This document shows, piece after piece, positions 1 to 41,921 of a stretch of DNA of 41,921 bases. The notes below the pieces were generated by a model, which worked only from the letters and a program-made list of their open reading frames with translations, was not told the origin of the DNA and searched no databases. Source of the stretch: Candidatus Omnitrophota bacterium (GTDB taxonomy: Bacteria > Omnitrophota > Gorgyraeia > Zapsychrales > Fredricksoniimonadaceae); the NCBI GenBank assembly GCA_015233145.1, contig JADFYI010000002.1, positions 2,574-44,494 of the forward strand. Direction: 5' to 3'. A program made the position numbers and the translations under genes. Position 1 is the first letter of the stretch. Each line of letters begins with the position of its first letter.

Positions 1-1
1 G

Positions 2-601
2 CGCGTCAACAATAATAAAACAGGCATGACACTGGTGGAACTCCTGGTGGCGTCATTAATTCTTGTCGTCGTCATGGTCACGGTCTATTCGAGCTTTCAG
101 GCGGGTATTTTTGGGGCTCGTAGTATCAGCTATTCTCTGGAGCTTCATCAGTCGGCAAGGCAGGCTTTAGGACATATCAATACAGACCTGCGCAATTCCT
201 TTGTTTATTCAAGGGAGAATACCAAATTTGAAGGAGATAAAGAGCATATCAGCTTCCTAAGCCTGACTGATGAGGCGGATGAGAACGGACAATGGCAGGG
301 GTATAGCCATGTTTTGTATAAACTGAACAATGACAAACTTATGCGTATTATTCGTAAAGATAAAGACAGCCTTGATGATAATGCCGAGGCGCAAGAAGAC
401 GAACTCCTTGAAGGGGTCCAGGGGTTAACGTTCTCTTACGGCGTTGCTTCGAGCGGTACGAATATAATTGAGTGGAAAGATCAATGGGATGATATAAAAA
501 AATTGCCTTTGAAAATAAAAGTTATTTTAACTTTAAAAGATGGAGAAGCCCGTGAGGTGTTTGCACGGGACATTGTTCATCCGCTGGCGGTCTATGAATA
601 A
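2..601 (+). CDS. gspJ: Type II secretion pseudopilin GspJ (5' end outside window)
   Basis: Minor pseudopilin of the type II secretion (or related pilus) system, processed by a prepilin peptidase in the inner membrane. The reading frame is open to the left edge and reads N-K-T-G followed by M-T-L-V-E-L. That is a class III prepilin cleavage site: Gly at -1, Met at +1, Glu at +5, then a roughly 20-residue hydrophobic helix. The Gly lies upstream of the first in-window ATG at 26, so that ATG is residue +1 of the mature protein and the true start lies before base 1. The soluble part is Asp/Glu-rich and its size (about 190 residues) fits GspJ; position just before gspK supports J over the other minor pseudopilins. 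Its stop overlaps the gspK start by 8 bases. Confidence 0.8.
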   Translation, partial: RVNNNKTGMTLVELLVASLILVVVMVTVYSSFQAGIFGARSISYSLELHQSARQALGHINTDLRNSFVYSRENTKFEGDKEHISFLSLTDEADENGQWQGYSHVLYKLNNDKLMRIIRKDKDSLDDNAEAQEDELLEGVQGLTFSYGVASSGTNIIEWKDQWDDIKKLPLKIKVILTLKDGEAREVFARDIVHPLAVYE

Positions 602-1562
602 TAAGGGACAGGCACTTATGTTTTCTTTGTGGGTTCTTATTATCCTGACTCTTTTGTCTGTGAACCTGGGACATGAGGTGTCATTGTCCTTGCGAGTCGG
701 GCGTTATTCCACAGCTCAACTAAGGGCTTACGCACTGGCCAGGGCCGGCGTTGGCAGTGCCGTGGTGGAATTAAATAGAAATCACGATGAGTATGACAGT
801 CTGACACAGCTTTGGTGCAGTTGCAATGATCCTGTGACAGAGAAAACCTTATTCTTAAATCAAGAAATCCAGGAAGGCTCAAAGGAGACATTTACTATCG
901 GAGACAGGCTTGCGCAAGAGGGATCCCGATGCATGGTCGATGAAGAGCGCAAGATCAATATCAATACCGCTTCTATGGAGCTATTGACAGCGCTTTTGCA
1001 AAATGCCGGAAGTCCGAATGCAAAAGCAGACGCGAATAGTATCCGGGCTTTTCGTGGCGACAGTGATCCCGAACTTTTGATGGAAATCAGAAATTGCCAA
1101 AATCACGACTGCATTTTTAAGAAAAGCCCTTTTGTCAACACAGAAGAGCTGGTGCTGGTTAAAGGGATAACACAAGAATTGATGAAAAACCTTAAAAGCA
1201 AGGTCACTGTTTTTGGCAGCGGGGCAATCAATATCAACACTGTGCCAATAGAAACGCTAAATATTTTCCTTAAAGGGATCGCACGGGAGATATCTGCTTC
1301 AGAGAACTCAATTGAGGCGCTGGGTTCGAAGATCATCAAGCGCAGAGAGACCGGCGGGCCGTATAAGACACGCGATGATTTAGATATTCCGCTGGACAGC
1401 GCGGATGAGACTAATATTTTCAATCGGCTGAAAGACGAAGTTGTTTTTCGTTCTGATAATTTTCTTATCCAGGCCACAGGACAGTCGGCAGATGTTAAAA
1501 GCAGGATTGCGGCAGTTTATGAAAGAAAGAATAAAAAAATTATTTTCTGGCATGAGGGATAG
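594..1562 (+). CDS. gspK: Type II secretion minor pseudopilin GspK
   Basis: GspK caps the pseudopilus tip. The protein (322 residues) begins with a short basic leader ending in K-G followed by Q-A-L-M, then a hydrophobic helix (residues about 8-25). Lack of Glu at +5 is normal for GspK. Two Asn-Ile-Asn helix-hairpin-helix-like segments, ININTA near residue 121 and NINTVP about 95 residues later, are the signature of the T2SSK family. I place the start at the ATG at 594, which overlaps the gspJ stop. An upstream in-frame start at 540 would put the leader deep inside gspJ and spoil the prepilin signal. It is followed by the overlapping gspL-like gene. Confidence 0.85.
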   Translation: MNNKGQALMFSLWVLIILTLLSVNLGHEVSLSLRVGRYSTAQLRAYALARAGVGSAVVELNRNHDEYDSLTQLWCSCNDPVTEKTLFLNQEIQEGSKETFTIGDRLAQEGSRCMVDEERKININTASMELLTALLQNAGSPNAKADANSIRAFRGDSDPELLMEIRNCQNHDCIFKKSPFVNTEELVLVKGITQELMKNLKSKVTVFGSGAININTVPIETLNIFLKGIAREISASENSIEALGSKIIKRRETGGPYKTRDDLDIPLDSADETNIFNRLKDEVVFRSDNFLIQATGQSADVKSRIAAVYERKNKKIIFWHEG

Positions 1563-3060
1563 CCTTAATTTTTTCCCATTAAGAGGAAGCCCGAAAGTCC
1601 ACTTCCAGGCTCCTTTTCAAGGGACAAAATTTATCCTTGCTGTTTCCGAAAATGCCATCACTCTCGTCAAACTGAAAACGGACAGGCTCAGGAAGAGGTC
1701 TGTCATCCTGTCCACGGAGAAAATTTTCTCTGATGCGGATGAAAACGATATCGCGAAGCAATTAAAAGAGCTTTTGACAAAACAAGGATACTCCGGGACA
1801 CAAATCATCCTTTCTTTGCCCAGAAACAAAGTGACCTGCAGGCATGTCAAAGTTCCATCGGTATCCGAAGCTGAGATTGAAAAGATGCTCTCTTTGCAGG
1901 CCTGGAATTATTTGCCGTTTCCTGCTGAAGAGCTGGTCACCGCCCACCAGAGCATAAGCGTGGACAAGGATGGATTCACGCACACAAGCCTCATCATCCT
2001 TCACAAACGGATTATCGACCGGTTCTTAAGAATTCTACGCGCTGCGGATATTACAGATTTTGTCATTACGTTGAGTTCTTTTGGGTTGAGCGGATTGTAC
2101 GGTTTCCTTGATCAGGGCCTTTCCGCAGAAACAATCCTGGCCGTAGGCATCAATTCCCATCAGGCAGAACTGGCTGTGGTTGCCAGAAAGAAAATGGTGT
2201 TCAGCCGTTCTTTTCGATTCAACAAGGACAAGGAGCTCTGGCAGGCTCTCTTCACAGAAGAAGTGCGTAAAACCCTTGATGCGTACGTTAAGGAAACAGG
2301 GATGGAGCTTCCGGAGAAGATTGTCTTGTTCGGAGAAGGGGAAATATCAAAAATCCTCCTAGACGAGCTTGGCAGGAATTTCGCTTTGTCAGTCGAAATT
2401 TTACCGTACTCCGGAAAGATTGACATCCAAAACGCTGATGGCGAAAACGCGAATGATCTTCGACATCCGGGAGTCTCTTTAAGCGCTCTTATCGGCCTGG
2501 GACTTTTAAGCCTTCCGAGTTCTATCAATTTATTACCCTCGGATCTCAAGGCAGCAGAAAAACAGACATCGATGCGGCGGGAAATCGCGAACTTGTCGGC
2601 ACTTTTTCTTGGAACTGTCCTGATTTTTGGATTAGGGATGGGAAAAACTCTCCATAATAAGGAGATATATCTTAAATTCCTCAACACCGAGCTTAATAAA
2701 TCCGCAGCCGAAGCCATGCCTCTTGAATATGCGGACAAAAGGCTTAAGTTGCTGGAAAATCGTTCCAAGAAGGGATTTTCAGGCTTGGGGTTTCTTTCAG
2801 AATTGCACAACATTATCCCTGAGGACGTTGTTTTAACAAATTTTGAATACGAGGACAATGGCCATCTTATCCTCAAAGGGCAGGCCAAAGTGGTGGATGG
2901 TGTTTTTGCCTTTGCTTACGCGCTTAAAAATTCGCTGGTATTTAAAGATATGAACGTGGATGTGCGGTATGCAAGTCAGCGCAAGACAAAAAATGTCCTG
3001 ATCTCGGATTTCGAAATAGTCTGCACAGTAAGGAGTGCCCGTGTTCAAACAGCTCACTAA
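1519..3060 (+). CDS. gspL: GspL-like protein, PilM-PilN fusion
   Basis: Inner-membrane assembly-platform protein linking the cytoplasmic ATPase side to the periplasm. Residues about 35-350 look like the actin-like PilM/GspL cytoplasmic domain (FILAVSENAITLVKL opening; conserved PSVSEAEIEKML segment). About 350-370 is a linker, one membrane helix follows near 385-400 (hydrophobic run after R-R-E-I-A-N), and the rest is a PilN-like periplasmic domain. So PilM and PilN functions sit in one chain, as in GspL. The start is uncertain: ATG 1519 has AGGA 12 bases upstream and overlaps gspK by 44 bases; ATG 1552 overlaps by only 11 but has no ribosome-binding site. About 513 residues from 1519. Confidence 0.75.
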   Translation: MKERIKKLFSGMRDSLNFFPLRGSPKVHFQAPFQGTKFILAVSENAITLVKLKTDRLRKRSVILSTEKIFSDADENDIAKQLKELLTKQGYSGTQIILSLPRNKVTCRHVKVPSVSEAEIEKMLSLQAWNYLPFPAEELVTAHQSISVDKDGFTHTSLIILHKRIIDRFLRILRAADITDFVITLSSFGLSGLYGFLDQGLSAETILAVGINSHQAELAVVARKKMVFSRSFRFNKDKELWQALFTEEVRKTLDAYVKETGMELPEKIVLFGEGEISKILLDELGRNFALSVEILPYSGKIDIQNADGENANDLRHPGVSLSALIGLGLLSLPSSINLLPSDLKAAEKQTSMRREIANLSALFLGTVLIFGLGMGKTLHNKEIYLKFLNTELNKSAAEAMPLEYADKRLKLLENRSKKGFSGLGFLSELHNIIPEDVVLTNFEYEDNGHLILKGQAKVVDGVFAFAYALKNSLVFKDMNVDVRYASQRKTKNVLISDFEIVCTVRSARVQTAH

Positions 3061-3559
3061 AAGAGAACAATTGATCCTTCAAGGGACGGCCGGGATTGTT
3101 TTTTTTGGCCTTGTATTTCATATTTTACTTAATCCTTTGGCACAAAAGTACAGTGTCTTGGACAAAAAGATTGCTGTTACAAAGGCAAAATTAGAAAAGA
3201 ATCAGCAGCTTATTGCACAAAAGGATTTTTTCCAAAACGTCTTGTCCAAACTGGGCCAGGGAACACTCGAGTCTGAACCTTTGAAAGATCCTATCGTGGG
3301 CATGTTATCTGAGCTTGAAAAATTAGCCAAAGATTCTGGTGTCAGCCTGACCGATATCAGGCCAAAGGCTGCCCGGGAAGGCGTTTCATCCAGAGAGCTT
3401 GTGGTTGACATGAGGACCGAGGGAGGAGTTAAGGACTATTTAAAGTTTATGTTTAACATCGAGAATTCAACGTCGTTATTCAGCATAAAAAAGATCCAAT
3501 TAAACTCAAAATCTAACGGCGACGTTCTGGAAGGCAGTTTTTCCATTGCCAGGGAATGA
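3041..3559 (+). CDS. gspM: GspM/PilO-like secretion protein
   Basis: Small bitopic inner-membrane protein (172 residues): one N-terminal membrane helix (about residues 12-32), a coiled-coil stretch rich in Lys/Glu/Gln, then a ferredoxin-like periplasmic domain, the PilO/GspM layout. The start is the GTG at 3041 because AAGGAG (3030-3035) stands five bases before it; the in-frame GTG at 3035 overlaps that ribosome-binding site. It overlaps the end of the gspL-like gene by 20 bases, so translation is probably coupled. Sequence identity to GspM is weak; the call rests on topology and position between gspL and the rest of the operon. Confidence 0.65.
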   Translation: MFKQLTKREQLILQGTAGIVFFGLVFHILLNPLAQKYSVLDKKIAVTKAKLEKNQQLIAQKDFFQNVLSKLGQGTLESEPLKDPIVGMLSELEKLAKDSGVSLTDIRPKAAREGVSSRELVVDMRTEGGVKDYLKFMFNIENSTSLFSIKKIQLNSKSNGDVLEGSFSIARE

Positions 3560-3560
3560 T

Positions 3561-3785
3561 ATGGACAACAATATTTATCTTATTAAAGATTTAGCCATGA
3601 TGACAGGGCATTCGATTCATACCCTCAAGTTTTATTTAAAAATCGGGCTTATTAAGGAAGTCAGCCGCAGCCCTGAAACCGGCTACCGCTATTTTGACGA
3701 TTCCACAGTTCAAGCGCTTTCGAAAATACGAGACCTGAGGAAGAAAAAAAAATCGATAAAGGACATTATGTATGAGCTATTATAA
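3561..3785 (+). CDS. Small MerR-like winged-helix protein
   Basis: A 74-residue protein made almost entirely of a MerR-type winged-helix DNA-binding domain: IYLIKDLAMMTGHSIHTLKFY is the helix-turn-helix, followed by the wing motif ETGYRYFDD and a third helix with K-K-K-K. There is no C-terminal effector domain, so it may work as an architectural or excisionase-like factor. ATG 3561 is chosen because AGGGA lies five bases upstream; a TTG at 3546 would add five residues only. It begins one base after gspM stops and overlaps the ATPase gene by 14 bases, so it is a genuine operon member, perhaps an autoregulator. Confidence 0.7.
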   Translation: MDNNIYLIKDLAMMTGHSIHTLKFYLKIGLIKEVSRSPETGYRYFDDSTVQALSKIRDLRKKKKSIKDIMYELL

Positions 3786-4590
3786 GGCTTTGGGTCTTAA
3801 GAAAGAGCCATTCTCCACCAGCCCTGACCCTGAATTTTTCTTTCCTTCAGCCAGTCACCAGACCGCACTCAAGCGCCTTGAGATCGCGATAAGACTTCGT
3901 CGAGGATTAAGCGTTATCATCGGCGATGTCGGCACAGGAAAAACAACCCTTTCAAGGACGCTCATGCAATCCTTTCGTGACGAAAATAATTGTATTTTTC
4001 ACATGGTCTTGGATGCCAGCCATGAGTCAGAATTTCAGTTCCTTTTAAGCCTGGCGAGATTGTTTGGCGTAACGCCGTCTTTTCGTTCGACTATTGATTT
4101 TAAGGAAGCTATCCAGAATTATTTATTTCAAAAAGCAGTCGAGGAAAACAAGACCGTTGTCCTCCTCATTGATGAAGCCCAAAAGATAAGCATGTCCAAC
4201 CTTGAGGTTCTGCGCCTCCTCTTGAATTTTGAAACCAATGACTACAAATTACTCCAGCTTGTCATCATGGGGCAGCTGGAATTCTTTCAGCGTGTCAAAC
4301 GCGTCAAGAATTTTACGGACAGGATTGCATTGAAGTATACGATTAATCCGCTCGATGAGAAAGAAACCGGCGACATGATTGATTTCAGGCTGAGGCAGGC
4401 GGGACTTGATCATTGCGTTTCTCTTTTTTCAGAAGAGGCCAAGAGGCTGGTATACCAAAAGACCGGCGGGTATCCACGGCGTATATCTTTATTGTGTCAT
4501 GATGCGCTGGAATCAGCTGTGATGCGCGAACGCATGCAGGTTGATGCAGACATTATTGAGGGGTTGCTGTTGAAAGAGGCCGAAGTATGA
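3772..4590 (+). CDS. ExeA/GspA-like AAA ATPase
   Basis: A 272-residue AAA ATPase of the ExeA/GspA type, which in Aeromonas helps place the secretin in the peptidoglycan layer. Walker A is GDVGTGKT (residues 51-58) and Walker B is VVLLIDEAQ (about 128-136); the C-terminal third contains the YPRRISLLCHDAL segment common in this family. Unlike classical ExeA it ends soon after the ATPase core and lacks a transmembrane helix and peptidoglycan-binding domain, so it is a cytoplasmic form. It overlaps the previous and following genes by a few bases, placing it firmly inside the secretion operon. Confidence 0.85.
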   Translation: MSYYKALGLKKEPFSTSPDPEFFFPSASHQTALKRLEIAIRLRRGLSVIIGDVGTGKTTLSRTLMQSFRDENNCIFHMVLDASHESEFQFLLSLARLFGVTPSFRSTIDFKEAIQNYLFQKAVEENKTVVLLIDEAQKISMSNLEVLRLLLNFETNDYKLLQLVIMGQLEFFQRVKRVKNFTDRIALKYTINPLDEKETGDMIDFRLRQAGLDHCVSLFSEEAKRLVYQKTGGYPRRISLLCHDALESAVMRERMQVDADIIEGLLLKEAEV

Positions 4591-5219
4591 AAGAAAAACT
4601 TGTTCCGGAAGAAAAACTTCTGCAGCTCATCAAAAGCGGGGAAAAGCCCAAGCCTGTAGCCGCCGACACTCCTGCCAATCCAGACTCTTCTATCAGGGTT
4701 GTCCGCAAGGAGAAAAACTTTAAGGCTGTTATGAGTGCCATGGTTTTTTCTTGTTTATCGTTGACGTTCTTAAGAAAACTGGTCGTTCTGGCATTGCTCA
4801 TTTCCGCTGTTTATCTAGGAGAGGCTTTAATTTATCCTTTGATCGGCTTAAGAAAGCCTAAGTCTGTGGAACTTAGCGTTCCTAAGGAGTCCAAAGACAA
4901 GGCCAGGGCTCTTTCGGAAGTAAGGACGCTAGAGTCTTATCTTTCGGGAGTTGAGAAGCGTAATATTTTTTCCTCCCTGGGTTCCGATGAGGTTACAGAG
5001 ACAAAAACGACCGTGGCAGGCCTGGATTCGGTCAAGGACCTGGCATTGGTTGCGATCCTTTCAGGTCAGAATCCTCAGGCCGCGCTGCAGGACAAAAAAA
5101 CGGAAAAAATTTATTATGTGATTAAGGGGCAAATGATCGGTGACGTGCAAGTTGAGGATATCGAGGAAGGAAAAGTTCTCCTTAATGATAAAGGCACACG
5201 TTATGAGCTTTATTTATAA
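4587..5219 (+). CDS. gspC: GspC/PilP-like inner-membrane protein
   Basis: A 210-residue bitopic protein with a cytoplasmic N-terminal tail of about 60 residues, a single membrane helix at roughly 64-84, a linker, and a C-terminal beta domain (about 150-208). The last domain contains the pattern LVAILSGQNPQAALQD and a second GQMIGDVQVEDI strand pair, which match the homology region of GspC/PilP. That domain contacts the N0 domain of the secretin, and the secretin gene follows 40 bases downstream. No PDZ domain is present. It overlaps the ATPase stop by 4 bases (ATGA). Confidence 0.75.
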   Translation: MKEKLVPEEKLLQLIKSGEKPKPVAADTPANPDSSIRVVRKEKNFKAVMSAMVFSCLSLTFLRKLVVLALLISAVYLGEALIYPLIGLRKPKSVELSVPKESKDKARALSEVRTLESYLSGVEKRNIFSSLGSDEVTETKTTVAGLDSVKDLALVAILSGQNPQAALQDKKTEKIYYVIKGQMIGDVQVEDIEEGKVLLNDKGTRYELYL

Positions 5220-5259
5220 ACCCAGGTTTTTTATCAGGAAAATTTAAAGAGGTGATGTT

Positions 5260-7116
5260 ATGAAAAATAGTTTTATTGTTTTATTGATCGCAACCATTTT
5301 GTTTTTCCATCAGCCCGTCTTTGCCCAAACACCGCTGGCAGTCCTTCCTTTGACACAGCTACAGGTCTCGGACAAAAATACGATTACCCTGGAGATCAGG
5401 GGCCTGGACATCGTTGATGTTTTAAAGATGTTATCCGGCCGGACAGGCATGAGCATTGTTGTCGGGAAAAATGTGACCGGCAAGGTCACGCTTTTTTTAA
5501 AAGACGTTGATCCCTGGGAGGCTTTTGAAATTGTTGTTTTGTCGAATGACCTGGCCTATGAAAAGACAGGAAAGATTGTCACGGTCATGACCCAGCGCGA
5601 TTACGAACAGCTTTACGGCGAACGTTTTCAGGACAAAAAAGAAGCAAAGATTATTCCGCTCAAATTCGCAAAAGCCCAGGATTTATCCCGCGCCTTGAAT
5701 CAGATGAAAACAAGTGTCGGCAAAGTTGTGAGCGATGAGACCTCCAACACCTTGATTCTTACGGACACTCCTGAAAAAATGAAAGAGATGACGAATTTCA
5801 TCACAAGCATTGACGGGCCGCTTGAGAGCAAAGTCTTTACCCTTAATTATGCGCAGGCAGCAAAAATCCAAACTATGCTCCAAGAAGTTTCAACCAAAGG
5901 AATCGGCTCTGTCAAACTGGATGAAAGGACAAACAAAATTGCTGTTTCTGATTACCATGAAAAAGTGGAGGAGATGACGCGCCTTGTGTCAGCCTTTGAT
6001 GAAAAGACCCAGCAGGTCTTGATCGACGCCCAGATCATTGAGGTTAGCCCCTCGGACAAGCTGGAAATGGGTATTGATTGGGACCTTTGGATTAAGAAGC
6101 ATTTTCGAACTTCAACGCTGTTGCCGATCGGGGACGCAAACCGCTTGTTCCTGGGAACACCCTCTGACTCTCCCCAAAAGCCCGGAGATTATAAGGCTGT
6201 TTTAGATGCCCTGCGCACGGTCGGGGACACCAAGATCCTTTCGAGCCCCAGGATCATGGCGCTCAATAACCAGGAGGCCAAAATCCTTGTCGGCACCAAG
6301 GAAGCCTATATCACTTCAACGACCACCGTAACCCAGCAAAACCCCATCACAACGCAGTCTGTGAACTTTGTGGATGTGGGGATCAAATTATATGTCACGC
6401 CAACCATTAATTCAGACGGATTTGTGACCATGAAGATACGGCCGGAGATCAGCTCCGCAACCCGGACAGACATCACCTCCGAAGGCCAGATTACCCAAAT
6501 CCCCATTGTCACAACCTCTGAAGCCGAGACAACGGTCATGGTCAAGGCTGGCACAACACTTCTGATTGGCGGGTTGCAGAAGGATGAACGCAATAAAACC
6601 GTTAAAAAAGTGCCGCTAGTCGGTGACATTCCATTTTTGGGCGCGCTTTTCAGGAGTACTTCTGATGAGCTTACGAAATCAGAGCTGGTAATTCTTTTAA
6701 CCCCGCACCTTATGTCCGGAGAAACTTCTTTTACAGACATTTCTGAAATAAAGCCCATTGAAGGCGCTGTTGCAACCATGACAAAAGGGGAGATCGTGGT
6801 TGAGAAAACGTCTCAGTCCAGGCAACAGGCAGCGCTCAGCATTTTTTCAAATTATTACGGAGAAGTCAAAAGTAAGATTGCTTACATATCGAGGCTCAAT
6901 CTGCCGCCAAAACACCTTAAAGGTGAGGTCAATCTGGAATTTCTTTTAAAAAGAGACGGCAGCCTTGCGTCTCAACCCAAGATCATCAGTGCCACAGACC
7001 CGTCACTTCGAAAATATGCCCTTCAGGCTATAAAGGACGCGCATCCTTTTCCGCCGTTCCCCAAAGAATTGGGAAAAGACAAGGCCACATTTACAGTATT
7101 ACTGTCGTATGAATAA
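5260..7116 (+). CDS. gspD: Secretin (GspD/PilQ type) with C-terminal TonB-like domain
   Basis: Outer-membrane secretin, 618 residues. A signal peptide covers residues 1-22. STN/N0 (about 45-110) and two secretin N repeats (about 125-270) precede the pore domain (about 310-485), which carries the hallmark VPLVGDIPFLGALF near residue 452. After the pore comes an unusual tail, residues about 535-618, that reads like a TonB C-terminal domain: NLPPKHLKGEVNLEFLLKRDG, then SLRKYALQAIKDAHPFPPFP, then a final strand. A clear ribosome-binding site (AGAGGTGA) precedes the ATG. The N-domain sequence resembles PilQ as much as GspD, so a mixed type II secretion / type IV pilus system is possible. Confidence 0.9.
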   Translation: MKNSFIVLLIATILFFHQPVFAQTPLAVLPLTQLQVSDKNTITLEIRGLDIVDVLKMLSGRTGMSIVVGKNVTGKVTLFLKDVDPWEAFEIVVLSNDLAYEKTGKIVTVMTQRDYEQLYGERFQDKKEAKIIPLKFAKAQDLSRALNQMKTSVGKVVSDETSNTLILTDTPEKMKEMTNFITSIDGPLESKVFTLNYAQAAKIQTMLQEVSTKGIGSVKLDERTNKIAVSDYHEKVEEMTRLVSAFDEKTQQVLIDAQIIEVSPSDKLEMGIDWDLWIKKHFRTSTLLPIGDANRLFLGTPSDSPQKPGDYKAVLDALRTVGDTKILSSPRIMALNNQEAKILVGTKEAYITSTTTVTQQNPITTQSVNFVDVGIKLYVTPTINSDGFVTMKIRPEISSATRTDITSEGQITQIPIVTTSEAETTVMVKAGTTLLIGGLQKDERNKTVKKVPLVGDIPFLGALFRSTSDELTKSELVILLTPHLMSGETSFTDISEIKPIEGAVATMTKGEIVVEKTSQSRQQAALSIFSNYYGEVKSKIAYISRLNLPPKHLKGEVNLEFLLKRDGSLASQPKIISATDPSLRKYALQAIKDAHPFPPFPKELGKDKATFTVLLSYE

Positions 7117-7131
7117 TAACGGAGCTGGCTT

Positions 7132-7875
7132 ATGAAAAAGATTTTTTTGACAATACTTTTGTGTCTGGCGTTTTCTTTGAAAACTTTGGCCAATGGTGTT
7201 TTTAAAGACGGGGTCAATACAACAACCACCCCTGACGGGAAATGGCGTTTTGAAACTATTTATAAGAATGGAAAAAAGAACGGTGTCTCAAAGGTGTACT
7301 ACACCAGCGGTGAATTAAGCAGTGAACACACATTTAAAGACAGTCAGTTGGAAGGCCTATCGACACTCTATTATCAAAGCGGCAAGGTCCATGTGGAGCA
7401 AAATTTTAAAGACAATGTCCCTGTCGGCATCAGCAAAACTTATCTTGAAGATGGGACCGTGATTCGGGAAGTTTCTTATATCAAAGGCGACCAGGATTAC
7501 GATGTTAAGGATTATTACAAAAATGGAAAATTGTATCGGGAATGGCAGCTGAGGAACAATAAGCCCACGCTTGACTGGAAAATCTATAACAACAATGGTT
7601 CACTTTTGCTGGTATCAAAAGCATCCGCTGACGCCAAGACAACAGAAATCAAGGCTTACGATGAGAAGGGTGAGGCGTTTAAGAATGGAATCTTTCTGGT
7701 TCCTTCCCAGAACGGCAGTATTGCCTCTGAAATACCTTATAAAAACGGCCAGGTGCATGGCGTGCGCAAGGATTATGATGATAACGGCAACCTGGCCTAT
7801 GAAACCACTTACGAGAATGGTTCAGAGACCAGCCGCAAAGCTTATGATGCCCAAGGGGATCTGGTTGCCAAGTGA
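7132..7875 (+). CDS. Exported YwqK/MORN-type repeat protein
   Basis: A 247-residue protein with a cleavable signal peptide (residues 1-20, ending K-T-L-A-N) and about eight imperfect repeats of the type YKNGKKNGVSKVYYTSGEL and YKNGQVHGVRKDYDDNG. These are the beta-hairpin repeats of the MORN-variant family seen in YwqK-like proteins. Such repeats are usually surface or periplasmic scaffolds; the specific partner cannot be read from the sequence. It starts 15 bases after the secretin stop, so it may be a passenger or accessory of the secretion system. No catalytic motif seen. Confidence 0.7.
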   Translation: MKKIFLTILLCLAFSLKTLANGVFKDGVNTTTTPDGKWRFETIYKNGKKNGVSKVYYTSGELSSEHTFKDSQLEGLSTLYYQSGKVHVEQNFKDNVPVGISKTYLEDGTVIREVSYIKGDQDYDVKDYYKNGKLYREWQLRNNKPTLDWKIYNNNGSLLLVSKASADAKTTEIKAYDEKGEAFKNGIFLVPSQNGSIASEIPYKNGQVHGVRKDYDDNGNLAYETTYENGSETSRKAYDAQGDLVAK

Positions 7876-7931
7876 ACTTTGCTTCTAATGGAAATAATCA
7901 CCCCGTTGAGTTTGAAAACAGACTCGTCTTA

Positions 7932-7959
7932 TTGACAAACCTCCCTCAGCAGTTACACT
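7932..7959 (+). promoter_or_regulatory. Sigma70-type promoter for the outer-membrane barrel gene
   Basis: TTGACA at 7932-7937 and TACACT at 7954-7959 with a 16-base spacer, about 50 bases before the start codon at 8012. It gives the barrel gene its own transcription start after the secretion operon. Confidence 0.6.
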
Positions 7960-8011
7960 GAATAACAGAGTGTGTTCCTTCATTAATCATTAATTTTAAG
8001 GGAGTTTTCCT

Positions 8012-8923
8012 ATGAGACTAGCCGCAGCCGGATTGGTCTTGTGTACTGTGTTGTTATGGCAAGTGTCGGTATCCGCAGATGAAGAAACTGCAGAAAAAGA
8101 ATGGGCGCCGTTATCTGCGGGCCCGATCACAACATGGTCAGCGCCTATGGTCGGCAAGGGAAAGCTGGTTATTCAGCCGTCGGCTCTGTATACCCATACG
8201 CGCGGTTCTTTTAATGATGACGGACACTACGAAGCTTTGTCTAACGGCAATAAAAAGTCCTTTTTTCAGGAACAATTTTTTTCACAGTATGGCATTACAG
8301 AAAATTGGGAAATCGATGCGCAAACGGTTTATCAGGAAAATTATGTGACTCAGGATGGCGCCAAAGCTCATGCCCGCGGGTTGGCAGACAGCTTCTTATT
8401 TACACGCTACGAATTATTTGAAGAAAAAGGCTGGCTTCCGGAAGCAACAGGGTTACTGCAGTTAAAATTGCCGACAGGCAAATATCAGCATGGGGAGCTT
8501 GATAAGCTTTCGAGCGACCTTATGGGAACAGGCTCGTGGGATCCGGGTGTGGGGATCATCATGACTAAAAGAATGAAGCCATTTCTTATTCATGCTGATG
8601 CGATCATGAATTTCCCCCAGCATGTCCGCGTTGACGGGGATAAGACGCAGTATGCCAATTATTTAAATTGCGATGCGGCTGTGGAATATTTTTTACCCAG
8701 AGGGTTTAATCTCATGGCCGAGGTTAATGGGCTTTTCCAGGGAGATAAGAAAATCAACGGAGAAAAAAAACCGGCATCAGATACCGAGAGCCTGACATTT
8801 TCTCCAGGTATCGGCTGGTCTAATGACCGCATCCAAACCTTGATCGCTTATCAAAGGACTATTCTGGGGACGAATGTGGACGCCAATGATTCGATTGTCG
8901 CTACTTTTGTTTATACATTTTAA
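8012..8923 (+). CDS. Outer-membrane beta-barrel protein, MetA-pathway transporter type
   Basis: A 303-residue exported protein: signal peptide at 1-22 (ending V-S-A-D), then alternating hydrophobic/polar strands throughout and a C-terminal Phe (FVYTF), the usual recognition residue for outer-membrane insertion. The opening AGPITTWSAPMVGKGKLVIQP, the glycine/proline-rich turn LKLPTGKY and the closing strand pattern match the phenol MetA-degradation (Phenol_MetA_deg) barrel family, often small hydrophobic-molecule channels. The ribosome-binding site AAGGGAG is 7 bases upstream and a clear promoter lies at 7932. The gene ends 10 bases before the convergent flavodiiron gene. Substrate unknown. 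Confidence 0.7.
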   Translation: MRLAAAGLVLCTVLLWQVSVSADEETAEKEWAPLSAGPITTWSAPMVGKGKLVIQPSALYTHTRGSFNDDGHYEALSNGNKKSFFQEQFFSQYGITENWEIDAQTVYQENYVTQDGAKAHARGLADSFLFTRYELFEEKGWLPEATGLLQLKLPTGKYQHGELDKLSSDLMGTGSWDPGVGIIMTKRMKPFLIHADAIMNFPQHVRVDGDKTQYANYLNCDAAVEYFLPRGFNLMAEVNGLFQGDKKINGEKKPASDTESLTFSPGIGWSNDRIQTLIAYQRTILGTNVDANDSIVATFVYTF

Positions 8924-8932
8924 AAAACAGCG

Positions 8933-10135
8933 TTATTGTTTGGAATTTGGGGAAAGCATGTCTTTGGCCAGATTCTGGCCTAAAGTATAGCAGGCCTTAA
9001 GCACATCATCTGCTGGCGCGCATTTGGCTTCCGGGCATGGAGAAATCAGTTTCCACGGTCCTTTTTGCGAGAAATCCTTGAGCCTTGAGAGGGGCGAAGC
9101 GCTCCAGCTGAAAGAGCCGAACAGCCCCAAAGAACGTCCGTGCAATCCGGTGTTCTCCAGAAGCTCAAGCAATCCATTCATGAGCGGAAAAATTTTGCCA
9201 TTATAGGTACAGCTTCCCAGAACCAGGGCTTTGTGGACCCATATTTCGCTTAAAATAAATGACGCGTGAGTTTTTGAGACATTAAAAATTTGCGTTTCCT
9301 TGACTCCGTTTTCAGTGAGCCCCTGGCCAACCGCCTCAGCCATTTTTTCCGTGTGACCATACATTGATGCGTAAGCAATGACAGCCCCGGGCTTTGTTTC
9401 TTGACGGCTCCAGCCTGAATAAAGATTGATAATGCGCTGCGGGGCCTCACGATAAACAGGGCCGTGTGTGGAGGCCAGGATTTTGATAGGGAGCGGTTTT
9501 ATTTTCTCAATGGCCTTTTGCACCGGCAGGCAATATTTACCGATCACATTGCTGAAATACCTGCGGATCTCAGGGGTAAGGGCCTCAATATCCACTTCAT
9601 CATCAAAAATTCCGCCGGGCAATGTCCCAAACCCTCCAAAAACATCACCTGAAAAAAGCGTCTGGGTTGTGCGTTCATAGGTCATCATGGTTTCCGGCCA
9701 ATGCGCCATGGGGGTCATGAAAAATTCAAACGTATGGCGGCCAAGCGAAATTTTTTCATTTTCCGTGATGATCTTGACAGGGTTTGCGATGTTATAAAAC
9801 CCTTTCAAAAGGCTGATGGTTTTTTCATTCCCCACAATGCACATTTTAGGATAACGGCCTGCCAAAGGGGCAATGGCGCCGGAATGGTCGGGCTCAATGT
9901 GATTAATGACAAGGTAATCGAGGGCTTTTCCGGCAAGAGTTGACTCAAGGCTCATCATGAAGTCATCCGAAAAATTTCTTTTCACAGCATCAATGAGCGC
10001 TGTTTTGTCATCGCGGATCAAATAAGAGTTGTAGGAAATACCCTGGGGGATTGGCCAAAGGGCTTCAAAAAGCTCTGTCTCAAAGTCATTGACGCCGATC
10101 CAGGAAATTTTTTCTGTAAGAGGTATTGTGGCCAT
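8933..10135 (-). CDS. Flavodiiron protein (A-type flavoprotein, FprA-like)
   Basis: Cytoplasmic oxygen or nitric-oxide reductase of 400 residues. The metallo-beta-lactamase-like domain has all diiron ligands: His79, Glu81, Asp83 and His84 (HIEPDH), His145, Asp164 (SGDVFGG) and His224 (STHGPVY). The flavodoxin domain from about residue 250 has the FMN phosphate loop YASMYGHTEKMAE and the ring-binding segments GSCTYNGKI and GSFSWSAS. No rubredoxin or flavin-reductase domain is attached, so electrons must come from a separate carrier. It is divergent, across an 81-base gap, from the KorAB-type ferredoxin oxidoreductase; a role in protecting that oxygen-sensitive enzyme is a reasonable inference. 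Confidence 0.93.
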   Translation of the reverse strand: MATIPLTEKISWIGVNDFETELFEALWPIPQGISYNSYLIRDDKTALIDAVKRNFSDDFMMSLESTLAGKALDYLVINHIEPDHSGAIAPLAGRYPKMCIVGNEKTISLLKGFYNIANPVKIITENEKISLGRHTFEFFMTPMAHWPETMMTYERTTQTLFSGDVFGGFGTLPGGIFDDEVDIEALTPEIRRYFSNVIGKYCLPVQKAIEKIKPLPIKILASTHGPVYREAPQRIINLYSGWSRQETKPGAVIAYASMYGHTEKMAEAVGQGLTENGVKETQIFNVSKTHASFILSEIWVHKALVLGSCTYNGKIFPLMNGLLELLENTGLHGRSLGLFGSFSWSASPLSRLKDFSQKGPWKLISPCPEAKCAPADDVLKACYTLGQNLAKDMLSPNSKQ

Positions 10136-10152
10136 AGGCTGAAAGGATTTCT

Positions 10153-10182
10153 TTGTTTAGGATACTAATTACTGGATATTAT
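10153..10182 (+). promoter_or_regulatory. Possible promoter for the 2-oxoacid oxidoreductase genes
   Basis: TTGTTT (10153-10158) and TATTAT (10177-10182) with an 18-base spacer, in the short gap between divergent genes and about 35 bases before the start at 10217. The -35 box is weak, so this is tentative. Confidence 0.35.
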
Positions 10183-10216
10183 AAAGCCAAAATCAATTTG
10201 ATGGATAAAAAATTTT

Positions 10217-11914
10217 ATGTCAAGCCAACGAACCTTTCAACATGATATTTCCGTTGTTTTGGCGGGAGAAGCAGGCCAGGGGATTGCCACAGTTGAACAG
10301 GTTTTCATGCGAACCCTTAAAACCGCGGGATATCATGTTTCTGCGACCAAAGAATACATGTCCCGTGTGCGCGGAGGAACAAATACAACCGAGATCCGCG
10401 TTGCCTCAAGGCCCATTGCAGCTTTTGTGGACCGGATTGATCTTCTTGTGGAGCTGAACCCCAAGGCTGTTGACCATGTCAAAAACAGGCTGTCTTCTTC
10501 GACAATTATTATTGCTGATGAGAACAGTGTCAAAGATTTGCCTCAGCTGGTGCTTACAGTCCCTTTTGCCAGGATCGCGCAGGAATTGGGCGACCGCATT
10601 TTGTCCAATACCATCGCTTTGGGGTTTTTGGCGGCCTTGTTTGATATTCCGTCGCAAGAACTGATTGACCAGGTCAGGCGTTCTTTTGGGAAAAAAGAAG
10701 GGGATATTATTGAAAAAAACTGTTCGGCAGCCCAACAAGGCTTTGACCTTGGCCGTCAGGCTGCTTTTAAGCATCAATTATCTGTTCAAATTGAACGCAA
10801 CCCCTCTGTCAAAAAAGAGATGATCGTAGGCGGCCATGAAGCCGCGGCCCTGGGGGCTGTTGTCGGCGGATGCAATTTTCTGGCCTCTTATCCGATGTCG
10901 CCTTCAACTGGAGTCCTCACATTCCTGGCCCAGCACGCGGATGAGTTTGGCATTGTTGTTGAGCAGGCCGAGGATGAAATTGCGGCCATGAATATGGGGC
11001 TTGGCAGCTGGTATGCCGGAGGCCGGGCCATGGTCACCACATCAGGCGGCGGTTTTTCTCTTATGACAGAAGGCTTAAGCCTGGCCGGGGCCATTGAATC
11101 ACCCATGGTCATTTATCTGGCCCAGAGGCCAGGGCCTGCCACCGGCCTTCCCACGCGGACAGAGCAGGGGGATTTGGACCTTGCCCTTTATGCCGGCCAT
11201 GGTGATTTCCCCAGAGCGATCTTCACTCCCGGGACACTCAAGGACATCTTTCTTTTGACAGCCATGGCCTTTGATCTTGCTGACCTCTATCAAGTCCCTG
11301 TTTTTATTTTAACCGACCAGGGGTTGCTTGATCTTTATCATACTCTTTCTGAGTTTCCAGCCGTAACTGTCAAGGCGTCAAACCATATTGTTAAGACAAC
11401 ACCTGATTATAAACGCTACAAATTTACAGACAGCGGGCTTTCACCGCGCGGTATCCCTGGTTTTGGCGAGGGAATTGTCTGTGTTGACAGTGACGAGCAC
11501 GATGAAGGCGGCTATATTACGGAAGACAGTCAAACCCGCAAAGCCATGGTTGACAAACGCATGAAAAAACATGGCTTGCTTCTTAAAGATGTTTTGGCGC
11601 CTCAATTTTTTGGGGAAAAAGATTATAAGAAACTGATCCTTGGCTGGGGGTCGAGCTTCCATGCAATTCGGGAGGCCATGGAACAACAGAGCGACCTGGA
11701 TACGGCTTTCTTGTATTTTCGACAGGTTTATCCGTTTCCTGATATGGCCATTCCCCTGATTGAAAAGGCAAAAGAAGTGGTTTGCGTCGAGAATAATGCT
11801 TCAGGCCAATTTGCCAAACTGTTAAGGCGGGAGACAGGCCTGGCTGTGCATAAAAAGATTTTAAAATATGACGGATCGCCATTTTCTGTGGAAGAGCTTG
11901 TCCGACAGATTTAA
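10217..11914 (+). CDS. korA: 2-oxoacid:ferredoxin oxidoreductase, fused gamma-alpha subunit (KorA type)
   Basis: Subunit of an enzyme that oxidatively decarboxylates 2-oxoacids to acyl-CoA, reducing ferredoxin. Residues about 10-190 are the gamma domain ([30 protein letters not shown]). Residues about 200-565 are the alpha domain, with [40 protein letters not shown] and [15 protein letters not shown], the last being typical of 2-oxoglutarate-type enzymes with fused gamma-alpha chains. The beta subunit follows 11 bases later. The exact substrate (2-oxoglutarate, pyruvate or a wider range) cannot be fixed from sequence alone. No ferredoxin domain is fused. Confidence 0.9.
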
Positions 11915-11925
11915 CGAGGTGTTTT

Positions 11926-12789
11926 ATGGCTAAAACAATTTACGATTTTCCTGAAGCGGAAATTTCCTGGTGCCCGGGATGCGGCAACTTCGGAATCCTG
12001 ACATTTCTTAAGGATGTTCTTGCCGAGGTTGCGCCGGATCCTCAAAAACTTGTTCTTGTCTCTGGCATTGGCCAGGCCGCCAAACTTCCGCAATATGTGA
12101 AAGGCCATTACTTTAACGGCCTTCACGGCCGCGCCCTTCCGCCAGCGACCGCAATCAAGGTTTCCAATCCAAGCCTCACTGTTGTTGTCACAAGCGGGGA
12201 TGGGGATATGTATGGTGAGGGCGGCAACCATTTTATCCATACCATCCGCCGGAATCCTGATATAACGGTTATTGTGCACAACAACATGGTTTATGGCCTC
12301 ACCAAGGGGCAGGCTTCGCCGACAAGTTCCAGGGGCTTTAAAACTCCGGTCCAGGCCAATGGCGTGATTTTAGAGCCTTTTAATCCGCTCGCGGTCGCCA
12401 TTGCGCTGGACGCGTCTTTCGTGGCCAGAATTTTTATGGGGTTTAAGGACCATTCCGAGGAAGTGCTTAAAAAAGCCATCCTCCATAAAGGCTTTTCTTT
12501 AGTTGATGTCTTTCAACCCTGCGTAACTTATAACAAATTGAATACTTACCAGTGGTTCCGGGAAAAGACATATTTCCTGGATTCTTCTCACGATCCTAAA
12601 AACCGTGCGCAGGCATTTCAAAAGGCCATTGAAACTGATAAATTTCCCTTGGGAATCTTTTATCAGCAGACGGAAAAACCTGTGTTCGAAGACCAACTCG
12701 TGGCTTATCGTGATGACAAAACTCCTCTTTTTGAAAGAAAACCCAACCTGGATCGTGTCCAAGCCATTATGCACAAGCTCCGCCAGTAA
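11926..12789 (+). CDS. korB: 2-oxoacid:ferredoxin oxidoreductase beta subunit (KorB type)
   Basis: Thiamine-diphosphate-binding subunit, 287 residues. The TPP motif runs from [14 protein letters not shown] to [12 protein letters not shown]. Cluster-ligand candidates are Cys16 and Cys19 (WCPGCGNFG) and Cys199 (QPCVTYN). The third classical ligand, Cys in G-I-G-C, is Gln50 here ([12 protein letters not shown]), so the [4Fe-4S] cluster may be three-Cys ligated or altered. The ribosome-binding site CGAGGTG precedes the ATG and the gene is co-transcribed with the alpha subunit. A small cysteine peptide and a terminator follow. Confidence 0.9.
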
Positions 12790-12824
12790 ATTTTGTTGAT
12801 ATGGAACGCCAGGAGGTGAGCTGT

Positions 12825-12893
12825 ATGAAAAGAAAAAGCCCAGGTTCCAAAAAAAGAGCTCAGGCCAGTGACTGCTCTTCCTGTTCATCATGA
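12825..12893 (+). CDS. Very short Cys-containing peptide (22 residues)
   Basis: A 22-codon frame not matching anything I know. It begins with a basic stretch (M-K-R-K-S-P-G-S-K-K-R) and ends with D-C-S-S-C-S-S, a C-x2-C pair at the very C-terminus. Support for real translation is a near-perfect ribosome-binding site AGGAGGTGA at 12811-12819, 8 bases before the ATG, with an intrinsic terminator directly downstream. It sits 35 bases after korB, so it is the last cistron of that operon. A longer form from ATG 12801 is in frame but ignores the ribosome-binding site. It could be a metal-binding or redox peptide, or a leader; function unknown. Confidence 0.5.
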   Translation: MKRKSPGSKKRAQASDCSSCSS

Positions 12894-12924
12894 ATGAAGA
12901 AGAAAAACTGAGCCTGATAACCTA

Positions 12925-12959
12925 AAGCCCGGGTGCTTGTAAAACAAGCCCCCGGGCTT
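12925..12959 (+). terminator. Intrinsic terminator after korAB and the small peptide
   Basis: A 16-bp stem (one mismatch) with arms 12925-12940 and 12944-12959 and an AAA loop, core GCCCGGG/CCCGGGC. The following bases are T-rich but not a pure U-tract (TTATTACTCC). It separates the korAB unit from the SulP operon. Confidence 0.75.
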
Positions 12960-13005
12960 ATTATTACTCCTTGATTTTCATTGTTAAAATTTTTTCACTT
13001 ATACA

Positions 13006-13033
13006 TTTACATATTGCAAAGTTAACATATAAT
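13006..13033 (+). promoter_or_regulatory. Sigma70-type promoter of the SulP/Hyf-like operon
   Basis: TTTACA (13006-13011), 16-base spacer, TATAAT (13028-13033). The predicted start near 13040 leaves an untranslated leader of about 75 bases before the SulP ATG. It is the only convincing promoter seen before the whole 13116-22981 gene run. Confidence 0.7.
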
Positions 13034-13115
13034 AAAAAAATATTGGGTTTCCTCTGTGCGTTCATCTCCCAAAAATCAGCCATTATTAACAATTCAATAG
13101 AAAAGAGTCTGTGGT

Positions 13116-14768
13116 ATGTTCGCCCCAAAATTGTTCACCTGTCTTAAGGATTATTCCAAAGAAAAATTTATTTCCGATTGTGTTGCCGGCATTATCGTTG
13201 GAGTTGTTGCCATTCCCTTGGCCATTGCCTTTGCGATTGCCTCAGGGGTCTCTCCGGATAAGGGGCTTCTCACCGCGGTTATTGCGGGGTTTTTTATTTC
13301 CATGCTGGGTGGAAGTCGCGTCCAGATCGGAGGGCCGACAGGAGCCTTTGTTGTTATTGTTTACGGCATTGTCCAAAAACACGGGGTAGACGGCCTTATT
13401 ATTGCAACCTTGATGGCCGGAATCCTTCTTGTCATCATGGGCATTGCCCAGCTCGGCACAGCGGTAAAATTTATTCCGCATTCGGTGATCGTTGGCTTTA
13501 CCAGCGGCATTGCCGTGATAATTTTCTCCTCACAAGTGAAAGATTTCCTCGGGCTTCATATTGATAAAGTCCCTGCAGAATTTGTGGAAAAGTGGCGGAT
13601 TTTTATTCAACATATCGGAACACTGAATTATGATGCCTTTATCCTGGGGATTTTAACAATCCTTATTATTGCAATAGCCCCCCGAATTTTTAAAAAAGTC
13701 CCGGGAGCGCTTTTGGCCCTTATTGCTGTTTCCACCCTGACAGCATTCCTGCATCTTCCGGTGGAGACAATCGGGAGCCGTTTTGGAGAATTACCACATG
13801 CCTTGCCAATGCCTCATTTTCCTGTGATAGGGCTTGCAACAGTCAGGGAGTTGTTTCAACCTGCGCTGACCATTGCCCTTTTAGGAGCTATTGAATCGCT
13901 GTTATCAGCCATTGTTGCGGATGGCATGATTGGCGCCAGGCACCGCTCCAATACAGAGCTTATCGCTCAGGGAGTGGGGAATATCACTTCTGCTCTTTTT
14001 GGAGGCATTCCAGCAACAGGAGCAATCGCAAGAACTGTCACTAACATCAAAAACAATGGGCGGACTCCTGTGGCAGGCATGGTTCATGCAGTCACAGTCC
14101 TTTTGATCATGCTCTTTTTGGGGGCCTGGATCAAATACGTTCCTCTGGCATGCCTGGCAGGTATTTTGGTTGTGGTGGCCTATCACATGAGTGAATGGCG
14201 TTCGTTTTGCGAGCTTCTCAAATGGTCCCGGGGCGGCAGTTTGGTCTTGCTGGCAACATTTTTACTCACAGTTTTTGTGGACCTGAATGCCGCCATTGAA
14301 GTCGGGGTGGTGCTCGCTGCGTTCATCTTTATGAAACGCATGTCCGAGGCCACAAACATTAAAGTTGTTGCGCATGAATTTTCAGAAGATGCCAAAGGCG
14401 AAGATCGTCCTCTTTCAACATTTTCTATCCCCCAGGGCGTTGATATTTATGAAATTAACGGCCCGCTCTTTTTCGGGGCAGCTAACCGTTTCGATGAAAT
14501 CGACAGGCAGGTGAGCGATAAACCAAAAGTGAGGATACTGCGTTTCCGTGATGTGCCGTTGATTGATTCAACGGGCATGCATGCGCTTAAAGGCTTTTAC
14601 GATAAATGCAAACGGGACCGCATCCATTTAATTATTACAGGTCTCCATGTTCAACCCTTGAATGAAATGGTAAAATCCAACCTGTATGATTTGATAGGAG
14701 AGGCCAATGTTTTCTCCAGCATGAAAGAGGCCATCGGCCGGGCAGAGGAATTATTAAAAGTAAAATAA
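13116..14768 (+). CDS. SulP/SLC26-family anion transporter with STAS domain
   Basis: Integral inner-membrane transporter, 550 residues, with about 11-12 hydrophobic segments (residues 20-400) followed by a cytoplasmic STAS domain (about 445-545). Family motifs include the N-terminal AGIIVGVVAIPLAIAFAIASG and GPTGAFVVIVYGIV segments, the mid-region SALFGGIPATGAIARTVTNIK, and the STAS segment DVPLIDSTGMHALKGF with its conserved D-S-T. SulP members carry sulfate, bicarbonate (BicA) or other anions; the substrate is not readable here. Gene order, 25 bases before an ArsR regulator and upstream of a Hyf-like complex, suggests the transported ion is tied to that complex. Confidence 0.9.
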   Translation: MFAPKLFTCLKDYSKEKFISDCVAGIIVGVVAIPLAIAFAIASGVSPDKGLLTAVIAGFFISMLGGSRVQIGGPTGAFVVIVYGIVQKHGVDGLIIATLMAGILLVIMGIAQLGTAVKFIPHSVIVGFTSGIAVIIFSSQVKDFLGLHIDKVPAEFVEKWRIFIQHIGTLNYDAFILGILTILIIAIAPRIFKKVPGALLALIAVSTLTAFLHLPVETIGSRFGELPHALPMPHFPVIGLATVRELFQPALTIALLGAIESLLSAIVADGMIGARHRSNTELIAQGVGNITSALFGGIPATGAIARTVTNIKNNGRTPVAGMVHAVTVLLIMLFLGAWIKYVPLACLAGILVVVAYHMSEWRSFCELLKWSRGGSLVLLATFLLTVFVDLNAAIEVGVVLAAFIFMKRMSEATNIKVVAHEFSEDAKGEDRPLSTFSIPQGVDIYEINGPLFFGAANRFDEIDRQVSDKPKVRILRFRDVPLIDSTGMHALKGFYDKCKRDRIHLIITGLHVQPLNEMVKSNLYDLIGEANVFSSMKEAIGRAEELLKVK

Positions 14769-14793
14769 ACCGGCTTGAACGCGGGGTGAAAAA

Positions 14794-15129
14794 ATGAAAA
14801 ATACCGATGATATGGTTTTCAAGATTAAGGCAGACTTTTTAAGGGCGTTATCGCATCCTGTCCGCCTTCAGGTCATCGAATATTTAAAAGACGGCGAGGC
14901 CAGTGTGGGTAAACTTGTCCAGGATTTGGGCGTTGAACAATCCAGCTTGTCGAGGCATCTGGCCATCTTGAGGGAACTGGGGGTTCTTGAGGCCAGACAA
15001 GAAAAAAAGAATGTGTATTACAATTTACATGATCATGATATTTTTAAAGTATTAAGGCCCATTGCAGAACTTCTCAGAAAAAAATTAAAACGCGGCGAAA
15101 AGCTACTGGAAAGTTTGGCCAAAGAATAG
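14794..15129 (+). CDS. ArsR-family transcriptional regulator without metal-binding cysteines
   Basis: A 111-residue winged-helix protein: RALSHPVRLQVIEYL opening, recognition helix VEQSSLSRHLAILRELG and wing EARQEKKNVYYNL, all typical of ArsR/SmtB regulators. The classical metal motif ELCVC is replaced by V-E-Q-S-S and the protein has no cysteine at all, so it does not sense arsenic, cadmium or thiols through Cys. A basic, Lys-rich C-terminal helix follows. It sits between the SulP transporter and an EIIA-like regulator and most likely controls this operon; the signal is unknown. Confidence 0.85.
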   Translation: MKNTDDMVFKIKADFLRALSHPVRLQVIEYLKDGEASVGKLVQDLGVEQSSLSRHLAILRELGVLEARQEKKNVYYNLHDHDIFKVLRPIAELLRKKLKRGEKLLESLAKE

Positions 15130-15137
15130 GATAAAAG

Positions 15138-15821
15138 ATGCAGTTGACCTTTCGTGATATTGAAAAAGCGTTTGAAATCGAGGAAAGAAAGCTTTACCAG
15201 TGGCTGAATACCCTCGGGATGCCGGCTGTCCGCGCCAATGACCAGTATTATTTTAACTCTGTTGAAGTCCTGGAATGGGCTTTAAAAAACCGTATTCCGC
15301 TCACACCAGGGGCACTCAAGCTTTGTGAAAAAACGCGTATGGGGCAGGATGTGATTACTCCCGCATTGTTGCGCGGCGGAGTTTGTTTTGACCTTGAAGG
15401 CGAACGCCGCGAAGATGTCCTTGAGAAAGTCCTCGACCTTTTGCCGTTACCGGCTCATATTCCTCTGGCACCTTTAAAAGATATGCTTTTATCCCGGGAA
15501 CAGGCTGGCACAACCGGTATAGGCAACGGCATTGCCATTCCTCATGTCAAGCATCCTGTTGTCCTGGCCGGGATGGAACCTGTGGTAGGGCTTTTCTTCC
15601 TTAAAAGGTCTGTTGATTTTTCAGCCCCTGACAAAGAAAGGGTGCACACCTTGTTTGTCATTTTATCTTCGTCATTCAAAGGGCACTTATCTTTATTGTC
15701 ACGGCTGGCATTTTGCCTGCAGGATGAGCGCGTTCAATCAGTGTTAAAGCATCGTGTGAACCGTGAAGAAATCCTTGCCACATTTCAGGTGGCAGAGTCA
15801 AAAACAGTACGGACAGCGTAA
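15138..15821 (+). CDS. HTH-PTS EIIA(Ntr) fusion regulator
   Basis: A 227-residue cytoplasmic protein. Residues 1-55 look like an excisionase/MerR-like helix-turn-helix (TFRDIEKAFEIEERKLYQWL, then YYFNSVEVLEWAL). Residues about 75-220 are a PTS EIIA type-2 domain of the nitrogen-PTS class: GTTGIGNGIAIPHVKHP with the phosphorylatable His136, then VGLFFLKRSVDFSAPD and VHTLFVILSS. EIIA(Ntr) proteins regulate potassium, nitrogen and transport processes by phosphorylation rather than sugar uptake. The stop overlaps the start of the next gene (TAATG), so it is made together with the membrane complex and may tune it. Confidence 0.85.
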   Translation: MQLTFRDIEKAFEIEERKLYQWLNTLGMPAVRANDQYYFNSVEVLEWALKNRIPLTPGALKLCEKTRMGQDVITPALLRGGVCFDLEGERREDVLEKVLDLLPLPAHIPLAPLKDMLLSREQAGTTGIGNGIAIPHVKHPVVLAGMEPVVGLFFLKRSVDFSAPDKERVHTLFVILSSSFKGHLSLLSRLAFCLQDERVQSVLKHRVNREEILATFQVAESKTVRTA

Positions 15822-17647
15822 TGAATAAAACACTCGAATTTTTGTGGCATGTTCCTTTTGGGGATTTCTCCCTGAGGCTTGATCCTTTAAGCGTTTTATT
15901 CCTGACAGCCATTTTTATTCTTGTTTTATGCGCAGGAATTTACGGGGTGGGGTATATGCGCTCCTATCAGGGGGGAAAAAGTCTGGGCCTCCACATTTTT
16001 TTTTATATACTCCTGGCCCTGGCCCTGATTGTCGTTGTGACTGCCAATAATGTGATCCTGTTTCTGGGCGCATGGGAAGTGCTGGCGATTTCTGTTTATT
16101 TCCTGATTGTGTTCCAGGATGAAAAGCCATCCGTGCGAAGAGCCGCGTTCCTTTACCTGATTGCCGCCCATTGCGGAACGTTTTGCCTTTTTTTGATGTT
16201 TTTCTTAATGGCTCATGCGGCTGGTTCCATGAACTTTGATGTGATGGCCCAGACAAACTTTTCTCCGGTGATTGCAGGAACGATTTTCTTTCTGGCGCTT
16301 TTGGGATTTGGAGTCAAGGCCGGTATTTTCCCCATGCATATCTGGCTGCCGTATGCGCATCCTGCAGCGCCGTCGCATGTGTCAGCGCTTTTGTCAGGTG
16401 TCGCAATCAAGACAGGAATTTATGGGATTTGCCGTATTCTATGGATTATCGGCGTCCTTCCGGACTGGTGCGGGTATGTTCTTTTGATTTTAGGAATTGT
16501 GTCAGGGGTCATGGGCGTTTTGTATGCTTTAGGACAGCATGAACTCAAAAAACTTTTGGCCTATCACAGCATTGAAAATATCGGCATTATTGTCCTGGGC
16601 CTTGGCATTGGATTGTTGGGGCGTAACCACCAGATGCCGTTTCTTGCAGTTCTTGGATTTGGCGGTGCGTTGCTCCATGTCTTTAATCATTCTGTTTTTA
16701 AGGGCCTGTTGTTCCTGGGCGCAGGTGCAGTCATTCAAAAAACACATACCGGAGAGATGGATCATCTGGGAGGCCTGGCCAAAACCATGCCCCTGGTAAG
16801 CGGGCTTTTTCTGATTGGAGCCCTGGCCATCTGCGGACTGCCGTTATTGAACGGATTCATCAGTGAATTTATTATCTTTTTTGGGCTTTTTCACGGGCTT
16901 TTAGGGCTTCCGTTGCAAGGTGCTGTCCTGTGCGCGCTTGGAATTTTATCACTGGCCTTGATGGGTGCTTTGGCCCTGGCCTGTTTTACTAAGGTTTACG
17001 GGACTGTGTTTTTAGGGGAACCGCGCAGGCCAACCCTGCCCACAGAAATGCCCATAAAAACTTCGCCATGGATGATTGTTCCCATGGTTATTCTCGCAGG
17101 CCTGTGTCTGTGGGTTGGCCTTAATCCTCAACCCATGGCCGGACTCGCTTTGGGGGGTGGAAAGTATTTAATTCACGCAGCGCCATTGTCAGTTATTGAT
17201 TTGAGCGAAATTTTTATCCCCTTATCAGTGGTCGTGAGTTGCACGTTTATTCTTATTCTCTTAATGGCTTTCCTGGCCGTGGCGCGTTGGGCCCTGTTAA
17301 GGTCGCGGCCCAGGCCCATCTCGGAAACCTGGAACTGCGGGTTTTCACATGTGACCCCGCGGTTTCAGTACACCTCTTCTTCGTTTGCCAGGCCGATCAC
17401 TGATTTTGTAAAAGCCCTTTTGCTTTTAAACCGCCACGGTGGGAAGGTGTCAGGGGAGTTTCCTGGAAAAATGCAGATATCTTCTTCAGTCCATGACGCC
17501 TCTGAAGAGAGGATGTTTCGACCTGTGTTTCTTGGCTTGACCCGTTTTTCCAAGAAACTTGAAGAGACCCGGATCCGTTATACACAGATATATCTCATGT
17601 ACATCTTTTTCTTTTTGATATTTTTACTGGCCTGGAAATTAAAATGA
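15821..17647 (+). CDS. hyfB: Proton-conducting membrane subunit HyfB/NuoL-like
   Basis: Antiporter-like membrane subunit of a group-4-hydrogenase-related complex, 608 residues and about 14-16 helices. Residues important for ion translocation are kept: Glu86 (GAWEVLA), Lys166 (GFGVKAG), Lys197 (SGVAIKTGIYG) and the LAYHSIENIGII segment with NHSVFKGLLFL. The C-terminal extension has the W-N-C-G and FQYTSSSFARP pattern seen in HyfB/HycC. So the pump part appears functional. It starts the six-gene membrane-complex block and overlaps the next gene by 4 bases. Confidence 0.9.
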   Translation: MNKTLEFLWHVPFGDFSLRLDPLSVLFLTAIFILVLCAGIYGVGYMRSYQGGKSLGLHIFFYILLALALIVVVTANNVILFLGAWEVLAISVYFLIVFQDEKPSVRRAAFLYLIAAHCGTFCLFLMFFLMAHAAGSMNFDVMAQTNFSPVIAGTIFFLALLGFGVKAGIFPMHIWLPYAHPAAPSHVSALLSGVAIKTGIYGICRILWIIGVLPDWCGYVLLILGIVSGVMGVLYALGQHELKKLLAYHSIENIGIIVLGLGIGLLGRNHQMPFLAVLGFGGALLHVFNHSVFKGLLFLGAGAVIQKTHTGEMDHLGGLAKTMPLVSGLFLIGALAICGLPLLNGFISEFIIFFGLFHGLLGLPLQGAVLCALGILSLALMGALALACFTKVYGTVFLGEPRRPTLPTEMPIKTSPWMIVPMVILAGLCLWVGLNPQPMAGLALGGGKYLIHAAPLSVIDLSEIFIPLSVVVSCTFILILLMAFLAVARWALLRSRPRPISETWNCGFSHVTPRFQYTSSSFARPITDFVKALLLLNRHGGKVSGEFPGKMQISSSVHDASEERMFRPVFLGLTRFSKKLEETRIRYTQIYLMYIFFFLIFLLAWKLK

Positions 17648-18567
17648 TTATGATATTGTCCATTCTATGTCATTGGCTGATCGTCCTTCTTCTGGCGCCT
17701 TTCTTTATCGGGGTCATTGCCAAGGTTAAGGCATTTTTTAGCGGCAAGGTTGGCCCATCAGTATTCCAACCCTTTTTTGATTTGATAAAACTTTTCAACA
17801 AAGGCGCTGTCTACAGCAAAACCACAACATGGATCTTTCGCGCAGCACCCATGGTCCTTTTGGCATCGGTCCTGATTTTATCTTTGGAAATTCCTTTGGG
17901 GGTGTTCAAAGCGCCGGTACAATTTTCAGGAGATATTTTTTTTCTGGCCTATCTCCTGGCCCTGGCCAGGTTTTTTATGATTGCCGCAGCCCTGGATACG
18001 GGGTTTAGCATGGAGGGCATGGGGGCCAGCCGTGAGGCGTTTTTTTCTTGCTTGTCAGAGCTTGCCTTGTTTATGAATTTCATCACGCTTGCGCTTTTGG
18101 CGCACAGCCTTTCATTATCTCACATGATCGGGGCGGATATTCCCATGTCCTGGAGCCATGTGGGGCCAGCGCTTCTTTTAATTGTGGCCAGCTTTTTTAT
18201 TGTGCTTCTTACGGAAAACTATCGTATCCCTATTGATGATCCTGATACGCATCTTGAATTAACCATGATCCATGAAGTCATGGTCCTAGACCACAGCGGA
18301 GTGGACCTGGCGTATGTATCCTATGCCTCGGCTATAAAATTTCTTATATTCTCCGGCATTCTTGTTCCCATCATTATTCCTTTTCGAACAGGGGATCTTG
18401 TGATGGATATGCTGATTTTTCTTGGCGGCATGCTGGGGCTGGCCGTGTGTGTCGGAATTGTTGAGTCGTCAATGGCGCGTTTAAGGCTTAATCGTGTCAG
18501 AAATTTTTTACTGATTGCCTTTGCCCTGGCATTCTTTGGGTTTATCGTTACGATGTGGAGAGGATGA
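17644..18567 (+). CDS. hyfC: Membrane subunit HyfC/HycD-like (NuoH family)
   Basis: Membrane anchor subunit, 307 residues, about eight helices. Family marks are GPSVFQPFFDLIKLFNKG after helix 1, the acidic loop RIPIDDPDTHLELTMIHEVM, and conserved Glu/Asp positions that in NuoH/HycD form the link between the soluble module and the ion path. Overlaps hyfB by 4 bases (ATGA) and is followed 4 bases later by hyfE. Nothing unusual in length. Confidence 0.88.
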   Translation: MIMILSILCHWLIVLLLAPFFIGVIAKVKAFFSGKVGPSVFQPFFDLIKLFNKGAVYSKTTTWIFRAAPMVLLASVLILSLEIPLGVFKAPVQFSGDIFFLAYLLALARFFMIAAALDTGFSMEGMGASREAFFSCLSELALFMNFITLALLAHSLSLSHMIGADIPMSWSHVGPALLLIVASFFIVLLTENYRIPIDDPDTHLELTMIHEVMVLDHSGVDLAYVSYASAIKFLIFSGILVPIIIPFRTGDLVMDMLIFLGGMLGLAVCVGIVESSMARLRLNRVRNFLLIAFALAFFGFIVTMWRG

Positions 18568-18571
18568 CCGC

Positions 18572-19225
18572 ATGACCACCTGGATTGATGCAAGCTGCAT
18601 TTTCATTGTTTTTCTTTCGCTGGGAATTCTTGCGACATACCGGATTGTCGGCATTATCAAGATTTTTGCAGCCCAGTCTTTTGTTTTGGGATTGGTCCTG
18701 ATATTCTTACACGCTCACAACCTTTCCACCCGCGATATCGTTATTTCACTCGGTACCATGGGGCTTAAGGGTGTTTTGGTCCCTTATATTTTATTTTGGG
18801 CCATCCGCCATGTTTCCATGCGTTCAGAAATCAAGCCTGTGATCGGGTTTGGGACTTCAATTGTTTCCGGAGCGCTTTTGATTGCCGGGGCGTTCTGGAT
18901 TTCGTTATCCTTGAAATTACCGGGCAAGCCTGTTTCTGACCTGATTTTACCGTGTTCTCTGGCCACAGTGCTTTTGGGTTTTATGATCATGGTGACACGC
19001 ACACGCGCTGTCACCCAGGTTTTAGGGTACCTGATCATGGAAAACGGCATTTTTCTTTTTGCCTTGTCTTTATTTGACGTCATGCCGGCCATGATTGAGC
19101 TGGGCATCCTGCTCGATATTTTTGTGGCTGTCTTTATCATGGCCATCATTGTTAACAACATCAATGAAGAGTTTGAGCAGGCTCCGGCGTCGGTAAGCCG
19201 GTCCAAAATGGGAGAGACGTTTTGA
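18572..19225 (+). CDS. hyfE: Membrane subunit HyfE-like
   Basis: A 217-residue protein with seven or so hydrophobic helices. The motif RTRAVTQVLGYLIMENGIFLFAL matches HyfE, whose N-terminal half is NuoK-like. The ATG at 18572 is taken because GGAGAGGA lies about 7 bases upstream and just after the hyfC stop; a start at 18515 would run 50 bases into hyfC. Hyf-type complexes have this subunit while the smaller Ech and Hyc types do not, so the complex is Hyf-like. Confidence 0.82.
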   Translation: MTTWIDASCIFIVFLSLGILATYRIVGIIKIFAAQSFVLGLVLIFLHAHNLSTRDIVISLGTMGLKGVLVPYILFWAIRHVSMRSEIKPVIGFGTSIVSGALLIAGAFWISLSLKLPGKPVSDLILPCSLATVLLGFMIMVTRTRAVTQVLGYLIMENGIFLFALSLFDVMPAMIELGILLDIFVAVFIMAIIVNNINEEFEQAPASVSRSKMGETF

Positions 19226-20634
19226 TGTTATCAATTCTGATTATGATTCCTTTTTTCTGCGCCTTATGCGCGTTTCTTCCTTTGACGAAACAGTTTCGTT
19301 ATAAATTATTTTTTGTTGTTTCCTTGATTCATGCCACGATTGTGCTTTTATTCTGGCAGCATTTACCTTCACCGGAATTTAACGGTTTCCTGGAACTGGA
19401 TCAACTGGGGCTGATTGTGCTTTCCATTATCAGCGTCCTTTACCTTTTTGTGTCTGTTTTTATGGCTGGTTATTTTGAACATGAACAGCGCAGTAACCGG
19501 ACAGTGACCGCGTGTTTATTGGCCCTGTTATCCACAATGACGCTGGCCTCGGCGAGCCGGCACATGGGGCTTTCATGGGTCGCTGTTGAAACTTCAACGC
19601 TTTTCAGCGCGCCTTTGATCAGCTTCCACCGTAACCAGGAAAGCCTGGAAGCCACCTGGAAATATCTTCTGATTTGTTCTGTCGGGATTGCGCTGGCCCT
19701 GATGGGAACTTTTTTTCTTGCCATTGCCGCGCATGATGTCCATACGCTCCTTTTGCCAACGCTTCTCAATAATGCTTCATCGTTATCCGTGAACTGGTTA
19801 AAGCTCAGCGTCATATTTTTACTGGTGGGATATGGCTGTAAAATGGGGCTTGCCCCAACGCACAGCTGGAAACCCGAAGCCTATGGCCAGGCCACAGGGA
19901 TGGTGGCTGTTTTAATGGCCGGGGCTGTCACACAGTGTTCTTTTCTGGCTCTTATGCGTGTCGGCCAAATTTGCAGTAAAACCGGTTTAACTGATTTTTA
20001 TTCCTCCATTTTGATTTTAACGGGTCTTTTATCGCTGGGTGTTGCTGCCATTTTTATTCTAAGTGAAAGAAACATTAAAAGGGCCTTTGCCTATTCTTCC
20101 ATTGAACACATGGGCCTTTTGGTTTTGGGGCTTGGCCTGGGTGGGGTTGGGGTTTTTGGCGCTGTTTTTCATATGATCAATAATGCCCTGGCCAAAGTGA
20201 TCATGTTTTTAACCGCCGGGTCCATTGCCCAAAAATACGGCTCGTCACGTGTTGATGAAGTACGCGGGGTTATCCATGTTTATCCTGTGACAGGAATGTT
20301 CCTGATTGTGGCATTGTTGGCCGGGACCGGGATGTTTCCCTTTGCCACATTTCACAGTGAGCTTATGATTCTCAATGCCGCTGTGATTTCAAAGCACTAT
20401 ATTCTTTGCGTGTTTGCTGTTGTTTGCCTGGGCCTCATGTTTATCGGCATGGCCCGAATTATTTTAGATGTTGTTTTTGGCCAGCCGACCCAGCCTGTTT
20501 TAGCCAAAAAAGAAAATTTCTTTATGAATTTTCCGATCGGGATTGCTGCACTTCTTTTAATCGGCCTTGGTTTATGGGTGCCAACGTTTTTGGAAAAAGT
20601 GATCCGTCATGCTGCATTGTTAACAGGTTTTTAG
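19222..20634 (+). CDS. hyfF: Second antiporter-like subunit HyfF (NuoN/L family)
   Basis: A 470-residue membrane protein with about 13 helices. Glu122 (WVAVETSTLF) and Lys206 (GYGCKMGLAP) of the antiporter-like fold are present, and the AYSSIEHMGLLVLGLGL stretch is canonical. The broken-helix region after the first lysine is diverged: the usual W-L-P-D-A-H-S-E-A-P is W-K-P-E-A-Y-G-Q-A-T here, which may affect its half-channel. It overlaps hyfE by 4 bases and is followed by the large subunit after 9 bases. Confidence 0.87.
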   Translation: MMLSILIMIPFFCALCAFLPLTKQFRYKLFFVVSLIHATIVLLFWQHLPSPEFNGFLELDQLGLIVLSIISVLYLFVSVFMAGYFEHEQRSNRTVTACLLALLSTMTLASASRHMGLSWVAVETSTLFSAPLISFHRNQESLEATWKYLLICSVGIALALMGTFFLAIAAHDVHTLLLPTLLNNASSLSVNWLKLSVIFLLVGYGCKMGLAPTHSWKPEAYGQATGMVAVLMAGAVTQCSFLALMRVGQICSKTGLTDFYSSILILTGLLSLGVAAIFILSERNIKRAFAYSSIEHMGLLVLGLGLGGVGVFGAVFHMINNALAKVIMFLTAGSIAQKYGSSRVDEVRGVIHVYPVTGMFLIVALLAGTGMFPFATFHSELMILNAAVISKHYILCVFAVVCLGLMFIGMARIILDVVFGQPTQPVLAKKENFFMNFPIGIAALLLIGLGLWVPTFLEKVIRHAALLTGF

Positions 20635-20643
20635 AGGCAAGTC

Positions 20644-22155
20644 ATGGAATTGTTTAACAACGCCAATATTGCTTTAACAGATATTCCTCTGGTCACAGCC
20701 AAAGAGTTTCGTGCTGAAATTATCCGCCGCTCTCGCGGTGAGGCAAGGCTTGTCAACCTTTTTGGGGCCTTGGAGCCTGACGGTGGCGTCCGTTTATTTG
20801 CCATCCTTGGCTTTGATGAAGAGGCAGTGCTTCAAATCTTATCGACAAAGATTCCGGAAAATTATCCCCAGTTTGAATCTCTGGCCCGCGAATTATTCCA
20901 GGCCCAGGCGTTTGAGCGGGAGATTGCGGAGCAGTGGGCCATCACCCCCCAGGGGCATCCGTGGCTTAAGCCACTCCGGCGTCATCCTAATTACCGCGGC
21001 GTTACGGATATCTGGCAAAATGCTTCTCCAGGAAGCAGTCCTGCTCAATATCCTTTTTATTCTGTTGATGGCGAAGAAGTGCATGAAGTAGGTGTCGGGC
21101 CGGTGCATGCCGGTATTATTGAGCCGGGGCACTTCAGGTTTCAGTGCCATGGTGAAGAAATCCTTCATTTGGAAATACAACTGGGCTATCAGCACCGTGG
21201 TATGGAACGCTTGATGTGCGGCCAGGATTTAAAACGCACAGCCCTTTTAAGCGAATCCATTGCAGGCGATACTTCCATTGGCCATTCGATTGCCTTTTGT
21301 GAAGTTGCAGAATCCCTGTCAGGTTGTGTTATTTCTGCCCGGGCACAGGCAATACGTGCCGTGGGTCTTGAACTGGAACGTTTGGCGAATCATGTGGGAG
21401 ATTTGGGAGCTTTGGGCCTGGATGCCGGATTCTTGCCGACCAGTGCGTATTTCGGGCGCATGCGGGGAGATTATCTGAATCTCCTTTTAACAATAACCGG
21501 CAACCGTTTTGGCAAGGGCCTGTGCCGGCCAGGCGGTGTTTTATTTGATATCGACGTAGCTATGGCCGAGGATCTTCTAAGAAAGCTTAAACAGTATAAA
21601 AAAGAATTCGACCAGGTGAGTGACCTTCTTTTTTCAAGGCCTTCGGTCCTTGCGCGTTTTGAGGGCACGGGAACCATTTCCATGAAAACCGCAAAGAAAA
21701 TCGGACTTGTGGGGCCAGCCAGCCGCGCCAGCCAACTGGAACGCGATGTCAGGATTAATTATCCGTCAGGCATATGGCAGTTCCATCATATCCCGATTTC
21801 TCTTGCCGCCACAGGCGATGTTTACGCCAGGGCTATTGTGCGGCGGCAGGAAGTGACGCGGTCGATTGAATTTTTACTCAAGATTTTACCGTCATTGCCT
21901 AAGGGCGAACTATTAACCACGCTCCCGGCCATGAAACCTGAAACCCTCGCCATTGCCATGGTGGAAGGGTGGCGGGGGGAAATTATGCATATTGGTATAA
22001 CAGATCACCAGGGTAGTTTTACACGTTATAAAATCAAAGACCCGTCATTTCATAACTGGTTTGGATTAAGCCTGGCTGTGAGAAACCAGGATATTTCTGA
22101 TTTTCCTTTATGCAACAAAAGTTTCAATTTATCTTATTGCGGACATGATTTGTAG
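20644..22155 (+). CDS. Hydrogenase-like large subunit lacking [NiFe] ligands (NuoC-NuoD-type fusion)
   Basis: A 503-residue soluble subunit homologous to HyfG/HycE: residues 1-115 are a NuoC-like domain (ending TPQGHPWLKPLRRHPNY) and about 145-503 a NuoD/large-subunit domain (GYQHRGMERLMCGQD at 181-195). The two CxxC pairs that bind nickel in true hydrogenases are absent. The first site reads S-I-A-G-D-T-S-I-G-H (205-214) instead of R-x-C-G-x-C. The second reads D-P-S-F-H-N-W (466-472) instead of D-P-C-x-x-C. So it cannot hold a standard [NiFe] centre and belongs with energy-converting hydrogenase-related (Ehr) or complex-I-like proteins. A 142-base gap with a hairpin separates it from the small subunit. 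Confidence 0.88.
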   Translation: MELFNNANIALTDIPLVTAKEFRAEIIRRSRGEARLVNLFGALEPDGGVRLFAILGFDEEAVLQILSTKIPENYPQFESLARELFQAQAFEREIAEQWAITPQGHPWLKPLRRHPNYRGVTDIWQNASPGSSPAQYPFYSVDGEEVHEVGVGPVHAGIIEPGHFRFQCHGEEILHLEIQLGYQHRGMERLMCGQDLKRTALLSESIAGDTSIGHSIAFCEVAESLSGCVISARAQAIRAVGLELERLANHVGDLGALGLDAGFLPTSAYFGRMRGDYLNLLLTITGNRFGKGLCRPGGVLFDIDVAMAEDLLRKLKQYKKEFDQVSDLLFSRPSVLARFEGTGTISMKTAKKIGLVGPASRASQLERDVRINYPSGIWQFHHIPISLAATGDVYARAIVRRQEVTRSIEFLLKILPSLPKGELLTTLPAMKPETLAIAMVEGWRGEIMHIGITDHQGSFTRYKIKDPSFHNWFGLSLAVRNQDISDFPLCNKSFNLSYCGHDL

Positions 22156-22161
22156 GTGGGG

Positions 22162-22269
22162 CAGAGCCGGAAGAATGTGTCTGATGCGAATCGTGAAGGC
22201 TTTACAGCAAGATTATATTATTAGAAAAAAGCCGTAACGCTGAGCATCGGACACATTCTGCAGGCTCTG
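22162..22269. repeat. Long inverted repeat between large- and small-subunit genes
   Basis: Arms 22162-22187 and 22244-22269 are complementary over 26 positions with 2 mismatches and 1 G-T pair; a second stem (GGCTTT 22198-22203 with AAAGCC 22228-22233) lies inside. The whole 142-base intergenic space in an otherwise tightly packed operon is filled by this element. It could be an RNA hairpin that sets relative subunit dose or mRNA stability, or an inserted palindromic repeat. No U-tract follows, so it does not look like a simple terminator. Confidence 0.75.
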
Positions 22270-22297
22270 TATTCTCGGGGGAATAAAGGATAAATTT

Positions 22298-22981
22298 ATG
22301 TTAAAGATCATCCAAACACGTTTTAAACAGGGTTGCCGAACCCTTGCTTTTCCCAAAGGCAAACGACCCGCGCTTCCTGCGCGTTATCGCGGACGCCCCA
22401 TTATTGCAGGCCAGGGAGAGGCGCTCGATCTAGGTTCAATCACATTTGCCCCTGACACCGCTATAGAGTATTCCCAGGATTTTCAGATGGCCGTATCTCT
22501 GCGCAAAGATCTTGTTCTAAAGGGGAGCGAACTCACACTGGCCTGTGTGTTGAACCACGAAATGTTAAAAATTTTCGGCCGTTCTCTTAAACTGCGCCAG
22601 GTTTCTGCAGGAGGATGTAATGCCTGCGAATTAGACCTCAATGTCCTTAACACACCTGTTTTTGACTTGAGCCGTTTTGGTATCCAGTTTGTGGCTTCAC
22701 CCCGTCACGCTGACGGGATTGTGGTCACAGGCCCGATTTCACGCAACATGACAGAAGCGCTCCTCAAAACTTACGAGGCTGTGGCATCACCTAAAATTGT
22801 CATTGCCCTGGGAAGCTGCGCGATTTCCGGCGGAATTTTCGCAAACACTCCGGAGGCCACCAACGGCCTGGAAACGCTTATTCCTGTCGACCTGTTTATT
22901 CCTGGTTGCCCGCCGCATCCTTTGACAACCTTAGACGGCTTATTAAGACTTTTGGGAAGGATAAAAAAGAACAGCCTGTAA
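22298..22981 (+). CDS. Hydrogenase-like small subunit (NuoB/HyfI) fused to a cysteine-less HyfH-like N-terminus
   Basis: A 227-residue protein. Residues about 100-225 are the small-subunit fold with the full proximal [4Fe-4S] ligand set: Cys107, Cys110 (GGCNACELD), Cys174 (LGSCAISGG) and Cys204 (IPGCPPHP). Residues 1-80 resemble the polyferredoxin subunit HyfH/HycF/NuoI: a MLKIIQTRFKQG opening, LPARYRGRPII just before where the first CxxCxxC motif should be, and IEYSQDFQMAVSLRKDL where the post-cluster tail should be. Both cluster motifs are gone; only Cys13 and Cys83 remain. The ribosome-binding site AAAGGA supports the ATG at 22298. It ends the complex operon. Confidence 0.82.
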   Translation: MLKIIQTRFKQGCRTLAFPKGKRPALPARYRGRPIIAGQGEALDLGSITFAPDTAIEYSQDFQMAVSLRKDLVLKGSELTLACVLNHEMLKIFGRSLKLRQVSAGGCNACELDLNVLNTPVFDLSRFGIQFVASPRHADGIVVTGPISRNMTEALLKTYEAVASPKIVIALGSCAISGGIFANTPEATNGLETLIPVDLFIPGCPPHPLTTLDGLLRLLGRIKKNSL

Positions 22982-22998
22982 TGGAATAATAAAAAATA

Positions 22999-24486
22999 AT
23001 GCTTTTTAACTCCCTTCATTTTTTGATTTTCTTTCCCCTTGTCGTTATTCTCTTTTTCTTTTTACCTTTTCGTTTCAGGCTCATTTTTCTCCTTGCGGCC
23101 AGTTATTACTTTTACATGGCCTGGAAACCTGTTTACATCCTGATTATTATTGTCTCAACCCTGGGGACATGGGCGAGCGGCCTTTGGATGGAGCGGTTCC
23201 CGGCCCGGCGGTCCTGGGCCCTGGCGTTCAGTTTTCTGGTCAACCTGGGCATGCTTTTTTTCTTTAAATATTTTAATTTCCTGAATCATTCCCTGGCTGG
23301 CCTAGCCCAGGCCCTTCATGGCTCATGGGGCATTCCTGATTTTTCCATACTCCTTCCGATTGCCATTTCATTCCACACGTTTCAAGCCTTGAGTTACTCG
23401 ATCGACCTTTATCGAGGAGAAATAAAAGCTGAAAAAAATCTCCTTTTGTTTGCGGTCTTCACTTCATTTTTCCCCCAGCTGGTGGCAGGCCCCATTGAAA
23501 GGACTAAAAACCTCCTGCATCAATTTGAAGAAAAACAGTCTTTCGATGCCAAACGCATGGCCAGCGGATTAAAACTCATGGCCTGGGGCATGTTTAAAAA
23601 AGTGGTGATCGCCGACCGCTTTGCCGTGGCTGTTAACAGTGTCTATAACCATCCTGCCGATTACCAGGGCCCGGCGCTCATGGCTGCCACAATATTTTTT
23701 GCCTTTCAAATTTACTGCGATTTTTCAGGCTACTCTGATATTGCCGTGGGTTCTGCGGAAGTCATGGGCTTTCGCCTCATGACCAACTTTAAACGGCCGT
23801 ACCTTGCTCAAAACATTGTGGAATTCTGGCGGCGCTGGCATATATCGCTTTCCACATGGTTTCGGGATTATGTTTATATTTCCCTGGGCGGAAACCGGGT
23901 GTCCCGCTGGCGGCATTTCTTAAACCTTTTTATCACTTTTTTTATCAGCGGTATCTGGCATGGCGCCAACTGGACTTTTGCGCTGTGGGGGACTTTACAT
24001 GGATTATTTATGGTGTTATTTCTGGCAACCGAGGATTTAAGAAAAAAAGTTTCAGATTCCCTGAGGCTCTCACAATATCCCAGGCTCAGTGGAATATTCA
24101 GCATTGTCTTAACATTTGCCTTTGTCAGCTTTGCCTGGATTTTTTTCAGGGCCAACACGGTTCATGATGCTTTTTATATCGTAAGAAATCTTTTTAAAGG
24201 ATTTGATACTGTTTTCTCCTTGATCGGACAGGGGAATATCATGGCGGCTTTAAATGCCCTGCGCGCTGGCGGGTTCGGCATAGGCAAATCAGGCATGGCC
24301 ATTGTTTTGAGCGCCCTTTTCATCCTTTACGCTGTCCAGTATTTTCAGGAAAGCGGCGAGGGGATAAGAATCCGGCTGGAAAAACTTGGGCCTGTGGTGC
24401 GCTGGTTTCTTTATTATGCCCTTGTTTTTTCCATGCTGGGGCTTGGCGTTTTCGGCAGCAACAAATTCATCTATTTCCAATTCTAG
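22999..24486 (+). CDS. MBOAT-family O-acyltransferase (AlgI/DltB-like)
   Basis: Integral membrane enzyme, 495 residues, about ten helices. It transfers acyl groups (often acetyl) across the membrane to a cell-surface polymer. Key features are the core stretch EFWRRWHISLSTWFRDYVYI (His281) and the catalytic-type His321 in SGIWHGANWTF, both standard for AlgI-like MBOATs, plus FFPQLVAGPIERTKNL. The next gene, 2 bases after the stop, is an SGNH-like protein, the usual partner for the final transfer step. The acceptor polymer is not known; a glycoside-hydrolase-like gene follows. Confidence 0.9.
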   Translation: MLFNSLHFLIFFPLVVILFFFLPFRFRLIFLLAASYYFYMAWKPVYILIIIVSTLGTWASGLWMERFPARRSWALAFSFLVNLGMLFFFKYFNFLNHSLAGLAQALHGSWGIPDFSILLPIAISFHTFQALSYSIDLYRGEIKAEKNLLLFAVFTSFFPQLVAGPIERTKNLLHQFEEKQSFDAKRMASGLKLMAWGMFKKVVIADRFAVAVNSVYNHPADYQGPALMAATIFFAFQIYCDFSGYSDIAVGSAEVMGFRLMTNFKRPYLAQNIVEFWRRWHISLSTWFRDYVYISLGGNRVSRWRHFLNLFITFFISGIWHGANWTFALWGTLHGLFMVLFLATEDLRKKVSDSLRLSQYPRLSGIFSIVLTFAFVSFAWIFFRANTVHDAFYIVRNLFKGFDTVFSLIGQGNIMAALNALRAGGFGIGKSGMAIVLSALFILYAVQYFQESGEGIRIRLEKLGPVVRWFLYYALVFSMLGLGVFGSNKFIYFQF

Positions 24487-24488
24487 CC

Positions 24489-25577
24489 ATGAAGAAATTT
24501 TGTTTTAAAATCCTTATTTTGGTTTTACCTGTCCTCCTCGGTGTAGCGGCTGTCAACCTGTGGGTGGATCCTGCCAAGCTTTTTTCAAAAGATTATACCG
24601 AAGCCGCTCAAATCCTGCTCAAAGGCAGCAACCTTCTCCTTTTTTCCAATATTGATGAAAGGCTGATGCAGCAATCTTACATCACAAACCTTACCAGGCC
24701 CAAGGACGTTGTTATTCTAGGGTCGAGCCGGTCCATGGGCCTGGGCAAAGAACTTTTTCCAGGAAAAAATATTTTTAACAGTTCTGTTTCAAGCGCAACG
24801 TTAACAGATCTTTTGGCGATATTTTATCTTTATTATGAAAAAAGTATTGTCCCTAAAACCATGGTATTGTCTCTCGACCCATGGATTTTTAATGGCCAAC
24901 GCCATGACCGTTCTTATGATTTTATTAAAAAAGCCTACCCTCAAATGCTGGCACGGATGGGGCATGTGGCGTCCCTCAAAAAAGAATGGGGCAGGGAAGT
25001 TTTTGAAAGGTATCAGGAACTATTTTCATTCTCTTATTTTCAGGAATCACTCGTGATTTTAATTAAAAATCAATTTAAGCCGCCAAGAACTTTTTTTAAG
25101 GCCACCCCCCAAACAAACGACGATAAATTTTATGTTATTTCCAACGACGGCAGCCTGACGTACCACAATAAGGCCCCCATTCAAACGCCGCAACGAATGC
25201 AAAAATTAATTGACCAGCAAAAAGAAACCCGTGAGGAACTTTGCAGCTTAACCGGATTTGAAGCTATTGACCCTGAGGCTGTCAGCATCCTGGAAGATTT
25301 TTTGAGCTTCATTCAAGGTTTATCATCGCAAACGATTATCTATCTTCCGCCTTACCATCCATTTGCTTATAATACCATCATGACAGAGTCCCCAAAGGCT
25401 CTTGTCATAAAAGCAGAAAACATTATTCGTAACATGGCCCAACGCAAAGGCATAAAAGTTTACGGCTCGTATAATCCGGAACGTTTGGGTCTGGACAAAG
25501 ACTGTTTTTATGATGCCATCCATTTAAAAAGGCCGTGTTACAAGGAATCGTTCCGTGAAGCCATTGAAAGGCACTGA
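24489..25577 (+). CDS. Membrane-anchored SGNH-hydrolase-like protein, MBOAT partner
   Basis: A 362-residue protein with an N-terminal membrane helix (residues 5-25) and a periplasmic domain. The opening LGSSRSMGLG (GSSR at 78-81) provides the nucleophile-type Ser, and a C-terminal DAIH (Asp342, His345) gives the Asp-x-x-His pair, as in SGNH/GDSL and AlgX/AlgJ/DltD-like proteins. Together with the MBOAT gene directly upstream this suggests O-acetylation of a secreted or envelope polysaccharide. Overall identity to named families looks low, so the exact family is left open. It overlaps an in-frame extension of the next gene only if an upstream start is used. Confidence 0.7.
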   Translation: MKKFCFKILILVLPVLLGVAAVNLWVDPAKLFSKDYTEAAQILLKGSNLLLFSNIDERLMQQSYITNLTRPKDVVILGSSRSMGLGKELFPGKNIFNSSVSSATLTDLLAIFYLYYEKSIVPKTMVLSLDPWIFNGQRHDRSYDFIKKAYPQMLARMGHVASLKKEWGREVFERYQELFSFSYFQESLVILIKNQFKPPRTFFKATPQTNDDKFYVISNDGSLTYHNKAPIQTPQRMQKLIDQQKETREELCSLTGFEAIDPEAVSILEDFLSFIQGLSSQTIIYLPPYHPFAYNTIMTESPKALVIKAENIIRNMAQRKGIKVYGSYNPERLGLDKDCFYDAIHLKRPCYKESFREAIERH

Positions 25578-25578
25578 T

Positions 25579-26706
25579 ATGCGGTTATTATTTTTTGTTC
25601 TTGTTTTCATTCTTTTTGCCCTGTCCGGTGTGGGGCGGGCTTCTGAAACTGCTGTTGAACGCGGGCTTTTTGTTTCTGTCCTCGAACAACCCACGGTGCT
25701 TTCTGATCGTCAGGCTATCACAGACCTGGTGAGTTTTTCTAAAAAGAATAATGTCAAAATCCTGTTTGTGCAGGTTTACCGGGCTAATAAGGCCTGGTTT
25801 CCGTCAAGCATCGCGGATTCATCTCCCTACAGGCTTTACCTGCAGAGCCTGGGCGAAGATCCCTTTGCTTTCTTGATACGCCAGGCCCATCAAGAAGGCA
25901 TTGAAGTCCACGCCTGGCTTAACATGCTGAGCCTCGCGGAAAATAAAGATGCGCCTGTCCTCAAAAAATACGGTCCTTCGATTTTAACAAAAAACCTTAC
26001 CCCCAAAAGAACGCTGGATGATTATAAAATCGACAACCAGTTTTTCCTGGAGCCAAGTGACAAAAGGGTGCAAAAAGAACTCCTTTTGATTGTCAGGGAA
26101 GTGCTTCATGCTTACCCCGGGCTTGACGGCATCCAGTTTGACTACATACGTTACCCGGATACTGCACCGCATTACGGTTATTCTTCAGATAATATTCAAC
26201 GTTTTAAGAAAGCAATGGGTGTCAAAACCATTGATGACAAAAGTAAAGCCTGGCACGACTGGAAACGCCGTCAGGTGACAGACTTTTTAAGAGCCCTTGT
26301 CAAGGAAACGCGCGCCCTAAGGCCCAAAATCCATATTTCCACAACAGGCTGCATGTCGTATATCCGCGCCTATGAAGAGGCGTTTCAGGATTGGCCAAAC
26401 TGGGTTAGGAGCGGCTTGGCGGAATTTGTGACCATCATGAGTTACCCTGACACTGCCGAAGATTTCCAAAAGAGCATCCTGGATGCGCAAAAACGGGTCA
26501 TGGATTTCAGTAAAATCAAAATCGCGATTCCTGCCTATAAGGCTGTCATCGCTCCGCACATTTTTAAAGAAGAGCTGGATTCATGTTTAACATCAGGATC
26601 CGGTGGGTGTATTATTTTTTATTACGGAATTCTTAAGGCCAATCCTTCTTTAGAGAATTATTTCACGCCGTCTCAAGAAAAGACTAGAGAACTAAATCGT
26701 CCTTGA
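25579..26706 (+). CDS. Exported GHL10-type glycoside-hydrolase-like protein
   Basis: A 375-residue exported protein (signal peptide 1-22, ending G-R-A-S). It resembles the GHL10/DUF187 TIM-barrel family: the N-terminal ERGLFVSVLEQP, the segment FLIRQAHQEGIEVHAWLNML and the catalytic-region strand LDGIQFDYIRYP are typical. GHL10 members act on bacterial envelope polysaccharides. ATG 25579 is used because GAAAGG lies 7 bases before it; the in-frame start at 25555 would overlap the previous gene and weaken the signal peptide. It fits the neighbouring polysaccharide O-acylation pair. Confidence 0.75.
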   Translation: MRLLFFVLVFILFALSGVGRASETAVERGLFVSVLEQPTVLSDRQAITDLVSFSKKNNVKILFVQVYRANKAWFPSSIADSSPYRLYLQSLGEDPFAFLIRQAHQEGIEVHAWLNMLSLAENKDAPVLKKYGPSILTKNLTPKRTLDDYKIDNQFFLEPSDKRVQKELLLIVREVLHAYPGLDGIQFDYIRYPDTAPHYGYSSDNIQRFKKAMGVKTIDDKSKAWHDWKRRQVTDFLRALVKETRALRPKIHISTTGCMSYIRAYEEAFQDWPNWVRSGLAEFVTIMSYPDTAEDFQKSILDAQKRVMDFSKIKIAIPAYKAVIAPHIFKEELDSCLTSGSGGCIIFYYGILKANPSLENYFTPSQEKTRELNRP

Positions 26707-26730
26707 AGGACTTTCCCACATCTGTATAAT
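26703..26730 (+). promoter_or_regulatory. Promoter predicting a leaderless iorA mRNA
   Basis: TTGAAG (26703-26708), 16-base spacer and a perfect TATAAT (26725-26730). The -10 box ends only 8 bases before the iorA ATG at 26739, so transcription should begin at or next to the start codon, leaving no room for a ribosome-binding site. The -35 box overlaps the stop of the previous gene. Confidence 0.7.
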
Positions 26731-26738
26731 GAAGACTT

Positions 26739-28472
26739 ATGAAAAATACCGAATTACCTGTTTCCAATAATATCCGTTTTCTATCAGGGGATGAGGCCCT
26801 GGCGCAAGGCGCCTATGAGGCCGGCCTTGTTTTTGCCGCAGCGTATCCTGGCACCCCATCCACAGAAATTCTGGAATACCTTTCCCGGTTTCCTGAAATC
26901 GATTCTCAATGGTCGGTTAACGAAAAAGTGGCTTACGAAGTCGCCTATGGCGCGGCTATCGCCGGGAACCGTTCCTTGTATGCCTCAAAGCATGTGGGAA
27001 TCAATGTGGCCATGGACCCTTTGATGACGTCAGCCTATATCGGCGTTAATGCCGGATTTATTTTTATTTCTGCGGATGACCCCGGGCTTCATTCTTCCCA
27101 GAATGAACAGGACAACCGACTTGTTGCGCGTTTTGCCAAAGTCCCGCTTCTGGAGCCCGCGAGTCCGGCGGAAGCCAAGATGTACATCCCGTATGCCTTT
27201 AATCTCAGCGAAAAATTTGATACGCCGGTCATGATCCGATTGACCACGCGCATTGCCCACACCAAAGAAAACGTCCAGATTGGGGAGCGTGTGAATGTTT
27301 TGCCCCGGGGATTTAAGCCGGATTTTACAAAATATGTCATGGTCCCCAAAAACGCTTACGGCCGCCATATTGAACTTGAAAAAAGGTTGCTGCGTCTTAA
27401 AGAAGAGGTGGAAATAACCCCTTTAAATCGCATTGAAATGAACGACCCGTCGCTGGGCATCATCACCAGCAGCGTATCCTACCTTTATGCCCGTGAAATA
27501 TTTTCAAACGCGTCATTTTTAAAACTTGGATTTTCCTATCCGTTTCCGGAAAATTTGATTAAGAAATTTTCTTCCCAGGTCAAGGAAGTGTTGGTCATTG
27601 AAGAGCTGGAACCCATGCTTGAAGAGGAAGTCGCGCGCCTGGGGATTGCTCATCGTGCCAAACACCCGAGTTTTAGAGTGGGGGAACTCCGACCGGAAGA
27701 CATGCTTGCGGTCAAAGAAGGTACAGAGCGGGTGATGGAAGCGTCAACCACACGAAAACCAGTCATGTGTCCGGGATGCCCGCACCGCGGGGTTTACAGT
27801 GTCCTTAAAAAGCTAAAATTAACAGTCACCGGCGATATCGGTTGTTATACCCTTGGGGCACTGCCGCCGTTAAGTGCCATCCAAACGTGTTTATGCATGG
27901 GGACGGGTGTCACCATGTTTGAAGGGTTTAAGAAAACCCTGGGAAAAGATGTTGTAGGCGTGATCGGCGATTCTACCTTTGTGCATTCCGGAATCACAGG
28001 GCTTGTTAATGCGGTTTATAACCATACCAAAGGGCTTATCATTATTCTCGATAATTCCACAACCGCCATGACCGGCACCCAGCCTCATCCTGCAACGGGC
28101 GTGACCATCAAAGGTGTTCCTACAAAACAACTGGTGATTGAGGACATCTGCCGTGCCTGCGGCGCTGATCATGTTGATATTGTTTCCGCTTATGATGCCA
28201 AAAAGCTTGAAGATATTATCAAAGAACGTGTCAATTCCGAAAGCCTTTCCGTGCTTATTGTGCGCACGCCCTGCAAGCTGATTGACCGTTCCAAACAAAG
28301 CAAGGTTCAATTCGAGCCAGGTCATTGTAAAAAGTGCGGGGCATGCCTTAATGCGGGTTGTCCGGCATTATCAAAAAGTGATGACGGCCTTATTAAGATT
28401 GACCCTGGTCTTTGTGTAGGATGTTATGTGTGTGTGCCGTATTGCAAGTTTGATGCGTTAAAGAAACCTTAA
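26739..28472 (+). CDS. iorA: Indolepyruvate ferredoxin oxidoreductase alpha subunit
   Basis: Large subunit (577 residues) of the enzyme converting aryl-pyruvates (from Trp, Phe, Tyr) to aryl-acetyl-CoA while reducing ferredoxin. The N-terminal pyrimidine-binding part has AAYPGTPSTEILEYL and NEKVAYEVAYGAAIAG. The central part has CPGCPHRGVYSVL and the TPP site GDIGCYTLGA...GDSTFVHSGITGL. The C-terminal end is a 2[4Fe-4S] ferredoxin domain: CKKCGACLNAGCP and CVGCYVCVPYC, one ligand spacing shorter in the second motif. The full domain order matches IorA. It is the first gene of a four-gene unit with iorB, a phenylacetate-CoA-ligase-like gene and an ACT protein. Confidence 0.95.
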   Translation: MKNTELPVSNNIRFLSGDEALAQGAYEAGLVFAAAYPGTPSTEILEYLSRFPEIDSQWSVNEKVAYEVAYGAAIAGNRSLYASKHVGINVAMDPLMTSAYIGVNAGFIFISADDPGLHSSQNEQDNRLVARFAKVPLLEPASPAEAKMYIPYAFNLSEKFDTPVMIRLTTRIAHTKENVQIGERVNVLPRGFKPDFTKYVMVPKNAYGRHIELEKRLLRLKEEVEITPLNRIEMNDPSLGIITSSVSYLYAREIFSNASFLKLGFSYPFPENLIKKFSSQVKEVLVIEELEPMLEEEVARLGIAHRAKHPSFRVGELRPEDMLAVKEGTERVMEASTTRKPVMCPGCPHRGVYSVLKKLKLTVTGDIGCYTLGALPPLSAIQTCLCMGTGVTMFEGFKKTLGKDVVGVIGDSTFVHSGITGLVNAVYNHTKGLIIILDNSTTAMTGTQPHPATGVTIKGVPTKQLVIEDICRACGADHVDIVSAYDAKKLEDIIKERVNSESLSVLIVRTPCKLIDRSKQSKVQFEPGHCKKCGACLNAGCPALSKSDDGLIKIDPGLCVGCYVCVPYCKFDALKKP

Positions 28473-28478
28473 AATAAA

Positions 28479-28964
28479 ATGAAAAACAACACAACCAATA
28501 TTCTTTTTTGCGGTACCGGCGGGCAGGGTGTCCTTAAAGCCGCGGAAGTCACGGGATGGGCGGCTATTTTTGCCGGGTTTCATGCCAAAAAATCAGAGGT
28601 TCACGGCATGGCTCAACGCGGAGGGTCTGTGGAATCCCATGTGCGCTTTGGAAAAGAAGTCTTTTCGCCTTTGATTCCCAAAGGGGAAGTGAATTTTTTA
28701 GTGGCTTTCCATTCCGGGGAAGAAGAACGCTTAAAAACATTCCTCGCCCCTGACGGCAAAAGCCTTTTGGAATTTTTGCTCCTCGCCCATAAAAAAGGGG
28801 GAGACCCGAGGTATTGGAATACTTATGTTTTAGGGGCCCTGGCAGCTCATCTCAGCATCCCCCAGGAATGCTGGATCGAGGCGTTGGAACATGAATTTAA
28901 GACCAAAAATTTGGCTGATAATAAACGTGTTTTTCTCGAGGGATGGAAAGAGGTCAAACTATGA
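28479..28964 (+). CDS. iorB: Indolepyruvate oxidoreductase beta subunit
   Basis: Small (gamma-type) subunit, 161 residues, partner of iorA. Motifs are FCGTGGQGVLKAAEV at the N-terminus and KSEVHGMAQRGGSVESHVRFG, both standard for IorB. It is slightly shorter than typical IorB (about 190), mostly through a compact C-terminal half. It begins 6 bases after iorA ends and overlaps the next gene by 4 bases. Confidence 0.92.
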   Translation: MKNNTTNILFCGTGGQGVLKAAEVTGWAAIFAGFHAKKSEVHGMAQRGGSVESHVRFGKEVFSPLIPKGEVNFLVAFHSGEEERLKTFLAPDGKSLLEFLLLAHKKGGDPRYWNTYVLGALAAHLSIPQECWIEALEHEFKTKNLADNKRVFLEGWKEVKL

Positions 28965-30256
28965 TCTGGAATGAACCGGTTGAATGCGCTTCTTCGACAA
29001 AAATAAAAGATATCCAATCGCGCTACCTTAAGAAACTTGTTTCCAATTTATGGAAAAACAGCCCTGTTTACCGCTCAAAGCTTAACGCCTACGGCATTAA
29101 ACCTGCCCAGATCAAAAGTATTGACGATATAAAAAGGCTGCCCTTCACAGTCAAAGACGACTTGCGGGACAGCTATCCCTTTGGTTTGTTTACGAATTTT
29201 GATAAAACTGCAGAAATTCATGTCTCAAGCGGCACGACAGGCAATCCAACAGTTGTGGGTTATACCAAGGAAGATATCAAACTTTGGTCAGAAGTGATTG
29301 CGCGTTCTTTGGCGTGTTCCGGCGCAGAGCCAGGGGACATGATCCAGGTCGCTTATGGTTATGGGCTATTTACCGGTGGTCTTGGTCTTCATTACGGCGC
29401 GCTTGAGATGGGCCTTAAGGTCATCCCAACGTCTTCAGGCCAAACCAAACGGCAGTTAAAATTAATGACGGATTTTAAGCCCCGTATTTTGGCATGCACC
29501 CCGAGTTACGCCCTTTTTATGCTGGATGAAGCCAGGGCCCTGGGCATGGATCCCCGAAAAAGCTCCTGGGAAATCGGAGTTTTTGGCGCTGAGCCGTGGA
29601 GTGAATCCATGCGCCACCAGATTGAACATTCCTGGAACATGCTGGCGACTGATATTTACGGCTTGTCTGAAATCATTGGCCCTGGGGTTGCCCAGGAATG
29701 CACCCATAAAATCGGGCTTCACCTGCAGTGGGATGTTTTCTTTCCTGAAGTGATTGACCCTAAAACCGGCAAAGAGGTTAAAGAAGGCGAGCGCGGAGAG
29801 CTTGTCATTACAACCCTCACCAAACAGGGAATTCCTCTTTTACGTTACCGCACGCGCGACATCGTGACAATCACCTATGACAAATGCCAGTGCGGCCGCA
29901 CAACGCCGAGAATCAGTAAAATCCTTGGCCGCACGGACGACATGCTCATTATCCGCGGCATCAATGTTTTCCCGTCACAAATTGAATATGTCCTTTTAAA
30001 GATTGAAGGGACGCTCCCGCACTACCTTTTGGTTGTTGACCGCAAAAACAACCTCGACATCCTGGAAGTCTGGGTAGAAGTTGATGAAAAGATGTTTTCC
30101 GATGAAATCAAGCAGTTGAGGGCTTTTGAAAACCAGATCAAAAAAGAAATCGAGAATGTTTTGGGGATTGATGTTCTGGTTAAACTTGTTGAGCCCAAAA
30201 CCATAGAACGCAGTGAAGGCAAGGCCAAGCGCGTTATCGATAAAAGAAAAATTTAA
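28961..30256 (+). CDS. paaK: Phenylacetate-CoA ligase-like AMP-forming enzyme
   Basis: Adenylate-forming ligase of 431 residues, phenylacetate-CoA ligase type. Phosphate loop SSGTTGNPT (89-97), then AEPWSESMRHQIE, YGLSEIIGPGVAQEC, RTRDIVTI and GRTDDMLIIRGINVFPSQIE; the C-terminal domain ends with Lys-rich GKAKRVIDKR. ATG 28961 follows AGAGG at a 7-base spacing and overlaps the iorB stop (ATGA). With iorAB it either forms aryl-acetyl-CoA from free acids or runs in reverse to make ATP from aryl-acetyl-CoA, a known anaerobic amino-acid fermentation logic. The exact acid is not readable. Confidence 0.9.
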   Translation: MIWNEPVECASSTKIKDIQSRYLKKLVSNLWKNSPVYRSKLNAYGIKPAQIKSIDDIKRLPFTVKDDLRDSYPFGLFTNFDKTAEIHVSSGTTGNPTVVGYTKEDIKLWSEVIARSLACSGAEPGDMIQVAYGYGLFTGGLGLHYGALEMGLKVIPTSSGQTKRQLKLMTDFKPRILACTPSYALFMLDEARALGMDPRKSSWEIGVFGAEPWSESMRHQIEHSWNMLATDIYGLSEIIGPGVAQECTHKIGLHLQWDVFFPEVIDPKTGKEVKEGERGELVITTLTKQGIPLLRYRTRDIVTITYDKCQCGRTTPRISKILGRTDDMLIIRGINVFPSQIEYVLLKIEGTLPHYLLVVDRKNNLDILEVWVEVDEKMFSDEIKQLRAFENQIKKEIENVLGIDVLVKLVEPKTIERSEGKAKRVIDKRKI

Positions 30257-30293
30257 CTTTGGATTGGACGGCAAATTAAATAAGGAACCTGCG

Positions 30294-30725
30294 ATGACAC
30301 ATATTCAACTTTCTATCTTTCTTGAAAACAAAAAAGGCCGGCTTTATGATGTTTGTTCTTTCCTTGGCAAACAGGGTATTAATATCCGGGCGTTAACAGT
30401 GGCAGAATCTGATAATTTCGGAGTCCTGCGTATTGTTGTCAAAGACCCGCATCATGCCGCTGTTGTCCTTAAAGAAAACGGTTTTGTGGTCCATGAAACA
30501 GAGGTCGTGGCAGTCGAGGTTGACGATAAACCCGGCGGCTTATCCAAGGTTTTAGAAGCCATTTCCAAACATAACATCAATGTGGAATATATGTATGGCT
30601 TTGTGGAGCCGGCCATTAAAAAAGCCATGATGATTTTTCGTTTTGATGATCCCGCCAAGGCGGTTAATGCCCTTAAAGAGGATAAGGTGCGTGTGGTCAG
30701 CAAAAAAGACCTTGGAGACCTTTAA
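30294..30725 (+). CDS. Tandem ACT-domain protein
   Basis: A 143-residue protein made of two ACT ligand-binding domains (about 3-68 and 72-140): MTHIQLSIFLENKKGRLYDV and then VDDKPGGLSKVLEAISKHNI. ACT pairs commonly sit beside phenylacetate-CoA ligase and indolepyruvate oxidoreductase genes and are thought to sense aromatic amino acids. ATG 30294 has AAGGA 7 bases upstream; the upstream in-frame start lies inside the ligase gene. It is probably the last gene of the iorA operon. Confidence 0.88.
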   Translation: MTHIQLSIFLENKKGRLYDVCSFLGKQGINIRALTVAESDNFGVLRIVVKDPHHAAVVLKENGFVVHETEVVAVEVDDKPGGLSKVLEAISKHNINVEYMYGFVEPAIKKAMMIFRFDDPAKAVNALKEDKVRVVSKKDLGDL

Positions 30726-30733
30726 CCCCTTCC

Positions 30734-31498
30734 ATGCTTCAAGATACTCATATCCATCTTCACGACATTAAAATTAATGCGGATATCGAACGTTTTTTAG
30801 GGGCTGTTAAATCAGCCGGGTTTAAACGCCTTTTTGCTGTGGCGATCACGCCCCAGGATTGGCCCATCATCAAAAGCCTTTCTGAACAAAATCCTGAAAT
30901 TGTCCCTTTTTTCGGCATTCACCCCTGGTTTTCAGATATGGCCACAGAAGGCTGGCAGGAGAAAATCAAGCCTTATTTAGGGCTTTCTCATGCCGGAGTA
31001 GGGGAAACAGGCCTGGATAAGGCACGAAAAAACATTGATTTCACATTTCAGGAAAAAATTTTTAAAGATCATCTTAACCTCGCCAAAGACACAGGAAAAC
31101 CTTTTATGGTTCATTCTGTGAGGGCCTGGGGAGAAGCCCTTCTTTTGATTAAGAAACATGGCGACGGCCTCCCATTTTTAGCCCATTCTTTCAATGGTTC
31201 CAGGGAAGTAATGCTTGAAATCGTGAAGCTGGGGGGATATGTTTCAGTCTCTGTGAAGCAATTCTTAAAGCCGGATGAGGCGTTTAAAGATGTTTTTACA
31301 GCCATCCCTCATGACCGGATCCTGATTGAGACGGATTTTCCTTATCAGGTCAAATGGACAACGCCTCAAGACTATATCCATGCCATCCAATCCGGTTATG
31401 AAACTGCCGCCCTTTGGCGGCATGAACCCATAGAAAACTTTATCAAGGCAGTTTATGACAACGGAACGGTTTTCACGGACAGAACTCTTACTCGGTAA
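30734..31498 (+). CDS. TatD-family metal-dependent hydrolase
   Basis: Cytoplasmic TIM-barrel hydrolase/DNase of the TatD type, 254 residues. All metal ligands are visible: His6 and His8 (DTHIHLHD), Glu91 (GVGETGLD), His127 (MVHSVRAW), His151 (LAHSFNGS) and Asp201 (IETDFPYQ). It lies 8 bases after the ACT gene and overlaps the next gene (tcdA) by 44 bases, so the two are probably co-translated. The protein is near the usual family length (about 260). Confidence 0.88.
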   Translation: MLQDTHIHLHDIKINADIERFLGAVKSAGFKRLFAVAITPQDWPIIKSLSEQNPEIVPFFGIHPWFSDMATEGWQEKIKPYLGLSHAGVGETGLDKARKNIDFTFQEKIFKDHLNLAKDTGKPFMVHSVRAWGEALLLIKKHGDGLPFLAHSFNGSREVMLEIVKLGGYVSVSVKQFLKPDEAFKDVFTAIPHDRILIETDFPYQVKWTTPQDYIHAIQSGYETAALWRHEPIENFIKAVYDNGTVFTDRTLTR

Positions 31499-32198
31499 AG
31501 AAAAGCTGGAGCAATTACAGGCCTCCTGTGTCTGTGTCATCGGGCTTGGGGCTGTGGGCGGCTATTGCCTGGAAGGCCTGGCACGTGCGGGAATCGGCAA
31601 ATTTATCCTGGTAGACTTTGATATTCTCCGTGAATCCAATATCAACCGTCAAATCCTGGCGCTGGAAAGCACTTTGGGAAATTCCAAGGTTTTAACAGCC
31701 CAAAAAAGGGTTTTAGACATCAATCCTCAAGCCAATGTGCAAATTTTTTCTATTTTTGTAGACGGGCAAAGTATTAAAGAAGTTTTAACCTTAAAACCTG
31801 ACCTTATTATTGATGCCATTGACTCCTTAAACCCCAAAATTCAACTTTTAACCTCTGCCTATAAAGCCGGAATTCCTGTTATTTCCTCCATGGGCGCGGC
31901 CACAAGAATGGATCCAACCAAAGTTAAGGTTGCAGACATCTTTGACTCCAAGGTTTGCCCTTTGGCTGCCCGCATTCGGCGCCGTCTTAAAGAAGAGGGG
32001 GTTGGACGGGGAATACAATGTGTCTATTCTGAGGAGGTCCAAAACGTTTTTTCCCTGTCTTCAGAGGCTCCCCGGGAGCCGGGCGAGTATGAACGAGGCC
32101 GTGTCCGCCGTCGCCTGGGAAGTTTATCAACCATGACAGGAATTTTTGGCCTGACCATGGCTAACCAGGCTGTCATACGTTTATCTAACCGCATGTAA
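31455..32198 (+). CDS. tcdA: tRNA threonylcarbamoyladenosine dehydratase (TcdA/CsdL)
   Basis: ThiF/E1-like ATP-dependent enzyme, 247 residues, that converts t6A37 in tRNA to cyclic ct6A. Opening RFSRTELLLGKEKLEQLQ and the nucleotide loop VIGLGAVGGYCLEGL (from residue 28), followed by DFDILRESNINRQILAL, and the DAIDSLNPKIQLL segment match TcdA. Residues KVCPLAARIRRRLKEEG supply the conserved basic tail. It overlaps tatD-like by 44 bases, which argues for a single operon. A tentative weak hairpin (32310-32333) followed by a T run lies downstream. Confidence 0.9.
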   Translation: MTTERFSRTELLLGKEKLEQLQASCVCVIGLGAVGGYCLEGLARAGIGKFILVDFDILRESNINRQILALESTLGNSKVLTAQKRVLDINPQANVQIFSIFVDGQSIKEVLTLKPDLIIDAIDSLNPKIQLLTSAYKAGIPVISSMGAATRMDPTKVKVADIFDSKVCPLAARIRRRLKEEGVGRGIQCVYSEEVQNVFSLSSEAPREPGEYERGRVRRRLGSLSTMTGIFGLTMANQAVIRLSNRM

Positions 32199-32309
32199 TA
32201 CAACATCTTATAGAAATACTCCTTTCGAGGCCTTTCTTTAAAAAAATTAAAGAATATACTGGCAAAAGCCAGGATAATATTGTATATTGATAAAGCAATC
32301 AAGCAGTAG

Positions 32310-32337
32310 AATACCATGTTTTGAACTGGTATTTTTT
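32310..32337 (+). terminator. Weak hairpin plus T-run after tcdA
   Basis: AATACCA (32310-32316) pairs with TGGTATT (32327-32333) around a 10-base loop, followed directly by TTTT. AT-rich and only 7 bp, so it may be a weak terminator or attenuator just before the 29-codon gene. Confidence 0.35.
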
Positions 32338-32361
32338 AATATAAACAACAAGGAGGCTGCT

Positions 32362-32451
32362 ATGAGTGAATGGAAAGAAGATAAGCCGATCAAGGTTAAT
32401 CAAGCTCAGCGCGAGATTTTTGGCTGGGACAACATTGATATTTTGATCTAA
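32362..32451 (+). CDS. 29-residue small protein gene
   Basis: A short frame with no homologue I recognise: it begins M-S-E-W-K-E-D-K-P-I and ends G-W-D-N-I-D-I-L-I, acidic/amphipathic with three Trp-flanked segments and a hydrophobic tail. Translation is supported by AGGAGG (32351-32356) five bases before the ATG. A perfect 11-bp terminator stands 47 bases after the stop and a T-run hairpin just before the gene, so it appears to be a free-standing unit. It could be a peptide with its own role or a precursor peptide, but there is no modification enzyme nearby. Function unknown. Confidence 0.55.
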   Translation: MSEWKEDKPIKVNQAQREIFGWDNIDILI

Positions 32452-32497
32452 GGCAAGCCATGGGATGTTTCTTTTCGTCCCTTGAGCAAAAAAATAC

Positions 32498-32525
32498 TAA
32501 CCCCGGAAGATTTTTTCCGGGGTTA
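32498..32525 (+). terminator. Intrinsic terminator after the small protein gene
   Basis: Perfect 11-bp stem, TAACCCCGGAA (32498-32508) and TTCCGGGGTTA (32515-32525), loop GATTTT. The following tail is ATCATTTT, a short T-rich run. Confidence 0.75.
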
Positions 32526-32563
32526 ATCATTTTAGGAACCACAGAGGAAGGCCAGGGAACACC

Positions 32564-33148
32564 ATGAAATTCATTAAATATGCTGTTTTAACAGTTATTT
32601 TTCTTTTAAATGCTTGTCTTTGTTTCTCACAACCTATTGATTATACACGACTAACAGAGAATTATGTCCAGGCTTTAAAAGACCGCGACCATAAGGCGAT
32701 TATGGTCCATTGGAAAATCATTAATGCCAATCCTGATGCCCAGGAATTTCTGGAAGAAAATTATCCCTGGGCCTTTGAGGCTTACAGGCTTATTAGCATG
32801 TCCATCAAACTCTCTAAAGATTTGGCAGAATATAAGAAGAATTACGGTGAATTGACAACGCCTGAAACAGAAGTTTTTGATTTAGACCGTATATTACAAG
32901 AAATTCTTTCTGAAGAAGAGCCCATACCGGCGACAAACGCAACACAGGCGTTAACAAATCCCAATCAGAATCAGCCGACCAATCAGGAGACCACGAAAAG
33001 AGATTTAAACGCGCCTTTGATTGATAATCGTCACCAGGCGCTTAATTATCTCAATCAGGATCAGCCTTTGAATAAGGATCAAAAGTCGAATCAGGAAATC
33101 ATGAAAAATCAGATCAGGGCCATGATTCCCAATCCGCAACAACCGTAA
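32564..33148 (+). CDS. Exported hypothetical protein with Asn/Gln-rich duplicated C-terminus
   Basis: A 194-residue exported protein: N-terminal signal 1-22 with a Cys in LLNACLCFSQP (a poor lipobox, since Asn sits at -2, so it may be secreted rather than a lipoprotein). The middle is alpha-helical. The C-terminal third is low-complexity and contains a duplication: QALTNPNQNQPTNQE near residue 126 and QALNYLNQDQPLNKDQ about 30 residues later. No family recognised. It sits between the small-peptide terminator and the convergent queH gene, 3 bases away from that gene's end. Confidence 0.6.
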   Translation: MKFIKYAVLTVIFLLNACLCFSQPIDYTRLTENYVQALKDRDHKAIMVHWKIINANPDAQEFLEENYPWAFEAYRLISMSIKLSKDLAEYKKNYGELTTPETEVFDLDRILQEILSEEEPIPATNATQALTNPNQNQPTNQETTKRDLNAPLIDNRHQALNYLNQDQPLNKDQKSNQEIMKNQIRAMIPNPQQP

Positions 33149-33151
33149 ATT

Positions 33152-33772
33152 TTATGTGTATATTGATGATTCGCAGGGTTCAATAGAAGGCAATCCTTGT
33201 TTTTGGCGCAGGGCATTAGCTGCGGCAAGTGAGAACTCACAACCACAATACTCCTGCCTGTAGAAGTGTTCTTTTTTTGCAATGGCATACATTTGGGCTT
33301 CGCCATTATTTTTACGCCAGTTCTTGTCCCAAAAAACCACTTCAGGGTAGCGCGCGGCAGCCTTCAGCCCTGCGAGATTCACCTGAGCCAAATCTTTCCA
33401 GCGAGACATGCCGTTGGTGGTTGCAAAAGCCTTGAATCCATTCTCATGGGCATAAAGGGCTGTTCGCTCAAGGCGGATGTCAAAGCATTTTTCACAGCGC
33501 CGGCCGCGTTCCGGTTCATTGTCCAGGCCAGCCACGCGCGATTTCCATAAAGAATTTTCATAATCCGTATCAACAAAAGGAATTGAATTCTTTTTGGCAA
33601 ATTTAATGATAGAATCTTTACGAAAAAGGTATTCTTTTAAAGGAAAAATATTAGGATTATAAAAGAATACTGTTGGCATCACCCCTTGAGCCAGGAGGCG
33701 TTCAATAATCACACCTGAGCATGGGGCGCAGCAAACGTGGAGGAGAAGCTTCGTCTCGTCGTTAATACCCAT
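33152..33772 (-). CDS. queH: Epoxyqueuosine reductase QueH
   Basis: Last step of queuosine synthesis in tRNA: reduces epoxyqueuosine. A 206-residue DUF208/QueH protein with three Cys motifs: Cys14, Cys15 and Cys18 (HVCCAPCSG), Cys93 and Cys96 (RRCEKCFDIR) and Cys176, Cys178 (YCGCEFS), which bind the [4Fe-4S] cluster and metal site of QueH (unrelated to QueG). TTNGMSRWKDLAQVN is another family block. Start ATG at 33772. It is convergent with the preceding exported protein. No other queuosine gene is in the window. Confidence 0.93.
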   Translation of the reverse strand: MGINDETKLLLHVCCAPCSGVIIERLLAQGVMPTVFFYNPNIFPLKEYLFRKDSIIKFAKKNSIPFVDTDYENSLWKSRVAGLDNEPERGRRCEKCFDIRLERTALYAHENGFKAFATTNGMSRWKDLAQVNLAGLKAAARYPEVVFWDKNWRKNNGEAQMYAIAKKEHFYRQEYCGCEFSLAAANALRQKQGLPSIEPCESSIYT

Positions 33773-33802
33773 AGCTAAAAAGTAAAAAACCTGATTCGTT
33801 GG

Positions 33803-33830
33803 TTGATAACAATTTCAACTATGTTATACT
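33803..33830 (+). promoter_or_regulatory. Strong sigma70-type promoter for the exported protein gene
   Basis: TTGATA (33803-33808), 16-base spacer, TATACT (33825-33830) with the extended -10 TG at 33822-33823. The transcript should start near 33837, after the in-frame ATG at 33799 and before the ATG at 33862. Confidence 0.75.
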
Positions 33831-33861
33831 GAATTCAAAACTAATCAATCTGAAATTTCGC

Positions 33862-34767
33862 ATGTCAAAAATTCTTGCGGCCATTCTTTTTTTCTTCGCG
33901 GTTCTTTTCACCACACCGCCTCTTTTTGCCCAGGAGTCTGTCACGGTTGAGGGGTGCAATTTTGCGGTGCAAAAGGTTGAATTCGGAAAATTAAAACCGC
34001 GTCAGCATCCCGGCCCCGGAGACTTAACAGCAGAACAGATTGATAAAAACGACGACTCGCTGACTTTTATCGCCATCTCTTACCGGTTTATTAACAGCAA
34101 TGAAAACCGCAAACTGGACCTTAAAGAAAATTTCAGGTTTTCCCTGTCAGATGAATTTGGCAACCAGTACCGCCAGCTGAAAAAACCGGATGAATATGCA
34201 CGGCCTGTCTTATTTGTTTCAAAGAATTTCCCAAGCATTTACCCCGGGGAAACTTACGGGGAGACTCTCTTTTTTGAAGCCCCCATTGACCAGGCTTCGG
34301 TCCTCAAACTGGGGGTAGAAGCGTCGGCCATAGGCAACAGCCAGCCTGTTGAACTTAAAATTTTTCTTAAAGGTTTGCGGAGGCTGGATACCAAGAAGAA
34401 AATCACCAAGCCCTTGCCGTTGCCTGAATCTAAATCCCTGGCAGAAGGCCCTCTAGGAATCAAAATCGCCTTTCCAGAGCAAGGGCATATTTTCAATCCA
34501 GGCGATTTAATTCACCTTAAAGTGCTTGTTTCCGGGCCCAATATCCCTAAAAGGATTATTGTTGATGCCCTTGAACATACCCTGGAAGATAACGTCCCTG
34601 CCAGAGAAAATGTTTATGATATTGTCATCCCGTCAAACCAGGCTTCAGGACAAATAAGCTTGAGTGTTATCGGACAATGGCCTGAAGAACCCACAGATTT
34701 GAAAGTAGCATCTGACAGCATCCTTGTGAATATCAGGGAAAACAGCCTTTTGGATGCATTTAACTAA
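33862..34767 (+). CDS. Exported protein of unknown function (beta-rich)
   Basis: A 301-residue exported protein with a signal peptide (1-24: M-S-K-I-L-A-A-I-L-F then FAQE). The central part has an Ig-like or DUF4352-like appearance: FIAISYRFINSNENRKLDL, then FRFSLSDEFGNQYRQL and ETLFFEAPIDQ. The final 90 residues form a second beta-sandwich-like domain (IKIAFPEQGHIFNPGDLIHLKVLVSG). The start at 33862 is chosen because the promoter -10 box ends at 33830, so an ATG at 33799 could not be in the mRNA. No catalytic motif seen. Confidence 0.65.
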   Translation: MSKILAAILFFFAVLFTTPPLFAQESVTVEGCNFAVQKVEFGKLKPRQHPGPGDLTAEQIDKNDDSLTFIAISYRFINSNENRKLDLKENFRFSLSDEFGNQYRQLKKPDEYARPVLFVSKNFPSIYPGETYGETLFFEAPIDQASVLKLGVEASAIGNSQPVELKIFLKGLRRLDTKKKITKPLPLPESKSLAEGPLGIKIAFPEQGHIFNPGDLIHLKVLVSGPNIPKRIIVDALEHTLEDNVPARENVYDIVIPSNQASGQISLSVIGQWPEEPTDLKVASDSILVNIRENSLLDAFN

Positions 34768-34810
34768 AAGATAAAACTCCCGTCTAGTTCACGGCAACAT
34801 TGCCCTCATA

Positions 34811-34819
34811 TGCTATACT
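34811..34819 (+). promoter_or_regulatory. Extended -10 promoter element
   Basis: TGCTATACT (TG at 34811-34812, TATACT at 34814-34819), with no good -35 at the normal distance, consistent with an extended -10 promoter. It is followed by AAGGGG and the ATG at 34837. Confidence 0.5.
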
Positions 34820-34836
34820 TTTAAAAAGGGGAAAAT

Positions 34837-35331
34837 ATGCCTCGTATTTATAAAATAACGTTCTTTTTGGCTCTTGGCTTATCCTTGTTAACAGCTTTTT
34901 TCTCAAGGACAGCCTTGGCTGAAAGTGAAAAGAAAGCCATCGCAAAGCTTGAACCTATTTATGGTGAAGGGCTTTACAATGTGCCTGTCGTGATGCGCGA
35001 GGCTTTTTTGGACCGTACAGGAAAATTGTGGCACCAGGTTACTGATCATGACCGTTATTGGTTTATTAAAAACTGGAAGAATCAGGAGACAGCAGCTATT
35101 GAATCTCGAAAAACAATTGCCAAAAAGAAAAAACTCAGGGACAAGGAACTGCAGGGCAAAGAAAGAGAACACAATCTTGAGCTTCTTCAGGAAAAACGTA
35201 AAGAAATGGAACGTGAACGCAAGAAAATTTCTGAAAAAAATGCTCAAAAGAAAGAACTGGCTAAGAAAATAGCAGAGCGCGAGAAAATTTTGAGAAAACT
35301 CCGTCAACTGCAGAACCAAAAAAGGGATTAA
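34837..35331 (+). CDS. Exported coiled-coil protein
   Basis: A 164-residue protein: signal peptide (1-27, ending T-A-L-A-E), a short globular segment (about 30-80, GEGLYNVPVVMREAFLDRTG and HDRYWFIKNW) and a long charged coiled coil from about 85 to the end (Lys/Glu/Arg/Gln heptads, KKKLRDKELQGKEREHN). Likely periplasmic or envelope attached. The ribosome-binding site AAGGGG fits the ATG. I recognise no family; the globular segment is a possible search anchor. Confidence 0.6.
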   Translation: MPRIYKITFFLALGLSLLTAFFSRTALAESEKKAIAKLEPIYGEGLYNVPVVMREAFLDRTGKLWHQVTDHDRYWFIKNWKNQETAAIESRKTIAKKKKLRDKELQGKEREHNLELLQEKRKEMERERKKISEKNAQKKELAKKIAEREKILRKLRQLQNQKRD

Positions 35332-35342
35332 CCCTGACCCAG

Positions 35343-36002
35343 ATGAACAAAACTTTAAACGCCGTCATTTTTGACATGGACGGTGTTATTACCAATACCA
35401 TGCCTTACCATTACCGCGTATGGAAAAAAATTTTTCATGACGAGGGTATTTCTGTCAGCAAATTCCAGGTCTACAAGCGGGAAGGGCAAAAAGGTATTGA
35501 AAGCCTGCGGGAAATCTTTGCGCTTCATCATAAGCCTTTTTGTGATAAGTATGGACAGGCTCTTCTTGCAAAAAAAGAAAAAATTTTAAAAAATATCGTT
35601 AAAACAAGGTTTGTCCCTGGCGCGTGTTTATTTCTAAAGAAAATGAAGAAAAATGGCTTTCGCCTCGCCCTTGTGACCGGAACATCACGCCACGAAGTGG
35701 AACAAATTTTACCAAAAGACATTTATCATCTTTTTGATGTTGTTATCTGTGGATCTGATGTTAAAAAAGGAAAACCGCACCCTGAACCATATTTAAAGGC
35801 TATAAAAGCATTAAAAATCAAAAGGGGAGAGGCATTTGTAGTGGAAAATGCCCCTTTGGGCATAGCATCTGCCAAAAAAGCAGGCCTGCGCTGCCTGGCA
35901 CTGAAAACATCCCTGCCAGCAAAATATTTAAAAGAAGCTGACGCTGTATTTAACGGATTTGCATCCCTTGAAAGGTATGTCCATGGCCAGTATTGTTTCT
36001 AA
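35343..36002 (+). CDS. HAD-superfamily phosphatase, beta-phosphoglucomutase-like
   Basis: A 219-residue haloacid-dehalogenase-type phosphatase/phosphomutase. Nucleophile loop IFDMDGVITNT (Asp11, Asp13), motif II Thr in VTGTSRHEV, motif III Lys in KKGKPHPEPYL, motif IV VVENAPLGIASAKKAG, which has Glu-Asn instead of the usual Glu-Asp. Cap domain near residues 17-85. Substrate not readable. The ATG at 35343 is 11 bases after the previous stop and the end overlaps the NAD kinase start by 20 bases. Confidence 0.88.
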   Translation: MNKTLNAVIFDMDGVITNTMPYHYRVWKKIFHDEGISVSKFQVYKREGQKGIESLREIFALHHKPFCDKYGQALLAKKEKILKNIVKTRFVPGACLFLKKMKKNGFRLALVTGTSRHEVEQILPKDIYHLFDVVICGSDVKKGKPHPEPYLKAIKALKIKRGEAFVVENAPLGIASAKKAGLRCLALKTSLPAKYLKEADAVFNGFASLERYVHGQYCF

Positions 36003-36849
36003 AAGAAATCCTGTGCTTTTAATTTACAAGCAAAGTTCGCTTTCTGTGGCTGGAAAGTTATCCGGGAAATTAAAAAATACCAAACGATTTGAGGACAATC
36101 ATCGTGTTCATTATGCCAGCCTAAATAAAATTGAGGCCGTATTAAGGGATTTTGGCGTTGTGTATCATAAAAAAACAAGAAATCCCAACGCGGATTACAG
36201 CGCATTTGGCCTTATCATTACGGTTGGCGGTGACGGCACAGTCCTGGATGTTGCGCGTAACACCAGCAATTCCCAGCTGGTTTTGGGAGTCAATTCAGAT
36301 CCCAACTGGAGCATTGGCCAATTTTGTTCGGCCACGGCATTGACTTTTGAAGAAGTGCTTTCCCATGTTCTTAAAGGCACACACAAAATTTCACGCCTTT
36401 ATAAATTAAAAGCAGTGCTCAATGACGGCAAAACCAAAAAGACCATGGAATGCCTCAATGATATCCTGATTTGTCACAGCAATCCAGCGGCCATGAGCCG
36501 TTATGAGTTAACAATCAACGGCAGGGTGGAAGAGCAACGGAGTTCCGGTGTCTGGTTTTCTTCAGCCGCAGGGTCTACCGGCGCGATCCTTTCTGCGGGC
36601 GGTAAAAAACTGCCGATTTCCAGCTTAAATATTCAATATAAGCCCAGAGAGCTTTACCATTCCAGAAAAAACTCTGCTTATCATTTAACAGGCGGGGTGA
36701 TTGGCCCGGCTCAAAAAGCTGTTATTGTTTCCTACATGCCGCGAGGGAGTGTCTTTATTGACGGCGCCCATGTGAGGTTTCCTTTTACATACAGCCATAA
36801 GGCTGAAATTTCCCACTCTTCACATTACGTTCAACTCGTCAATGCCTAA
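35983..36849 (+). CDS. nadK: NAD kinase (ATP/NAD-dependent)
   Basis: Phosphorylates NAD to NADP. A 288-residue protein with the family signature VGGDGTVLDVAR (GGDGT at 82-86), the LNDILICHSNPAAMSRYEL substrate block, and the WFSSAAGSTGAILSAGG segment. ATG 35983 fits AAAGG 7 bases upstream; two upstream in-frame codons (TTG 35959, ATG 35977) are less likely. The gene overlaps the HAD gene and mutY (8 bases), so the three form one unit. Confidence 0.88.
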   Translation: MASIVSKRNPVLLIYKQSSLSVAGKLSGKLKNTKRFEDNHRVHYASLNKIEAVLRDFGVVYHKKTRNPNADYSAFGLIITVGGDGTVLDVARNTSNSQLVLGVNSDPNWSIGQFCSATALTFEEVLSHVLKGTHKISRLYKLKAVLNDGKTKKTMECLNDILICHSNPAAMSRYELTINGRVEEQRSSGVWFSSAAGSTGAILSAGGKKLPISSLNIQYKPRELYHSRKNSAYHLTGGVIGPAQKAVIVSYMPRGSVFIDGAHVRFPFTYSHKAEISHSSHYVQLVNA

Positions 36850-37909
36850 AAAATCCAGCTTTTCACAAGAAATTCTATCCTGGTACCGGGCCAACAAGCG
36901 CAGTTTGCCGTGGCGTGAGACCAAAGACCCTTATAAAATCTGGGTTTCAGAAATCATGCTCCAACAGACGACTGTCAAGGCCGTGATCGACTATTATCGT
37001 CGGTGGATTGTCCGTTTCCCGACGGTAGAATCGCTTGCTCAGGCGAGCCTGGATGATGTGTTAAAGAACTGGCAAGGCCTGGGCTATTATAACCGCGCCA
37101 AAAACCTGCATAAAGCCGCTCAAATGGTGGTTCAGGAATTTAAAGGCGTTTTACCCAAAGACCCTCAAGTGGTCCGGAAAATACCCGGATTCGGGCCTTA
37201 TACTGTGGGCGCTGTTTTAAGCATTGCGTATGATATTAAGTTGCCGATCATTGATGCCAATGTCCGCCGGGTTTTTATGCGCCAGTTAGGTATTCAAGGG
37301 CTTGCTGACACAAGCCAGGATAAGGCAATCCTCGTACATCTTTTAAAAATTATGCCTGATCAGCATATTGGTGATTTTAACCAGGCGCTTATGGAACTGG
37401 GGGCTTTAATATGCAGGTCTAAAGAACCGGTGTGCAATATTTGCCCTGTTAACAAGCACTGTAAGGCTTATGAACAAGATATTCAGGAGCTTATTCCAGC
37501 CCCTAAAAAGGTAGAAATCAAGGATATTAAGGCTGTTGTCGGCATTGTTCAAGACCTCAAAGGCCGATATTTGATCCAGCAAAGGCCATCCAAGGGGCTT
37601 TTAGCCAATTTATGGGAATTTCCTGGAGGTAAAATCGAAAAAACAGATAAAACGCCTCAAGAGGCCTTAAAACGTGAGTTTAAGGAAGAACTTCAGTGTG
37701 ATGCCTTGGTAGGGAATAGAATTTGCGAAGTTTCGCATTATTATACGCAATTTAAAGTCAAACTCACAGCCTTTGAAGTTAAACTTCAGGGAAGCCTGGG
37801 GCCAGGAAAATATATTTGGGTTAGCCCCAAAGACTTGCAAGGGAAATATGCCATGCCATCAGGGAGCGCAAAGATTGTGGAAGTCCTCATAAAAACCAGA
37901 CATTCTTAA
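36842..37909 (+). CDS. mutY: Adenine DNA glycosylase MutY with C-terminal NUDIX domain
   Basis: Removes adenine opposite 8-oxoguanine. 355 residues. The catalytic Glu37 (SEIMLQQTT) and Asp138 (IIDANVRRV) match the Escherichia coli residues in position. The helix-hairpin-helix is KIPGFGPYTVGAVLS. The [4Fe-4S] ligands are Cys191, Cys198, Cys201 and Cys207 (spacing 6-2-5). The NUDIX-like recognition domain (about 240-350) contains LLANLWEFPGGKIEK and ALKREFKEEL. Complete, with nothing missing. Starts inside the end of nadK. Confidence 0.96.
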   Translation: MPKKSSFSQEILSWYRANKRSLPWRETKDPYKIWVSEIMLQQTTVKAVIDYYRRWIVRFPTVESLAQASLDDVLKNWQGLGYYNRAKNLHKAAQMVVQEFKGVLPKDPQVVRKIPGFGPYTVGAVLSIAYDIKLPIIDANVRRVFMRQLGIQGLADTSQDKAILVHLLKIMPDQHIGDFNQALMELGALICRSKEPVCNICPVNKHCKAYEQDIQELIPAPKKVEIKDIKAVVGIVQDLKGRYLIQQRPSKGLLANLWEFPGGKIEKTDKTPQEALKREFKEELQCDALVGNRICEVSHYYTQFKVKLTAFEVKLQGSLGPGKYIWVSPKDLQGKYAMPSGSAKIVEVLIKTRHS

Positions 37910-38226
37910 TAACAAAACCTTTGGCTGGGCAGGCCTTTTTCAAGCGGGAGACACTTCCTATAATATATGTTATGTTAACTTCATACATAGGAAAAGCGCA
38001 TTGGGCCCCGGTTTAAAGCATTTTAAAGCCCGTTGCCCATTTGAGTATCTTTTAACCTTATCTTTGTGATAAAATGTTTTCATCTTCTCTGTTTAAACGG
38101 ATCATATTTATTCGTAGGGGTTCGATTCCTCGAACCATATTACCTTTAACCGTAGGGACTTAATTTTAAATCGTAGGGGCTCAATTTATTGAGCCCAATA
38201 AAAGTCAATGAAAGTTACCTCCTGTT
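37910..38226 (+). other. Gene-free spacer before the U32 gene
   Basis: About 317 bases with no credible gene. It holds TGGGC...GCCCA pairing around TTTAAAGC repeats near 38001-38041 and the CGTAGGG palindrome cluster listed separately. No clear promoter or ribosome-binding site for the downstream gene could be assigned. Confidence 0.6.
38112..38196 (+). repeat. Cluster of three CGTAGGG palindromic units
   Basis: Unit A: CGTAGGGG then a 7-bp hairpin GGTTCGA/TCGAACC at 38119-38136. Unit B: CGTAGGGACTTAATTTTAA at 38151-38169, hairpin arm incomplete. Unit C: CGTAGGGG then an 8-bp stem GGGCTCAA/TTGAGCCC at 38177-38196. The arms differ in sequence between units but remain self-complementary, as expected for a REP-like element family with compensatory change. 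The GGTTCGATTCC in unit A is not a tRNA T-arm. Confidence 0.7.
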
Positions 38227-39528
38227 ATGGCCAAGACCACAGAATTAGTTATCCCTGCCGGCGATTTAGAAAAACTAAAATACGCCATTGCTTTTGGCGC
38301 AGATGCCGTGTATTTAGGGATCCCCAAGTATTCCTTACGGGCCCGTGAAAACGGGTTTAAAAGCCTGGCTGATGTGGCCTTAGCCATAGATTATACTCAT
38401 AAATCAGACAAAAAAGCCTATGTTACAGCCAATGTTTTTGCCCATAACAGCAAGGTTTCAGGCTTTGTGAAGTATGTTGACGACCTCTTAAGGCTTTGTA
38501 AGCCCGATGCCTGGATTTTGTCAGACCCAGGCCTTATCAGCCTCATGCGTGAACATTTTCCCAAAGAAGCCATCCATATTTCTGTTCAATCCAATGTTAT
38601 TAATTATGCCTCAGCCAAATTTTGGCAAACCATGGGCGCTAAACGCATTATTTTGTCGCGCGAAATCACAATTGCGGAAATGAAAGAAATCCATGCCGCA
38701 GCGCCCGACCTGGAACTGGAATCCTTTGTGCATGGGGCCATCTGTATCGCCTATTCTGGACGCTGTCTTATATCAAATTATCTCACCCACAGGGATTCTA
38801 ACCAAGGCCTTTGCACCAACTCGTGCCGCTGGCAGTATAAACTCTTAAAGAAAGACGCCGCAGCCACAGAAACCCCTTACGCCGATAAATATATTCCTTT
38901 AAAAGACGAATTCGCGCTTGAAGAGGCTGAACGCAAAGGCGAATTACTCCCCTTGGATGAAGACGAAAACGGCACTTATTTGATGAATGCCAAGGATTTA
39001 TGCGCCATTGAGTGCTTAAATGAGCTTAAAGCCGCCGGCATCAGTGCCTTTAAGGTGGAAGGACGCTCCAAGACCGTGTATTACGTGAGCATGATTACCC
39101 GCGCTTACCGTCGGGCTATCAACGACATGAAGCTTGGCAAACCCTTTAACCCCGAACATATGAAAGACATTTTAGCCACATCCGCACGCGGCTACACCCA
39201 AGGCTTTTTGCATGGCAACCCCCAAGAATCTGCCCTGGAATATAACAAAAGCGGCTCGGCATCCTCGACTTATCGCTTTACCGGAATTGTGACAGGCTAC
39301 GACAATGACAAGAAATTAATGAAAGTTGACGTACGCAATCCCATCAAGATCAACCATTCCTATGAACTGTGCCTGCCTGACCAGGATATTATTCTGGATG
39401 TGAAAGAAATCTTCAATGACAAGGCCCAACCCGTCAACGAAATCCACGGAGGACTCCACTCCTGCTGGCTCCCCTATCCCCAAAACCCCGGTGATTTTGC
39501 GCTTTTTAGGGAGAAAATTGATGCGTAA
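38227..39528 (+). CDS. Peptidase U32 family protein, TrhP (YegQ)-like
   Basis: A 433-residue cytoplasmic protein related to YegQ/TrhP, which takes part in 5-hydroxyuridine formation in tRNA. Opening ELVIPAGDLEKLKYAIAFGADAVYLG, and the U32 signature ESFVHGAICIAYSGRCLIS (165-183). Cysteines at 173, 180, 196 and 200 likely bind a [4Fe-4S] cluster. The C-terminal beta-barrel domain (about 345-433) is the nucleic-acid-binding part in this group. Near the usual length (about 450). The last bases overlap the start of a small fragment gene (39521). Confidence 0.85.
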   Translation: MAKTTELVIPAGDLEKLKYAIAFGADAVYLGIPKYSLRARENGFKSLADVALAIDYTHKSDKKAYVTANVFAHNSKVSGFVKYVDDLLRLCKPDAWILSDPGLISLMREHFPKEAIHISVQSNVINYASAKFWQTMGAKRIILSREITIAEMKEIHAAAPDLELESFVHGAICIAYSGRCLISNYLTHRDSNQGLCTNSCRWQYKLLKKDAAATETPYADKYIPLKDEFALEEAERKGELLPLDEDENGTYLMNAKDLCAIECLNELKAAGISAFKVEGRSKTVYYVSMITRAYRRAINDMKLGKPFNPEHMKDILATSARGYTQGFLHGNPQESALEYNKSGSASSTYRFTGIVTGYDNDKKLMKVDVRNPIKINHSYELCLPDQDIILDVKEIFNDKAQPVNEIHGGLHSCWLPYPQNPGDFALFREKIDA

Positions 39529-39688
39529 AGTAGCAGATAAAAGAAAATTTCAATCAAAGCAGAAAAAGAACAACTTAAAATCGATTCAAGAAACCAGCTA
39601 TCTTTTATCAATCTCCGGCATGAAAGATTCCATCCTTGCTGACGGAAAAACTTCCATAAAAAGCTGCGCAACAAGCCTAAAATGGTAG
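39521..39688 (+). pseudogene. Phd/YefM-type antitoxin C-terminal fragment
   Basis: A 55-codon frame with AGGGAG (39508-39513) seven bases before its ATG, overlapping the U32 stop by 8 bases. The C-terminal half, T-S-Y-L-L-S-I-S-G-M-K-D-S-I-L then a tail ending S-L-K-W, matches the C-terminal tail of Phd/YefM-family type II antitoxins (usual form E-T-L-Y-L-L-S-I-P-G-M-x-E-S-I). The N-terminal DNA-binding part is missing and replaced by a Lys-rich stretch, and no toxin gene follows. I read it as a remnant, perhaps still translated, left by past rearrangement. Confidence 0.5.
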
Positions 39689-39690
39689 CC

Positions 39691-39786
39691 TTATGGTTTA
39701 GGCACGGAACGATTCAGACAACGGCAATGTATGACAAGAGAAATAACAGACCTGAAGATAGGCCAACGTAGAGAGTAAAATATTGA
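39691..39786 (+). pseudogene. Decayed tyrosine-recombinase (integrase) C-terminus
   Basis: A short frame reads L-W-F-R-H-G-T-I-Q-T-T-A-M-Y-D-K-R followed by N-N-R-P-E-D-R-P-T, a stop (39769), then R-V-K-Y and a second stop. This matches the C-terminal end of tyrosine integrases (H-A-x-I-x-T-T-x-x-Y-D-R-R...R-P-E-D-x-P-T-F-K-V-x-Y) including the catalytic His and Tyr positions. Everything upstream of the His is lost and one codon became a stop. It marks an old integration event at the boundary of the accessory region. Confidence 0.6.
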
Positions 39787-39793
39787 ACCCTTT

Positions 39794-40300
39794 CTAACGG
39801 CGCATTGTTTCTGCCAAACAATTAATTACATGTTTCCCGTAACTATATGACTTTCTTACCTCACTATACGTTGCGTTCGCAGGAATGGTTCCTTCATGCA
39901 CGAAGTCATGCCGCCAAGTAACAATATTCCTGTAACAATTGCTCGGGCTCACACGATCAGTCTTGAGTAATTCTGCCTCTTTCCTGCATAATATTTTCTC
40001 AAAACGACTAACATATTTTTCTCCGAATTTCTTGATATATTCATCCTTTAGCGTTACGATCCTAATTTTTCCATTTAGCCGTTCAAAATAGGCAGATGCG
40101 AAATTGCCCAACACTTTATGTTTCCCTTCAGCGAACTCAATAAAGATTGTCTTAATAGCTAGCTCGTACACAGTAACGGCACTTACGGCTAAGAACCCAG
40201 TACAACGTGATTGAATAAAAGGATCAGTTATTACTCCTATTACAGAATCGAGGTGATTAAGATAATCATCAGCAAGTTGAAAGTGGCTTGTGTGGGGCAT
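39794..40300 (-). CDS. HEPN-family putative RNase
   Basis: A 168-residue helical protein with the HEPN ribonuclease motif R-x4-H: Arg130 and His135 in NIVTWRHDFVHEG, so both catalytic-type residues are present. Overall sequence is closest in feel to the RiboL-PSP / MAE_28990-type HEPN proteins that travel with DUF262 genes, but I am not certain of the subfamily. ATG 40300 begins 4 bases after the DUF262 stop; a longer frame from 40399 would overlap DUF262 by about 95 bases, so I reject it. HEPN enzymes often cut RNA in phage defence or toxin-antitoxin systems. Base composition is more AT-rich than the housekeeping genes upstream. Confidence 0.7.
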   Translation of the reverse strand: MPHTSHFQLADDYLNHLDSVIGVITDPFIQSRCTGFLAVSAVTVYELAIKTIFIEFAEGKHKVLGNFASAYFERLNGKIRIVTLKDEYIKKFGEKYVSRFEKILCRKEAELLKTDRVSPSNCYRNIVTWRHDFVHEGTIPANATYSEVRKSYSYGKHVINCLAETMRR

Positions 40301-40304
40301 AAAT

Positions 40305-41402
40305 TTACGCAATAAGATACTCGTGCGCCTTTTCAAATCGCTGCTTAACGACAACTGGGTCACTCGTGCTGTAATAAGTCGCTTGGATAAATTGATCATC
40401 TTTTAACAATTTTTTGTACCGATCAGAAAGATCGTCCGGTAATTTATTAAGATTATCCAAAATTGTGCAAAAGATTGAGTCTAGTGCGGAGGTGTTAAGA
40501 GGACCACGAACATGGAACGGCTTAAGATCGAACTTTTCTAGAATAATTTCGGTTGTTTTTGGAAAATCATTCACGAACTTTTTTATTCGCTGCGAACTGC
40601 CAGTGCGCTCTTTATCCATTGTCTTGTTTATAAATTCTTTCATGGGCTTTTCATATTCACGCCAAACATGACTTAAAGATAAAATACGAAGGATGAGCTC
40701 AACATCTTTCTGGTGGCGATCTGGCAATTTTTTACCTATTAATTCTCTCCAGTTCTTGTCTTCGTTCAGTTCCTTTAAAATGCGAACAATTTCCCCTCTA
40801 AAAACACAATTCCGTATTTCTTGAGGCTTCAGAGGCGTGCCCCCCGTATTCAAACGTTCAAAAATGTGATAAATGCTTGTTGCTTGCCCCTTGGGGTTCA
40901 ATTGCCTAATATTAATAGCGCGAAGCACTGCTGATTTAAGTTTTCGTTGCCATGTTTCCTCTAAATCAACAAAGCGTTTCTTCGCAAACGGGCTCTTCTC
41001 ATCCAAACCGTGAAGACGAAAAACTTGGCGTTTTTCTTGAAGATTTGGAGATCCAAAATACCCTTCAAGAAAATAAACAACACTCATAATTCTTTGTTGG
41101 CCATCGATTACTTGGCTCTTATTTTGTTCATCTACGTAAAAAAACACCTGCGGAACTGGCAACCCTAATAAGAAAGATTCAATCAAAAGCGATGCCTGTT
41201 GAATATTCCAGACAAAATTCCTCTGAAACTCCGGGATAACAATGTCTTTATTGTTCCACATTTCATTTATTCCGCTCAACGTAAGGTCGGATGGATATGA
41301 GGCAATGTCATAAGTAACGTAACTCTCGTCTTCGTTCATAACCTCATCGACGACCAATTCCTCTTCCTTCTGATCAGAAAATACTTTATTAGTTTTCTTC
41401 AT
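40305..41402 (-). CDS. DUF262 (ParB/Srx-like) protein, defence-type
   Basis: A 365-residue protein with the DUF262 motifs: IPEFQRNFVW (56-65), VIDGQQR (98-104) and the FERLNTGGTPLKPQE block (181-195). DUF262 is the nucleotide-dependent ParB/sulfiredoxin-like module in GmrS, BrxU and SspE-type defence proteins. Here no DUF1524/HNH nuclease domain follows, so cutting probably falls to the HEPN partner encoded 4 bases downstream. The start ATG at 41402 has GGGGAG upstream on the reverse strand. Lower G+C than the main genome region and the flanking mobile-element debris suggest horizontal transfer. Confidence 0.85.
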   Translation of the reverse strand: MKKTNKVFSDQKEEELVVDEVMNEDESYVTYDIASYPSDLTLSGINEMWNNKDIVIPEFQRNFVWNIQQASLLIESFLLGLPVPQVFFYVDEQNKSQVIDGQQRIMSVVYFLEGYFGSPNLQEKRQVFRLHGLDEKSPFAKKRFVDLEETWQRKLKSAVLRAINIRQLNPKGQATSIYHIFERLNTGGTPLKPQEIRNCVFRGEIVRILKELNEDKNWRELIGKKLPDRHQKDVELILRILSLSHVWREYEKPMKEFINKTMDKERTGSSQRIKKFVNDFPKTTEIILEKFDLKPFHVRGPLNTSALDSIFCTILDNLNKLPDDLSDRYKKLLKDDQFIQATYYSTSDPVVVKQRFEKAHEYLIA

Positions 41403-41465
41403 TATTTGTCTCCCCGTAAATAATAAAAATTATCTTATTATCACTCTTAGCTTCGACTTATCATA

Positions 41466-41576
41466 ATGACCAACGATAAAAGACCAAAAAATTATGGTGA
41501 CACCCTAATTTCTATAAATTATCTGAAGCCTTACACAATTGATGATATTCTTTCCGGAAACAAGGAAAAAACTTAA
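41466..41576 (+). CDS. Possible 36-codon frame divergent from DUF262
   Basis: A 36-codon open frame from ATG 41466 to a TAA at 41574 (opening M-T-N-D-K-R-P-K-N-Y, ending N-K-E-K-T). No ribosome-binding site and no known relative; it could be a coding remnant or chance. It lies in the DUF262 upstream region and contains one TGGTGACAC copy. Confidence 0.25.
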   Translation: MTNDKRPKNYGDTLISINYLKPYTIDDILSGNKEKT

Positions 41577-41704
41577 ATACTAAAACTACATACGCTGTGT
41601 AATTCTGGTGACACACACTTAATTATTCAGAAATAAGAGTGTTCATCATAATTATAACCTATTAAAAGTGTCCGTCAAACCCGGGTCAGCTCAGTGTGTC
41701 ACCA
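41495..41704. repeat. TGGTGACAC repeats, two of them inverted
   Basis: TGGTGACACCC at 41495-41505, TGGTGACACAC at 41606-41616 and the perfect reverse complement GTGTGTCACCA at 41694-41704. The last two form an 11-bp inverted repeat enclosing 77 bases. Arms of this kind look like ends of a small non-autonomous element or an insertion-sequence remnant; no transposase is present. Confidence 0.5.
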
Positions 41705-41738
41705 CAATTAATTAGCATTCAACTTTCTATAATCCCCG

Positions 41739-41909
41739 TCAACTTATTAAAGCCCAAGTCTTTAAATTCACTTGAATAGCAGTTATATACTTATTAACGT
41801 CTTGAGGAGCCAACAACTTTGCTTGATGTGCCAAATCATTACGCTTTTTTCTTCCATCGTCGACAACAGAGTAATCAGACCAATTTATCGCTGTCTTGCT
41901 GCTTTTCAT
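41739..41909 (-). CDS. Small ORF with RNDLAH motif (may start beyond window)
   Basis: A 56-codon reverse-strand frame from ATG 41909 that stays open to the window edge, so its real start may be outside. It contains D-D-G-R-K-K-R-N-D-L-A-H, where R-N-D-L-A-H fits the R-x4-H pattern of HEPN ribonucleases, then a helical tail ending T-W-A-L-I-S. No ribosome-binding site is seen for the in-window ATG. It stands upstream of, and in the same direction as, the DUF262-HEPN pair, so it may belong to the same accessory unit. Too short to assign a family. Confidence 0.4.
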   Translation of the reverse strand: MKSSKTAINWSDYSVVDDGRKKRNDLAHQAKLLAPQDVNKYITAIQVNLKTWALIS

Positions 41910-41921
41910 TAAACAACCTAA

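Follow-up and report, generated by a model that had tools for sequence, protein, structure and literature searches.

In the current view a fixed chain of Fe-S clusters in the peripheral arm powers complex I and its relatives, and in NDH a soluble ferredoxin can feed the NuoI/NuoB-type arm. In 2[4Fe-4S] ferredoxins cluster A is bound by the first three cysteines of motif 1 together with the fourth of motif 2, and cluster B by the first three of motif 2 together with the fourth of motif 1. From the arrangement N6a, N6b, N2 in complex I we take cluster A to correspond to N6a, the outer cluster, and cluster B to N6b, which adjoins N2. According to the structure of formate hydrogenlyase, the amphipathic helix and the loop at the N-terminus of HycF are shared across the superfamily (PMC9474812), and for the bacterial Ehr (energy-converting hydrogenase-related) complexes the function is stated as unknown (PMC10284858). 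Searches of an open-access library gave no report of cluster-less forms of such subunits.

The window analysed here is the whole stretch of 41,921 nucleotides from an Omnitrophota genome of 1.81 Mb in 58 contigs. Its ORF at 22298-22981 encodes 227 amino acids, with coordinates and strand (forward) as first described, and is a HyfH-HyfI fusion, the electron-relay subunit of an Ehr-type, complex-I-related ion pump. It is the last gene in the order SulP, ArsR, PtsN-like, HyfB, HyfC, HyfE, HyfF, HyfG and HyfHI (13116-22981), in which adjacent genes from SulP to HyfG overlap or lie at most 25 bp apart and a spacer of 142 bp separates HyfG from HyfHI. The features are as follows.

13116..14768, forward strand: transporter of the SulP family with a STAS domain; DauA (C4-dicarboxylate) is the best family model, below cut-off; 25 bp before arsR
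14794..15129, forward strand: ArsR-family regulator, 8 bp upstream of the PtsN-like gene
15138..15821, forward strand: PtsN-like protein (EIIA-Ntr) with N-terminal extension and two conserved His; opens the conserved Ehr block
15821..17647, forward strand: hyfB, antiporter-like subunit, by family matches
17644..18567, forward strand: hyfC (NuoH-like), conserved acidic residues retained
18566..19225, forward strand: hyfE, hydrogenase 4 membrane subunit, start approximate
19222..20634, forward strand: hyfF, antiporter-like subunit, by family matches
20644..22155, forward strand: large subunit of the hyfG type, a NuoC/NuoD fusion lacking Ni ligands; CGIC is replaced by AGDTSIGH, and NLSYCGHDL stands at the C-terminal end
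22298..22981, forward strand: fusion of hyfH and hyfI; no clusters in the HyfH part, proximal [4Fe-4S] ligands C107, C110, C174 and C204 in the HyfI part
22298..22408, forward strand: remaining front part of HyfH (residues 1-37) with its amphipathic helix and the extended loop RFKQG..T..P..LP.RYRGRP
22409..22459, forward strand: ferredoxin-core scar (residues 38-54), shortened by two deletions compared with two-cluster relatives
22460..22561, forward strand: remaining rear part of HyfH (residues 55-88), comprising AIEYSQDFQMAVSLRKDLV and the linker that joins it to the small subunit

The spacer between hyfG and hyfHI contains a long palindromic repeat (22160-22270; RNA fold of -55.6 kcal/mol, z -6.3). 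Four other copies in the genome share 85-92% identity with it and a fifth shares 69%, which suggests a REP/MITE-type repeat that was inserted in the operon. An MBOAT O-acyltransferase gene begins 17 bp past hyfHI and is followed by a second gene (22999-25577); relatives have other genes at this place, so the MBOAT gene is probably unrelated to the complex. On the other side, 326 bp upstream of SulP, a flavodiiron protein on the opposite strand stands beside a 2-oxoacid:ferredoxin oxidoreductase alpha/beta pair (8933-12789), an arrangement not seen beside the other Ehr operons examined. KorAB was rejected as a conserved electron donor because among the loci examined it lies upstream in the window alone.

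The first-pass annotation had proposed that a HyfH domain stripped of both cluster motifs is fused here to a small subunit that keeps Cys107, 110, 174 and 204, and both parts of this description hold. Cysteines occur in the fusion only at positions 13, 83, 107, 110, 174 and 204, the last four being the proximal (N2-like) ligands that mark the HyfI/NuoB small subunit. Pfam assigns Oxidored_q6 to residues 107-217 and finds no match to the Fer4 families; in the two-cluster relative L089 many Fer4 families are matched. That the motifs are missing through an assembly or annotation artefact, or that the N-terminus is not HyfH at all, is next to impossible. Such a reading could draw on the single window sequence, which NCBIfam HycF/NuoI models match only weakly (residues 51-85, 51-78 and 8-37). 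It is refuted by the profile-profile comparison of seven cluster-less with 13 two-cluster N-termini, which gave a probability of 99.9% and an E value of 2.7e-31 with 43% identity over the aligned columns, and by the absence of a CxxCxxCxxxC motif from all six frames of 22100-22600, so that no motif is concealed by a frameshift. The two gaps in this alignment fall exactly over the motifs: one of about 23 residues spans motif 1 and the linker after it, and one of seven residues covers the second half of motif 2. In E. coli NuoI the cluster-less profile again finds both flanks, including LPxRYRGR, so an N-terminus unrelated to HyfH could be ruled out and the homology that the first-pass annotation had wanted checked against HyfH/NuoI profiles is upheld; the N-terminal region of L089 aligns with HycF along almost all of its length (E 7.2e-17). 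The first N-terminal helix is present in the AlphaFold model of the window protein (mean pLDDT 89) and in that of L089 (91). The Foldseek matches listed for both models are all small-subunit chains (HycG, NuoB and relatives), with HycG as the best structural match for the small-subunit part of the window protein, so this search bears on the small subunit. By homology, residues 1-88 thus are a real HyfH/HycF/NuoI domain in which both [4Fe-4S] sites are gone. The framework is present and none of the eight ligands is (0/8), and the HyfH part is accordingly best described as a derived homologue and not as a functional two-cluster ferredoxin subunit. We regard this anatomy and homology of the fusion as practically certain.

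We aligned 124 HyfH-HyfI fusions and scored their ligands. All eight ferredoxin ligands are present in 77 homologues, 19 are partly eroded and 28 are cluster-less, every one of the latter from Omnitrophota. Within the cluster-less set 24 sequences have 0/8 ligands, so the state is no assembly error, and four show vestiges such as CLFNExxxxxC. The four proximal cysteines are retained in 124/124 sequences, including all 28 cluster-less ones. A survey for intermediates had been suggested by the first-pass annotation, and the 19 partly eroded homologues are such one-cluster forms: in 19/19 of them cluster B is intact (0/76 ligands lost), against 57/76 lost for cluster A. In one of the sequences (L133) the third cysteine of motif 2 had been misplaced by the alignment and was scored as present from its sequence CLFCAEC. 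The partly eroded set comprises Elusimicrobia, Geobacter argillaceus, Deltaproteobacteria-labelled MAGs, an Auribacterota MAG, a Planctomycetaceae MAG and Omnitrophota, and the outer-first ligand loss spans at least three tree-supported changes. Alignment and tree together indicate that the built-in ferredoxin lost its clusters stepwise, the outer one (N6a-like, by the complex I arrangement) first, with the rest of the machine retained. In the tree the cluster-less forms fall into two clades with different scars; a single cluster-less clade has a slightly better likelihood (AU p 0.57), so that two independent total losses could not be taken as settled and one origin of the cluster-less state is possible. 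The fusion to the small subunit, which had also been pointed out, is real and is not peculiar to this locus. It is usual in the Ehr family across many phyla, and as all 80 relatives kept from genome contigs are fused, it was discarded as a novelty.

The first-pass annotation had further considered the cluster loss to be in line with a large subunit lacking nickel ligands, and this connection did not hold. The CxxC pairs that bind Ni in group 4 [NiFe] hydrogenases and hydrogenase 4 are absent from the large subunit of the window, which together with a Hyf-type membrane arm (HyfB, C, E, F) gives the locus two Ehr traits. The hallmark AGDTxIGH and NLSYxGHDL is conserved over the family and common to cluster-bearing Ehr relatives, so the complex was already without nickel when its clusters were lost. 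Judged by the family alignment, the lack of Ni ligands is ordinary for Ehr and not tied to the missing clusters. We then took the charged, Cys or Tyr positions with a conservation of at least 90% among two-cluster Ehr and compared them in the cluster-less forms. The latter retain 54/57 positions in HyfG, 20/22 in HyfB, 22/25 in HyfC and 7/7 in HyfE; HyfF drifts more than the other subunits (14/20), and several of the changes are conservative, e.g. D to E or R to K. This persistence of charged and catalytic residues in the large subunit and membrane arm argues against a decaying pseudocomplex. That the complex is non-functional and heading for loss could be read from the deletion of the cluster motifs in steps and from at least one relative with a broken copy (an in-frame stop in genome G022, locus L014). 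We consider it very improbable, since the operons are intact, catalytic and ion-path residues are conserved across many genera and the small-subunit part shows 75% mean pairwise identity among the 28 cluster-less sequences. Judged by what is conserved, the electron inlet is the part that was lost from the Ehr complex, and the cluster loss is its unusual feature, fusion and missing Ni ligands being ordinary for Ehr. HyfG residue 285 (21496-21498) is Cys in 90% of two-cluster Ehr and Thr or Ser in most cluster-less forms, a replacement possibly linked to the loss of the ferredoxin domain. Three cluster-less loci carry a second HyfBCEF set after HyfHI without a second HyfG/HyfI (L031:5794-10851, L037:1461-6434 and L039:13748-18720), and the partly eroded locus L188 has a second set with its own PtsN-like gene; it is as if two membrane arms shared one peripheral module.

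We propose as the best explanation an Ehr pump with a shortened chain, in which a soluble carrier delivers electrons directly to the proximal cluster (probability roughly 0.5). What was deleted is the part holding two [4Fe-4S] clusters, and what was kept are both ends that clamp the subunit to the complex in homologues. Redox-driven ion pumping would continue through an internal chain in which one cluster is left of three. A mobile carrier, in the simplest case a soluble ferredoxin of the lost-core fold, would dock in the vacated site and pass electrons straight to the proximal cluster, from where they would move on to an acceptor in the large-subunit pocket, and the resulting ion gradient could energise the co-encoded SulP transporter. 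An electron entry that moves inward predicts the outer-first order of loss. The first-pass annotation had left the choice between a different electron route and none; the proximal ligands, invariant in 124/124 sequences, favour a shorter route rather than none at all. A soluble ferredoxin-like protein encoded in the genome (L194) also speaks for entry from a soluble carrier, and the retained charged and polar positions and the tight packing of the genes from SulP to hyfG count for the explanation as well. The greater drift of HyfF counts against this explanation. So does the lack of a conserved electron-donor gene beside cluster-less operons, where the recurrent neighbours are SulP and a malic enzyme.

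On another contig of the same genome (L051:5338-12805) cytochrome bd genes precede an operon for a group 4 [NiFe] hydrogenase whose Ni ligands are intact (RICGIC, DPCISC); the operon includes a two-cluster ferredoxin subunit (L051:12389-12805). The organism therefore shows no general loss of such subunits and can make them, which we count for the shortened chain. The same gene is a candidate for a different solution, in which a ferredoxin-type subunit encoded elsewhere stably occupies the vacated site, where the fused domain retains its flanking ends only, and three clusters remain. This is quite unlikely, as the candidate sits in its own hydrogenase operon and its HyfH-type ends would compete with those of the fusion, and no recurrent extra ferredoxin subunit gene was found near cluster-less operons.

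The neighbourhood of the operons was compared for loci with at least 2.6 kb of sequence upstream of HyfB. SulP lies directly upstream in 10/16 cluster-less and in 0/77 other loci (Fisher p 1e-9, a test that ignores shared ancestry), and ORF calling added the cluster-less loci L033 and L170. The link lies within one lineage, and with shared ancestry it reflects at most a few events despite the p value. In the same comparison an ACT-domain malic enzyme was found upstream in 4/16 cluster-less loci (L034:14156-15619, L043:3924-5366, L046:2350-3792 and L173, two of them also with SulP) and in none of the others. The window protein at 13116-14768 is by its family match a SulP member nearer to DauA than to BicA, with 514 bits for the DauA model against a curated cut-off of 614, so that the DauA assignment stays below the cut-off; that malic enzyme and a dicarboxylate transporter would fit together metabolically is only a lead. 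This linkage is what a redox-free role with SulP, the main rival to the shortened chain, would account for. By analogy, HyfBCEF, coupled to SulP, would conduct ions or act as an antiporter, with the peripheral subunits as a regulatory cap, similar to the NuoL-like DabB2 that operates with a CO2-hydrating partner (PMC13144422), and the extra HyfBCEF sets lacking a second HyfG/HyfI would fit. We hold it to be somewhat unlikely, as it leaves the invariant cluster ligands unexplained: these cysteines and the nearly complete set of charged HyfG residues would be needless for a non-redox cap. Moreover, cluster-less operons without SulP also occur, and the SulP link is restricted to one lineage. A more specific version, that the machine dispensed with electron input and was converted into the ion-gradient partner of the SulP anion transporter, with pocket and remaining cluster as sensor or gate and with a second membrane arm in some relatives, is unlikely.

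The homologues are a natural series in which the entry subunit has two clusters, one or none; the ligands of the same cluster are always lost first, and the pump is conserved. This amounts to a natural deletion experiment on the requirements of the pump and raises the question of how the cluster-less pump is powered now, and the linked SulP and malic enzyme genes offer a handle on Ehr function.

Compared with known systems, the window is most like Ehr, with which it shares the Hyf-type membrane arm, the nickel-less large subunit and the hydrogenase-type proximal cluster ligands (PMC6349859, PMC10284858). The Ehr relatives recovered here also have the order PtsN-like, HyfB, C, E, F, G and fused HyfHI; they mostly possess eight ferredoxin ligands, whereas the window clade has none and often SulP in the operon. 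The helix and loop of the window protein are of the type seen in HycF of E. coli formate hydrogenlyase (7z0s/7z0t; PMC9474812), which differs from the window in that HycF and HycG are two proteins, with two clusters and one respectively, and HycE binds NiFe. NuoI/NuoB of complex I and of chloroplast and cyanobacterial NDH are homologous in subunits and flanking regions, but of their clusters N6a, N6b and N2 the first two sites are absent in the window protein, and the proximal cysteines form a tandem pair there and show hydrogenase-type spacing here. The DAB complex (DabA/DabB), with a NuoL-like subunit and a non-NADH partner in transport-linked chemistry, is the analogy for a redox-free role; in contrast to it the window retains the full HyfBCEFGHI, and SulP is a separate transporter, linked to the complex by gene position.
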